Shown here piece by piece: positions 1-36,849 of a stretch of 36,849 bases of DNA. How positions within the stretch are numbered: position 1 is the first letter of the stretch; the number at the start of each line of letters is the position of its first letter. Under the pieces are notes generated by a model. That model was not told where the DNA came from and did no database searches. It saw only the letters and a list, made by a program, of their open reading frames with translations. This stretch comes from Candidatus Methanophagales archaeon. Lineage in GTDB: Archaea; Halobacteriota; Syntropharchaeia; Alkanophagales; Methanospirareceae. Made by a program: the position numbers and the translations under genes. The stretch is taken from NCBI GenBank assembly GCA_030612405.1, contig JAUWNY010000002.1:1-36849 (forward strand), written 5' to 3'.

Positions 1-133
1 CTGAGCGAGATTCTGCGTAACTCCGTTTGGTAGCCCCCATCGTTGGGGGTCGAATACAGATTCATATTTTTTTTAGTGTACATACTTTGCAGTAGAAGTA
101 TGGGTTATATAAAGTTTATTAAATGTGACATTG

Positions 134-901
134 TCAAAGTAGTTCCTCCATTAGTTTCTCTTTGTCACTTACCATCTGAAACACATCGTATAATAAAACA
201 ACATCTACACTCTCATCCGGCAATCCCGTTTCCCGTGCAGAGAGAATCGTTTTGATGTTAGCTATTTGTTTCTTTTCGATTTTTTTTTCAACCGCTTTTA
301 TAGCCAGAGGATGAATATCTAAAGCATAAACAACGCCATCATCGCCGACCATTTTCGCCGCCGGGATACTGAAACTCCCTATTCCACATCCGTAATCCAG
401 AACAGTTTGTCCTTCCCGTAGTCCCATCTCATGTAAGATTCTTTCTGGCTTTTTAAATAGGCTGCGCAGGGTTAATACCATCTTCATTATCGCAAACCCA
501 ATGCGGGGCATCTTCTGCTTATCCGTTCCACGTTTGAATATCAAACCCCGGAACATCAAAATAGCCACGATGAATTGAGCAACTGCGATGCCTTCAAATA
601 CCATAAATGGGGTCATTTTCTCCATCAGAAACGTCCTGAGCCCTAAATGAAGAATCATAATAATAGGAGTAAGTGGAATGATAATCAGAGGTATCAGAGC
701 ACCCAGCCAGTGCCACACAGGCTTATCCGCTCCATCATACTCTTTGAGTGCGAGAATTCCAACGCTGATTGTCAAAACGCCTGCAATTACCCCATATATC
801 ACTCCACGCAGGTAAACAAGACCGTTGATATAGCAAATTACCTTGACTACGGGGTATAATACTGCAATCAAAATGTAGTAAAAGTATATCTTCTTGTTCA
901 T
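134..901 (-). CDS. Membrane-anchored SAM-dependent methyltransferase, C-terminally short
   Basis: The N-terminal ~125 residues hold about four hydrophobic segments. A class I methyltransferase domain follows: motif I VLDYGCGIGSFSIPA at residues 167-181, acidic motif II (ALDIH, about 193-197), and VDVVLLYDVF (about 232-241). The protein stops at 255 (KLMEELL), where relatives normally continue for some 40-50 residues with an RVLKPGG-type loop and the last strands, so the C-terminus is missing. I found no continuation in another frame in the remaining 133 bases. The start ATG overlaps the upstream methyltransferase stop as ATGA, implying translational coupling. The substrate is unknown; a lipid or another membrane-bound molecule fits the anchor, but that is inference. 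Confidence 0.8.
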   Translation of the reverse strand: MNKKIYFYYILIAVLYPVVKVICYINGLVYLRGVIYGVIAGVLTISVGILALKEYDGADKPVWHWLGALIPLIIIPLTPIIMILHLGLRTFLMEKMTPFMVFEGIAVAQFIVAILMFRGLIFKRGTDKQKMPRIGFAIMKMVLTLRSLFKKPERILHEMGLREGQTVLDYGCGIGSFSIPAAKMVGDDGVVYALDIHPLAIKAVEKKIEKKQIANIKTILSARETGLPDESVDVVLLYDVFQMVSDKEKLMEELL

Positions 902-1746
902 CTCTTTTCTCCTCTTCCATACGATTTAACTTTCCTCCCGCTCAAATACCCCATTTCCCAGATATGCGCGAGCCTACCGAGATTGACACCCGCCTCCTTA
1001 AAACTCACAAACTTCGCGTCTTCAACTCCCATCCGCTGCACCTTTTCGAGTAGTTCAGGCATGTTCTTCACTTTATATGCCTTCAAGAAAGAACCACTGA
1101 AAGGGTCGCATATCACGAACGCACCGCCGGGTGCAAGGACTCGGATGGCTTCTTTGAAGAGAACCGTTCGGTCTGGCACTTTAATCTCGTGAAAGGCAAA
1201 TGAACTTACCACTAATTGAAATTCTCCATCCTCAAACGGCAAGTCAAGCGCACTATCAGTTTGGAATGTGCATCTGCCACTCACACCTTCAATTATCGCA
1301 TTTTTCTCCGCACCTGCTTTCGTCATTCCAAATAATTTCCAGCCTTTCGTCCACGTATCCACGCCAATTACCTGTGCTTCCGGAAACTGCTTGGCTATTT
1401 CAATTGCTACACGACCAAGCCCCGTTCCCATGTCCAGCACTTTACCATTGCCAGCCCAGACGTTTCCTAACTGGTTTGAGAACTTATCCTTTACGAGCTC
1501 TATTTTCTCAGGATCGTTCACCCAGCCCATCGAAAGATGCAAGAACACACCTGAGGAGAATAAGATTGCTCCTAAAACCCAGCATGAAATAGAAACCCAG
1601 GCTGTGAAAGTAATTGCAAGTGCTATGCTCACAATGCCCCCTATTATTAAAGCCACTGTGAGATACCTCATTATGCTATATCCATAATATGGCTTTTCGA
1701 TGTTTTCCTTTAACTTTCCACGGTTATCGTTATCGGTATCGTTCAT
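898..1746 (-). CDS. Membrane-anchored class I SAM-dependent methyltransferase
   Basis: This is a 282-residue protein with two predicted membrane helices (about residues 29-50 and 52-73) followed by a complete methyltransferase domain: motif I VLDMGTGLGRVAIEIA near 103-118, motif II VIGVD, and the post-motif loop RVLAPGGAFVICDP. This is the UbiE/Methyltransf_11 type fold. It starts inside the stop codon of the upstream 79-residue gene (ATGA) and ends inside the start of the second methyltransferase (ATGA), so the three genes form one tight operon. The two methyltransferases share the helices-then-catalysis architecture but differ clearly in sequence. The methyl acceptor cannot be read from the sequence. 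Confidence 0.88.
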   Translation of the reverse strand: MNDTDNDNRGKLKENIEKPYYGYSIMRYLTVALIIGGIVSIALAITFTAWVSISCWVLGAILFSSGVFLHLSMGWVNDPEKIELVKDKFSNQLGNVWAGNGKVLDMGTGLGRVAIEIAKQFPEAQVIGVDTWTKGWKLFGMTKAGAEKNAIIEGVSGRCTFQTDSALDLPFEDGEFQLVVSSFAFHEIKVPDRTVLFKEAIRVLAPGGAFVICDPFSGSFLKAYKVKNMPELLEKVQRMGVEDAKFVSFKEAGVNLGRLAHIWEMGYLSGRKVKSYGRGEKR

Positions 1747-1982
1747 AGGTTCAAGATATAGCCTGCCGTACCCTCGGTTACGACATATGCCTTACGTTTT
1801 GTCACCTCCTCAACCACCTGCTTGACTATATTCTCGAGTGAATTCACATGTATCGGCCGACTATGAACCTGAACTCGGTCAGTTATGGCATTGGAACCTA
1901 TGCGGTTCTCATTGTACATCACAGGCACCGACTTGCAGATGCCTTCCGTTATGCGAAGCCATTCAATGTCTTCTTTATTCAT
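1743..1982 (-). CDS. Hypothetical protein, first gene of the methyltransferase operon
   Basis: This 79-residue soluble protein matches no family I recognise. It contains a mixed-charge helix-forming stretch (about residues 48-66, LENIVKQVVEEVTKRK) and a hydrophobic C-terminus (TAGYILNL). Its TGA stop overlaps the ATG of the downstream methyltransferase, which supports it being translated. It could be a regulator or the remnant of a larger protein. Confidence 0.55.
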   Translation of the reverse strand: MNKEDIEWLRITEGICKSVPVMYNENRIGSNAITDRVQVHSRPIHVNSLENIVKQVVEEVTKRKAYVVTEGTAGYILNL

Positions 1983-2006
1983 TATTTATATTAATGTTGT
2001 TAGGTA

Positions 2007-2016
2007 GATAAATAGG
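2007..2016 (-). promoter_or_regulatory. Candidate TATA box for the methyltransferase operon
   Basis: Read on the minus strand, CCTATTTATC is centred about 29 nt before the ATG at 1982. That is archaeal TATA spacing for a leaderless or nearly leaderless transcript. A nearer AT-rich run is too close to the start codon. Confidence 0.35.
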
Positions 2017-2125
2017 TTACCCTAAAAATGTTAGGAGGGGTGGTATTTTCCGAACGTTTTGCTCTTAGGAATACTTTATATACAAGCCAGAAACTGCACC
2101 TTTTCTAACCTGAACTCTGTTACAA

Positions 2126-2248
2126 TCATAAATCCAAGCTAATAATTACCGGATTATGATCGCTATATCTTCTCACCTTATCATTATCAATAACTCCACA
2201 ATTCAGCAATTTCGTTGAGATGGATTCGCTGATGAAGAAATAATCATT
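2126..2248 (-). pseudogene. C-terminal fragment of an exonuclease III/AP endonuclease-like (EEP) protein
   Basis: The minus strand encodes NDYFFISESISTKLL followed by VRRYSDHNPVIISLDL and a stop. DYFF(I/V)SES and SDHNPV are the last blocks of exonuclease III-type endonuclease/exonuclease/phosphatase proteins, and the His of SDH is catalytic in that family. Nothing resembling the upstream ~200 residues is present, because the frame runs into the 3' end of asd at 2291. I read it as the tail of a deleted gene. The remaining gap (1983-2125) holds AT-rich sequence and no gene that I can see. Confidence 0.6.
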
Positions 2249-2290
2249 TATATTTAAAGCCACTGTTAAAAGCCGAATAAAATTAGGATT

Positions 2291-3349
2291 TTATACGTAT
2301 TTCCTCTCCACCAGTACTTCGGCATTCAATATGGACGCACCCGCAGCACCTCGTACCGTATTGTGACCCTGTGCAATGTACTTCACCTCGTTCTTCATTC
2401 TTCCTGCTCTTATTCTCCCTACCGATACACTCATACCCCTCCCGGCATCACGGTCTAACCTGGGCTGCGGTCTATCCTGTTCCTCACGCAGTATTATAGG
2501 CTTCTCAGGAGCAAAAGGTGTTTTTATGTCAGTGGTGAAGTCCTTAAACGCCTTCTTAGCTTCTTCTTCAGTTATGCCTTCCTCAAACTTTACCCATATC
2601 ACCTCGGTATGACCATCCATCACCGGAACCCGATGACAAGAAGCACACACGTTGAATGCGGCGTTTTTTATTCCTGAACCTTCTTTTTCCACGGTGCCGA
2701 GAATCTTCAGCGGTTCACTTTCCATCTTATCTTCTTCACTTTCTATAAACGGTATCACGTTATCCAGAATCGCCATTGACGGCACACCTGCATATCCCGC
2801 ACCCGATACCGCCTGCATGGTTGACACCCGCACTTCTTTTATCCCGTATCTCATCAGCGGTTTCAAACTCAACGTCATGACGATGGCCGAACAGTTAGGA
2901 TTTGTTATGATGAATCCGTCCCATCCCCGCTTCTCTTTTTGCACCTCGATTAATGCTAAGTGGTCGGCGTTTATCTCAGGAATGACCAGAGGCACATCAG
3001 GCTCCATTCTATGCACCGAGACATTACTTGCCACGCAATATCCTGCCTGTGCACATCTCTTCTCTACCTCGCTTGCAACCGAGCCAGGCAAAGCAGAAAA
3101 CATAATTGCGATGTCTTCGTTCTTTGAAGTATCCACATCGTTCAGTGATTGCACTACCATCTCTGCTGCTTCCGCGGGCATCTCATAGGGAAGAAACCAC
3201 TTCGATACCTCGCGGTATTTCTTACCCGCACTTCGTTCAGAAGCAAACAGCGATTCGAGTTCAAACCAGGGGTGTCCATCCAAAAGCTGCACAAATCGCT
3301 GCCCTACGCTTCCGGTCGCACCTAATACTCCAACTTTTATTTTTTTCAT
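2291..3349 (-). CDS. asd: Aspartate-semialdehyde dehydrogenase (archaeal/fungal type)
   Basis: Reduces aspartyl-4-phosphate to aspartate 4-semialdehyde with NADPH, the branch point to threonine, methionine and lysine. The nucleotide-binding motif VGVLGATGSVGQRFVQLL begins at residue 6. The catalytic cysteine lies in NPNCSAIVMTL (Cys153), and the C-terminal domain has the conserved CHRVPVMDGHTE block. The 352-residue length is normal for the archaeal/fungal branch. The start is ATG at 3349, and an intergenic repeat ends exactly at this start codon and probably supplies the TATA box. In organisms with COG1900-type homocysteine synthesis the product is the direct carbon precursor of homocysteine, and such a gene lies 1.2 kb away (4608-6137). 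Confidence 0.96.
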   Translation of the reverse strand: MKKIKVGVLGATGSVGQRFVQLLDGHPWFELESLFASERSAGKKYREVSKWFLPYEMPAEAAEMVVQSLNDVDTSKNEDIAIMFSALPGSVASEVEKRCAQAGYCVASNVSVHRMEPDVPLVIPEINADHLALIEVQKEKRGWDGFIITNPNCSAIVMTLSLKPLMRYGIKEVRVSTMQAVSGAGYAGVPSMAILDNVIPFIESEEDKMESEPLKILGTVEKEGSGIKNAAFNVCASCHRVPVMDGHTEVIWVKFEEGITEEEAKKAFKDFTTDIKTPFAPEKPIILREEQDRPQPRLDRDAGRGMSVSVGRIRAGRMKNEVKYIAQGHNTVRGAAGASILNAEVLVERKYV

Positions 3350-3416
3350 TGTATATAAAGTATAACTTCTTTCTATTTAAGACACGGATTAACACTGATT
3401 TACGCGGATTTATTTT
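3348..3416 (-). repeat. Solo 3'-flank repeat of the GxxExxY-type element; promoter of asd
   Basis: Read on the minus strand this contains AATCCGCGTAAATC, CCGTGTCTTAAATAG and TTATACTTTATATACAAT. The same order is found next to the GxxExxY remnants at 15.0 and 23.8 kb and alone at 25.2 kb. Its final AT plus the next G forms the ATG of asd. The CTTAAATAG box (3373-3381) lies 24-32 nt before the start codon, a good TATA position for a leaderless mRNA. Confidence 0.7.
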
Positions 3417-3513
3417 CTTTCCTTTATTTGTGAAATCATTTAAAGGTTTTTATGCAGTAGATATAAATAAAGGGTTGTAGAATAGATATACCAAGGAGGA
3501 GTGAGAACCGAAA

Positions 3514-3660
3514 ATGGCAAGATTCCCGGAGGCGGAAGCAAGACTCTTCCGTGTGAAAATATGCATGGACTGCAATGCAAGGAATGCGATCAGAGCAACG
3601 AGATGCAGGAAATGCGGGTCGAAGGATTTGAGAATGAAATCCAGTCACAGAGGGAAGTAA
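3514..3660 (+). CDS. rpl40e: 50S ribosomal protein L40e
   Basis: A 48-residue basic protein starting [20 protein letters not shown]. It has the four-cysteine zinc ribbon [19 protein letters not shown] (Cys17, Cys20, Cys31, Cys34) and the basic tail SSHRGK typical of archaeal L40e, a large-subunit ribosomal protein. A strong ribosome binding site, AAGGAGGA at 3493-3500, precedes the ATG by about 13 nt. AT-rich stretches at 3437-3446 and 3461-3470 are candidate TATA boxes. It is monocistronic between divergent asd and the CooC-like gene. Confidence 0.93.
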
Positions 3661-3827
3661 ACAGGTTTGGAGTAGTGAAGGTGAGTGCTGTGAGCTGTAA
3701 GCTGTGAGTTCAATTGGCGGTTTAGAATGTCCGCAGGGGTTTAGCCGCGATTAGATAACCGGAAGAAACAAACAAACCACGCCTTCTTGTACAAATCTGA
3801 ACTTTGAACCCAAGCGAGGAGAATCTT

Positions 3828-4592
3828 ATGATGCGAAAAGGCAAAATAATCGCGGTAGCGGGGAAGGGGGGAACAGGGAAAACAGCTATTTCCGCGCGGT
3901 TAATCATCGAAATCCTGAAAATTGCAGGTCCGGACATTTGCATATTAGCCGTGGATGCGGATGCCGATTCAAACTTGCCTGAGGCACTTGGGATATCGTA
4001 TAATAAGACGGCGGGTGATGTACGGGAGGGTCTGCTGGAGGATAAGCATCGGGACGTTACGTTAGACGTGAGGTCGCAATTCGAGGCTAAAATAGCGGAG
4101 ATAATAGAAGAGGAAGAGCAGTATGACCTGCTGGTTATGGGCCGCCCCGAGGGACCGGGCTGCTACTGCCCGGTAAATCACATCATACGGATGATTATAG
4201 ACACGTTGACGAAGAACTACGATTACACGATAATAGATTGCGAAGCGGGTCTGGAGCACCTCAGCAGGAGAACGACAAGGGACGTTGACGTGATGCTTGT
4301 CGTGCTGGACACGACGCTGAAGAGCATAAAAACCGCATTGCGGCTCAGGCGGATTGCCGAGGAAATAGATGCTGACGTGAAGCAAATGATGAACATAGCG
4401 AATAAAATACCAGAGGGCATGGAGGCGATGATAATAGAAGAAGCGAAGAAATACGGTCTCACCATAGAGGAAATAATACCCTTTGACCCTTTAATCCCGG
4501 AATATGACTTTAAAGGCGTGCCAATTGTGGATTTACCTGACGATGCGCCGTCTGTTATCGGTATAAGAAGAATAGCGAGAGCTATAATGTGA
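3828..4592 (+). CDS. cooC: CooC-like P-loop ATPase (nickel-enzyme maturation type)
   Basis: MinD/CooC-family ATPase of 254 residues. It has the deviant Walker A KGGTGKT (residues 13-19), VDADADSNLPEALG after strand 2, and GRPEGPGCYC, whose Cys112 and Cys114 form the CXC motif used by CooC dimers to hold Ni(II) when loading carbon monoxide dehydrogenase. DYTIIDCEAGLEHLSRRTT matches the CooC switch region. I chose the ATG at 3828 because GCGAGGAG precedes it by 7-8 nt; an in-frame TTG at 3804 is possible but less likely. It ends 15 nt before the COG1900 gene and is probably co-transcribed. No CODH subunit is in the window, so the client is unproven; a corrinoid or other metalloprotein is possible. 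Confidence 0.85.
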   Translation: MMRKGKIIAVAGKGGTGKTAISARLIIEILKIAGPDICILAVDADADSNLPEALGISYNKTAGDVREGLLEDKHRDVTLDVRSQFEAKIAEIIEEEEQYDLLVMGRPEGPGCYCPVNHIIRMIIDTLTKNYDYTIIDCEAGLEHLSRRTTRDVDVMLVVLDTTLKSIKTALRLRRIAEEIDADVKQMMNIANKIPEGMEAMIIEEAKKYGLTIEEIIPFDPLIPEYDFKGVPIVDLPDDAPSVIGIRRIARAIM

Positions 4593-4607
4593 GGGGGGAT
4601 ATTAGCT

Positions 4608-6137
4608 ATGCAAACTAAAACCATAGGGGAGATAAACGAAAAAATCGGGGATGGCAGTGTTCGCGTAGTAACAGCGGATAGAATGAGCGAGATAGTGAGC
4701 GAGTTAGGGGCAGAAGAAGCAGCAAAGGAAGTAGACGTCGTAACCACCGGGACGTTTGGCCCTATGTGTTCCTCAGGTGTGCTCATCAACTTCGGGCATT
4801 CCGAACCACCGCTAAAAATGCAGCGTGTGTGGCTTAACGACGTAGAAGCATATACGGGAATTGCAGCGGTAGATGCGTATTTAGGAGCAGCACAATTATC
4901 CGAGGAGAAAGGAATGGAATATGGCGGCGGGCATGCAATAGAGGATTTAGTGGCGGGTAAGCAATTAGAGATGAAGGCTATCGGCTACGGCACAGACTGC
5001 TATCCTCGTAAAGAAATAGAAACAACAATTACGCTTGACGAGGTGAATCAAGCGATAATGATAAATCCGCGGAATTCATCACAACGGCATGAAGTCGGGG
5101 CGAACTCCACGGACAGGACTTTATATACCTATATGGGCACGCTGCTACCTAATTACCGTAATGCGACTTATTGTGGTGCAGGAGCCCTTTCTCCTCTTTC
5201 TAACGACCCCGATTTCGAGACCACAGGATTGGGAACAAGGATTTTTCTTTGCGGTGCAAGCGGATATGTGGTGGGAACGGGAACGCAGCACAACCCTGCC
5301 GACCGCTTTGGAACGTTAATGGTCACGGGGAACCTGAAGGAAATGAGTACAGAATACCTCCGTGGTGCTACATTCCACAAATATGGCGTGACGCTGTATG
5401 TGGGTATTGGAATACCGATACCTGTACTGAACGAGGGTATAGCGAAGAAAACGGGAATAAGAGATGTGGATATTGTAACAGAAGTGCTTGATTATGGCGT
5501 TGGCAGAAGGGAACGACCAGTAGTGAGGAAAGTTACCTACGAGGAGTTAAAAACAGGGATGATAGAAATAGAAGGTAATGAAGTGCCAACATCGCCTCTT
5601 TCAAGTTTTTATATGGCGAAGCGAATTGCGGACGAGTTAAAGAGTGAAATAGAAGCGGGGGAGTTTTTATTGTCGCTGCCCGTAGGGCGGCTGCCAACGG
5701 ATACCGTGTTAAAGCCGATGAAACAGACAGAGGAGCTGCCTCTGGTGAAGGATATAATGATACGCGAAGTGACCACAATAAGTGAACGGGCGAGCATAGC
5801 AGATGCAGCGAAATTACTCCTGAAAACACAGACTACGCATATCCCTGTTGTATCCGCAGGGAACAAACTCGTGGGTATCGTAACCGCATGGGATATCTCA
5901 ACGGCAGTGGCAACGCAACACAGAGGGTTGGCAGAAATAATGACAAGAAACGTGATTACCGCTGATTCGGATGAGCCCCTCGAACTGGTAATACGCAAAT
6001 TGGAGAAATACAACATCTCTGCGTTACCTGTCGTGAGTAAGGATAGAAGCGTGATAGGAATGGTAACAAGCGATGAGATAAGCAAATTGATAGGTAAAAG
6101 AAGGATGAAGAGATGGCAGTGGAAATTAAGGATTTAA
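4608..6137 (+). CDS. Homocysteine biosynthesis protein (COG1900/DUF39) with two CBS domains
   Basis: Residues 1 to about 370 are the COG1900/DUF39 domain. Two CBS domains follow (about 380-436, VKDIMIREVTTI..., and about 441-497, LAEIMTRNVITA...). This matches the Methanosarcina acetivorans MA1821 type, which with a ferredoxin-like partner (MA1822) converts aspartate semialdehyde plus sulfide to homocysteine. Two conserved cysteines fall in GPMCSSG (Cys54) and GTDCYPR (Cys131), the positions I recall as functionally important in MA1821. The ribosome binding site GGGGGGAT overlaps the stop of the CooC-like gene, so coupling is likely. No MA1822-like partner is in the window. CBS domains suggest adenosyl-ligand control, for instance by AdoMet or ATP, which is inference. 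Confidence 0.9.
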   Translation: MQTKTIGEINEKIGDGSVRVVTADRMSEIVSELGAEEAAKEVDVVTTGTFGPMCSSGVLINFGHSEPPLKMQRVWLNDVEAYTGIAAVDAYLGAAQLSEEKGMEYGGGHAIEDLVAGKQLEMKAIGYGTDCYPRKEIETTITLDEVNQAIMINPRNSSQRHEVGANSTDRTLYTYMGTLLPNYRNATYCGAGALSPLSNDPDFETTGLGTRIFLCGASGYVVGTGTQHNPADRFGTLMVTGNLKEMSTEYLRGATFHKYGVTLYVGIGIPIPVLNEGIAKKTGIRDVDIVTEVLDYGVGRRERPVVRKVTYEELKTGMIEIEGNEVPTSPLSSFYMAKRIADELKSEIEAGEFLLSLPVGRLPTDTVLKPMKQTEELPLVKDIMIREVTTISERASIADAAKLLLKTQTTHIPVVSAGNKLVGIVTAWDISTAVATQHRGLAEIMTRNVITADSDEPLELVIRKLEKYNISALPVVSKDRSVIGMVTSDEISKLIGKRRMKRWQWKLRI

Positions 6138-6145
6138 AATGAAAA

Positions 6146-6157
6146 GGTATTATATAA
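6146..6157 (+). promoter_or_regulatory. TATA box of the DUF4178-pspA operon
   Basis: GGTATTATATAAAT lies about 26-34 nt before the ATG at 6183, archaeal TATA spacing for a near-leaderless mRNA. No ribosome binding site precedes that ATG, which fits a leaderless first gene. The later genes of the operon have clear GGTG/GGAGG sites. Confidence 0.6.
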
Positions 6158-6182
6158 ATCAAAGACAAAGAAAAAGTTAAGA

Positions 6183-6731
6183 ATGGGATTATTCGAGCGA
6201 AGTAAAAGGATACTTGAAATAAGAAAAGAAAAAAAGAAGAAGCAGCGGGGAGAGGTTAGACCAGATACCAAACCAGAAGAATTAAGAGAAGGCAGTATCG
6301 GAACGATAGATGGATTAGATTTCACCGTGCTTGGAAAGCTGGTATATGACTGGGGAGGAGGGCAGTGGGAAGAGTTCTATTTGGAGTTCTCAGACACGGA
6401 AGAGCACAAATGGTTATCAAAGGAAGGGACGACACTTGAATTACTTGACGAAGTCGAATCTGCGGATGCACCAGACCCTGATGAACTAAAAGAAGGAACT
6501 GTATTTGACTTTCAAGGGGAAAAAGTGAAGGTGAACGAAGTGGGAAAAGCAAGGATTGTCCTGGTTGAGGGGTCTTTTCCGTGGGACGTTGCTGCTGGAA
6601 CGCAGGTAACGTATGCCGATTGCGAGTTCGAGCGAACAGGAGAAATCCTCAGCTTGGAAAAGCCCGCAGGGGCAAGGCAGGAAGTATATAGGGGAAATGA
6701 ATTATCGAGGAGAAGTTTGGAAATTTTTTAG
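6183..6731 (+). CDS. DUF4178 domain protein
   Basis: A 182-residue protein with a charged N-terminal helix (residues about 8-30, rich in Lys/Arg/Glu). DUF4178-like beta structure follows: GSIGTIDGLDFTVLGKLVYD, WEEFYLEFSD, and a second similar half starting LKEGTVFDFQGEKVKVNEVG. DUF4178 proteins have no proven biochemical role, but they occur with PspA, DUF350, AdoMet decarboxylase and spermidine synthase-like genes in bacteria and archaea. The same partners follow here, which supports the call. First gene of an operon, with pspA beginning 13 nt later. Confidence 0.75.
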   Translation: MGLFERSKRILEIRKEKKKKQRGEVRPDTKPEELREGSIGTIDGLDFTVLGKLVYDWGGGQWEEFYLEFSDTEEHKWLSKEGTTLELLDEVESADAPDPDELKEGTVFDFQGEKVKVNEVGKARIVLVEGSFPWDVAAGTQVTYADCEFERTGEILSLEKPAGARQEVYRGNELSRRSLEIF

Positions 6732-6743
6732 GGGTGATGAAAA

Positions 6744-7490
6744 ATGGGATTGATTGATAGGTTCTCAAATGTGGCTAAAGCGAAGATGAGCAAAATAGTA
6801 GAGCGATTTGAAGACCCGGCAGAGCAGCTTGACTACGCACACGAGAAATTGGTTGAGGAGAATAAGAGGGTGGCGGTCGCAGTGCGGGATTCAATCGCGG
6901 CGAAGAACCTGAAAAAGCGGGAATTGAACGAGGCACAGAAGAAGGTGGGCTCGGTGCACAACAAGGCGTTGGAGTACAGAAAGCGGGCGGTGGCGTTAGA
7001 GGAGAGAGTGGCGGAGTTAGAGGGCGAGAAGCGCGAGAAGGCGGAACTGCAGGTGGAGCAACTGAACAGTGCGGCGGCGCAACTGTTGGAGGAGGAGACG
7101 AGGACGAGGGAGAGAATACCGCTGCTTCAGCAGTCCGTTGCGGAAATGGAGAAGAAAGTGAGGATGCTGAAGGACAAGCAGGTGGATTTAAACGCGAAGA
7201 TCCGGCGGTTCGCGGACAAGCGAGCGGATTTAAAATCCGATTACGCGATGGCGAAGGCGAGTAAACGCGTTAACGAGGCGCTCTCGGGAATAGACGGCGA
7301 GATTAGCGACGTTGATTTGACGGTGCAGCGTATGACGGAGAAGATACGGATGGAAGAGGCAAGGGCGGAGGCATCAGCGGAACTCGGCACCGGCGCGGGG
7401 ACTGCGGACTTGGGTACAAGCGAAATCGAGCGAGAACTGAAAGTCTCAGGGTCGCTTTCCTCTCTTGACGAGGAGCTGAAGGGGAAGTGA
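6744..7490 (+). CDS. pspA: PspA/IM30 (Vipp1) family membrane-stress protein
   Basis: A 248-residue protein that is almost entirely helical and very rich in Ala/Glu/Lys/Arg, with the PspA start MGLIDRFSNVAKAKMSKIVE and the family pattern EDPAEQLDYAH. PspA/IM30 proteins are ESCRT-III relatives that form helical rods or rings on the inner membrane and limit proton leakage. The acidic linker after about residue 205 ends in a short helix (SSLDEELKGK), common in PspA variants from non-pspF systems. It is embedded in the DUF4178-DUF350-polyamine neighbourhood. The stop overlaps an in-frame GTG of the next gene (GTGA), indicating tight coupling. Confidence 0.92.
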   Translation: MGLIDRFSNVAKAKMSKIVERFEDPAEQLDYAHEKLVEENKRVAVAVRDSIAAKNLKKRELNEAQKKVGSVHNKALEYRKRAVALEERVAELEGEKREKAELQVEQLNSAAAQLLEEETRTRERIPLLQQSVAEMEKKVRMLKDKQVDLNAKIRRFADKRADLKSDYAMAKASKRVNEALSGIDGEISDVDLTVQRMTEKIRMEEARAEASAELGTGAGTADLGTSEIERELKVSGSLSSLDEELKGK

Positions 7491-7495
7491 AGAAA

Positions 7496-7840
7496 ATGTC
7501 GCGTGAATATTTATTAATTGGTATTTCTGGTGGCGGGACGTGGGCGTTCCCAGTGGCGAACAAAGCGGAGATATTAGATAAGATAAACGAGCCGGACAAC
7601 GAACTCGCGACTCTTAATGAACGCGGGGAGCTTGCAGAAGAGAAGTTCAACGAACTTTATCCGCAGATATTTGAACTGATAAGGTCGAGGGGGCTGCTCG
7701 TGGGTGAAGACATTGAGATGGACGAGGTGCTGGACGAAGAGGAAGTGTTTCCAAAGCCGGATTTGACACTTCCGCCTGAGGATTTGAGCTACGAGGAGGC
7801 AATTTTGGTGTTCAAGGGAGAGGGGTTGGTCCCCGGGTGA
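7496..7840 (+). CDS. Uncharacterised small acidic protein of the PspA operon
   Basis: About 114 residues, soluble and acidic, with no family I recognise. It starts SREYLLIGISGGGTWAFP, a strand-turn-strand, and has a helical middle (ELAEEKFNELYPQIFELIRS) and an acidic tail. A GTG at 7487 overlaps the pspA stop, but the ATG at 7496 has better spacing from AAGGGGAAG. It lies between pspA and speD with no gap, so it is probably a dedicated component of this module. Function unknown. Confidence 0.65.
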   Translation: MSREYLLIGISGGGTWAFPVANKAEILDKINEPDNELATLNERGELAEEKFNELYPQIFELIRSRGLLVGEDIEMDEVLDEEEVFPKPDLTLPPEDLSYEEAILVFKGEGLVPG

Positions 7841-7851
7841 GGAGAAGAGAA

Positions 7852-8193
7852 ATGGCAAGGATTCAAGCTATTATAGGACTAATAAAGGATTGCAATGTGG
7901 AAAAGCTGGAAAATATAGCGTTGATGGAAGAGATGTTAGAGAAAGCGGCGAAGCTGATGGATTTGACGTTACTGAAAACTGTCAGCCATAAGTTCTCACC
8001 ACAGGGACTGACTGCGGTTGCATTGCTTGCCGAGAGCCATATCGCCGTTCATACGTATCCGGAAGAGAATTCGATATTCGTAGAGGTGATGTCATGCGGG
8101 CAGGGGGATGCGAAAAAGGTTCTGGAGCTCATGGAAGATATGCTGGGAGGTAAAGCGGAGATTGTACTGGATAAAATAATAGGAGGTGAATAA
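7852..8193 (+). CDS. speD: S-adenosylmethionine decarboxylase proenzyme
   Basis: Self-cleaving pyruvoyl enzyme that makes decarboxylated AdoMet, the aminopropyl donor for polyamines. With the ATG at 7852 it is 113 residues. The processing site is in LLAESHIAVHTYPE, with predicted cleavage between Glu61 and Ser62 and Ser62 becoming the pyruvoyl group. His67 and Cys82 (VMSCG) match the processing and catalytic residues of prokaryotic class 1b enzymes. A GTG at 7837 is in frame, but GAGGAGAAG at 7840-7848 sits right before the ATG. The spermidine synthase-like partner is on the facing arm (12938-14665). Confidence 0.9.
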   Translation: MARIQAIIGLIKDCNVEKLENIALMEEMLEKAAKLMDLTLLKTVSHKFSPQGLTAVALLAESHIAVHTYPEENSIFVEVMSCGQGDAKKVLELMEDMLGGKAEIVLDKIIGGE

Positions 8194-8194
8194 A

Positions 8195-8632
8195 ATGGTA
8201 AATGAAATGATAGTAACGGCGTGGGTAGCACTCTTATGGCTGGTAATAGGGATAGGTCTTAGCATGCTGTTAGTGAAAGTTTACGATATTCTCGTGTTTC
8301 GAAAATTCGACTTGCAGGAAGCGATAGAAGGAAAGAATAGCGCGGTTGCGATATTTTTCAGTTTGATGTTGCTCGGCATAGGTATGGTGGTTGCGGCGAC
8401 GATTATGTCACCAGGAACCGGTTTACTGGTTCATGACATAGCTTTAACAATTGGCTGGAGCATAGGGATTTCGCTCGTTGCAACACTCCTTTTCTTCGTG
8501 TTTGATATATTATTAGTGCCGAAGATAAAACTGCAAGAGGCGATAAGTAACGGGAACATCGCGGCAGGGATACTTTCAGGTGTTGTATACGTTGCAGTTT
8601 CGGTGGTGGCAATGGCGGTGATAATAACGTGA
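8195..8632 (+). CDS. DUF350 membrane protein (YjfL-like)
   Basis: A 145-residue integral membrane protein with about four helices built from two similar halves. Each half carries a cytosolic FDLQEAI / IKLQEAI motif followed by NGN/GKN and a helix with small residues, the DUF350 duplication seen in E. coli YjfL. Molecular function is not established, but it consistently accompanies PspA-family and polyamine-related genes. AGGAGGTG at 8182-8189, overlapping the speD stop, drives the ATG at 8195. Confidence 0.85.
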   Translation: MVNEMIVTAWVALLWLVIGIGLSMLLVKVYDILVFRKFDLQEAIEGKNSAVAIFFSLMLLGIGMVVAATIMSPGTGLLVHDIALTIGWSIGISLVATLLFFVFDILLVPKIKLQEAISNGNIAAGILSGVVYVAVSVVAMAVIIT

Positions 8633-8648
8633 ATGGCTTCCAGGTAAG

Positions 8649-8731
8649 AAACCACGAGATTACACAAGATTAACACAGAAGAGAGAAAATAAAAAGAAAA
8701 ATCCCGTGAAAATCTGTGTAATCTTGTGGTT
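8649..8731. repeat. Short element with terminal inverted repeats (AACCACRAGATTACACA)
   Basis: The left end AACCACGAGATTACACAAG and the right end CTGTGTAATCTTGTGGTT are near-perfect inverted repeats around a ~45 bp AT/A-rich core. Related copies occur at 18377-18439, about 20503-20552 and 21341-21371. It lies inside the DUF350-to-8763 gap, interrupting an otherwise gapless operon. It resembles a non-autonomous mobile element or a hairpin-forming intergenic repeat. Confidence 0.65.
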
Positions 8732-8762
8732 ATAAATTGACACGGGAGGGATAAAAGAAGAA

Positions 8763-9707
8763 ATGGTAGCTAAAGAGGATATAGGCATATTAGCAGCTAT
8801 GGTTGTTATAGTGATACTCATTGTGGCTTCGATTCCGTTCGTTATAGGACCGCTTTTAGCACCTCCGAAATACACAGAAGACCAGCAAATAGCTCTTTCT
8901 TTAGTTTCGTACCTTGGCTATCACACGCTTGGCGACGATTCTATAGACCATTACAGTGCACAGAAGGTGCATGAAAATGGCGTTGCCGGGATAATGTACA
9001 AATATGGGAGAGAGGCGAAGGATATTGATAAAACGGTGCACGAGAAGTTAGAGGAGGTAGGTTTTGTCACAACTGCGATAGAAAGCGAGAAAAGTGGTGC
9101 ATGGGAGCCGTTCTGGGATTATTCGTGGTTCTCGGCTGCGAATGGTGATATAGTTGCTTATGTTACGACTTATTCTGATGGTCGCAGCAAATATGTTTGT
9201 ATAGCTGCGGGTTCAGACGATTATGAAGAGGAGGTATTCAAGATTCGTGCGGAAGGAAATGACTTCGTATCGTTGAGGAGTGATGTCAGGTATAAATCAG
9301 GAGAACCCGCAGAGATTGAGCACGTTGCACCTCTTGCGGGGACGATGTATGCGATAAAGTATCCTCAACACAAGTTGAGTGGACCGAGAGATGCGGCGGT
9401 GAACATAGAGGCGAGGAAGTCGTACGACGAGGTGCTTGCGCTGAAAGAGAAAGTGGCGACGAACGAAACGTTCCAGCGAGAGTTCTTCAACGTTACTGCT
9501 GATAATGAGACGGCGGCGGTAAATGATACTCGTGTAGTCAGAGAGAGAACAAGGTATTACCCCTGGGGCTTCTTTTGGGTCTGTGGTGGTGGATATGGAT
9601 ACTACTCGCCTTACAGGTACGATCGTCCCGGCTCAGGTCCTATTGTCAGGCCGAGAGGTACGGGATATACTATCCGGGGTGGGGGAGGTCCGGGGATGGC
9701 GAAGTGA
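8763..9707 (+). CDS. Membrane-anchored protein with Gly/Tyr-rich tail, PspA/polyamine operon
   Basis: A 314-residue protein with one N-terminal membrane helix (about residues 8-31) and a probable extracytoplasmic domain with NxT/NxS sequons. Its aromatic Gly/Tyr/Pro/Arg-rich tail runs from about 265: YYPWGFFWVCGGGYGYYSP, then repeated RPG/RGG. I do not recognise the core domain. Bacterial versions of this neighbourhood often include a secreted DUF4247 or DUF1190/YgiB-type protein with a similar low-complexity tail, so it may fill the same slot; that is an analogy, not homology I can show. The ATG at 8763 follows a gap containing a mobile-type repeat. Confidence 0.7.
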   Translation: MVAKEDIGILAAMVVIVILIVASIPFVIGPLLAPPKYTEDQQIALSLVSYLGYHTLGDDSIDHYSAQKVHENGVAGIMYKYGREAKDIDKTVHEKLEEVGFVTTAIESEKSGAWEPFWDYSWFSAANGDIVAYVTTYSDGRSKYVCIAAGSDDYEEEVFKIRAEGNDFVSLRSDVRYKSGEPAEIEHVAPLAGTMYAIKYPQHKLSGPRDAAVNIEARKSYDEVLALKEKVATNETFQREFFNVTADNETAAVNDTRVVRERTRYYPWGFFWVCGGGYGYYSPYRYDRPGSGPIVRPRGTGYTIRGGGGPGMAK

Positions 9708-9714
9708 GGGGAAC

Positions 9715-11880
9715 ATGGAATTAGCGTATCAAGCACTACAAAAATACTTTGGTTATACTTCATTTCTTCCTCTTCAAGAGGAGATCGTCAAGGATATTCT
9801 GCTAAAAAACGATGTTTTTGCCCTGATGCCAACGGGCGGGGGTAAATCTTTGTGTTATCAATTACCAGCCCTTCTTTTGGACGGTGTGACGATTGTTGTC
9901 TCACCGCTTATTGCTTTAATGAAAGACCAGGTCGATGGGTTAAAAGCAAATGGAATTGCGGCAGCATATATCAACAGCTCTTTGCGTTTTGATGAGATAC
10001 AACACATAAAATTGGAATTGCTGGAGAACAGAATCAGCATTCTTTATGTGGCTCCCGAAAGAATAATGCTACCCGACTTCTTGCTATTCTTACAGCGTTT
10101 GAATATCAGTTTGATTGCCGTTGACGAAGCCCACTGCATCTCAGAATGGGGGCATGATTTTAGACCAGAATACCGTCAGTTGAAATTGCTTAAAGAGCAT
10201 TTCCCTCAAGCTCCTTTAATTGCACTGACCGCAACCGCTATTCCCGAGGTACAAAAGGATATTATAACACAGTTAAGGCTAACCAATTCAAAGATATATA
10301 AAGCGAGTTTAAACCGGGAAAATTTATTCTACCAGGTTAAACCAAAAGATAATGCCTATCACCAATTGCTCCAGTATTTAAATTTAAAGAACCATAAAAG
10401 AGATCCAGGGATAATTTATTGTTACAGCCGTAAATCTGCCGATGATCTGGCAAATAAACTACAAAAAGACGGTTTTCGCGCTTTACCGTACCACGCAGGC
10501 TTGGGAGCTGATTTAAGGGCGGAAACGCAGGATAAATTTGTTAAAGACGATGTTGAGATAATCGTGGCAACAATAGCCTTTGGAATGGGCGTGGATAAGT
10601 CGAATATACGTTTTGTGATACATTACGATTTACCTAAAAATCTTGAGAGCTATTATCAAGAGACAGGAAGGGCAGGCAGAGACGGACTTAGAAGCGATTG
10701 CATTCTCTTTTTCAGTCATGGCGATAAGCGAAAAATAGAGTACTTCATCGAGCAAAAAGGAGATGAAACAGAAAAGCGAATTGGATATAAGAAATTGCTT
10801 GACATGGTTAATTTTTGTGAAGGCAGAACATGTCGCAGGAAAATTTTGTTGGATTATTTCGGTGAAGCGTGTAATGAAAATGAAACGAATTGCGGGAATT
10901 GCGATAATTGCCTGGAGCCGAAGGAAACGATTGATGGAACATTTATCGCTCAAAAGATCATATCGTGCGTTTCCCAGGTTCGGGAAAGGTTCGGGATGAG
11001 TTACATCGCTGATGTTTTGTGCGGCTCAAAGAGTCAAAAAATAATTTGCAATCTGCACGATACTTTAACAACTTATGGTACTGGCAAAGAATACGCAAAA
11101 AAGCAGTGGCAGGCTTTTATCAGGGAACTCGTTCAACTCGGGTATCTGAAATCGGAAGGTGACAAATACCCAATCGTAAAACTGACACCGCGGAGTCGCG
11201 ATATTTTATCCAAAAAAGAAAGGGTTTTGTTGACCAAGCCGACAGAAGAAGTTCAGATAGCGCAAAAATATTTCGATGTGGGCTTCGATCACGGTTTATT
11301 TGAAATTTTAAGAAGTTTGAGGAAGGGACTCGCTGATGCAGAGGGTATGCCACCGTATATCATCTTTCACGATTCGTGTTTGAAGGCGATGGCAACTCAG
11401 TTCCCGCGAAGTCTATCAGATTTTCGGAAGATCGGCGGCGTTGGTGAAAGCAAATTCGAGAAATACGGGGAATTATTCGTAAAAGAAATTGTTGATTATT
11501 GTAAGGAACATAATGTTGAGCCCAAAGCAATCAACGTACGCGACTATAATCCAGCACCTGGCAAAACAATGAAGACATCTACGCTGCAAGAAACACTGGA
11601 ACTTTACAAACAAAATTTAACAATTGAGGAAATCGCTCAGAAAAGAAATCTGGCAATAGGCACGATAGCATCACATATTGAAAAACTAATTTTATCGGGC
11701 GAAGAAATTTCTATTGATAAATTCGTTGATATTTATAGGCAAGAGCATATCATAAGGGCGATGTCAATTCTGGGTATCGAGAGATTAGCACCTATAAAAG
11801 AAAAGCTGGGTGATGATTATTCTTATGAAGAAATACGCCTGGTAATGGCCTCTAAAATGAGCAATCGTAAAATATCTTAG
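9715..11880 (+). CDS. recQ: RecQ-family ATP-dependent DNA helicase
   Basis: 3'-5' DNA helicase of 721 residues. Motif I is PTGGGKS (Lys44), motif Ia VVSPLIALMKDQV, motif II VDEAHCISEWGHDFRPEY, motif III LTATA, and motifs V/VI FGMGVDKSNIRFVIHYDLP and QETGRAGRDG. The RecQ zinc site (CRRKILLDYFGEAC...CGNCDNC), an RQC winged helix, an HRDC domain (about 540-610) and a C-terminal helix-turn-helix (IEEIAQKRNLAIGTIASHIEKL) follow. An upstream in-frame GTG at 9583 would overlap the previous gene; the ATG at 9715 has GAGGGGA before it. RecQ is patchy in archaea, and this full bacterial-style domain set suggests acquisition from bacteria. A repair link to the PspA module is unproven. Confidence 0.95.
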   Translation: MELAYQALQKYFGYTSFLPLQEEIVKDILLKNDVFALMPTGGGKSLCYQLPALLLDGVTIVVSPLIALMKDQVDGLKANGIAAAYINSSLRFDEIQHIKLELLENRISILYVAPERIMLPDFLLFLQRLNISLIAVDEAHCISEWGHDFRPEYRQLKLLKEHFPQAPLIALTATAIPEVQKDIITQLRLTNSKIYKASLNRENLFYQVKPKDNAYHQLLQYLNLKNHKRDPGIIYCYSRKSADDLANKLQKDGFRALPYHAGLGADLRAETQDKFVKDDVEIIVATIAFGMGVDKSNIRFVIHYDLPKNLESYYQETGRAGRDGLRSDCILFFSHGDKRKIEYFIEQKGDETEKRIGYKKLLDMVNFCEGRTCRRKILLDYFGEACNENETNCGNCDNCLEPKETIDGTFIAQKIISCVSQVRERFGMSYIADVLCGSKSQKIICNLHDTLTTYGTGKEYAKKQWQAFIRELVQLGYLKSEGDKYPIVKLTPRSRDILSKKERVLLTKPTEEVQIAQKYFDVGFDHGLFEILRSLRKGLADAEGMPPYIIFHDSCLKAMATQFPRSLSDFRKIGGVGESKFEKYGELFVKEIVDYCKEHNVEPKAINVRDYNPAPGKTMKTSTLQETLELYKQNLTIEEIAQKRNLAIGTIASHIEKLILSGEEISIDKFVDIYRQEHIIRAMSILGIERLAPIKEKLGDDYSYEEIRLVMASKMSNRKIS

Positions 11881-11964
11881 AGTTGTTTAAGTGGATGGAA
11901 AAATCTCTGTCTAATTAAAAACGTATCTGCATATTAAACTGGTAAGGATATGAATATGTGCAAT

Positions 11965-12936
11965 TTAACGTGAAGAAGATATTACCACCAGATAATCTCC
12001 TTCCTCCAACGTAATATCTGCCGTGAAGTCGAAAATAAACCTTCCCCTTTTGTATAACGCTATCACCTTTTCATTCTCACCCCGCGACATATCCACCAAC
12101 CTCGTTTTCTCGCCCACTTTTATCTGCTTCAGGTCAAACCCTTCAACCGAAGTCGAAGCATCCATAATGAAATTCACAACCACTGGCTCGGTAACCGCAT
12201 GAGCAAGTAATCTCCCGCTTAGCTCTGCATAAGATATTATATGGTCAATCCCAGCTCCACGCATCATCTCCACGTGCTCCCGCGTCTCGCATGTCGCAAC
12301 GATTTTTATACCGGGATTCAGTCTCCGGGTTGCGAGAGCAATCATTATCGTCTCGGAATCGTTCTCCAGTGGTATCATCATCGTCTTTGCATCTTCGATC
12401 CCGCATCTATTCAACGTCTCGCTCTTTGTCGGGTCTCCACTAATATGGGGTATCTCCCGCGCATTCAGCTCTGCTTGATCCAATTCGCTTCCCACCACTA
12501 AAAACTCCTCATTTTCGTTCCTTAGCTCTTTTATCGCCTCTTCTGCTTTGGTATTCCAGCCCACGATAATGGTATGCTTCTTCATCTTCACCGCCCCCGA
12601 CCCAAATAATTTTTTTAATGCACTCTTAGTAGAAAAGGATACAAGTTGTTCAATTACATACGCAATGGTTCCTATTCCCCCCAATGCAACCAGCACAAAT
12701 GTAATCCGTCCACCCATTGTTTTTGGCGTGAAATCACCGTAGCCCACGGTCGTAATCGTCACGATTACCCAATAAACGGCGTCCCATATCTCTTCTACTC
12801 CTTCACTGCCTCTTTCAAAATGGTAAAATGCTATGGAGCCGAATATGAGCACGAAAAGGAGTAGGGATAGAATCCTGAATTTATCTACGTGTCGCCTTAA
12901 AGCTCTTATCCTGTTTATCAGCCGTAGTAGTAGCAT
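11965..12936 (-). CDS. RCK-gated potassium channel (TrkA-N/TrkA-C)
   Basis: A 323-residue MthK-like channel: one N-terminal helix (residues 22-38), a pore loop with selectivity filter TVGYGD (63-68), a second helix (about 78-95), then a RCK-N Rossmann domain (HTIIVGWNTKAEEAIKEL) and a RCK-C domain to the end (EEGDYLVVIS). Such channels pass K+ under ligand (Ca2+, nucleotide) control. It starts one base after the stop of the spermidine synthase-like gene, with AAGGAG inside that gene's 3' end, so the two are translationally linked. Two-helix channels of this sort recur in PspA/spermidine synthase neighbourhoods. The 84-nt gap before recQ holds only convergent gene ends. Confidence 0.9.
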   Translation of the reverse strand: MLLLRLINRIRALRRHVDKFRILSLLLFVLIFGSIAFYHFERGSEGVEEIWDAVYWVIVTITTVGYGDFTPKTMGGRITFVLVALGGIGTIAYVIEQLVSFSTKSALKKLFGSGAVKMKKHTIIVGWNTKAEEAIKELRNENEEFLVVGSELDQAELNAREIPHISGDPTKSETLNRCGIEDAKTMMIPLENDSETIMIALATRRLNPGIKIVATCETREHVEMMRGAGIDHIISYAELSGRLLAHAVTEPVVVNFIMDASTSVEGFDLKQIKVGEKTRLVDMSRGENEKVIALYKRGRFIFDFTADITLEEGDYLVVISSSR

Positions 12937-12937
12937 C

Positions 12938-14665
12938 TTAATACTCCTTAATTATTACCGGTTTATCAATCGTATTTATAAAATGCGTATTCTCCATATC
13001 TTGTAGAAGCCACGGAGGAAGTGCGAAGAGCGAAAAATGTGTCTCTTCGCTGTACGTGTTTGTTTCGATAGCCGCTATAACAGCCGCAATCTCATCGTCA
13101 CTTATTTGCAGTGGGTCATAATGTTTGGATGCGATTGCGAACCCCCATTGCCCGAAACTTGGTATATATTGCGTATACATCCGAACAACCGGAAATCGTG
13201 ACTGTCGCAATGTATTTGCAATTATTATGTATCCGTCAGCGTCTAACGCCCAATCTGCCTGCGTAGCCTGCGTAGCCATCATTCCATCTTCATCCAGCAA
13301 AGAATAAACGTCATTATAGAACTCCAGCGAATAAAAAGTTGCGAGAATATCATTGTTGGGGTCAGGCAGGTCTAAAATAACGAGGTCGAACTTTTTACTG
13401 TCCCTAAGCGCTTCTTCTATATATTTTCTTCCGTCCATCGCCACATACTTATATCTAAGGTCTTTCCATGAATCGTTGTGTATGCTTCGCAGATATTTCT
13501 TTGATATTTCTATTACTTCGGGGTCTAAGTCCACGAGTGTTATATTTCCTATTTTGTCATCTGAGAACCTCGTTAATACTTCTAAGACGCCGAGGTCGCC
13601 ACCGCCAATGATGAGGACATCAAGATTATGTTTATGTGCGTTATTCAGTAAAGTAACTGCGGCGGGTAATACCAGCGCCTCCGAATATGGCTCATCATCA
13701 CTCTCGGATATTTGCACGCTGCCATCGAGGAACAAAACACGTCCAAGAATATCATGGTCTATTACTGTTATCGTCTGGTATCTGCTCTGTGTTCGCTCAA
13801 GGATAACCTGTCCACGATACAAATCCCCAACCGTGGTATATTCCAACTGCTCTGCCTTGTGGTAGCCCATGGCAAATAGGGAGAAAAAAAGAGCAAAAAA
13901 TATAATCACGGGAATCATCTTGTATCGATTATTTCGACGTTTGTTCTTTGGAAAGAGTGCCTTTGAAGGGTTATCAGAACTCCGAAAGAATATCATGAAC
14001 AGCGCCACACTCACTGCTCCTGTTGTATTCAGCATTCCTCCGGTGTGTACTGTCGTTATTGAGCCGAATAGGGGGATCATTATGAACCCGGCAGAAATCG
14101 CCCCTGAGACTCCTCCTATGGTATCCAGAAAATATGAATATCCGGATACTTCGCCGATTTTTTCCGTTTTGTATTTTGATAATATGTTTATGGCTACCGG
14201 GAGTTCTCCACCCATCAATACGGCGGGAACGAGCAAAATGCACGAACTGTAGAATACCAGGACATGCCATGAAGTGGGGTTGAGATTGATGAACTCGAAT
14301 GCATAAATTATTCCGTCAGTTAGCATCCATGTATCGCAAAGTGCGAGTCTCCTCGTGACTGGCACGATAACAAGAGAAATAAGGGCAATAAGCATTTCTA
14401 AGATGAAGAGCAGGAGGAATGGATTCTTGGTTCTATCAGAGAGTTTGCCGATGACAAGGCTTCCAACTGCGAGACCGCCCATTATCGAAGCTAAAACTAT
14501 CGAGCCGGAATAAAAAGAAGAGCCGAGAAGTAGTGTAAATTCCCTTAAAAGGACGACTTCGTAGATCATCGCTGCTGCTCCGGTAGAAAGCAGGGTTATT
14601 GCAATGACAATGAATACGGCTCTGTGATGCCCATTTACTGTCATAGTGTTATGTGCATGATGCAT
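12938..14665 (-). CDS. Membrane-fused spermidine synthase-like aminopropyltransferase
   Basis: A 575-residue protein: seven or eight N-terminal membrane helices (to about residue 265), then a spermidine synthase fold. Recognisable pieces are YQTITVIDHDILGRVLFLDG, QISESDDEPYSEALV (canonical DExxYHE, here Tyr-Ser-Glu), the nucleotide loop LIIGGGDLGVLEVL, VDLDPEVIEISK, and catalytic-type DLPDP. Together with speD on the other arm it could aminopropylate a membrane-associated amine. The membrane fusion and altered motif argue against ordinary cytosolic spermidine synthesis. Only 37 bp separate it from divergent ogt, and TTTAAAATATAAC at 14688-14700 is a plausible TATA region. The MHHAHNTMTVNGHH start is His-rich; a later ATG is possible. 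Confidence 0.88.
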   Translation of the reverse strand: MHHAHNTMTVNGHHRAVFIVIAITLLSTGAAAMIYEVVLLREFTLLLGSSFYSGSIVLASIMGGLAVGSLVIGKLSDRTKNPFLLLFILEMLIALISLVIVPVTRRLALCDTWMLTDGIIYAFEFINLNPTSWHVLVFYSSCILLVPAVLMGGELPVAINILSKYKTEKIGEVSGYSYFLDTIGGVSGAISAGFIMIPLFGSITTVHTGGMLNTTGAVSVALFMIFFRSSDNPSKALFPKNKRRNNRYKMIPVIIFFALFFSLFAMGYHKAEQLEYTTVGDLYRGQVILERTQSRYQTITVIDHDILGRVLFLDGSVQISESDDEPYSEALVLPAAVTLLNNAHKHNLDVLIIGGGDLGVLEVLTRFSDDKIGNITLVDLDPEVIEISKKYLRSIHNDSWKDLRYKYVAMDGRKYIEEALRDSKKFDLVILDLPDPNNDILATFYSLEFYNDVYSLLDEDGMMATQATQADWALDADGYIIIANTLRQSRFPVVRMYTQYIPSFGQWGFAIASKHYDPLQISDDEIAAVIAAIETNTYSEETHFSLFALPPWLLQDMENTHFINTIDKPVIIKEY

Positions 14666-14702
14666 GCATGTTATTACTTTAGTGAATGTTATATTTTAAA
14701 CT

Positions 14703-15020
14703 ATGGATAAAAATTTCCATGAGGCAGTATTGAAGTTGGTAAAGCAAATACCAGAGGGTAAAGTAACAACTTATGGTGAGATAGCGAGAGAAATAACAGG
14801 TTCAGTCCATGCTGCTCGTGCTGTTGGACAGGCAGTTGCTACAAATCCGTATCCTATTGTTGTTCCTTGTCATCGTGTCGTGAGAAGCGATGGAGACATT
14901 GGAGGTTATAGTTTGGGTGTGGATAAGAAGATAAGGCTTTTGAGCGCGGAAGGAGCAGAGATAAAAGGGAGAAAGGTGTTGAATTTCGAGCAAAGGCTTT
15001 TCCTTTTCGATTGTATATAA
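14703..15020 (+). CDS. ogt: Methylated-DNA--[protein]-cysteine S-methyltransferase
   Basis: Suicide repair enzyme that removes O6-alkyl groups from guanine. The 105 residues cover only the C-terminal catalytic domain: VTTYGEIAREI, the DNA-binding helix with ARAVGQAVATNP (arginine finger), and PCHRVV with acceptor Cys56. An acceptor cysteine makes it an active enzyme type rather than an alkyltransferase-like protein. The last codons, LFDCI and the TAA stop, lie in a repeated sequence (ATTGTATATAAAG) also found at 3348, 23803 and 25156, so the present C-terminus was set by insertion of that element. Confidence 0.93.
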   Translation: MDKNFHEAVLKLVKQIPEGKVTTYGEIAREITGSVHAARAVGQAVATNPYPIVVPCHRVVRSDGDIGGYSLGVDKKIRLLSAEGAEIKGRKVLNFEQRLFLFDCI

Positions 15021-15076
15021 AGTATAACATCTACCTATTTAGGACGCAGATTTACGCGGATTTACGCAGAAAACTA
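15009..15076 (-). repeat. 3' flank of the GxxExxY-type element (copy at ogt)
   Basis: Reading on the minus strand from the GxxExxY remnant's stop: TTTTCTGCGTAAATCCGCG, TAAATCTGCGTCCTAAATAGG, TAGATGTTATACTTTATATACAAT. This matches the copy at 23803-23866 and, more loosely, 3348-3416 and 25156-25212. It overlaps the stop codon of ogt and points its TATA-like boxes antisense into ogt. Confidence 0.7.
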
Positions 15077-15264
15077 TTTCCTCAAACTATCAAATGCCTT
15101 ACGTTTAACTTCCAGTTTAGTGTCAAAATTAAATTCTATCATCCTTGCATTCTCATAAACCTTTTCCAGAAAGCCATAACCCCTTTATTATAAACTCAAT
15201 AGAAGATTCTAATAATCCCCTCCGCCAATTCCTTATATTTTAAATCCTGATTATCTGCGGTCAT
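15074..15264 (-). pseudogene. Decayed, internally deleted GxxExxY-family gene
   Basis: The minus strand begins MTADNQDLKYKELAEGIIR, IFY, then an in-frame TGA where Glu is expected. After a one-base frame change it reads GYGFLEKVYENARMIEF, containing the defining G-x-x-E-x-x-Y (GFLEKVY), and then jumps to the normal C-terminus KLEVKRKAFDSLRK and a stop. Intact relatives are about 120-130 residues, so roughly 60 residues are missing from the middle. The region from 15021 to 15348 contains only this element and its flanks. GxxExxY proteins have no established biochemical function. Confidence 0.8.
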
Positions 15265-15348
15265 CTGCGTCCGATTATCAAAAATTATTCTTTCTTGCTT
15301 TAAAAAATAAAAGAAGAGGAAGAAGTCCTCCTTATACTTTGTATTTAC

Positions 15349-16257
15349 TTATGCCGCAGTTGTAGCTGTTTGATTCATCGGTGGAAACATTGGATACTCG
15401 CCTGCACTTTCCGCCTCTTTTGGCAATTCTATCGTCACTGGCTTGTTATAGTCGTAGAAAACTATGTTGGTCCTCTGATTGCTCGTCATTGTAAATCCCG
15501 CCTCCGTTTCAGGTATGTTCAGGTCCTCCGAGCTTATCACCATTTCCATCTGCATTTCTGTCTTCATCGGGAACTTCGTATCCTTTGCAATCCAGTACTT
15601 CAGAGACATCTCCTTTATCATTTCCCCTATGTCGAAGCTATCGTTCTGTCGCAGGCTTTGCATTAGTTCGCCCAGCCCCTCTTGCTTCATCAAGATCTCC
15701 CCGTACTTTTCGGTGTCTATCGTGATATTTAGCACGTAGCAATCCACACCGTTCACCTCTTCATCCTCTAAAAGCTCCACTTCCGAAACATTCAGCAGTT
15801 CCATTTGTTGGCCTATCCGGTTCTGCGATTCCCAGTATTCTTCGGGCATTTCCGTCTTTGTCCATTGCGCTGGCATCTCTGGAATACCCCTATCCATCTT
15901 CATGTACATGGCGTTATTGATGAAATACATCTCCATCGTCATCTCCATTGTTTCCTGCGGCGCACCTTCAGGCAGTTCCATCGTCATCTCCATCTTCATC
16001 TTTTTATTTATGTTATCCACTGCACCTTTTCCAGTGCTTGTCATCGTCATCTCTGTCTCATCAGTCTCGTTGCTTATTAGCGTCTTTTGTGTCATATCCA
16101 TGTCAAACTTGTAAGTATCTGTGTTTTCAGCAGTAGCAAGGACCATCTCTTTTATTTCCGCTGTACTCATTCGCTCCTCCTCAATGCATCCTGCACACAT
16201 CGCAACCGCTACGATTGCAACTACGGCTATTAATCCTGCAATTGCTTTTCTTTTCAT
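15349..16257 (-). CDS. Secreted lipoprotein, LppX/LolA-like, methionine-rich
   Basis: A 302-residue lipoprotein: a short basic start, a hydrophobic signal (residues 5-20), and lipobox AMCAGC with lipidated Cys24. The mature domain has the alternating strand pattern of the LppX/LolA-like antiparallel sheet (TDTYKFDMDMTQKT, VNGVDCYVLNITIDT, LKYWIAKDTKFPMKTEMQME) and many Met residues in strands. Such proteins bind lipids or act as surface-layer lipoproteins in archaea; the ligand here is unknown. I chose ATG 16257 over GTG 16266 because the latter lies within the GGAGGTG ribosome site. It is monocistronic. Confidence 0.8.
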   Translation of the reverse strand: MKRKAIAGLIAVVAIVAVAMCAGCIEEERMSTAEIKEMVLATAENTDTYKFDMDMTQKTLISNETDETEMTMTSTGKGAVDNINKKMKMEMTMELPEGAPQETMEMTMEMYFINNAMYMKMDRGIPEMPAQWTKTEMPEEYWESQNRIGQQMELLNVSEVELLEDEEVNGVDCYVLNITIDTEKYGEILMKQEGLGELMQSLRQNDSFDIGEMIKEMSLKYWIAKDTKFPMKTEMQMEMVISSEDLNIPETEAGFTMTSNQRTNIVFYDYNKPVTIELPKEAESAGEYPMFPPMNQTATTAA

Positions 16258-16289
16258 TTTTTTCACCTCCTTTTAATGAAAAAAGTCTT

Positions 16290-16303
16290 CCTTTTATATA
16301 GCA
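16290..16303 (-). promoter_or_regulatory. TATA box and leader of the lipoprotein gene
   Basis: GCTATATAAAAGG on the minus strand, about 35-45 nt before the ATG, gives a short leader that contains the GGAGGTG site at 16264-16270. This contrasts with the leaderless genes elsewhere in the window. Confidence 0.6.
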
Positions 16304-16429
16304 TTATTCCATGGTGTAAATACCTTTGATGTTGTAGAAACGCTCCCTGTTTTGCACTACTTAGAATTCAAGTGAAAGCTCTGATGATGAATTAAAGGGG
16401 TAAGTAGAGAAAAAAAAGAGGAAGGAACC

Positions 16430-16921
16430 TTGCGATTCGTGACTGACAGGATGTTAGGAAAGCTAAGCACGTGGCTTCGTATTCTTGGGCACGATACCGT
16501 TTTTGCTGCGGACATAACGATTAATAAAGACGAAGAAGACGAGGACAATGCTCTTATCTCTTTAGCGAAGCAGGAAGCACGAATATTGCTCACCGGGGAT
16601 AAAAATCTCGTGCTGGCTGCAAGGAAAAAGGGTGTGCAATGCGTTCAAATAAAAACCGATGATGCGATGGAACAGTTAGAGGAGCTGCTTCGGCATAATA
16701 TCGCCTTAAACCTCGAACCCGTTCCGGTCAGGTGCAGCGAGTGCAATGCAAGGATAAGGAAAGTAGAGGGTGGGGAAGAAGAGATACTGAGAGAGAAAAG
16801 TTATGTGCCAAAGAGCAAGATAGGAGCGTGGGATTTCTGGGTTTGCGAACGCTGCGGTAGGATATACTGGGAAGGGAGTCATTGGGAGAATATGCGTGAG
16901 CGGTTAAAGGAGTTGAAATAA
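16430..16921 (+). CDS. Mut7-C RNase domain protein with zinc ribbon (DUF82)
   Basis: A 163-residue predicted ribonuclease of the PIN-like Mut7-C family. The first acidic residue is in FVTDRMLGKLSTWLRILG (Asp6), a second acidic patch is at DEEDEDN, and TGDKNL carries Asp57. A zinc ribbon follows with CSEC (102/105) and CERC (139/142). The start codon is TTG at 16430 with AGAGGAAGGA upstream; no ATG lies close enough to preserve the N-terminal Asp strand. The 3' end overlaps a broken vapC on the other strand. Confidence 0.88.
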   Translation: MRFVTDRMLGKLSTWLRILGHDTVFAADITINKDEEDEDNALISLAKQEARILLTGDKNLVLAARKKGVQCVQIKTDDAMEQLEELLRHNIALNLEPVPVRCSECNARIRKVEGGEEEILREKSYVPKSKIGAWDFWVCERCGRIYWEGSHWENMRERLKELK

Positions 16922-17019
16922 GGAGGCGGCAGGAATTGTGTGGTGGCTTCTAAATCGCAGGGCATCACATTTGGTATATTAGCAAATATAAACACATTAG
17001 AATCCACAAAAACTCTCAT
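16879..17019 (-). pseudogene. vapC: Truncated PIN-domain toxin (vapC), N-terminus only
   Basis: It starts within the stop codon of the vapB-like gene (ATGA) and reads MRVFVDSNVFIFANIP, the first PIN strand with catalytic Asp6. After about residue 16 the sequence is unrelated and runs antisense through the end of the Mut7-C gene to a stop at 16879. The other catalytic acidic residues are absent, so it cannot be an active nuclease. A deletion or rearrangement joined this start to the Mut7-C locus. Confidence 0.7.
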
Positions 17020-17255
17020 TTTGTCCACAACTCTTCTTCAAGCTTTTTTAAATTCTGACGCATCCGTTCTCGATTTATATGTGCTGGTTTTTCAATAATC
17101 TCCATAAGTGAATCTTTCTGTTTTATCCTCTCCAGAATTATTTTTTCTTTCGTTTCTGCTCGTAACAAAAAACGGTCTGTAGGTTTTATATTAAAGCCGT
17201 CACTAACACGCTTTAATGGTATTTTGTATTCCTCATCTACTTCTACGATTGGCAT
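17016..17255 (-). CDS. vapB: AbrB/SpoVT-type antitoxin (VapB-like), orphaned
   Basis: A 79-residue protein beginning PIVEVDEEYKIPLKRV, the swapped-hairpin DNA-binding fold (VEVD..Y.IPL...) of AbrB/MazE/VapB proteins. A C-terminal helix (about 46-79, RERMRQNLKKLEEELW) is of the kind that binds the toxin. Its partner toxin starts in the overlapping ATGA but is broken, so this is an antitoxin without toxin. The gap 17256-17341 serves both divergent genes. Confidence 0.65.
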   Translation of the reverse strand: MPIVEVDEEYKIPLKRVSDGFNIKPTDRFLLRAETKEKIILERIKQKDSLMEIIEKPAHINRERMRQNLKKLEEELWTK

Positions 17256-17341
17256 TTTTCTCCCTCTTATATTTCACCTGTTTGGTTTATGTGTACTTGT
17301 ATATGATATTCTTTTATTAAAAACCACAAGATTTTAAAGAA

Positions 17342-18055
17342 ATGTTTATGAAAACTACCGAACAACTGTATTGCATACAGGAAGAAATCGCATCAAAGGC
17401 GATAATAGAAGACAAACTAAGTTTAGAAGGCTTAAAATTAATAGCAGGTGCAGACCAGGCTTTCTTCTACGAATCAAAAAACAATACTGAAAATAAAGAC
17501 AAAGACGAAGCCAAAGATAGACAAGAGAAAATAATATCTGCGGTTGTAGTGCTCGAATACCCCTCCATGAGACTTGTCAATTATTCATACTCGGTGCTGC
17601 CTGTGGATTTTCCTTATATTCCCGGGCTTCTTTCGTTCAGAGAAGCGCCAGCCATAATAGACGCTTTTCACGCACTTGAAAACACAACCAAGCCCGACCT
17701 GTTAGTAATAGATGGTTGCGGGGTAAACCATCCGAGGTTTGCGGGATTAGCCACGCATGTAGGCGTTGTTCTGGACGTAGCGACCGTGGGTGTGGCAAAG
17801 AACCTCCTGTGTGGCAGTGGTGAAGTGCCGATGACCGAAGGCGAAGCGCGTATGATAAAATACAAAGGTAAAGAAATAGGATACTATCTCAAGAGTAAAA
17901 GGGGCTGTAGACCTATAATCGTAGCGCCAGGGCATAAAATATCGCTACAAAGTTCGCTGCGGCTGATAAGAAACTGCATCCGTAAGCATAAACTACCTGA
18001 ACCTACACGAATGGCGCATTTATATGCGAACAAGATAAAGAAGGAATTGGGATAG
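17342..18055 (+). CDS. nfi: Endonuclease V
   Basis: Repair nuclease that cuts one phosphodiester 3' of deaminated bases (hypoxanthine). The 237 residues contain all family blocks: first acidic residue in AGADQAF (Asp38), YIPGLLSFRE with Glu, LLVIDGCGVNHPRFAGLATHVGV (usually DGHG), VGVAKNLL, and a C-terminal PIIVAPGHKISLQSSL. A charged insertion around residues 45-62 (NNTENKDKDEAKDRQEK) is unusual. ATG 17342 or the second ATG at 17348 could start it. A TATA-like TTTTATTAAAA at about 17312-17322 suggests a leaderless message. Confidence 0.92.
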   Translation: MFMKTTEQLYCIQEEIASKAIIEDKLSLEGLKLIAGADQAFFYESKNNTENKDKDEAKDRQEKIISAVVVLEYPSMRLVNYSYSVLPVDFPYIPGLLSFREAPAIIDAFHALENTTKPDLLVIDGCGVNHPRFAGLATHVGVVLDVATVGVAKNLLCGSGEVPMTEGEARMIKYKGKEIGYYLKSKRGCRPIIVAPGHKISLQSSLRLIRNCIRKHKLPEPTRMAHLYANKIKKELG

Positions 18056-18143
18056 GTTTTAGGTGTTAGGTGTCAGGTTTGAGGTGTTTTAAGCGGTTTA
18101 GAGGCGTAGTTTTTCTTTTTTAGCGGTTTGTTTTTTCCGTTAT

Positions 18144-18314
18144 CTAACGAAATAATAATGCAATCACCGAGCCAATCATTATTAACGCCATCAATATGCC
18201 TATTATCGCTCTCTGCCATCTCCCACTACTTTCTCCCTTCTTCCTGCTCGCTCTCTTATTTTTCACCATCTTTTTAGTTTTAGTTTCGTCTCCCCATTTC
18301 TTTTTATCCTTCAC
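18144..18314 (-). CDS. Small basic single-pass membrane protein
   Basis: Starting at GTG 18314 this gives 56 residues: a very basic soluble part (KDKKKWGDETKTKK, NKRASRKKG), then GRWQRAIIGILMALIMIGSV, a C-terminal membrane helix ending ALLFR. A tail-anchored layout with a positive cytosolic region is typical of small archaeal membrane proteins. A TTTAAATAT TATA-like box lies just upstream. A 42-residue form from ATG 18269 is possible. Function unknown. Confidence 0.55.
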   Translation of the reverse strand: MKDKKKWGDETKTKKMVKNKRASRKKGESSGRWQRAIIGILMALIMIGSVIALLFR

Positions 18315-18376
18315 TTCATATTTAAATCTTTTCGGATGTTTTTGTTTTGTTTTTGTACAATCCTTTACCGCCTTAC

Positions 18377-18439
18377 AACCACAAGGTTACACAGCTATCC
18401 TATTCCGCATTCCTTCTTTTTTGTGTTAATCTCGTGGTT
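18377..18439. repeat. Second copy of the AACCAC...GTGGTT inverted-repeat element
   Basis: Left end AACCACAAGGTTACACAG and right end TTGTGTTAATCTCGTGGTT match the ends of the 8649-8731 copy. The core differs. It abuts the radical SAM tail duplication at 18450-18509, so element movement may be tied to that duplication. Confidence 0.6.
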
Positions 18440-18449
18440 TTGTTCTTGT

Positions 18450-18509
18450 TCATTCGAAATCCATCAACGCCGAACAAGCCCGACACCGCACACATCCCGC
18501 CTTGTTCTT
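18450..18509 (-). pseudogene. Duplicated C-terminal tail of the radical SAM gene
   Basis: The minus strand encodes KNKAGCVRCRACSALMDFE and a stop, one residue different from the last 19 residues of the radical SAM protein at 19260-20336. DNA identity is high over about 60 bp and stops abruptly after TTGTTCTT on one side. Nothing else of that gene is present. The remainder of the 18056-18563 gap holds TTAGGTGT-like short repeats (about 18058-18130), the small membrane protein and the inverted-repeat element. Confidence 0.7.
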
Positions 18510-18563
18510 TCCATAAAGCCTCTTCTCTCCGCACTTCTCTATCAAAGCTCTCCACAGACATAT

Positions 18564-18956
18564 TCAGTATGTCTCGATATTCAATTCTCTTATGCGAGAG
18601 AAGTGCTCGACATTTCTGGTGAGAATTGTCTCATTATTGACAATGGCAATTCCTGCTATCATGGCATCTTCTGGGTCTATCATCTCCCCTCCTTTGATCA
18701 GTCTACCCTGCACTTCCCCAGCTTTTGGTGCACTTTTCGCGTTCAAATCTAAAATGGTCGCAGAGGTCAACACATCGAGAACTTTCCTTTTTTCTTTCTC
18801 TGGCTTATCGCTTAGTGTTATCCCTACATAGAGTTCATAGAGTGTTGGTGAGGCTATGTTTTGTATGGTTTTGTTTTCCTCCAGCTCCTTTAATTTCCTT
18901 ACCGCTGAAGAATCCGCTTTCATCAAATCAATAAGGAAAGTAGTATCCAGGATCAT
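18564..18956 (-). CDS. vapC: VapC-type PIN-domain ribonuclease toxin
   Basis: A complete 130-residue PIN domain: first strand MILDTTFLIDLM with Asp4, Glu41 in SPTLYELYVG, the third acidic site in DPEDAMIAGIAI (Asp94/Asp97), and TRNVEHFSRI near the end. These form the metal site that cleaves tRNA or other RNA. Its ATG overlaps the antitoxin TAA by one base (TAATG), the usual toxin-antitoxin coupling. Unlike the three other vap loci in the window this one looks intact. Confidence 0.9.
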   Translation of the reverse strand: MILDTTFLIDLMKADSSAVRKLKELEENKTIQNIASPTLYELYVGITLSDKPEKEKRKVLDVLTSATILDLNAKSAPKAGEVQGRLIKGGEMIDPEDAMIAGIAIVNNETILTRNVEHFSRIRELNIETY

Positions 18957-19192
18957 TATTTTACCATCTCCTCCACGATCTTCCGTGATCTAACTCTGCT
19001 CTTTTCTCGCATTTCCCTGATAACTTTTTCCATCTCTTCAGCCTCTCCTGCTTTGAGAAATCCAACTATATTCAGCAAAGATTTCTTTTCGGTTAAGCGA
19101 TTAAGAACATCGTTGAAACTTTCTCCCTCTCCTTTCTCTGCCTCCAATCTTGCATATACCCCTTCCGATATTGATATGCTCCTCTCACTCAT
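18956..19192 (-). CDS. vapB: VapB-type antitoxin (archaeal DUF217-like)
   Basis: 78 residues beginning SERSISISEGVYARLEAEKG, followed by GESFNDVLNRLTEKKS. This ribbon-helix-helix-like opening is typical of archaeal VapB antitoxins of the DUF217/COG1753 type. The C-terminal helix (about 48-78) is charged and would wrap the toxin. TTTTTTCCTCC just upstream gives a GGAGGAAAAAA ribosome site. It directly precedes and overlaps vapC. Confidence 0.85.
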   Translation of the reverse strand: MSERSISISEGVYARLEAEKGEGESFNDVLNRLTEKKSLLNIVGFLKAGEAEEMEKVIREMREKSRVRSRKIVEEMVK

Positions 19193-19259
19193 TTTTTCCT
19201 CCTCTGCATTATGCTTATTCTGTAATCAATTTAAATTTTTCAGTTTTAGTATGAAAAGA

Positions 19260-20336
19260 TTACTCGAAATCCGACAGCGCCGAACAAGCCCGACATCGCA
19301 CACATCCTGCCTTGTTCTTCATCCAGCTCACCCCTTCATCATGCAATATCTCCGCCACTTGTTCATATATATACCGCATCCTGCCGGGACTCGGCGGTTT
19401 CGCATTCTCCAGCATTGAACCCGGTATAGGACGCAGCGGCGTAATGAACGGATAAACACCCAGCTCAGCCAATAACTTACTACCTGCTATTATTGAAGCA
19501 TCGCTTTCGCCCACGCCTGCAATTACGTAACTGCTCACCTGACAATCGCCAAAAATGCCCACACTCCGTTTCCACGCATCCACATAATGCTGAAACGGTA
19601 TTTCAACCTTACTTGGAGCCAGCTCTTTCAGTACTGCTCTATCAAAACACTCCACGTGTATGCCTACCGTATCCACGGAATCGTAAAGAACGTCAATCAT
19701 ACTGAGCTCCTTCGGCGGTTCGAACTGAACATGGATAGGCAAGCCCGTTGCTTCTTTTATCGCGTTCGCTGTTTTTGCAAGGTAGTTTATTCCCTTGTCG
19801 GGACTGGGTGTTGTGCCCGTAGTAAGCGTAACATGCGTCACATGGTCCAATCTTTTCGCAGCAATTGCCACTTCGGCAAGCTGTTCCGGTTTCTTCATCG
19901 CTATTGTCGCTCCACTCTTCAATGATAGTTCAATTGCACAGAACTTACACCGCTTTGGTGTGTTCCAGTATACGCAAGTTTGTATCGTGGTAGTGGCTAA
20001 GCAGTCCGCACCGTGCAGAAGAGCGATTTTATAGTATGGTATGCCATCCTCGGTTTTGAGTGCTTGAAACTTCGCATGTGGAAACTCGACTTCGGTGATT
20101 TGCTCACCATCACCATCACCATCCCTCATTATTACGTAGTTACCATTCTCTGCAGCTACGCTATACGGCGACTGAGACACGAACCAGCTCTGCGTTGGCA
20201 CGTTCGCTACCGTGCCGCCAAACAGGAACATCCCACCAGCAGCGGGACCCGCACCCCCTTTCCTGCCTTTATCTAAACCCGGTACTCTCGCACCCAGACA
20301 TAACAATTCCGTTTTCAGAGCTTTTGTTTCCATCAT
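19260..20336 (-). CDS. Radical SAM protein, MSMEG_0568-like, with C-terminal CxxCxxC
   Basis: A 358-residue protein. The cluster-binding cysteines are spaced CVYWNTPKRCKFC (Cys121, Cys130, Cys133; CX8CX2C), not the usual CX3CX2C, followed by barrel strands (HVTHVTLTTGTTPSPDKG, GLPIHVQFEPP, VDTVGIHVECFD, VSSYVIAGVGES). The tail has CVRCRAC (Cys345/348/351), a possible second iron-sulfur site. The spacing and TQTCVYW-like context recall the MSMEG_0568 family, which has no proven reaction; the family call is from memory. The 5' region carries another 3'-flank repeat (20356-20400). Its tail is duplicated at 18450-18509. Confidence 0.75.
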   Translation of the reverse strand: MMETKALKTELLCLGARVPGLDKGRKGGAGPAAGGMFLFGGTVANVPTQSWFVSQSPYSVAAENGNYVIMRDGDGDGEQITEVEFPHAKFQALKTEDGIPYYKIALLHGADCLATTTIQTCVYWNTPKRCKFCAIELSLKSGATIAMKKPEQLAEVAIAAKRLDHVTHVTLTTGTTPSPDKGINYLAKTANAIKEATGLPIHVQFEPPKELSMIDVLYDSVDTVGIHVECFDRAVLKELAPSKVEIPFQHYVDAWKRSVGIFGDCQVSSYVIAGVGESDASIIAGSKLLAELGVYPFITPLRPIPGSMLENAKPPSPGRMRYIYEQVAEILHDEGVSWMKNKAGCVRCRACSALSDFE

Positions 20337-20355
20337 GTTCTATAAGATTGGTTGC

Positions 20356-20400
20356 AAATGTATAACTTCCTTCTTTTTAAGACACAGATTTACATAGATT
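20356..20400 (-). repeat. Partial 3'-flank repeat upstream of the radical SAM gene
   Basis: Minus-strand AATCTATGTAAATCTGTGTC, then CTTAAAAAGAAGGAAGTTATA, matching the asd and ATP-grasp copies but lacking the final TTTATATACAAT (here ATTTGCAACC). The TATA-like CTTAAAAAG is about 37-45 nt upstream of the ATG. Confidence 0.5.
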
Positions 20401-20446
20401 AAGCGAGTTTAGAGGTTTAGCTCGTTAGCGGCTCAGTCCCTTTGAC

Positions 20447-20490
20447 CAAAACGCTAAACCACCAAACCGCTAAACCGCTAAACCGCTATA
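20447..20490. repeat. AAACCGCT octamer tandem repeat
   Basis: CCAAAACGCTAAACCACC is followed by three perfect AAACCGCT units. Related AGCGG/CCGCTA strings are at 20406-20432, 22735-22790 and 18090-18130. It is non-coding. The 20337-20568 gap otherwise holds the flank repeat and CTGTGTTAATCTGTGTAATC / GTTAATCTCGTGGTTT (20509-20552), an inverted-repeat-element relic. Confidence 0.6.
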
Positions 20491-20568
20491 TTATCATCTG
20501 TGTTAATCTGTGTAATCTGTGGTTAATATTTTTTCATGTTAATCTCGTGGTTTATTAATTGCAATTTG

Positions 20569-21306
20569 TTACTTCGTTCGTAGGCGAAGCAAAGGCACAG
20601 GGATACTCCCATCATGGACTGCGGTAGCAACCAGAGCGCCTTTTACGCCTATCTCTTGCATCTTATCTACATCTTCACAACCGCTAACGCCGCCACCACA
20701 CAGGATGTTATGTTCTGAGGCGTCAACGGCACGAGCGAGGAAATCGAAGTCTATCCCGCTTTTTGTTCCTACTCTGTCCAGTTCCAGCACGATTACGTCC
20801 CGTACACCGCGATACTCGTTCAACTCGTTTAGTAGCAGCAGCGGGTCCGTCTGCACGTGTTTATCCTTCGTCAGCACTTGTTTATTGAAAAGATCAACGC
20901 TTACGCTTACGTTTATGTCTAAATTCTCGTTTTTCGATACCTCGTCAATCAATTCCATAGACGCCGTTTCTGTTCCTAAAATGATACTATCGGCGATTTC
21001 AGCTTCAGCAGCTTCTTCCAGGTCGGCTACCGTTTTTACACCATAATCTACCATTATTCTCGCTTTTCTGTTAGTATCCCTTATCTCCTTTATTATCCCT
21101 TTATTAGAACCCGTGCCCATAAGCCTGTTCAGGTCAGCGATATAAACATCCGCAGGTTTTAGCTCTTCTATGATACGGACAGGGTCCGAGGAGTCAACGA
21201 TAGAACTGAAGAGATGAACTGGCTCGTATTTCTCTCGCTCTCCTCGCTTCGCATGCACTACTACACCGTCGAGCAAATCCAGCACAAAAATCAGTCTGAA
21301 GTTCAT
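20569..21306 (-). CDS. HisA/HisF-related TIM-barrel protein (COG1411-like)
   Basis: A 245-residue single-domain barrel resembling HisA: FVLDLLDGVVVHAKRGEREKYEPV at the N-terminus (first catalytic-type Asp), VYIADLNRLMGTG, ARIMVDYGVKTVADLEEA, DSIILGTE, and phosphate loops at NILCGGGVSG and GALVATAVHDG. It diverges enough from true HisA to be the HisA-related family of methanogens and methylotrophs, whose reaction is uncertain; no other histidine biosynthesis gene is nearby. The ATG at 21306 is preferred to the GTG at 21345 because the extra residues resemble nothing in HisA and TATA-like AATTATTTT lies at about 21333-21341. Confidence 0.8.
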   Translation of the reverse strand: MNFRLIFVLDLLDGVVVHAKRGEREKYEPVHLFSSIVDSSDPVRIIEELKPADVYIADLNRLMGTGSNKGIIKEIRDTNRKARIMVDYGVKTVADLEEAAEAEIADSIILGTETASMELIDEVSKNENLDINVSVSVDLFNKQVLTKDKHVQTDPLLLLNELNEYRGVRDVIVLELDRVGTKSGIDFDFLARAVDASEHNILCGGGVSGCEDVDKMQEIGVKGALVATAVHDGSIPVPLLRLRTK

Positions 21307-21340
21307 GGTTCTATAATTATAGTCATTCCGAAAATAATTA

Positions 21341-21371
21341 ACCACAAGATTACACAGATTTTCACAAGATT
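21341..21371. repeat. Half copy of the AACCACAAGATTACACAG element
   Basis: AACCACAAGATTACACAGATT, then TTCACAAGATTATT, in the divergent gap between the HisA-like gene and hisS. Only the left end is present. The next bases form the hisS TATA box. Confidence 0.55.
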
Positions 21372-21381
21372 ATTTATAAAA
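21371..21381 (+). promoter_or_regulatory. TATA box of hisS
   Basis: TATTTATAAAAC ends about 27 nt before the ATG at 21408, giving a leaderless or nearly leaderless transcript. No Shine-Dalgarno sequence is present at the correct distance. Confidence 0.55.
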
Positions 21382-21407
21382 CTTTGTTGTTTTATTTATT
21401 TAGAAGA

Positions 21408-22730
21408 ATGCGAATAGAAAGAGCCCGAGGCACGAGAGATTTCTTGCCTGAGGAGATGAGGAAGAGACGAACAATGGAAGCGCGGATGCGAGACATCGCA
21501 GAGAAATGGGGCTATGGAGAGATACAAACACCCAGTTTTGAGCGCTCTGAACTGTTCACGGTTAAATCAGGCGAGGGAATCCTGAAGGAAATGTATGAAT
21601 TCCGCGACAAGGGCGGCAGGCATTTAGCACTGCGACCTGAACTTACCGCTCCGGTGATAAGAATGTACGTTAACGAGCTGAAGATGGCGCCGAAACCGAC
21701 GAAGGTTTATTATTTCGGCAATTGCTTCAGGTATGAAGAGCCGCAGAAGTCGCGTTACCGGGAGTTCTGGCAGTTCGGCGCTGAGATAATCGGGTCTGAC
21801 CGACCGGAGGCGCAAGCGGAAATAATCGCACTCGCTTACCATATTTTGGAGGGTTTAGGCATACACATAAAGGCAGAGCTGTACGTGGGTCATGTAGGTC
21901 TGATAAGAGAAGTATTACGAGCTGCAAATGTCGAGGCGGAGAGGATAAACAGCGTGATGAGATTAATAGACAAAGGAGAAAGAGAAGAGGTAATCGAGCT
22001 TTTGCGTGAGACGGGTGCAAAAAAGGACTTGATTGATGATTTGATAAGCCTGGTGGATTTAAAGGTAAAGGTAAAGGGTAAAGATGCACTAAAGGAAGCA
22101 CGTGAGCGCGAAATAATTGTTTCTGACAGCGATGCGGCGAAGGAATTGGAGATGCTGCTGCAAATACTCGATTATTACGGCGTTGTATATACTTTAAACC
22201 CTGGAATAGCCCGTGGTCTGGATTATTACACGGGAATGGTATTTGAGATATACGAAACAGGAGGCAGGTTAGGCGCACAGAATCAGATATGCGGTGGCGG
22301 TTCCTATCGGCTGGCTACTTTGTTCGGCGGTGATGACACGCCTTCTACGGGTTTTGCTTTTGGCTTTGACCGGTTAGCAGAACTATTCCCACAAGAAACA
22401 TCGGATTTGAAGCGAGGTGGAGTAGTAGCGGTGGTGATGCCGATACGAGAAAAAAATGCAGACCCGACGGCGGAGGTAGTTGAAGAGGCGATAAAAATAG
22501 CGTCCAGGCTGAGAGAACACATTCCCACGTATATAGACGTGATGAGCAGGAATCTGAGCGCTCAGTTATCTTATGCCAATGCCCTTAATGCTTTGTTTGC
22601 CGTGCTTGTAGGCAGAACCGAAATAAGAGAAGGGAAAGTAACAGTGAGAAATTTAGAGACGGGAGAGCAAGAGAAAATAGGCGTAGAGGAATGCGTTAAA
22701 AAGATAAAAGCGTATTTCGCTGTGGACTGA
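21408..22730 (+). CDS. hisS: Histidine--tRNA ligase
   Basis: Class II aminoacyl-tRNA synthetase, 440 residues from ATG 21408 (an upstream in-frame TTG is poorer). It begins RARGTRDFLPEEMRKR. Motif 2 is in YFGNCFRYEEPQKSRYREFWQFGAEIIG, the HisA motif is RGLDYYTGMVFEIYE, and a glycine loop reads ICGGGSYRLATLFGG, then the motif 3 arginine region TGFAFGFDRL. The C-terminal anticodon domain follows (VAVVMPIREK to the end). All expected blocks are present. Confidence 0.96.
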   Translation: MRIERARGTRDFLPEEMRKRRTMEARMRDIAEKWGYGEIQTPSFERSELFTVKSGEGILKEMYEFRDKGGRHLALRPELTAPVIRMYVNELKMAPKPTKVYYFGNCFRYEEPQKSRYREFWQFGAEIIGSDRPEAQAEIIALAYHILEGLGIHIKAELYVGHVGLIREVLRAANVEAERINSVMRLIDKGEREEVIELLRETGAKKDLIDDLISLVDLKVKVKGKDALKEAREREIIVSDSDAAKELEMLLQILDYYGVVYTLNPGIARGLDYYTGMVFEIYETGGRLGAQNQICGGGSYRLATLFGGDDTPSTGFAFGFDRLAELFPQETSDLKRGGVVAVVMPIREKNADPTAEVVEEAIKIASRLREHIPTYIDVMSRNLSAQLSYANALNALFAVLVGRTEIREGKVTVRNLETGEQEKIGVEECVKKIKAYFAVD

Positions 22731-22734
22731 ACTG

Positions 22735-22790
22735 ATAGCGGGTTAGCGGTATAGCGGTTTGGCGGATTAGCTAACGAGCTGAACCGCTAA
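22735..22790. repeat. AGCGG/CCGCTA-rich intergenic repeat
   Basis: GATAGCGGGTTAGCGGTATAG and CGGTTTGGCGGATTAGC on one side, GAACCGCTAATAAAC on the other. It is the same word family as the 20447-20490 octamer, partly in inverted order so it can fold. It lies between convergent hisS and purM, where it may act as a termination structure. Confidence 0.5.
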
Positions 22791-22794
22791 TAAA

Positions 22795-23781
22795 CTAAAC
22801 CTCTAATTTCACATCCCCTACTTTTATCCCTCTCGCCCGCTCCACGACTTCACCCACGATTTTGCCCCCTGTTACCCGGATAGCTTCCTGCTCCTCGCTT
22901 TTCGGAATTACTACCGCGAAGCCCATACCCATATTGAACGTTTTATACATCTCTTCATCTGTTATATTGCCAAGTTCCTGAATGAATTTGAATATGTCAT
23001 TCGGCACTAAAGGGTCGTGGATGTCGAAGCCGAGGTACGTGATTCTTCGCAGTTTCAGAAACCCACTGCCCGTTATATGTGCCAAGCCATGCACTTCACA
23101 CCTTTCCAGCAGCTCTAAAACCTCTGTATATATCCTCGTTGGCGTGAGTAACTCTTCACCTATGCTTATCGAAGGATTGTATTCAAAGGGGGAATTGTAA
23201 TCCAACCCTGCTGCTTCTATTACTTTCCTCGCGAGTGTTAACCCATTGCTGTGTATTCCCGAACTTTTCAGCCCCAGAACCAGGTCGCCTATTTCTATCT
23301 TTTCGCCTCGTATTACCCTATCCTTTGAAACATATCCTACGCAAGTTCCAGAAAGGTCTAAATCGTTTACCAGTTCTGGTAGTATCGCCGTTTCACCACC
23401 CACGATAGAAATATCCGCAATTCGCGCTCCTTCTTCTAATCCCTTGCCTATTTCCGCGGCAATTAACTCATCTGGCTTTTCCATCGCGAGATAATCAACA
23501 AACGCAATGGGCGTTGCCCCTACACAGTAAACATCGTTGACATTCATCGCGATGCAGTCTATACTGATGGTATCCCATTTGTTTAGCTCTGCAGCAATCA
23601 GGACTTTCGACCCGACACCATCGGTGGAAATAGCGAGCAGATGCTGCGTATCAAAAGGGAGTTCAAAAAGGCCGGAAAACCCTTTTAACTCCTTTATCCG
23701 GGTCATCTCCGCGGATAGCGCCTTTACAACTCCTTGTTCCTTTTTTATGTCCACGCCTGCTTTTGCGTATGTCCACGGCAT
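22795..23781 (-). CDS. purM: Phosphoribosylformylglycinamidine cyclo-ligase (AIR synthetase)
   Basis: Purine synthesis step 5 (FGAM to AIR, ATP-dependent). The 328 residues begin TYAKAGVDIKKEQ. The family loops are present: STDGVGSKVLIA, DCIAMNVNDVYCVGATPIAFVDYLA, IVGGETAILPE, LVLGLKSSGIHSNGLTLARKV, LAHITGSGFLKLRRI, and FNMGMGFAVV. The length is normal. The start is ATG 23781 with a TATA-like TTTAATATACC (about 23803-23814) that belongs to the repeat described there, again suggesting that the repeat supplied the promoter. Confidence 0.95.
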   Translation of the reverse strand: MPWTYAKAGVDIKKEQGVVKALSAEMTRIKELKGFSGLFELPFDTQHLLAISTDGVGSKVLIAAELNKWDTISIDCIAMNVNDVYCVGATPIAFVDYLAMEKPDELIAAEIGKGLEEGARIADISIVGGETAILPELVNDLDLSGTCVGYVSKDRVIRGEKIEIGDLVLGLKSSGIHSNGLTLARKVIEAAGLDYNSPFEYNPSISIGEELLTPTRIYTEVLELLERCEVHGLAHITGSGFLKLRRITYLGFDIHDPLVPNDIFKFIQELGNITDEEMYKTFNMGMGFAVVIPKSEEQEAIRVTGGKIVGEVVERARGIKVGDVKLEV

Positions 23782-23802
23782 AGAAAAGAAAAAGTAGTTG
23801 TG

Positions 23803-23866
23803 GTATATTAAAGTATAACTTCTACCTATTTAGGACGCAGATTTAGCGGATTTACGCAGAAAACTA
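23803..23866 (-). repeat. 3' flank of the GxxExxY-type element (copy upstream of purM)
   Basis: Minus strand: TTTTCTGCGTAAATCCGCTAA, ATCTGCGTCCTAAATAGGTAG, AAGTTATACTTTAATATACC. It is almost identical to 15009-15076 and points towards purM. Confidence 0.7.
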
Positions 23867-23923
23867 TTTCCTCAAATTATCAAATGCCTTACGTTTTTTA
23901 AAATCCTGATTATCTGCGTTCAT
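23864..23923 (-). pseudogene. Minimal GxxExxY remnant (19 codons)
   Basis: It reads MNADNQDFKKRKAFDNLRK and a stop. The first seven residues equal the start of the GxxExxY remnant at 15074-15264 (MTADNQDL), and the last nine equal its end (KRKAFDSLRK). The complete middle is deleted in frame. Both flanks are kept: the 5' flank (CAAGAAAGAATAATTTTTGA then AATCGGACGCAG) overlaps the stop of the ATP-grasp gene. It is probably not a functional peptide. Confidence 0.75.
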
Positions 23924-23943
23924 CTGCGTCCGATTTTCAAAAA

Positions 23944-25122
23944 TTATTCTTTCTTGTGTCTCACACACGCTTTTATACGCTCGACATTGCTCATCGCTTC
24001 AGCAACCGCTTCTTCTCTACTATCGCCAATCCCTATTCCCGTGGCAATGGGTTCTCCCTGCTTTACAATTCTGCCTTTTTCCGGAATGTCCACTATTCCT
24101 TGCACATCCCTATCTAAATTTCCCATCACTACCCCTTCTTGTCTTGCAAACACAATCGTTTTTGCAGCATATCTTTTCGCTTCCACTTGTTCTACGAGTA
24201 AATCCCCTCTTACCGCTTTCATAGACGCATCAACTAAATTCAAATTTAGACCTGTGGAAAGCTCAACAGTGTCCAGGCTTCCTTGAAACCGTGGGTTCAC
24301 TTCTATTACGAAAGGTACATCGTCAGTAACAACAAAATCAATCCCGTTAGAGCCTACCAGCCCTAATTCAGTCGTTAAGAACTCGGCAATTTCACACATC
24401 TGCTCTGAAGATTTTGTTACAAACGGGGAGATGTTCCCGCAGTAGGCAAAGGGTCCGGGAGCGTAAACCGAATCCAGACCTATCAACTGCTCATTCACGG
24501 ATACCGAAATCGCCTCATGCTCGGTTGAAATGAGCGATACAGAGGCATGCGTTCCATTTATGTATTCCTGGAATAAGAAATCAGGAAAAAGTTTAGCCCA
24601 GTGAATCAACCCCTTTTCATCAATACAAAAGAAATTAGCCGTTCCCCCACCGCCATAAACGGGTTTTGCCACCACGGGATAGTGAAAGTCTTTCAGTTTC
24701 GCTTTTTCTTCCCATTCTCCTTCTCCTTCCGCTATTTCTCTGCCCGTATAGCTAAGAGGATGCGGGATACCTAAATCGTCTAATCGCGATGAAAGCCATG
24801 CTTTATTCGATACTTCTCTCGTCTTCTCCGGTGTGTTCCCCACTATCTTTTTCCTATCCTTAACAGTTAAGAACCCGAAATCCGCACTCTCAAACCCTGA
24901 GCCTATAATTATACCGTCAGCTTCTTCTACCTCCGCTTTAAGGTGTTTGACGTCAGCGTGAAGCTGAAGCGGATTCAGAGGGAAATATCTGGTGGCACAT
25001 CTCCTCGTATCTATATCGCCAAAAGCATCGGCAGCATACATCTCATAGCCCGCCCTGCTGCCGGAACATACGATATGCCTGACGGAATATCCGATTGCCA
25101 ATATTTTTCTTGTTTGGTGCAT
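23944..25122 (-). CDS. ATP-grasp family ligase (COG2232-like)
   Basis: A 392-residue ATP-grasp enzyme: an N-terminal pre-ATP-grasp Rossmann part (residues 1 to about 110, ILAIGYSVRHIV...ADGIIIGSGFE), then the nucleotide loop VVAKPVYGGGGTANFF, the hinge FLFQEYINGTHASVS, and metal ligands GSNGIDFVVTDDVPFVIEVNPRFQGSLD. A C-terminal biotin-carboxylase-like region follows. Such enzymes join a carboxylate to an amine or thiol through an acylphosphate. It resembles the archaeal COG2232 group, possibly tied to cofactor synthesis; the substrate is unknown. The last codons KKE and the TAA are part of a repeated element shared with 15280-15300. Confidence 0.8.
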   Translation of the reverse strand: MHQTRKILAIGYSVRHIVCSGSRAGYEMYAADAFGDIDTRRCATRYFPLNPLQLHADVKHLKAEVEEADGIIIGSGFESADFGFLTVKDRKKIVGNTPEKTREVSNKAWLSSRLDDLGIPHPLSYTGREIAEGEGEWEEKAKLKDFHYPVVAKPVYGGGGTANFFCIDEKGLIHWAKLFPDFLFQEYINGTHASVSLISTEHEAISVSVNEQLIGLDSVYAPGPFAYCGNISPFVTKSSEQMCEIAEFLTTELGLVGSNGIDFVVTDDVPFVIEVNPRFQGSLDTVELSTGLNLNLVDASMKAVRGDLLVEQVEAKRYAAKTIVFARQEGVVMGNLDRDVQGIVDIPEKGRIVKQGEPIATGIGIGDSREEAVAEAMSNVERIKACVRHKKE

Positions 25123-25155
25123 GTTTGCCTAATGCTTATCGTAGAGCTTTTTTTA

Positions 25156-25212
25156 ATTGTATATAAAGTATAACTTCCTTCTATTTGAGACACGGATTTA
25201 CACGGACTTATT
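25156..25212 (-). repeat. Solo 3'-flank repeat upstream of the ATP-grasp gene
   Basis: Minus strand: AAGTCCGTGTAAATCCGTGTC, TCAAATAGAAGGAAGTTATAC, TTTATATACAATTAAAAAAAG. It carries the same TATACTTTATATACAAT end as the asd copy. The TTTATATA box is about 36-45 nt before the ATG at 25122. Confidence 0.65.
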
Positions 25213-25251
25213 TTAATTTAACATTGTTGATTTTTATCATCTGTGTTAATT

Positions 25252-25287
25252 AAGCCCTTTCTTGGCTTGCGGAGACGTGGGCAGAGC
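25252..25287. repeat. Two tight hairpins inserted in a repeat relic
   Basis: AAGCC-CTTTCTT-GGCTT is followed by CGTGGGC-AGA-GCCCACG, a perfect 7-bp stem with a 3-nt loop. These interrupt a GTGTTAAT...CGTTAATCTGTG repeat relic. The same hairpin style and the word GGCTTGCGG recur at 33406-33490. Confidence 0.6.
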
Positions 25288-25329
25288 CCACGAGCGTTAA
25301 TCTGTGTCAACGATTTATTTTCTTGTGAA

Positions 25330-25348
25330 ACCGAAAAGCTTTTATACC
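25330..25348 (+). promoter_or_regulatory. BRE-TATA promoter of the giant surface-protein gene
   Basis: CCGAAAAGCTTTTATACC combines a purine-rich BRE-like stretch with a TATA box. Initiation would be near 25372, leaving a leader of about 210 nt before the ATG at 25584. Confidence 0.5.
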
Positions 25349-25427
25349 CCTAAGTAAGAAATATGTTTTTATGGTAACAGCAGGTAAGATGAAGGGGGGA
25401 GAACATCAGAGAAAAAGGTGAAGAAAA

Positions 25428-25543
25428 GGGGAAAAATATGTTTCCCCCTCCTTCCTTTCTCCGCCCCTTCATGGGTAGGGTATAGCCGGATAGGCAATAG
25501 GCAAGTAGCCAATAGGAAACGGGGAAATTTTCCCTATTTGGCT
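25428..25543 (+). promoter_or_regulatory. Structured 5' leader of the giant gene
   Basis: GGGGAAA-AATATG-TTTCCCC (25428-25447) is a perfect 7-bp hairpin. A longer imperfect stem pairs AGCCAATAGG (25507-25516) with CCCTATTTGGCT (25532-25543), with GGGGAAATTTTCCC inside. In between are ATAGGC/TAGGCAA near-repeats. It could be a regulatory leader or a terminator-like element; it matches no riboswitch consensus I know. Confidence 0.4.
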
Positions 25544-25583
25544 ATTCCCCATTCGCTAAGAAGAAGAAGGTGAACGGGAGAAA

Positions 25584-28500
25584 ATGAGAAAAAGAAAAAG
25601 CATTGCGGGAAAAAAGGATGTGAAACGAGCAATAGTGATGTTTGCAATTGTAATTGCAGCGTTAGCATTGTTCAGCATAATGCCAATGCCGGTCAGTGCA
25701 GATGCACCCGGAAATCCTGGCGCCGGGTGCCACTCGGAAACTAAATACTATGGCACAATCAACGGCGGCATGTACTTCGAGCAATATGGTTTTTTGCAAT
25801 TCCGTTCAATGACCAAGACCTTTGATAATGTGCCTGACGGAATAAAATTTGCTCGTGTGTACACCGGTGTGTGGGCTGGCTCTCCAGGTAAAGGTGGCAA
25901 ATTCAACATTACCATCGCTAATGCCACCAGCTCTTACACCACTACCACATATCAAGCATGTGACCCATGCCCTGGAGAACCATGTGCAGACTATCAATCT
26001 CTGCGATGCGATACGCTGAACTGGTCTGGCAACGTGCCACCGAACGTTCCGTCAGGCGATATACACGACTATGTCACTGGCTGCAACGTCCATTTTATCA
26101 GCTATAATGCAACGCCATATATAACTCCCGGAAGCAACACGATAACAGTTAACACTAGCTGCAGTGATAATTGTACTTGCTGGGACGGCAGGATATACCT
26201 TGCTGCTCTTCTCGTTGTGTATGAGGATGCGAGCATGCCGGAGATTACGTACTGGATCAATGAAGGAGCGCCGTTTATGGAAGATAATAGCACGTGCGAC
26301 GGCCCTGATGACCATCTCAACATTTCTTTCTATTTCAACGGCACACACATAAGCAACCCGGCAAAAGTAAAGTACTGGACGTTGGGTTTCCCGCATGTCG
26401 CTAATGCAACCACGGAGCCGGCATACATGAAACTCAACGGAAACAGCATCGGTGAGTATGACTATATGGAGAAGTATGGTGGATATGAAGTTTTCTACCG
26501 GTGGGACGATATACCACCTGGTTATTTAAACCCGTCAAGCAATCTCTTCTGTTACTCTAACCCAAATCCTTTTTATGAGCGTGTTAACGTTGCTGCGTTG
26601 ATATTGGAAGGAGAATCACCAACACCAACACCCACGCCAGCACCAGCACCAATAACAGAACAATGGAACATGACGTTCGGAGGAGCGGGCGATGATTATG
26701 GCTATTCCGTCCAGCAAACCGCAGACGGCGGTTACATCCTCGCAGGCGACACGCGTTCTTACGGCGCTGGTGATGCTGACGTATGGTTGATAAAGACCGA
26801 TTCAAAGGGAAATGAACAGTGGAGCAGAACCTTCGGAGGAGCAGAAGCAGACCTCCTGGACCGCGGCTCCGTCCGGCAGACCTCTGACGGCGGGTACGTC
26901 ATCACAAGCTACACATATTCTTATGGTGCAGATAATGGCAGCGTCTGGCTGCTCAAGACAAATCAAAATGGAAATGAAGAATGGAACAGGACTTTCGGTG
27001 GAGAGGGTCTTGACTGGGGGCATTCAGTCCGGCAGACTTCTGACGGCGGCTACGTCATTGCAGGACGTATAATTCCTCCTTATGCCGGCGATCGTGCCGA
27101 TGCATGGCTTATACGAACCGATTCAAATGGTGTTGAACAGTGGAACAGGACTTTCGGTGCTGATGGCTGCGAGTACGCCGCTTCCGTTCAGCAGACCGCG
27201 GATGACGGTTACGTCATGACAGGACGCACAACTTCTTTCGGCGCTGCCGAGGCTGACGCATGGCTTATACGAACTGATTCAAACGGTATTGAACAGTGGA
27301 ACAGGACGTTTGGAGGAGCAGGTTATGATTATGGATATTCGGTTCAGCAGACCTCTGACGGCGGCTATGTAATAGCAGGGAGCACTAACGGTCGCCAGGA
27401 CGTATGGCTCATAAAGACGCGTCCGGATGGAACAGAAGAATGGAACACTATTTTTGGTGGTCCCGCAAAGGCAGATGAAGGTTATTCTGTCCAGCAGACT
27501 TCTGATGGCGGATACATCCTTGCAGGCTACACGGAGTCCTACGGCACTGCTGGTTCGGCTGACGTATGGCTTATACGGACAGATTCGGATGGTATTGAAC
27601 AGTGGAACATGACCGTAGGAGGAACGGGACTGGAGAAAGGCTATTCGGTCCACCAGACGGCAGATGGCGACTATATCGCAGCAGGATACACAAACTCTTT
27701 CGGCGCTGGTGGTTATGACCTCTGGCTGATAAAATTATCAACTCCAGTAGTGAGGCAAATTGACCTTCTTACAACTGCTCTCGAAACTCCTTCAACGTTG
27801 TATGCTAATTTAACCAACACGATCAGCGCTACGATAAAGAACAATGGCACGGGTGATGCATCTTCGTTCAACGTCTCTTTAAGTGCTGACGGTAGCCCGG
27901 TAGATGAGGTAGTGGTATCAGGATTAGGTGCTGGCAAGAGCACAGCGGTAAGCTTTTCATGGTCTCCTTCCCGCACCGGCGACTTTGAACTTTGCGTAGC
28001 TGCGGACTGCGACTTCGAGGTAAATGAAAGTAACGAAGGCAACAACGTGCTGTGTAAAAATGTGACTGTCTTGCCATTCGAGATTGACCTTCTTCCCACT
28101 GCTCTCGAAACACAGTCAACACCTTATGCCAATTTCACCAACACGATCAGAACTACGATAAAGAATAATGGCACTGGCAATGCATCCTCGTTCAATGTCT
28201 CGTTAACTGCTGGCGACGTCGTGGTGGATAAGACAGGGGTATCTGGTCTGAGTGTTGGGGAGAGCGTAGTTGTGAACCTTTACTGGACTCCTTCCTACAC
28301 CGGTGACTTTGAACTTTGCGTAGCTGCGGACTGCGACAGTAATATAAACGAGAGTGAAGAAGACAACAATGTGCTATGTGAAAATGTAACCGTGTTGTCG
28401 TTCGAGCATCCATGCTGGAACGACACCTTTGACGACGAAACAAAAATCGCTGAGATGCAGAAAGTGGTCGTGAGCGAGGGTGACGTTAAAATAGACCTCG

Positions 28501-31500
28501 AGAATGTTTCGTGGATATGGGAGTCCAATCCTTTGTTGGTCGCTGGACTTGGAACAGCTAATAATCCTAACCCTGCAATAGCCTTCAACATCACCGGGGA
28601 TGAAAAGTGGAACCTGATAGTTGGCGAAAATTACAAGTATAGTGGATTTTACTGGGATGGCACGCAATGGATTAAAAGTTCTTCCCTGGTATCTGGACTT
28701 GCGTGGCACGCAGGACCCAGCGGATCTATTTCACCGACAATTGCTTTTAACATCACAGGAGATGGAAGATGGAACCTGCTCGCTGGAAAGTATTATTATC
28801 CTATGGTCTATGGATATTACTGGAATGGCATGCAATGGATCGAGAATTCTTCACTGGTCGCTGGACTTGGAGGAGGAGGAGGGTCACCGGAATTAGCATT
28901 CAACATCACCGGGGACAGAAGATGGAACCTGATTAACAGGGCGCGCGGATACTATTGGAATGACAACCAGTGGGTAGAAAACCCGTCGCTGGTCGCTGGA
29001 CTGGGAGGCGAGGTACCGGCAATTGCATTCAACATTACTGGAGACGGAAGGTGGAACCTGATCGCCGGACATAGCAGTGGCGAGTTTCTTGGATTCTACT
29101 GGAATGGAACGCAATGGATTAGTGATCCTTCCCTGGTGTCTGGACTGGGTAACATATATCTTCCCCAATCAGTAATAGCCTTCAACATTACCGGGGAGGG
29201 AAGGTGGAACCTGATCGCTGGAGAATTGGGTGGTGATAACAGAAGATTCTATGGCTATCAGTGGATCGTAGAGAAAGGAAGCATGAAATCAGTTGTGATT
29301 CATTCTGTATCGTACTTCAAGAACTGGACTGTATTTAATGCTAATGCTACTGTGCCAGCAGGAACGGGCATCACCTATAAAATCCTTGACGAGAAGAACG
29401 ACACGATAATGACCGTTACGGACGGGCACGATATCTCAGGCATCACTCAAACTTCTATTAGACTATTCGCTGAATTAACCACCGTGAATCCATCTTACAC
29501 GCCAGTGCTGCACGATTGGAGCGTGAGCTGGGAAACGGGAGAGGTTGACCTCCTGCCAACTGCTATTGAAACGCCGGCAAATTTGTATCCAAATGAAACC
29601 TGGAAGATTAGTGCTGCGGTCAAGAACGATGGCGGTGCTCATTCCGGCGGGTTCAAAGCGGCACTATACGCAAATGATACCGAAGTGGATACAGAATTCA
29701 TTGACGATATACCCGCGGGAGAGAGCACAAGTGTAACATTTGAATGGACTCCAAATCATGTTGGAAACTACAATCTTACGGTAATTGCAGATTCTGATGC
29801 TGCAATAACCGAATCAAATGAGACCAACAACGAGTTGACAAAAGAAGTGTCGGTTCTGCATTCCACTGTGCGGAGGCTCACGTTTGATACTAATTCTTCG
29901 ATTAACCCAGCTATAGCAACGGACAGTGAGGGCAACCTGCATTTAGTATGGAGCGATCCCCGAGACAGAAATGGTGAGGGCTGCAAGTGGCATAATGGCC
30001 ATACGGAATGGATTATATTCTATGATCTCTATTACAAGAAGCTCGCACCTAATGGTATGGTGCTGGTGGACGACATAAAATTGACAGAGTTAGCAGGGAC
30101 ACCCTTATCAGCAGTCAATCCAGCAATCGCAGTTGATTCAAATGATAACGTACATGTAGTGTGGGACAATGAGACGTGGACAGGGATTGGGGTTCTTGGA
30201 TGTACCCACAGCACCAGTCCCTATTATATGAAGCTCGATAACGATGGAAACATAGTGGTAGAACCCAAGCTTATAATTCAACTGCCAGAGTATCAATCTG
30301 TTCCAGCAAGAGGAATAGCAGTTGACCACGACGGCAATTTCCACATCGTGGTGGTTAAATCTCGTGTGGAATATGCAGATGTGAAATATAAGAAGTTAGA
30401 CAAAGAAGGCAATGAACTCCTAAATTATACTGTTGATTGCCAGCCTGGTTCAGATAAGAACTGGGCGTATATGGATGTACTTGATATAGCTCTGGACTCG
30501 GACAGTAATGCCCATATAGTGTACACTAAAGGTCCGTGTGGCTGTTATGGTATGGGGTGTGAGAACTATCCTTGTAGGGGTGTACTAAACTGTCAAGATG
30601 CATGGTACGCAAAGATAGATGACGAAGGAGTGCATCTACAAGACTTAAATGGCGACCTTCCGCTTCCTTCTCTGTATCCATCCGTGTGCGTTGATTCCGG
30701 TGACAACAAGCACGTGATCTGGAGCCAGCATAATGGAAGTGGAAGTGGCGATCTATTAGAAGGGGGCGGCTTCGATTTCTACTACTCCAAGTTCGATAAG
30801 TCCGGTAACAAGGTTATAGATGGCAAGCGGCTAACTTATGAGGATTATCTTCCAGAAGGGTATGCTGATGAAGGAGGTTATTACCTACCTGGTGTTGCTC
30901 ATCCAATCGTTGACACCGAATCCGGCGTCATGCACGTAACATGGTCACGGGAATCAGAGAAAGAGATATATTACATGGCATTTGATACCAGCGGCGATGA
31001 GATAACAAACAAGACCTTGATTTCATTTGAAGATGGAGATTCCTGGGAGCCGGGCATAGATGCATGCTCAGATGGTGCACATCTCGTCTGGACCGATAAT
31101 AGAGACGGCAATAATGAAATCTATTATGCGAGGATGTTTCTTCCGGAAAACCGGGTTTTCATACTCTGCCCGTCGGATAAATGGACACCTCCGAATGTGA
31201 ATGCAACTTATGCAATTGGTATCATGCACACGATGCCAGGAAGCGAGACATTCGATCTGACACTGGCTAATCTTGACGGTGCAGACGTTGCCGAACTCAA
31301 CAAATCTGCCATAACGCTGAACCCCAATGATATCGGTGAAGTAATCCTGAACGTTACGGATGCCGTTTTAGGTGATTACCGGGTGAAGGTAAACGTGGAA
31401 TCGCAATCAAACCCGGGGATAAATACCAGTGCAATCATAACCACGAGCGTTATTACGCCAAAGCATGATTTAGTCATAACGGCAATGGATGCATATCACA

Positions 31501-33236
31501 ACAACACTGCCGAATCGCCCTGGTTCAACCTATCAAACGAGGTGGACGTTGAGGTGAAGAACGTTGGTACTGCCGATGCTGGCGCGTTTAACGTGAGTTT
31601 GTATGCAGACGGTGAATACGTTGATAAGAAAAGGATATCAGACTTAGGAACCGGGAGTTCTACAATCCTGCAGTTCAAGTGGACTCCGGTTGGAGCGGAC
31701 TGCTTCAAGGACTGCTCCTTCACCGATACGTCCCGGGACTACAATCTCTCCGCGGTAGCTGACTGCGACAACGAAGTGAACGAGAGTGATGAGACGAACA
31801 ACAATTTGACGGAGGTGGAAAAAGCATGCTACAATGGCTACATGGCAGATGAGCCTCTGGAAAACGTTGCACACGGCTTGCTTCATGGCGGGCTACTGTT
31901 CACGACTGGAGATGGAACATACGGCGGTCTGTATAGCCCCGGTGATTCGATAGATACAACCTACGAAATAACGCTTCCAGCGGGTGCATCGGTTGTGCTT
32001 GCACGCCTTAATGTTTACTACACATGGCATTATGAAAAGGACAGTTGTCCCGCGATGGAGGTGAGCATTGATGGAACCATTGTTCCACTTGACGTGAGCT
32101 ACAACGACATCAAATGCTACGGGGCGGCGTGGGTCTTCCCCTGGGGTAACTACGTGTATAACCTGACAGACTACATCCAGGGTAACGGCACTTACACGGT
32201 GACCGTGAAGAGAACAGGGGGTCCAAGCTTCTGCATCGCCGCTCCGGGCATTGAAGTGCTTTACGAAGACGAGACCAGGCCGCTCATAGAATACTGGATA
32301 AATGAAGGAGCAGACGTTCTGATTGGAGGCAGAAGAGGGGATGGCGGACATCTATCTTTAGAAGAGTGCATAAACAACGCAACGTTCCCGGGAAACGTTG
32401 ACGCGGGTAAAGTGGAGAATGCAACGCTCGGCGTGGTGTCGCCGTGGGCTGGAGCAGCATGGACGCCCGGGATGACAAACTACCTGTTCTTCAACGACTT
32501 TGAGCTTGGACAGGGCGTGTATCATGACGAAACGTATGAAGAAGCAATAGGCGGCATATCAATGCACATAGGAAGCACGGGTGCGCAGGTCGGTGTGAAT
32601 CTGAGTGACGTAACGGATTATCTGCTGGCAAGCGACAACCGGGTTGGTCAGGGCGATGACGGCGACAACATGATGCCTTGCAATGCGTTTTTGGTGGTGG
32701 AGTACGGAGAAGAACCACCGCCGACAGCGTTCATGGTCTATGGCTGGGTTAACGACAGCACGGGTGCGCCTGTTTTGAATCCGAATGTAACGATAACAAA
32801 TCTGAACACCGCTGAGGTTTTTATTGCAGAGACGAATGCGAGTTCAAGCTACTATCAGGTTCTAACCACCTCAGAGAATGTAAACGCAGGCAATGTGCTG
32901 CGCTTCTATGCGAGTGACAATGGAAACAAAACAGAGTTCAACCACATGGTTATGCAAGAGGAGATGGATACTGGTGGCTTCGAGCAGAATATAACGGTCG
33001 TGGGTGTGCCAGCAGGAATATGCGGCGACGTTGATGGTAAAGGAGGAGTGACAATGTTTGATGGAAGACAAATATGGATGAACATCATCTACGGCGCCGG
33101 GGATTATCCAATTGCGAATGAATGGGTGGCAGACGTTGATGGTAAAGGAGGAATAACCATGTTTGACGGAAGGCAGATATGGATGAACATCATCTATGGT
33201 GCAGAAGATTATCCGCTGACCTGTAAACCCTTTTAG
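25584..33236 (+). CDS. Giant secreted DUF3344/CARDB/beta-propeller protein with C-terminal dockerin
   Basis: 2550 residues with a signal peptide (1 to about 38). Domains in order: DUF3344-like (40-343); Pro/Thr linker (about 344-357); seven ~51-residue repeats of the form EQWNRTFGG..YGYSVQQTSDGG (360-720, a likely seven-bladed propeller); two CARDB domains (726-942); five AFNITGDGRWNL repeats (about 977-1230); a beta domain; CARDB (1321-1430); a second propeller with HLVWSD/VHVVWDN/KHVIWSQ blades (1430-1853); an Ig-like domain; CARDB (1962-2077); a second DUF3344-like region (2083-2377); a carboxypeptidase-regulatory-like domain (2380-2475); and a dockerin (2477-2550). The dockerin doublet is DVDGKGGVTMFDGRQIW / DVDGKGGITMFDGRQIW. 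Many N-glycosylation sequons. It is probably displayed or docked on a cohesin-bearing scaffold outside the cell; no cohesin is in the window. Confidence 0.92.
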   Translation: MRKRKSIAGKKDVKRAIVMFAIVIAALALFSIMPMPVSADAPGNPGAGCHSETKYYGTINGGMYFEQYGFLQFRSMTKTFDNVPDGIKFARVYTGVWAGSPGKGGKFNITIANATSSYTTTTYQACDPCPGEPCADYQSLRCDTLNWSGNVPPNVPSGDIHDYVTGCNVHFISYNATPYITPGSNTITVNTSCSDNCTCWDGRIYLAALLVVYEDASMPEITYWINEGAPFMEDNSTCDGPDDHLNISFYFNGTHISNPAKVKYWTLGFPHVANATTEPAYMKLNGNSIGEYDYMEKYGGYEVFYRWDDIPPGYLNPSSNLFCYSNPNPFYERVNVAALILEGESPTPTPTPAPAPITEQWNMTFGGAGDDYGYSVQQTADGGYILAGDTRSYGAGDADVWLIKTDSKGNEQWSRTFGGAEADLLDRGSVRQTSDGGYVITSYTYSYGADNGSVWLLKTNQNGNEEWNRTFGGEGLDWGHSVRQTSDGGYVIAGRIIPPYAGDRADAWLIRTDSNGVEQWNRTFGADGCEYAASVQQTADDGYVMTGRTTSFGAAEADAWLIRTDSNGIEQWNRTFGGAGYDYGYSVQQTSDGGYVIAGSTNGRQDVWLIKTRPDGTEEWNTIFGGPAKADEGYSVQQTSDGGYILAGYTESYGTAGSADVWLIRTDSDGIEQWNMTVGGTGLEKGYSVHQTADGDYIAAGYTNSFGAGGYDLWLIKLSTPVVRQIDLLTTALETPSTLYANLTNTISATIKNNGTGDASSFNVSLSADGSPVDEVVVSGLGAGKSTAVSFSWSPSRTGDFELCVAADCDFEVNESNEGNNVLCKNVTVLPFEIDLLPTALETQSTPYANFTNTIRTTIKNNGTGNASSFNVSLTAGDVVVDKTGVSGLSVGESVVVNLYWTPSYTGDFELCVAADCDSNINESEEDNNVLCENVTVLSFEHPCWNDTFDDETKIAEMQKVVVSEGDVKIDLENVSWIWESNPLLVAGLGTANNPNPAIAFNITGDEKWNLIVGENYKYSGFYWDGTQWIKSSSLVSGLAWHAGPSGSISPTIAFNITGDGRWNLLAGKYYYPMVYGYYWNGMQWIENSSLVAGLGGGGGSPELAFNITGDRRWNLINRARGYYWNDNQWVENPSLVAGLGGEVPAIAFNITGDGRWNLIAGHSSGEFLGFYWNGTQWISDPSLVSGLGNIYLPQSVIAFNITGEGRWNLIAGELGGDNRRFYGYQWIVEKGSMKSVVIHSVSYFKNWTVFNANATVPAGTGITYKILDEKNDTIMTVTDGHDISGITQTSIRLFAELTTVNPSYTPVLHDWSVSWETGEVDLLPTAIETPANLYPNETWKISAAVKNDGGAHSGGFKAALYANDTEVDTEFIDDIPAGESTSVTFEWTPNHVGNYNLTVIADSDAAITESNETNNELTKEVSVLHSTVRRLTFDTNSSINPAIATDSEGNLHLVWSDPRDRNGEGCKWHNGHTEWIIFYDLYYKKLAPNGMVLVDDIKLTELAGTPLSAVNPAIAVDSNDNVHVVWDNETWTGIGVLGCTHSTSPYYMKLDNDGNIVVEPKLIIQLPEYQSVPARGIAVDHDGNFHIVVVKSRVEYADVKYKKLDKEGNELLNYTVDCQPGSDKNWAYMDVLDIALDSDSNAHIVYTKGPCGCYGMGCENYPCRGVLNCQDAWYAKIDDEGVHLQDLNGDLPLPSLYPSVCVDSGDNKHVIWSQHNGSGSGDLLEGGGFDFYYSKFDKSGNKVIDGKRLTYEDYLPEGYADEGGYYLPGVAHPIVDTESGVMHVTWSRESEKEIYYMAFDTSGDEITNKTLISFEDGDSWEPGIDACSDGAHLVWTDNRDGNNEIYYARMFLPENRVFILCPSDKWTPPNVNATYAIGIMHTMPGSETFDLTLANLDGADVAELNKSAITLNPNDIGEVILNVTDAVLGDYRVKVNVESQSNPGINTSAIITTSVITPKHDLVITAMDAYHNNTAESPWFNLSNEVDVEVKNVGTADAGAFNVSLYADGEYVDKKRISDLGTGSSTILQFKWTPVGADCFKDCSFTDTSRDYNLSAVADCDNEVNESDETNNNLTEVEKACYNGYMADEPLENVAHGLLHGGLLFTTGDGTYGGLYSPGDSIDTTYEITLPAGASVVLARLNVYYTWHYEKDSCPAMEVSIDGTIVPLDVSYNDIKCYGAAWVFPWGNYVYNLTDYIQGNGTYTVTVKRTGGPSFCIAAPGIEVLYEDETRPLIEYWINEGADVLIGGRRGDGGHLSLEECINNATFPGNVDAGKVENATLGVVSPWAGAAWTPGMTNYLFFNDFELGQGVYHDETYEEAIGGISMHIGSTGAQVGVNLSDVTDYLLASDNRVGQGDDGDNMMPCNAFLVVEYGEEPPPTAFMVYGWVNDSTGAPVLNPNVTITNLNTAEVFIAETNASSSYYQVLTTSENVNAGNVLRFYASDNGNKTEFNHMVMQEEMDTGGFEQNITVVGVPAGICGDVDGKGGVTMFDGRQIWMNIIYGAGDYPIANEWVADVDGKGGITMFDGRQIWMNIIYGAEDYPLTCKPF

Positions 33237-33240
33237 AAAA

Positions 33241-33490
33241 CACTTTCTTTCTAAAAACTTTTTTGCTTCGCAAAAACCTTTACTAAAAATTCGCTTCGCA
33301 GAAAGAACCTGTACTAAGAAAGAAACCCTTTTTGCAACGCAAAAAGCCTTTACTAAAAGATATGCGTTTTTTGGGAAAGAAAGTTTGTTGGTAAAGCTTT
33401 TCTATAAGCCCTTACAGGGCTTGCGGGTAAACCCTTACAGGGTTTTCGGGGTGGTAGGGGCGGAGCCCCTACATGGGGCAGAGCCCCACA
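33241..33490. repeat. Array of short perfect hairpins downstream of the giant gene
   Basis: Successive stems: TTTTTGC-TTC-GCAAAAA (33260-33276), TTTTTGC-AAC-GCAAAAA (33329-33345), AAGCCC-TTACA-GGGCTT (33406-33422), AAACCC-TTACA-GGGTTT (33429-33445), TAGGGGC-GGA-GCCCCTA (33456-33472) and TGGGGC-AGA-GCCCCA (33474-33488). Between them are repeats of CCTTTACTAAAA and CCTGTACTAAGAAAGAAA. No gene is visible between 33237 and 33589. The first stem could end the 7.6-kb transcript; the rest look like an accumulated repeat. Confidence 0.7.
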
Positions 33491-33589
33491 GTGCTAAAAG
33501 AAAAAGTGGAGGTGAAAAAGAGAGGAAATGGAGGAAACGAACGTGAAAATGGAAAAAGGAGAAGCTGCTTTTGATGTGGCGAGCTATGG

Positions 33590-33844
33590 TCATGCCTGGG
33601 ACAGAAAGGAATACAAATCAGAAGTTGAGAATACATCTACTACGGATTGCTTCTTGAACGCCTTTTCACCAGACCAGATTGGAAAATCGAACCTTAACGC
33701 TAATGCGAAATATTCTACATCTTTTGGATGTGGAGCGAGTTTTAAATCAATAGCTTTTAGCGCAACCTCTGACCAATCCTCCTCTGGTATCTCTTCTATT
33801 TCCTTCTCCAATTCATTTGGTATTTTAATCACCAATTCCGCCAT
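33590..33844 (-). pseudogene. VapB-VapC deletion fusion
   Basis: The 84-codon frame starts MAELVIKIPNELEKEIEEIP, the opening of the VapB antitoxin at 34454-34684 (MAELVVKIPEDIGIELGKIP). After residue 36 it becomes the last ~47 residues of a PIN toxin: HPKDVEYFALALRFDFPIW, then SGEKAFKKQSVVDVF (the expected Asp of SGDKA is Glu). The antitoxin C-terminus and toxin N-terminus, including the first two catalytic acidic residues, are gone, so a single internal deletion fused the pair. The open frame survived in phase. Longer frames from upstream starts would translate promoter sequence. Confidence 0.75.
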
Positions 33845-33925
33845 TTCTACCACCGCTAATAATATTGGCAATGCATATATAAAACACTTTCTTTCTGAAG
33901 AAAGAACCTGTGCTAAGAAAGAAAA
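33838..33925 (-). repeat. Duplicated vapB promoter plus TTTCTTTCT hairpin element
   Basis: GCCATTTCTACCACCGCTAA, TAATATTGGCAATG and a TATATAAA box are followed by CACTTTCTTTCTGAAGAAAGAA, CCTGTGCTAAGAAAGAAA. The block to the TATA box is almost identical to 34675-34722 at the second vapB. The hairpin words recur at 34722-34770 and 33239-33335. Confidence 0.65.
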
Positions 33926-34174
33926 TAAAAAGAAAAAAAATGAAGGTGAAGAGATAAAAATGGAAGAGGAAGGTGAAAAGGAGAAAAAAAATGGAGGGAA
34001 TAAGCGTGGGAATAGGAGTAAAAAGTGAAGGAATGGAAAAAGGAGAAGTTGTTTGTGAAGATGCACGATACAAGATGCAAACGCCTATGGCGTAATTTCC
34101 AAATCACAACTGCCAAATCCCAAAATAACAACAGAAGATGATGGCGAATTGTTGATTTCACCGGTGCATAGGGT

Positions 34175-34447
34175 TTATGGTGCGGTCCTACCAAATAGAA
34201 TTTCTAGGGCTTCAGAGGGTGTAATAACTCTATCAGGCAAGCATTCCTTTAATCCCTTATCTCCAGAGAGAATCTTACAATCAAATTTGAGTATTTTATC
34301 CACTCTTTTACCAACCTCAAAGAACAGGAACTCAGGGGCTATAAATTCAAATTTCATGAGAAGCTTGTTTAACTCAAAAACCTTTAAAGGCTTGCCCCTT
34401 CTCATCAGGGCAGAGAATACGACATTAGCGTCAACTATCAGTAGCAT
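34175..34447 (-). CDS. vapC: PIN-domain toxin (VapC) with internal deletion
   Basis: 90 residues: a normal PIN start MLLIVDANVVFSALMRRGKP (Asp6) and FIAPEFLFFEVGKR with Glu. The sequence then jumps directly to ILKFDCKILSGDKGLKE, the last strand region. The central helices with the HPKDxxYxALA block, kept in the neighbouring fusion at 33590-33844, are missing (about 45-50 residues). The frame is intact, but the metal site would lack an acidic residue, so it is probably inactive. It follows its antitoxin by 6 nt. Confidence 0.7.
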   Translation of the reverse strand: MLLIVDANVVFSALMRRGKPLKVFELNKLLMKFEFIAPEFLFFEVGKRVDKILKFDCKILSGDKGLKECLPDRVITPSEALEILFGRTAP

Positions 34448-34453
34448 CTCGAA

Positions 34454-34684
34454 TCACTTCTCAATCTTAAGAAGCCTTTTAGCAATCGCTAAACTTACTT
34501 CGTCTGCTAATTCTTTGGCTTGTTCCTCAGTTAGTTTTGATTTAGACACTATCGATTCGACTTCTCTTATTTCTTCCAGCTCTCTTCTCAGGAATCTTGA
34601 GAATAGCAATTGCCAATCCTCCTTTGGTATTTTACCAAGTTCTATTCCAATATCCTCCGGTATCTTAACAACTAATTCTGCCAT
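34454..34684 (-). CDS. vapB: VapB-like antitoxin paired with the deleted PIN toxin
   Basis: 76 residues from MAELVVKIPEDIGIELGKIP, a short DNA-binding-like N-terminus, followed by long charged helices (EEIREVESIVSKSKLTEEQA, KELADEVSLAIAKRLLKIEK). This resembles small archaeal antitoxins that precede PIN proteins. GGTGG lies 6 nt before the ATG and TTTATATAC about 35-40 nt before it. The same promoter block precedes the fused pair at 33844, so the two modules are tandem duplicates. Confidence 0.7.
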   Translation of the reverse strand: MAELVVKIPEDIGIELGKIPKEDWQLLFSRFLRRELEEIREVESIVSKSKLTEEQAKELADEVSLAIAKRLLKIEK

Positions 34685-34770
34685 TTCTACCACCGCTAAT
34701 AATATTGGCAATGAGTATATAAACACTTTTTCTTTTTTGTAAAAAAAGAAAACCTGTGCTAAAAGAAAAA
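34675..34770 (-). repeat. Second copy of the vapB promoter plus hairpin element
   Basis: It shares GCCATTTCTACCACCGCTAA, TAATATTGGCAATG and ATATAAA with 33838-33883, then CACTTTTTCTTTTTTG and AACCTGTGCTAAAAGAAAAA. The downstream gap (34771-35272) has AT-rich sequence, a strong TATA box, a tRNA T-arm-like string and purine-rich leader sequence, but no gene that I can support. Confidence 0.6.
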
Positions 34771-34895
34771 AGTCCCTTTCATTTTAAAGGAAGGGCTTAA
34801 AAGTAATACTTCGAAGATATTTCTCATATCTTGTGTTAATATTTTTAAATATGGTCTTTTGTACTTATACTATTAAAACCAAAAAACTTAAGTAG

Positions 34896-34907
34896 TATTT
34901 ATATAAG
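34896..34907 (+). promoter_or_regulatory. Candidate promoter for the second surface-protein gene or an RNA
   Basis: GTATTTATATAAG is a strong archaeal TATA box in a 100-nt AT-rich stretch. Initiation would be near 34932 (AGCGGCAAAATGAAGCGG). That gives a ~340-nt leader for the gene at 35273, or a separate small RNA. Confidence 0.4.
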
Positions 34908-35002
34908 ATTATAATGTATTATTTTTTAGCGGCAAAATGAAGCGGAGTATGAGCGATGGAAAAGCAATGGGGAAGAGCAGAGATTTTGGGAAAATATGTC
35001 CC

Positions 35003-35027
35003 TTACAGGTTCGAATCCCGGAGGGGC
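35003..35027 (+). other. tRNA T-arm-like string (possible tRNA 3' relic)
   Basis: TTACAGGTTCGAATCCCGGAGGGGC resembles the T-loop and 3' acceptor of a tRNA (GGTTCGAATCC). The five-base T-stem has mismatches and no matching 5' acceptor strand, D-arm or anticodon arm is found upstream, so it is not a functional tRNA. Confidence 0.3.
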
Positions 35028-35272
35028 GATGGGGAAGAAGGCGAGGTGAAGAAGGTGAAAACAAACTTAGTGGGGTGATGAAATGGGCAAAAGCGGTGTA
35101 ACACGGGCATGCCTATTCCCTATTTAGATAAAAAGCAAAGGGAGCGAAGGGAGAAGATGAGAATAAAAGAAGGAGGTGATGCGAAGAACCTTTCCTTCCA
35201 AAGAAAAAGCTTTTTAGTCAAGGTTTTTATCGCATGGTAAAAAAGTTGTTAGGAGGTGAAAAAAAGAAAAAA

Positions 35273-36652
35273 ATGAAAACAAGATATATAGCAATACCAA
35301 TAGTGGTGATAGCAGTGTTAGCATTAGCATTAGCAGCATTAAGCACGCCGGCGATGGCTTGCACTAATTGCTGCTGCGAATGCGATGTAGAAACGACTGG
35401 CACATGCGCGGGCACATTATGCTCGCACGGCACAAACGGCACGGTTAATGGCACTATATACATAGATGGAAATGGAGAAAGTGATTCGGGAATGCGTCAG
35501 AACGACGTAACTGTGATTTTTGAAGACATACCCGATGGGGTGACTGTAAAATGGGCACGTGTTTACTGGCACATCTGGGGTGGTAATCCAGATTCTGGTG
35601 GATGGACGAACGCAACGTTTTGCAATGCAACCCAGTGCTGGACCGACAATCAGTCTATTCCTGCTTTTAATAATGGTGGTAACCCTGCAACCAATTGCGA
35701 CCATGATGAAACCGATGGGTTTTACATGGGCGGTTCCGGCACACACTGGGTGTACTGGAACGTGACCAATAACGTAAGCACCGGGTCTAATAATATAACA
35801 GTAGATAACACCGACTGGTGGGATGGCAGATGTATGTGGGTGTATATGGTCGCGGTGCTTGAGAATACGACAAAGTACTCGGAAATGCACTACTGGGTCA
35901 ACCAGGGTTATGAGGACCTCGGGGCGACTACCAGCACGACATGGTTCAACGGACCTGTTACTACCGGGAGGAATGGCACGCTGTGGCATCTTGCTCTAAC
36001 TGCAGGCTCGTCCGAAGGGGTATACTTCAATATGCATAAAGTGCATAATGGTATACCGCGGACCACGGTGACGAAAGAGATAATACCAAGCGGTTGGATA
36101 GAGAACGACAATACTCAAAACATGACGTGGGACAATACTGTGAATATCGATCCCTCTGTTCATCCAGTGATGGGGATTTTTATGGACAAGGTGGAGCAGG
36201 ATCTTACGGTCACCGAGATTGACGTTGGCACACCGAGACCAAACCATGCCTCTACGATAAAAGCAACGGTAAAGAATTGGGGCAGTGTTGACATTGATAA
36301 TCAGTTCAACGTGAGTCTATATGCCAACGATGTCTTGAAGAGCACAAAACAAACGGTCGCGTCACTGAATGCAGGCAGCAGCACAGAGGTAAGCTTTACG
36401 GGTGTGAGCCTATCGAAAGGCTGTTACGACTTCAAGGTGATTGCCGACGTTGACGGCGACATACCGGAATCAAACGAGAACAACAACGCAACAACCGTGA
36501 AAGGACAGGTAGGCTACGTCATCGATGTAGAGGACTACGGCGACTTTGACGACCTCGTGACAGAGAGCAGCAGTGGCTTATTGGGAAGCGGTAGTGTTAC
36601 GCACAGCGGAGATACCTACTGTCTCAACAAATTAGTTTTTAGACAACTATAA
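35273..36652 (+). CDS. Secreted DUF3344/CARDB surface protein, 3' end replaced by an IS element
   Basis: From ATG 35273 (AGGAGGTG at about 35251-35258) it is 459 residues. Signal peptide 1-29 (IAIPIVVIAVLALALAALS, then TPAMA). A Cys-rich mature start (CTNCCCECD...CAGTLCSHG) leads into a DUF3344-like domain (to about 305; PDGVTVKWARVYWHIWGG, YSEMHYWVNQGYEDLG). CARDB follows (about 308-415, EIDVGTPRPNHASTIKATVK to PESNENNNAT), then the beginning of a further domain (about 420-450). The last residues KLVFRQL come from the IS630-type element, so the native C-terminus (perhaps an anchor or dockerin) is lost. It is paralogous in design to the giant protein 2 kb upstream. Confidence 0.82.
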   Translation: MKTRYIAIPIVVIAVLALALAALSTPAMACTNCCCECDVETTGTCAGTLCSHGTNGTVNGTIYIDGNGESDSGMRQNDVTVIFEDIPDGVTVKWARVYWHIWGGNPDSGGWTNATFCNATQCWTDNQSIPAFNNGGNPATNCDHDETDGFYMGGSGTHWVYWNVTNNVSTGSNNITVDNTDWWDGRCMWVYMVAVLENTTKYSEMHYWVNQGYEDLGATTSTTWFNGPVTTGRNGTLWHLALTAGSSEGVYFNMHKVHNGIPRTTVTKEIIPSGWIENDNTQNMTWDNTVNIDPSVHPVMGIFMDKVEQDLTVTEIDVGTPRPNHASTIKATVKNWGSVDIDNQFNVSLYANDVLKSTKQTVASLNAGSSTEVSFTGVSLSKGCYDFKVIADVDGDIPESNENNNATTVKGQVGYVIDVEDYGDFDDLVTESSSGLLGSGSVTHSGDTYCLNKLVFRQL

Positions 36653-36849
36653 ATACTGTGAGTTTATCCTATATTTTATGAAAAGGATAGAACTCGCGGA
36701 AGAGGAGATAAAGTATCTCGGAGAATTTACAAAGAGAGGTCAGAAAAGCGCAAGAGCATTGACAAGAGCCCATGTTTTGCTTTTGGTTCATAAAGGGAAA
36801 AAGGAAACGACAATAGCAGAGATATTAAACATAAGCCGAGCAACTGTCT
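36632..36849 (+). mobile_element. IS630-type insertion sequence, left end (runs off the window)
   Basis: It begins around TTAGTTTTTAGACAACT, where the surface-protein reading frame loses its pattern, and contains a transposase start at 36678. IS630/Tc1 elements insert at TA, and a TA lies at the junction (36633). The right end and target duplication are beyond the window. Confidence 0.6.
36678..36849 (+). CDS. IS630-family transposase, N-terminal part
   Basis: 57 codons are visible before the window ends. They read KRIELAEEEIKYLGEFTKRG, then ARALTRAHVLLLV and KKETTIAEILNISRATV, the N-terminal helix-turn-helix that binds transposon ends in IS630 transposases (pattern ARxxxRAxxLLL...IAxxLxxSxxTV). 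The catalytic DDE region would lie outside the window. ACTATAAATACTG at 36646-36658 is a TATA box about 25 nt before the ATG, so the mRNA looks leaderless. Confidence 0.8.
   Translation, partial: MKRIELAEEEIKYLGEFTKRGQKSARALTRAHVLLLVHKGKKETTIAEILNISRATV

Follow-up and report, generated by a model that had tools for sequence, protein, structure and literature searches.

The window analyzed here, a stretch of 36,849 nucleotides of archaeal DNA, contains between two convergent genes a short intergenic region in which a 287-bp element carries the remains of a GxxExxY gene on its minus strand (Table 1). When the minus strand is read from 15264 down to 15074, one frame gives MTADNQDLKYKELAEGIIRIFY followed by a stop and another gives GFLEKVYENARMIEF...KRKAFDSLRK followed by a stop. 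The initial annotation had proposed at this place a GxxExxY gene with one stop, one frameshift and a missing middle, and both translation and alignment to L050, the intact element of a sister species, confirmed it. All 287 bases of the window copy align to L050, 268 of them identical (93%), with a score of 406, compared with at most 53 in 200 shuffles; relative to L050, the window copy has lost 204 bp internally (15128/15129) and 1 bp at 15182/15183 and has gained an in-frame stop. L050 itself is 490 bp long, and GxxExxY is its sole gene. The TIGR04256 profile matched the window remnant in one piece only (E = 0.1), a Pfam search with the remnant protein gave no match, and an Rfam search of the window gave no match to a known RNA family. 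The archaeal host assembly (2.23 Mb, 85% complete) carries two other GxxExxY genes, both intact.

The initial annotation had also described an intergenic element with conserved flanks. The flanking repeats are real, as ACGCAGATTTACGC occurs with up to two mismatches at 379 sites in the genome, compared with 9 for the reversed control, but we corrected the bounds to 15011–15297, because the conserved termini reach approximately 30 bp beyond the left array and 25 bp beyond the right. Likewise, the sequences given as separate 5′ and 3′ flanks are conserved but not unrelated to each other, since both are inverted copies of one array of approximately three heptamers (CRCRRAG/T). An alkyltransferase-like gene (14703–15020) has had its final codons changed by the insertion, and its stop codon now lies within the element.

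Table 1. Positions of the GxxExxY-related elements and their parts in the window
Feature	Position	Strand	Description
Whole element	15011–15297	−	287 bp, non-autonomous, internally deleted GxxExxY unit; ends aligned across copies; five relatives have the empty site; 93% identical to the intact copy L050
Left terminus (LE), TTGTATATAAAGTATAAC..CTACCTATTTA	15011–15041	+	Beyond the array, at the gene's 3′ end; conserved among the 50 copies aligned
Left array, GG ACGCAGATTT ACGCGGATTT ACGCAG	15042–15069	+	10-bp period, inward-pointing
GxxExxY (TIGR04256/PF13366) gene remnant	15074–15264	−	N- and C-terminal codons retained; in-frame stop, 1-bp and 204-bp deletions
Join of the 204-bp internal deletion	15128–15129		Common to copies in other genera
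Right array, GGACGCAGATGACCGCAGAT (minus strand)	15253–15272	−	Opposite in orientation to the left array; extends over the gene start
Right terminus (RE), GATTATCAAAAATTATTCTTTCTTG	15273–15297	+	Alignment of multiple copies
Second copy, same element family	23803–23956	−	Larger, independent internal deletion; both gene ends kept
Third related element	25157–25326		Same left terminus, ACACGGATTTAC-type arrays, variant right end TTTATTTTCTTG
Gene-less hairpin, CACAAGATT subtype	8651–8731		z = −6.5; subtype flanks intact gene L001 elsewhere in the genome

Arrays and hairpins of this and related subtypes also occur elsewhere within these 37 kb, at 3349–3413, 20363–20524 and 21340–21372. A short repeat, AAGCCCTTTC..GGCTTGCGGAGACGTGGGCAGAGCCC, is nested in array elements of the archaeal family (25242–25292 in the window, and L040 and L116).

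Ends, empty sites and copies of the archaeal element

A search of relatives with positions 14700–15700 found both flanks directly adjoining in five genomes (G002, G003, G004, G005 and G017), and many further copies aligned over one fixed stretch. The sequence of the empty site is CCTTTTTGATTTTAAAAAATAAAAG and that of the window is CCTTTTCGA, with the element running from TTGTATATAAAG to TTCTTTCTTG and followed by CTTTAAAAAATAAAAG; apart from one C/T difference, the empty sites are exact to the base. The same termini are conserved across fifty aligned copies, and LE, at up to three mismatches, is present in 9–36 copies per genome of the genus, compared with no control matches. The copies L089 and L117 also have exact empty sites, and thus the pairs of empty and occupied sites that the initial annotation had sought in close relatives exist. 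Since the same unit is found at different sites with empty counterparts in relatives, it behaves as a mobile element. For the gene-bearing copies, sites in sister genomes are unoccupied but altered, as at the L050 site, which is unoccupied in G005 yet has a small deletion beside it.

The left flanks are T-rich, with 89–97% T at the last two positions. Among 36 copies, matching flank k-mers were not in excess at any fixed length and gave no signal of target-site duplication at 2–4 bp, with 3 of the 36 matching at 5 bp under one choice of boundary. The three exact empty sites fit a duplication of 0 bp, or of 2 bp (TT) if the TT is counted as target; with the terminal TT assigned to the element, these sites are consistent with no duplication. 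Insertion of the window element was exact, without a detected target duplication. Subterminal hairpins of the IS605 type are absent from both ends (folding z = −0.36 for LE and +1.17 for RE).

The intact copies L050 and L057 have the same termini as the window copy. L069 (G023) and L070 (G015), which occupy different sites in two further genera, have the same deletion join as the window copy, and at least ten copies close to the window copy in length are present in G023. Other copies also have shorter interiors, most copies being 128–300 bp long compared with 490 bp for the intact unit, some are nested within related units, and at the L117 site just the two termini remain in one relative (L253). 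The deleted form has thus been amplified at new sites. As the deletion is common to other sites and genera, the window copy is a multi-copy, MITE-like, amplified non-autonomous form of the GxxExxY unit and not a gene decaying in place. Decay where the gene stands, without mobilization in trans, would account for the stop and the 1-bp deletion, which are what a decaying gene accumulates; we rejected it on the evidence of the join common to L069 and L070 and the copies in G023, and consider it very improbable.

Inverted heptamer arrays and the proteins between them

Eighty named loci from genome collections and nineteen from a search of the phylum, combined with those of close relatives, provided 114 GxxExxY genes whose flanks could be used. 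The named loci cover about 15 phyla of archaea and bacteria. The arrays have a consensus of approximately three heptamers, CRCNRAG/T, 8–11 bp apart, often led by AAC or CAC, and point inward on both sides. At least two inward heptamers on both sides were present at 60 of the 114 loci, which, as loci were selected by protein similarity, is a fraction of the sampled loci rather than of the whole family; the reversed sequence gave 7, and other ORFs of the same loci 0 of 183. When each 5′ flank was compared with its reverse-complemented 3′ partner, 60% scored at least 32, compared with 5% for swapped partners and 0% for reversed sequences. By eye, most of the 16 loci that satisfied no formal criterion have arrays, mainly of the CACAAGATT subtype, and L051 and L160 seem to have none. 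Intact GxxExxY genes therefore do share flanks, as had been predicted, in the form of inverted heptamer arrays, and the proposed tie between ACGCAGATTAACGCAG-type intergenic repeats and the ends of GxxExxY units holds and extends far beyond this genome.

The two ends of a unit agree in array subtype (position 2 in 59 of 60 units and position 5 in 56 of 60). Array subtype also tracks the protein tree more closely than randomized labels do, with none of 300 shuffles as low for positions 2 and 4–7 and a weaker signal at position 5 (p = 0.04), a test in which locus relatedness is a partial confounder. The complete archaeal genome G047 carries three gene-bearing copies (L275, L276 and L278) at different sites, which have 752–777 bp in common at 90–96% identity, break off at inverted repeats of approximately 145 bp (GTTATGC...GCATAAC) and encode only GxxExxY; these recently amplified units of approximately 785 bp are a clean model element. 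GxxExxY was found in 8 plasmid records, and a search of phage sequences gave no match.

Intact relatives score 134–160 bits against TIGR04256/PF13366 (PDDEXK_3), for which the cut-off is 35, and thus belong to the family. A model built from a 69-sequence alignment (pLDDT 96.6) is a bare PD-(D/E)XK core in which the catalytic D..ExK..QxxxY is conserved, D68 and E78 being invariant and K80 present in at least 90%. The best matches among solved structures, with modest scores, are the Cas4 protein SSO0001 (4ic1), lambda exonuclease and LHK-Exo. Pfam gave a weak Cas_Cas4 match for GxxExxY, and a sequence search for solved relatives found none. From these comparisons, we confidently predict that GxxExxY is a PD-(D/E)XK nuclease with a core like that of Cas4 and lambda exonuclease. 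Values of dN/dS among copies are 0.04–0.29, indicating purifying selection. Among 1040 neighboring ORFs, no partner gene recurs beyond syntenic housekeeping genes, none being present in more than 5 loci, and the intact units L050, L057, L275, L276 and L278 encode GxxExxY only and no known transposase.

The same architecture surrounds a second, unrelated protein family. In the same bacterial genomes, 20 of 28 loci of four-helix-bundle IVP genes (PF05635, 23S_rRNA_IVP) lie between inverted arrays, compared with 2% when partners are swapped. The arrays at these loci (L343–L372) consist of other 7–8-mers, including GGTGATG, GGTGACAG, AATTGTTG, TACTAAG and GGATTGA. Since IVP genes have this layout, the architecture needs no nuclease.

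Array-bearing hairpins without a gene

Arrays are also dispersed without a gene, as in 16 of the 20 genomes behind the named loci, where control matches are almost absent. These gene-less hairpins of 60–80 bp far outnumber the genes. In an Anaerolineae genome, the gene-less units are 59–66-bp hairpins with unique flanks that fold very stably (z = −8.9), and the gene-bearing unit shares their ends. When 394 genomes of the phylum were classed by the presence of at least three triple arrays and of a strong GxxExxY hit, 33 had both, 25 arrays only, 12 the gene only and 324 neither (Fisher p = 1.7e-22, not corrected for phylogeny); outside the window's family, the association has p = 3e-13, likewise uncorrected. 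The 25 array-bearing genomes without a strong hit, of 58 in all, include several that are incomplete. One genus of the phylum (G104, G173, G266, G280, G352 and G364) has highly uniform triple arrays of CGCGAAG, with as many as 101 in one genome, and includes species where the GxxExxY gene was not detected.

At orthologous intergenic sites in sister Anaerolineae (Chloroflexota), hairpins of different types replace one another. The families at these sites (L296–L342, in G395, G414, G415, G416, G396 and G421) are CGCAGAG, CGCAAAG, CACAGAG, AATTACC, AAATCCG and GGACGC...TGATTTTCCTGAT, a pattern suggestive of competition between several hairpin elements for shared sites. Random insertion would explain such replacement, but hot spots or domesticated hairpins would explain it equally well. 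The search for a clean empty site of the gene-bearing Anaerolineae unit found none; one sister keeps a remnant of the right arm and another has a different hairpin. The IVP arrays and this replacement are the strongest evidence against movement by the nuclease; given both, the arrays may be a general mobile determinant, for which different small proteins serve as helpers or passengers.

Proposed mobilization of the units and comparison with known elements

How might the units move? In the reading that we favor, to which we assign a probability of roughly 0.55, the window copy is a deleted, non-autonomous copy of an element that in full consists of GxxExxY between inverted arrays and subtype-specific termini, and the nuclease moves the units. 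Full-length units would supply the nuclease, and any DNA between matching arrays, down to the bare 60–80-bp hairpin, would be movable in trans. Multimers of GxxExxY could bind the helically spaced heptamers of both inverted arrays and cut or trim the unit ends, possibly with an extruded hairpin or a single strand as substrate; once released, the unit would join an AT-rich target without duplicating it. The initial annotation had suggested that GxxExxY genes travel as small mobile units; mobility itself stands for the archaeal family, whereas we infer that the protein may be the mover, that it recognizes the arrays and takes part in cutting, and that a DNA intermediate is formed. More broadly, we tentatively suggest that GxxExxY units could form a new autonomous class of selfish element, in which a lone minimal nuclease recognizes arrays and mobilizes its own gene together with CRCAGAG-type hairpins in bacteria and archaea, and which would join the IVP units in an "array-hairpin" superclass without a known transposase.

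A less probable but serious alternative is that the inverted arrays are the mobile part, moved in trans by an HUH/Y1 transposase or by host replication or repair at hairpins, and that GxxExxY, like IVP, is an accessory or a passenger. The IVP loci keep this explanation alive, since two unrelated protein families have the same architecture, and it would account for the great excess of bare hairpins over genes and for the arrays in 25 genomes without a detectable gene. Y1_Tnp sequences are present in all six genomes of the genus, mostly as fragments, and the lack of target duplication and the orientation of the T-rich target recall IS200/IS605. The fold relatives of GxxExxY are end-processing exonucleases rather than transposases, and the modeled structure has no separate DNA-binding domain, both of which count against the nuclease as the mover, and an intermediate of transposition was not observed. 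However, the loci of the longest Y1 genes (L279 and L280) have neither element end, neither element end folds by itself into a stable single-strand hairpin, the gene is tightly linked to the arrays, whose subtype tracks the protein tree, and purifying selection on the nuclease among copies would be unusual for a dead passenger. A Y1 transposase inside the unit was also considered and rejected: the two long-Y1 loci lack matching ends, and at two loci where the gene is a fragment, a left end is close by but no convincing right end was found around the gene.

The location of copies in short intergenic regions behind T-rich gene ends, the window copy lying between convergent genes, would also suit arrays that are host elements, such as terminators or hairpins for nucleoid structure or mRNA stability, kept for their function while GxxExxY landed between them and local turnover produced the variation. 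The orthologous Anaerolineae sites that bear hairpins in several species fit such a role. We regard it as improbable in view of the exact empty sites in close relatives, the termini and internal remnants common to unrelated sites, the nesting of one unit in another and the 93% identity of the window copy to an intact gene-bearing unit elsewhere.

The units resemble several known systems in part. REP/RAYT systems, or REPtrons, have a small gene flanked by inverted short palindromic repeats and many gene-less intergenic hairpins, spread in trans by the single-copy gene. The layout of GxxExxY units is alike, with palindromic repeats both around the gene and dispersed without it. However, the protein here is a predicted PD-(D/E)XK nuclease (PDDEXK_3) and RAYT an HUH (Y1) transposase, each arm here is an array of approximately three heptamers, and full GxxExxY units are themselves multi-copy, with empty sites. 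No HUH/Y1 gene lies between the repeats, and these ends do not enclose the Y1_Tnp loci found in the genus. REP families are among the subjects of PMC3733652. Prokaryotic MITEs are 60–400 bp long, have inverted ends, arise by internal deletion of a parent and are moved in trans (PMC10969869). The gene-less and deleted units resemble IS-derived MITEs in size, ends and internal deletion and would do so in being moved in trans, but a known transposase is missing from their parent, target-site duplication was not detected, and in the window's family the inverted part is an array that lies inside asymmetric termini.

Elements of the IS200/IS605 group and their palindrome-associated derivatives likewise have asymmetric ends and enter an oriented, AT-rich target without duplication, but here LE and RE have no subterminal hairpin and the unit has no Y1 transposase. 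Intervening sequences of 23S rRNA are small, have complementary ends and one small conserved S23p/IVP ORF, and are thought to be mobile by an unknown mechanism (PMC4990558); GxxExxY units are alike in size, ends and single small ORF and differ in protein and location, yet the IVP genes that we found outside rRNA also lie between inverted heptamer arrays. Cas4, lambda exonuclease and RecB-type proteins have the same PD-(D/E)XK core and D..ExK..QxxxY, whereas GxxExxY is a minimal 125-aa core, alone between arrays and outside any CRISPR or recombination operon. None of the families compared fits GxxExxY units in full, as RAYT and IS605 fail on the enzyme and the end hairpins, DDE MITEs on the duplication and the parent enzyme, and intervening sequences on protein and location. 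By its enzyme and end structure, the GxxExxY unit is new with respect to the open-access literature, though it works like a known kind (REPtron/MITE).

These units give an origin for intergenic repeats of very many prokaryotic genomes, of the CACAGAG, CGCAGAG, CACAAAG, CGCCAAG and ACGCAGATT types, and place a nuclease family whose function is unknown in a biological context. Should the nuclease prove to be the mover, it would represent a kind of transposition enzyme that searchable papers do not describe, and one smaller than every common transposase. Sequence-specific recognition could readily be tested through the link between array subtype and protein clade. Since units are present in culturable bacteria, such as Bacteroides finegoldii, where one lies between radA and the next gene, and also Bernardetia, laboratory experiments can decide the question. 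Searches of the open-access literature for the repeats, the family names, MITEs and intervening sequences yielded no report of either GxxExxY units or these repeats, an earlier description elsewhere being possible, and the open-access papers that mention GxxExxY never describe it as a mobile unit. One 16-mer occurs in the literature by accident, in a Bacteroides fragilis primer.

Follow-up and report, generated by a model that had tools for sequence, protein, structure and literature searches.

The best reading of positions 23803–23956 in a 36,849-nucleotide stretch of DNA from a Candidatus Methanophagales archaeon (the whole analysed stretch, hereafter the window) is a gene-less, shrunken copy of a mobile element of ~490 bp, in other words a non-autonomous deletion derivative. 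The parent element is probably made of a GxxExxY gene placed between inverted ends of ~10-bp iterons, with the encoded nuclease acting in trans on its gene-less derivatives. The evidence comes from the internal structure of the copy, from its relatives in six genomes of the same genus, from filled and empty sites at orthologous loci and from GxxExxY genes outside the genus.

The minimal copy and its full-length relatives

The minimal copy is read on the minus strand, from its left end (CAAGAAAG) at position 23956 to its right tail at ~23803. It opens with a left terminal segment (CAAGAAAGAATAATTTTTGAAAATC, 23932–23956) that is common to all well-kept copies and is preceded by host sequence that varies. 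Then come the left iterons (GGACGCAGATGAACGCAGATAATCAGGATTT, or GGACGCAGATGAACGCAGATAATCAGG, 23901–23931, found by pattern search with 0 mismatches), an ORF of 19 codons plus stop (MNADNQDFKKRKAFDNLRK, 23923 to 23864), right iterons inverted with respect to the left ones (TCTGCGTAAATCCGCTAAATCTGCGTCC, 23833–23860) and a right tail with a TATA-like box, merged with the promoter of purM (TAAATAGGTAGAAGTTATACTTTAATATACC, 23803–23832), all on the minus strand. The ORF unites the start and the end of GxxExxY: the fusion of MNADNQDF to KKRKAFDNLRK between both flanks, claimed by the first-pass annotation, is indeed found here. Alignment with a full-length copy (L050) locates the loss at core bases 35–371, and the frame is kept because the deletion measures exactly 336 bp, that is 112 codons. 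In shuffled windows, the repeat would be expected 0.00 times by chance. As a single strand, the minimal copy forms a weak hairpin (z = −1.88) and the full-length element a stronger one (z = −2.76).

A longer copy lies at 15011–15297 (minus strand). Its GxxExxY gene is broken, having lost one large internal stretch (core 139–343); the copy shares two parts with the minimal copy, at 96% and 89% identity (E = 5e-40). These two copies belong to a large population. In six same-genus genomes (G000–G005), the left-end pattern occurs at 83 places (30, 7, 19, 4, 14 and 9, respectively) and the reversed pattern at none, and the right end matches at least 40 places in the window's own genome, where 40 of 161 candidates were scored. 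A total of 84 left ends were examined in loci (including L043, from another genus), and a right end could be assigned to 77 of them; among these, a 1240-bp pairing was discarded as spurious, since it covers two neighbouring copies. Measured from GGACG to CGTCC, the core is 57–231 bp long in 74 copies and 436–437 bp in two, L050 (G002) and L057 (G001), both of which hold intact GxxExxY genes inside the same flanks. The complete element of L050, from CAAGAAAG to TATATACAA, is ~492 bp long, L057 has lost its right tail, and GxxExxY is the only gene between the element ends. The graded series anticipated from the two window copies thus emerges from the flank-pair search across the six genomes, and the flank pair is neither unique to these two loci nor always devoid of a full-length gene. 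In the window's own assembly (G000; 2.23 Mb, 85% complete), no full-length copy with these flanks was found, and the two intact GxxExxY genes present there both have other iterons.

Insertion sites and targets

Comparison of orthologous sites reveals where elements have been gained. At the site of the 15-kb copy, the flanking genes are present in G002–G005 and the element is absent; the empty site of G004 and G005 reads TTTTTGATTTTAAAAAAT, and the filled site of the window consists of TTTTCGAT, the element and TTTAAAAAAT. In the element's direction, the filled site of L085 has GAAA, the element and TGGCAATGG, for an empty site GAAATGAAAAAAAC in G004, and that of L074 has CAAA, the element and TCAAAAATG, for an empty site TAAATCAAAAATT in G005. 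No target duplication was seen at these three orthologous pairs of filled and empty sites, so the element is not a DDE-type MITE, for which such a duplication is usual. The full-length insertion of L050 is missing from G001, G004 and G005, where the right flank is rearranged and the left side alone is clean. The orthologous sites of L014, L017, L089, L013 and L061 were rejected as clean empty sites, being rearranged or holding other repeats, and the plasmid matches are too divergent for junction analysis.

The host bases past the right end are strongly YRARAAA-like, with a YRARAA start at 17 of 41 sites versus 0.57% in the nearby background, and the base preceding the left end is an A in 33 of 47 cases. 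This target resembles the element's own left end, CAAGAAA. An excised or circular form may perhaps exist; its right–left junction, TATACAA followed by CAAGAAA (TATACAACAAGAAA), would resemble the right end plus target (TATACAA followed by YRARAAA), because the element itself starts with CAAGAAA.

The GxxExxY protein, its iterons and known mobile systems

GxxExxY is a putative PD-(D/E)XK nuclease of ~130 amino acids. The intact genes reach 137.5 bits with TIGR04256 (cut-off 35) and 145 bits with PF13366 (PDDEXK_3; cut-off 22), those of the full-length elements matching at E about 1e-40, and hence belong to a family annotated merely as a protein of unknown role. All 20 sequences compared conserve residues D73, E83 and K85 without exception. 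The solved folds closest to an AF2 model of the protein (mean pLDDT 91.6) are SSO0001 (a Cas4 nuclease), the alkaline and lambda exonucleases and the archaeal Hjc resolvases, at 11–21% sequence identity; the conserved D...ExK residues and the matching fold are those of the PD-(D/E)XK superfamily. These matches are consistent with a DNA nuclease working on ends or junctions. Cas4, lambda exonuclease and Hjc, unlike GxxExxY, come without iterons or mobility. A search of the PDB by sequence returned no GxxExxY relative, PADLOC gave weak Cas4-like matches alone and PHROGs one weak endonuclease match. In the searchable literature, most subscription journals being outside its scope, no link of GxxExxY or PF13366 to mobile elements was found.

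Beyond the genus, a profile search of species-representative genomes yielded at least 557 relatives, the best 80 of which cover many phyla and include a 91%-identical protein from a Desulfobacteraceae metagenome-assembled genome (MAG); most bacterial genomes tested have 1–8 GxxExxY genes, and no encoded relative was found in viral contigs. At 51 of 77 GxxExxY loci, the immediate flanks hold an inverted repeat that is significant at p ≤ 0.005 in comparison with shuffles; the remaining 26 loci have none at this threshold. Flanks situated ~600 bp off served as a second control, and 0 of 63 had such a repeat. A cross-locus background had been replaced because it was inflated by iterons in common. 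The arms are arrays of ~10-bp units (e.g. CCACGGATTGAA, CAGGATTAA, CACGAATTAA and CGCAGATGAA). The more identical the proteins, the more similar their arms tend to be (Mantel r = 0.25, p = 0.0002, n = 51), and CACGAAT iterons accompany one protein cluster with members in five phyla. This shows gene and arms to be travelling as a unit; the correlation between protein and iterons is also expected from plain co-inheritance of gene and ends, and recognition is not proven by the correlation alone. Gene-less copies occur in Bacteria too: the same Desulfobacteraceae MAG has nine matches, mostly partial, with some complete mini-copies.

Several individual loci deserve mention. In a groundwater deltaproteobacterium (L217; G059, contig C133, 8518–13094), seven 111-bp mini-copies surround an intact GxxExxY gene, several of which are arrayed at intervals of ~172 bp, the spacers between them being conserved. 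The Desulfobacteraceae locus (L213) and the archaeal L057 have the same GGACGCAGAT iterons, different outer tips and proteins 91% identical, and a recent transfer between archaeon and bacterium is possible. In L033–L039, where the GxxExxY genes have ACCGCCGAGAACGCGGAG iterons, gene and ends overlap: the C-terminal residues of the protein are encoded by the right iterons, and the left iterons share sequence with the start codon.

In the mechanism that we propose, the nuclease would bind arrays of iterons spaced by one helical turn, cut at the element ends and mobilise intact as well as deleted copies in trans, and internal deletions would generate the graded series. Such elements share with the MITEs of prokaryotic insertion sequences (ISs) the short gene-less copies that keep both parent ends, the graded internal deletions, the dispersal over many sites and the presence or absence at orthologous sites. 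They differ by a parent that encodes a PD-(D/E)XK nuclease and no known transposase, by the lack of target-site duplication and by outermost tips that are not mutual inverted repeats, the inverted repeat being located just inside. IS200/IS605 and REP/RAYT elements are small and single-gene, with imperfect palindromes inside the tips, no target duplication and a short motif beside one end. The GxxExxY element is likewise small and single-gene, with imperfect palindromes just inside its tips, no target duplication and a target motif beside its end, but IS200/IS605 rely on HUH (Y1) enzymes and not on a D-ExK nuclease fold. Elements of the IS91 and IS110 types make little or no target duplication at targets resembling the sequence beside one end, as seen here with a target similar to the element's own left end, whereas their enzymes are HUH Y2 or DEDD and the one encoded here is a PD-(D/E)XK nuclease.

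These likenesses bear on the main alternative, namely that the copies are mobile through another transposase (IS200/IS605 Y1, IS110 or DDE) and that GxxExxY is a passenger in the longest version. Elements of IS200/IS605, IS91 and in part IS110 typically insert without target duplication as well, and some Y1_Tnp and Transposase_20 genes do exist in these genomes. However, membership in IS200/IS605 was rejected, as no Y1 HUH transposase lies between the ends and the Y1_Tnp genes here are without these ends. Membership in IS110 was likewise rejected, there being no DEDD transposase between the ends and the IS110-type genes being unlinked to them. That no Y1_Tnp or Transposase_20 locus is bounded by element ends makes the alternative less likely, and it also has to face the many phyla in which GxxExxY sits between inverted iterons, with an iteron type that follows the protein type. 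We consider it unlikely. Movement by the nuclease itself is preferred, and on balance we lean towards regarding GxxExxY with its iteron ends as an undescribed class of transposable elements of ~0.5 kb, present in Archaea and many bacterial phyla, inserting without target duplication and spawning gene-less derivatives. The relation between an element and its miniature derivatives is classical; the element class would be new if the nuclease is the mover.

Deletion classes, the purM promoter and implications

When the deletions are mapped on L050, three near-identical variants of one class, running from ~33–37 to 339–346, account for 16 copies (~12 distinct sites), 9 copies (7 sites) and 5 copies (at least 3 sites). 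The minimal class, defined by an in-frame deletion of 336 bp from 35 to 371, is found at three unrelated sites, L004, L006 (in the window) and L016, and common junctions overall recur at 3 to ~12 sites per class. L003, with one deletion, and L066, with two, suggest a stepwise loss. Shrinkage in place is also seen, at the purM site in G002 (smaller there than in G000 and G004) and at the L074 site, where G001 has a stub (L185). It could accordingly be asked whether every short copy shrank independently from a full-length insertion, deleted forms never having moved. Identical junctions at many non-orthologous sites make this very improbable, as does the minimal-class copy L004, which is missing at the orthologous site in G001, G002, G003 and G005 and was therefore probably inserted in already-deleted form. 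The best explanation is that deletions arose partly before spreading, hence the common junctions, and partly in place. The parent–derivative relation put forward by the first-pass annotation is supported by the intact parents L050 and L057, the precise empty sites and the junctions repeated at unrelated loci, with parents that are presumably autonomous.

The minimal copy of the window lies between two genes of the minus strand, purM directly downstream (22795–23781; TIGR00878, E = 1.8e-107) and an ATP-grasp-like gene upstream (23944–25122), the last codons and stop of which fall inside the left end of the copy. G004 has an ortholog of the same form (L078/L305), G002 has the same insertion upstream of purM, still smaller and with the left iterons gone, and G001 and G003 have no copy there. 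The purM promoter reads CTTTAACATACC without the element and CTTTAATATACC in the window, so that the element and the TATA-like box of the host are merged on this side and there is no clean right junction. The window copy is inherited, having been fixed before the divergence of G000, G002 and G004, and it may contribute to purM transcription nowadays. More generally, a gene start is found within 200 bp of the right end at 31 of 47 distinct sites and of the left end at 13 of 47; among discordant sites, the right end points toward the gene start in 20 and the left end in 2 (p = 1.2e-4). Either oriented target choice or retention for the promoter-like end could explain this bias. The bias, together with a copy abutting purM in three species, would also suit old intergenic promoter or terminator cassettes, immobile now and kept for the TATA-like box, but this is the least probable reading of all, in view of insertions that are precise, specific to one species and matched by empty sites in its relatives, and of nuclease coding remnants that are out of place in a pure promoter cassette, the domestication of a single copy being compatible with mobility of the family.

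Other repeats and genes were observed in the same surroundings. A second, related and abundant element type (CAAGAAAATAAATT..GACACAGATTAACGCAGAT..GTAAATCTGTGTCTTAAATAGAAGGAAGTTATACTTTATATACAA) has both tips in common with the first; one copy lies upstream of the ATP-grasp-like gene in the window (~25157–25340, minus strand, L006), and others are in L027–L031, L201 and L308. In L308 (G003, contig C98), the second-type element is followed by a pair of genes that resemble, by eye, a HicB/HicA toxin–antitoxin system, between the ATP-grasp gene and purM. A palindromic insert of ~45 bp (CGTGGGCTCTGCCCACG..CCGCAAGCCCTGAAAGGGCTTA) is nested in the iterons of L006 (window ~25200–25330), L029, L031, L024, L047 and L048, and looks like another small repeat using GxxExxY-type elements as landing sites. 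At 34175–34726 (minus strand), the ORF list of the window contains two adjacent 90-aa ORFs that by eye are PIN-domain toxin- and antitoxin-like.

If the proposed mechanism is true, the GxxExxY elements, at ~0.5 kb, would rank with the smallest DNA elements known to move by themselves. The transposase classes known so far work by DDE, DEDD, HUH, tyrosine, serine, Cas1 or reverse-transcriptase chemistry, and one more enzymatic class would join them if this common nuclease family of unknown role proves to supply the only protein that a minimal mobile element encodes. This would also account for many unannotated prokaryotic repeats of the CGCAGATTAA type and open the function of TIGR04256 to direct testing. 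The copies of this archaeal genus have a TATA-like box that points at gene starts, and they may have rewired promoters.
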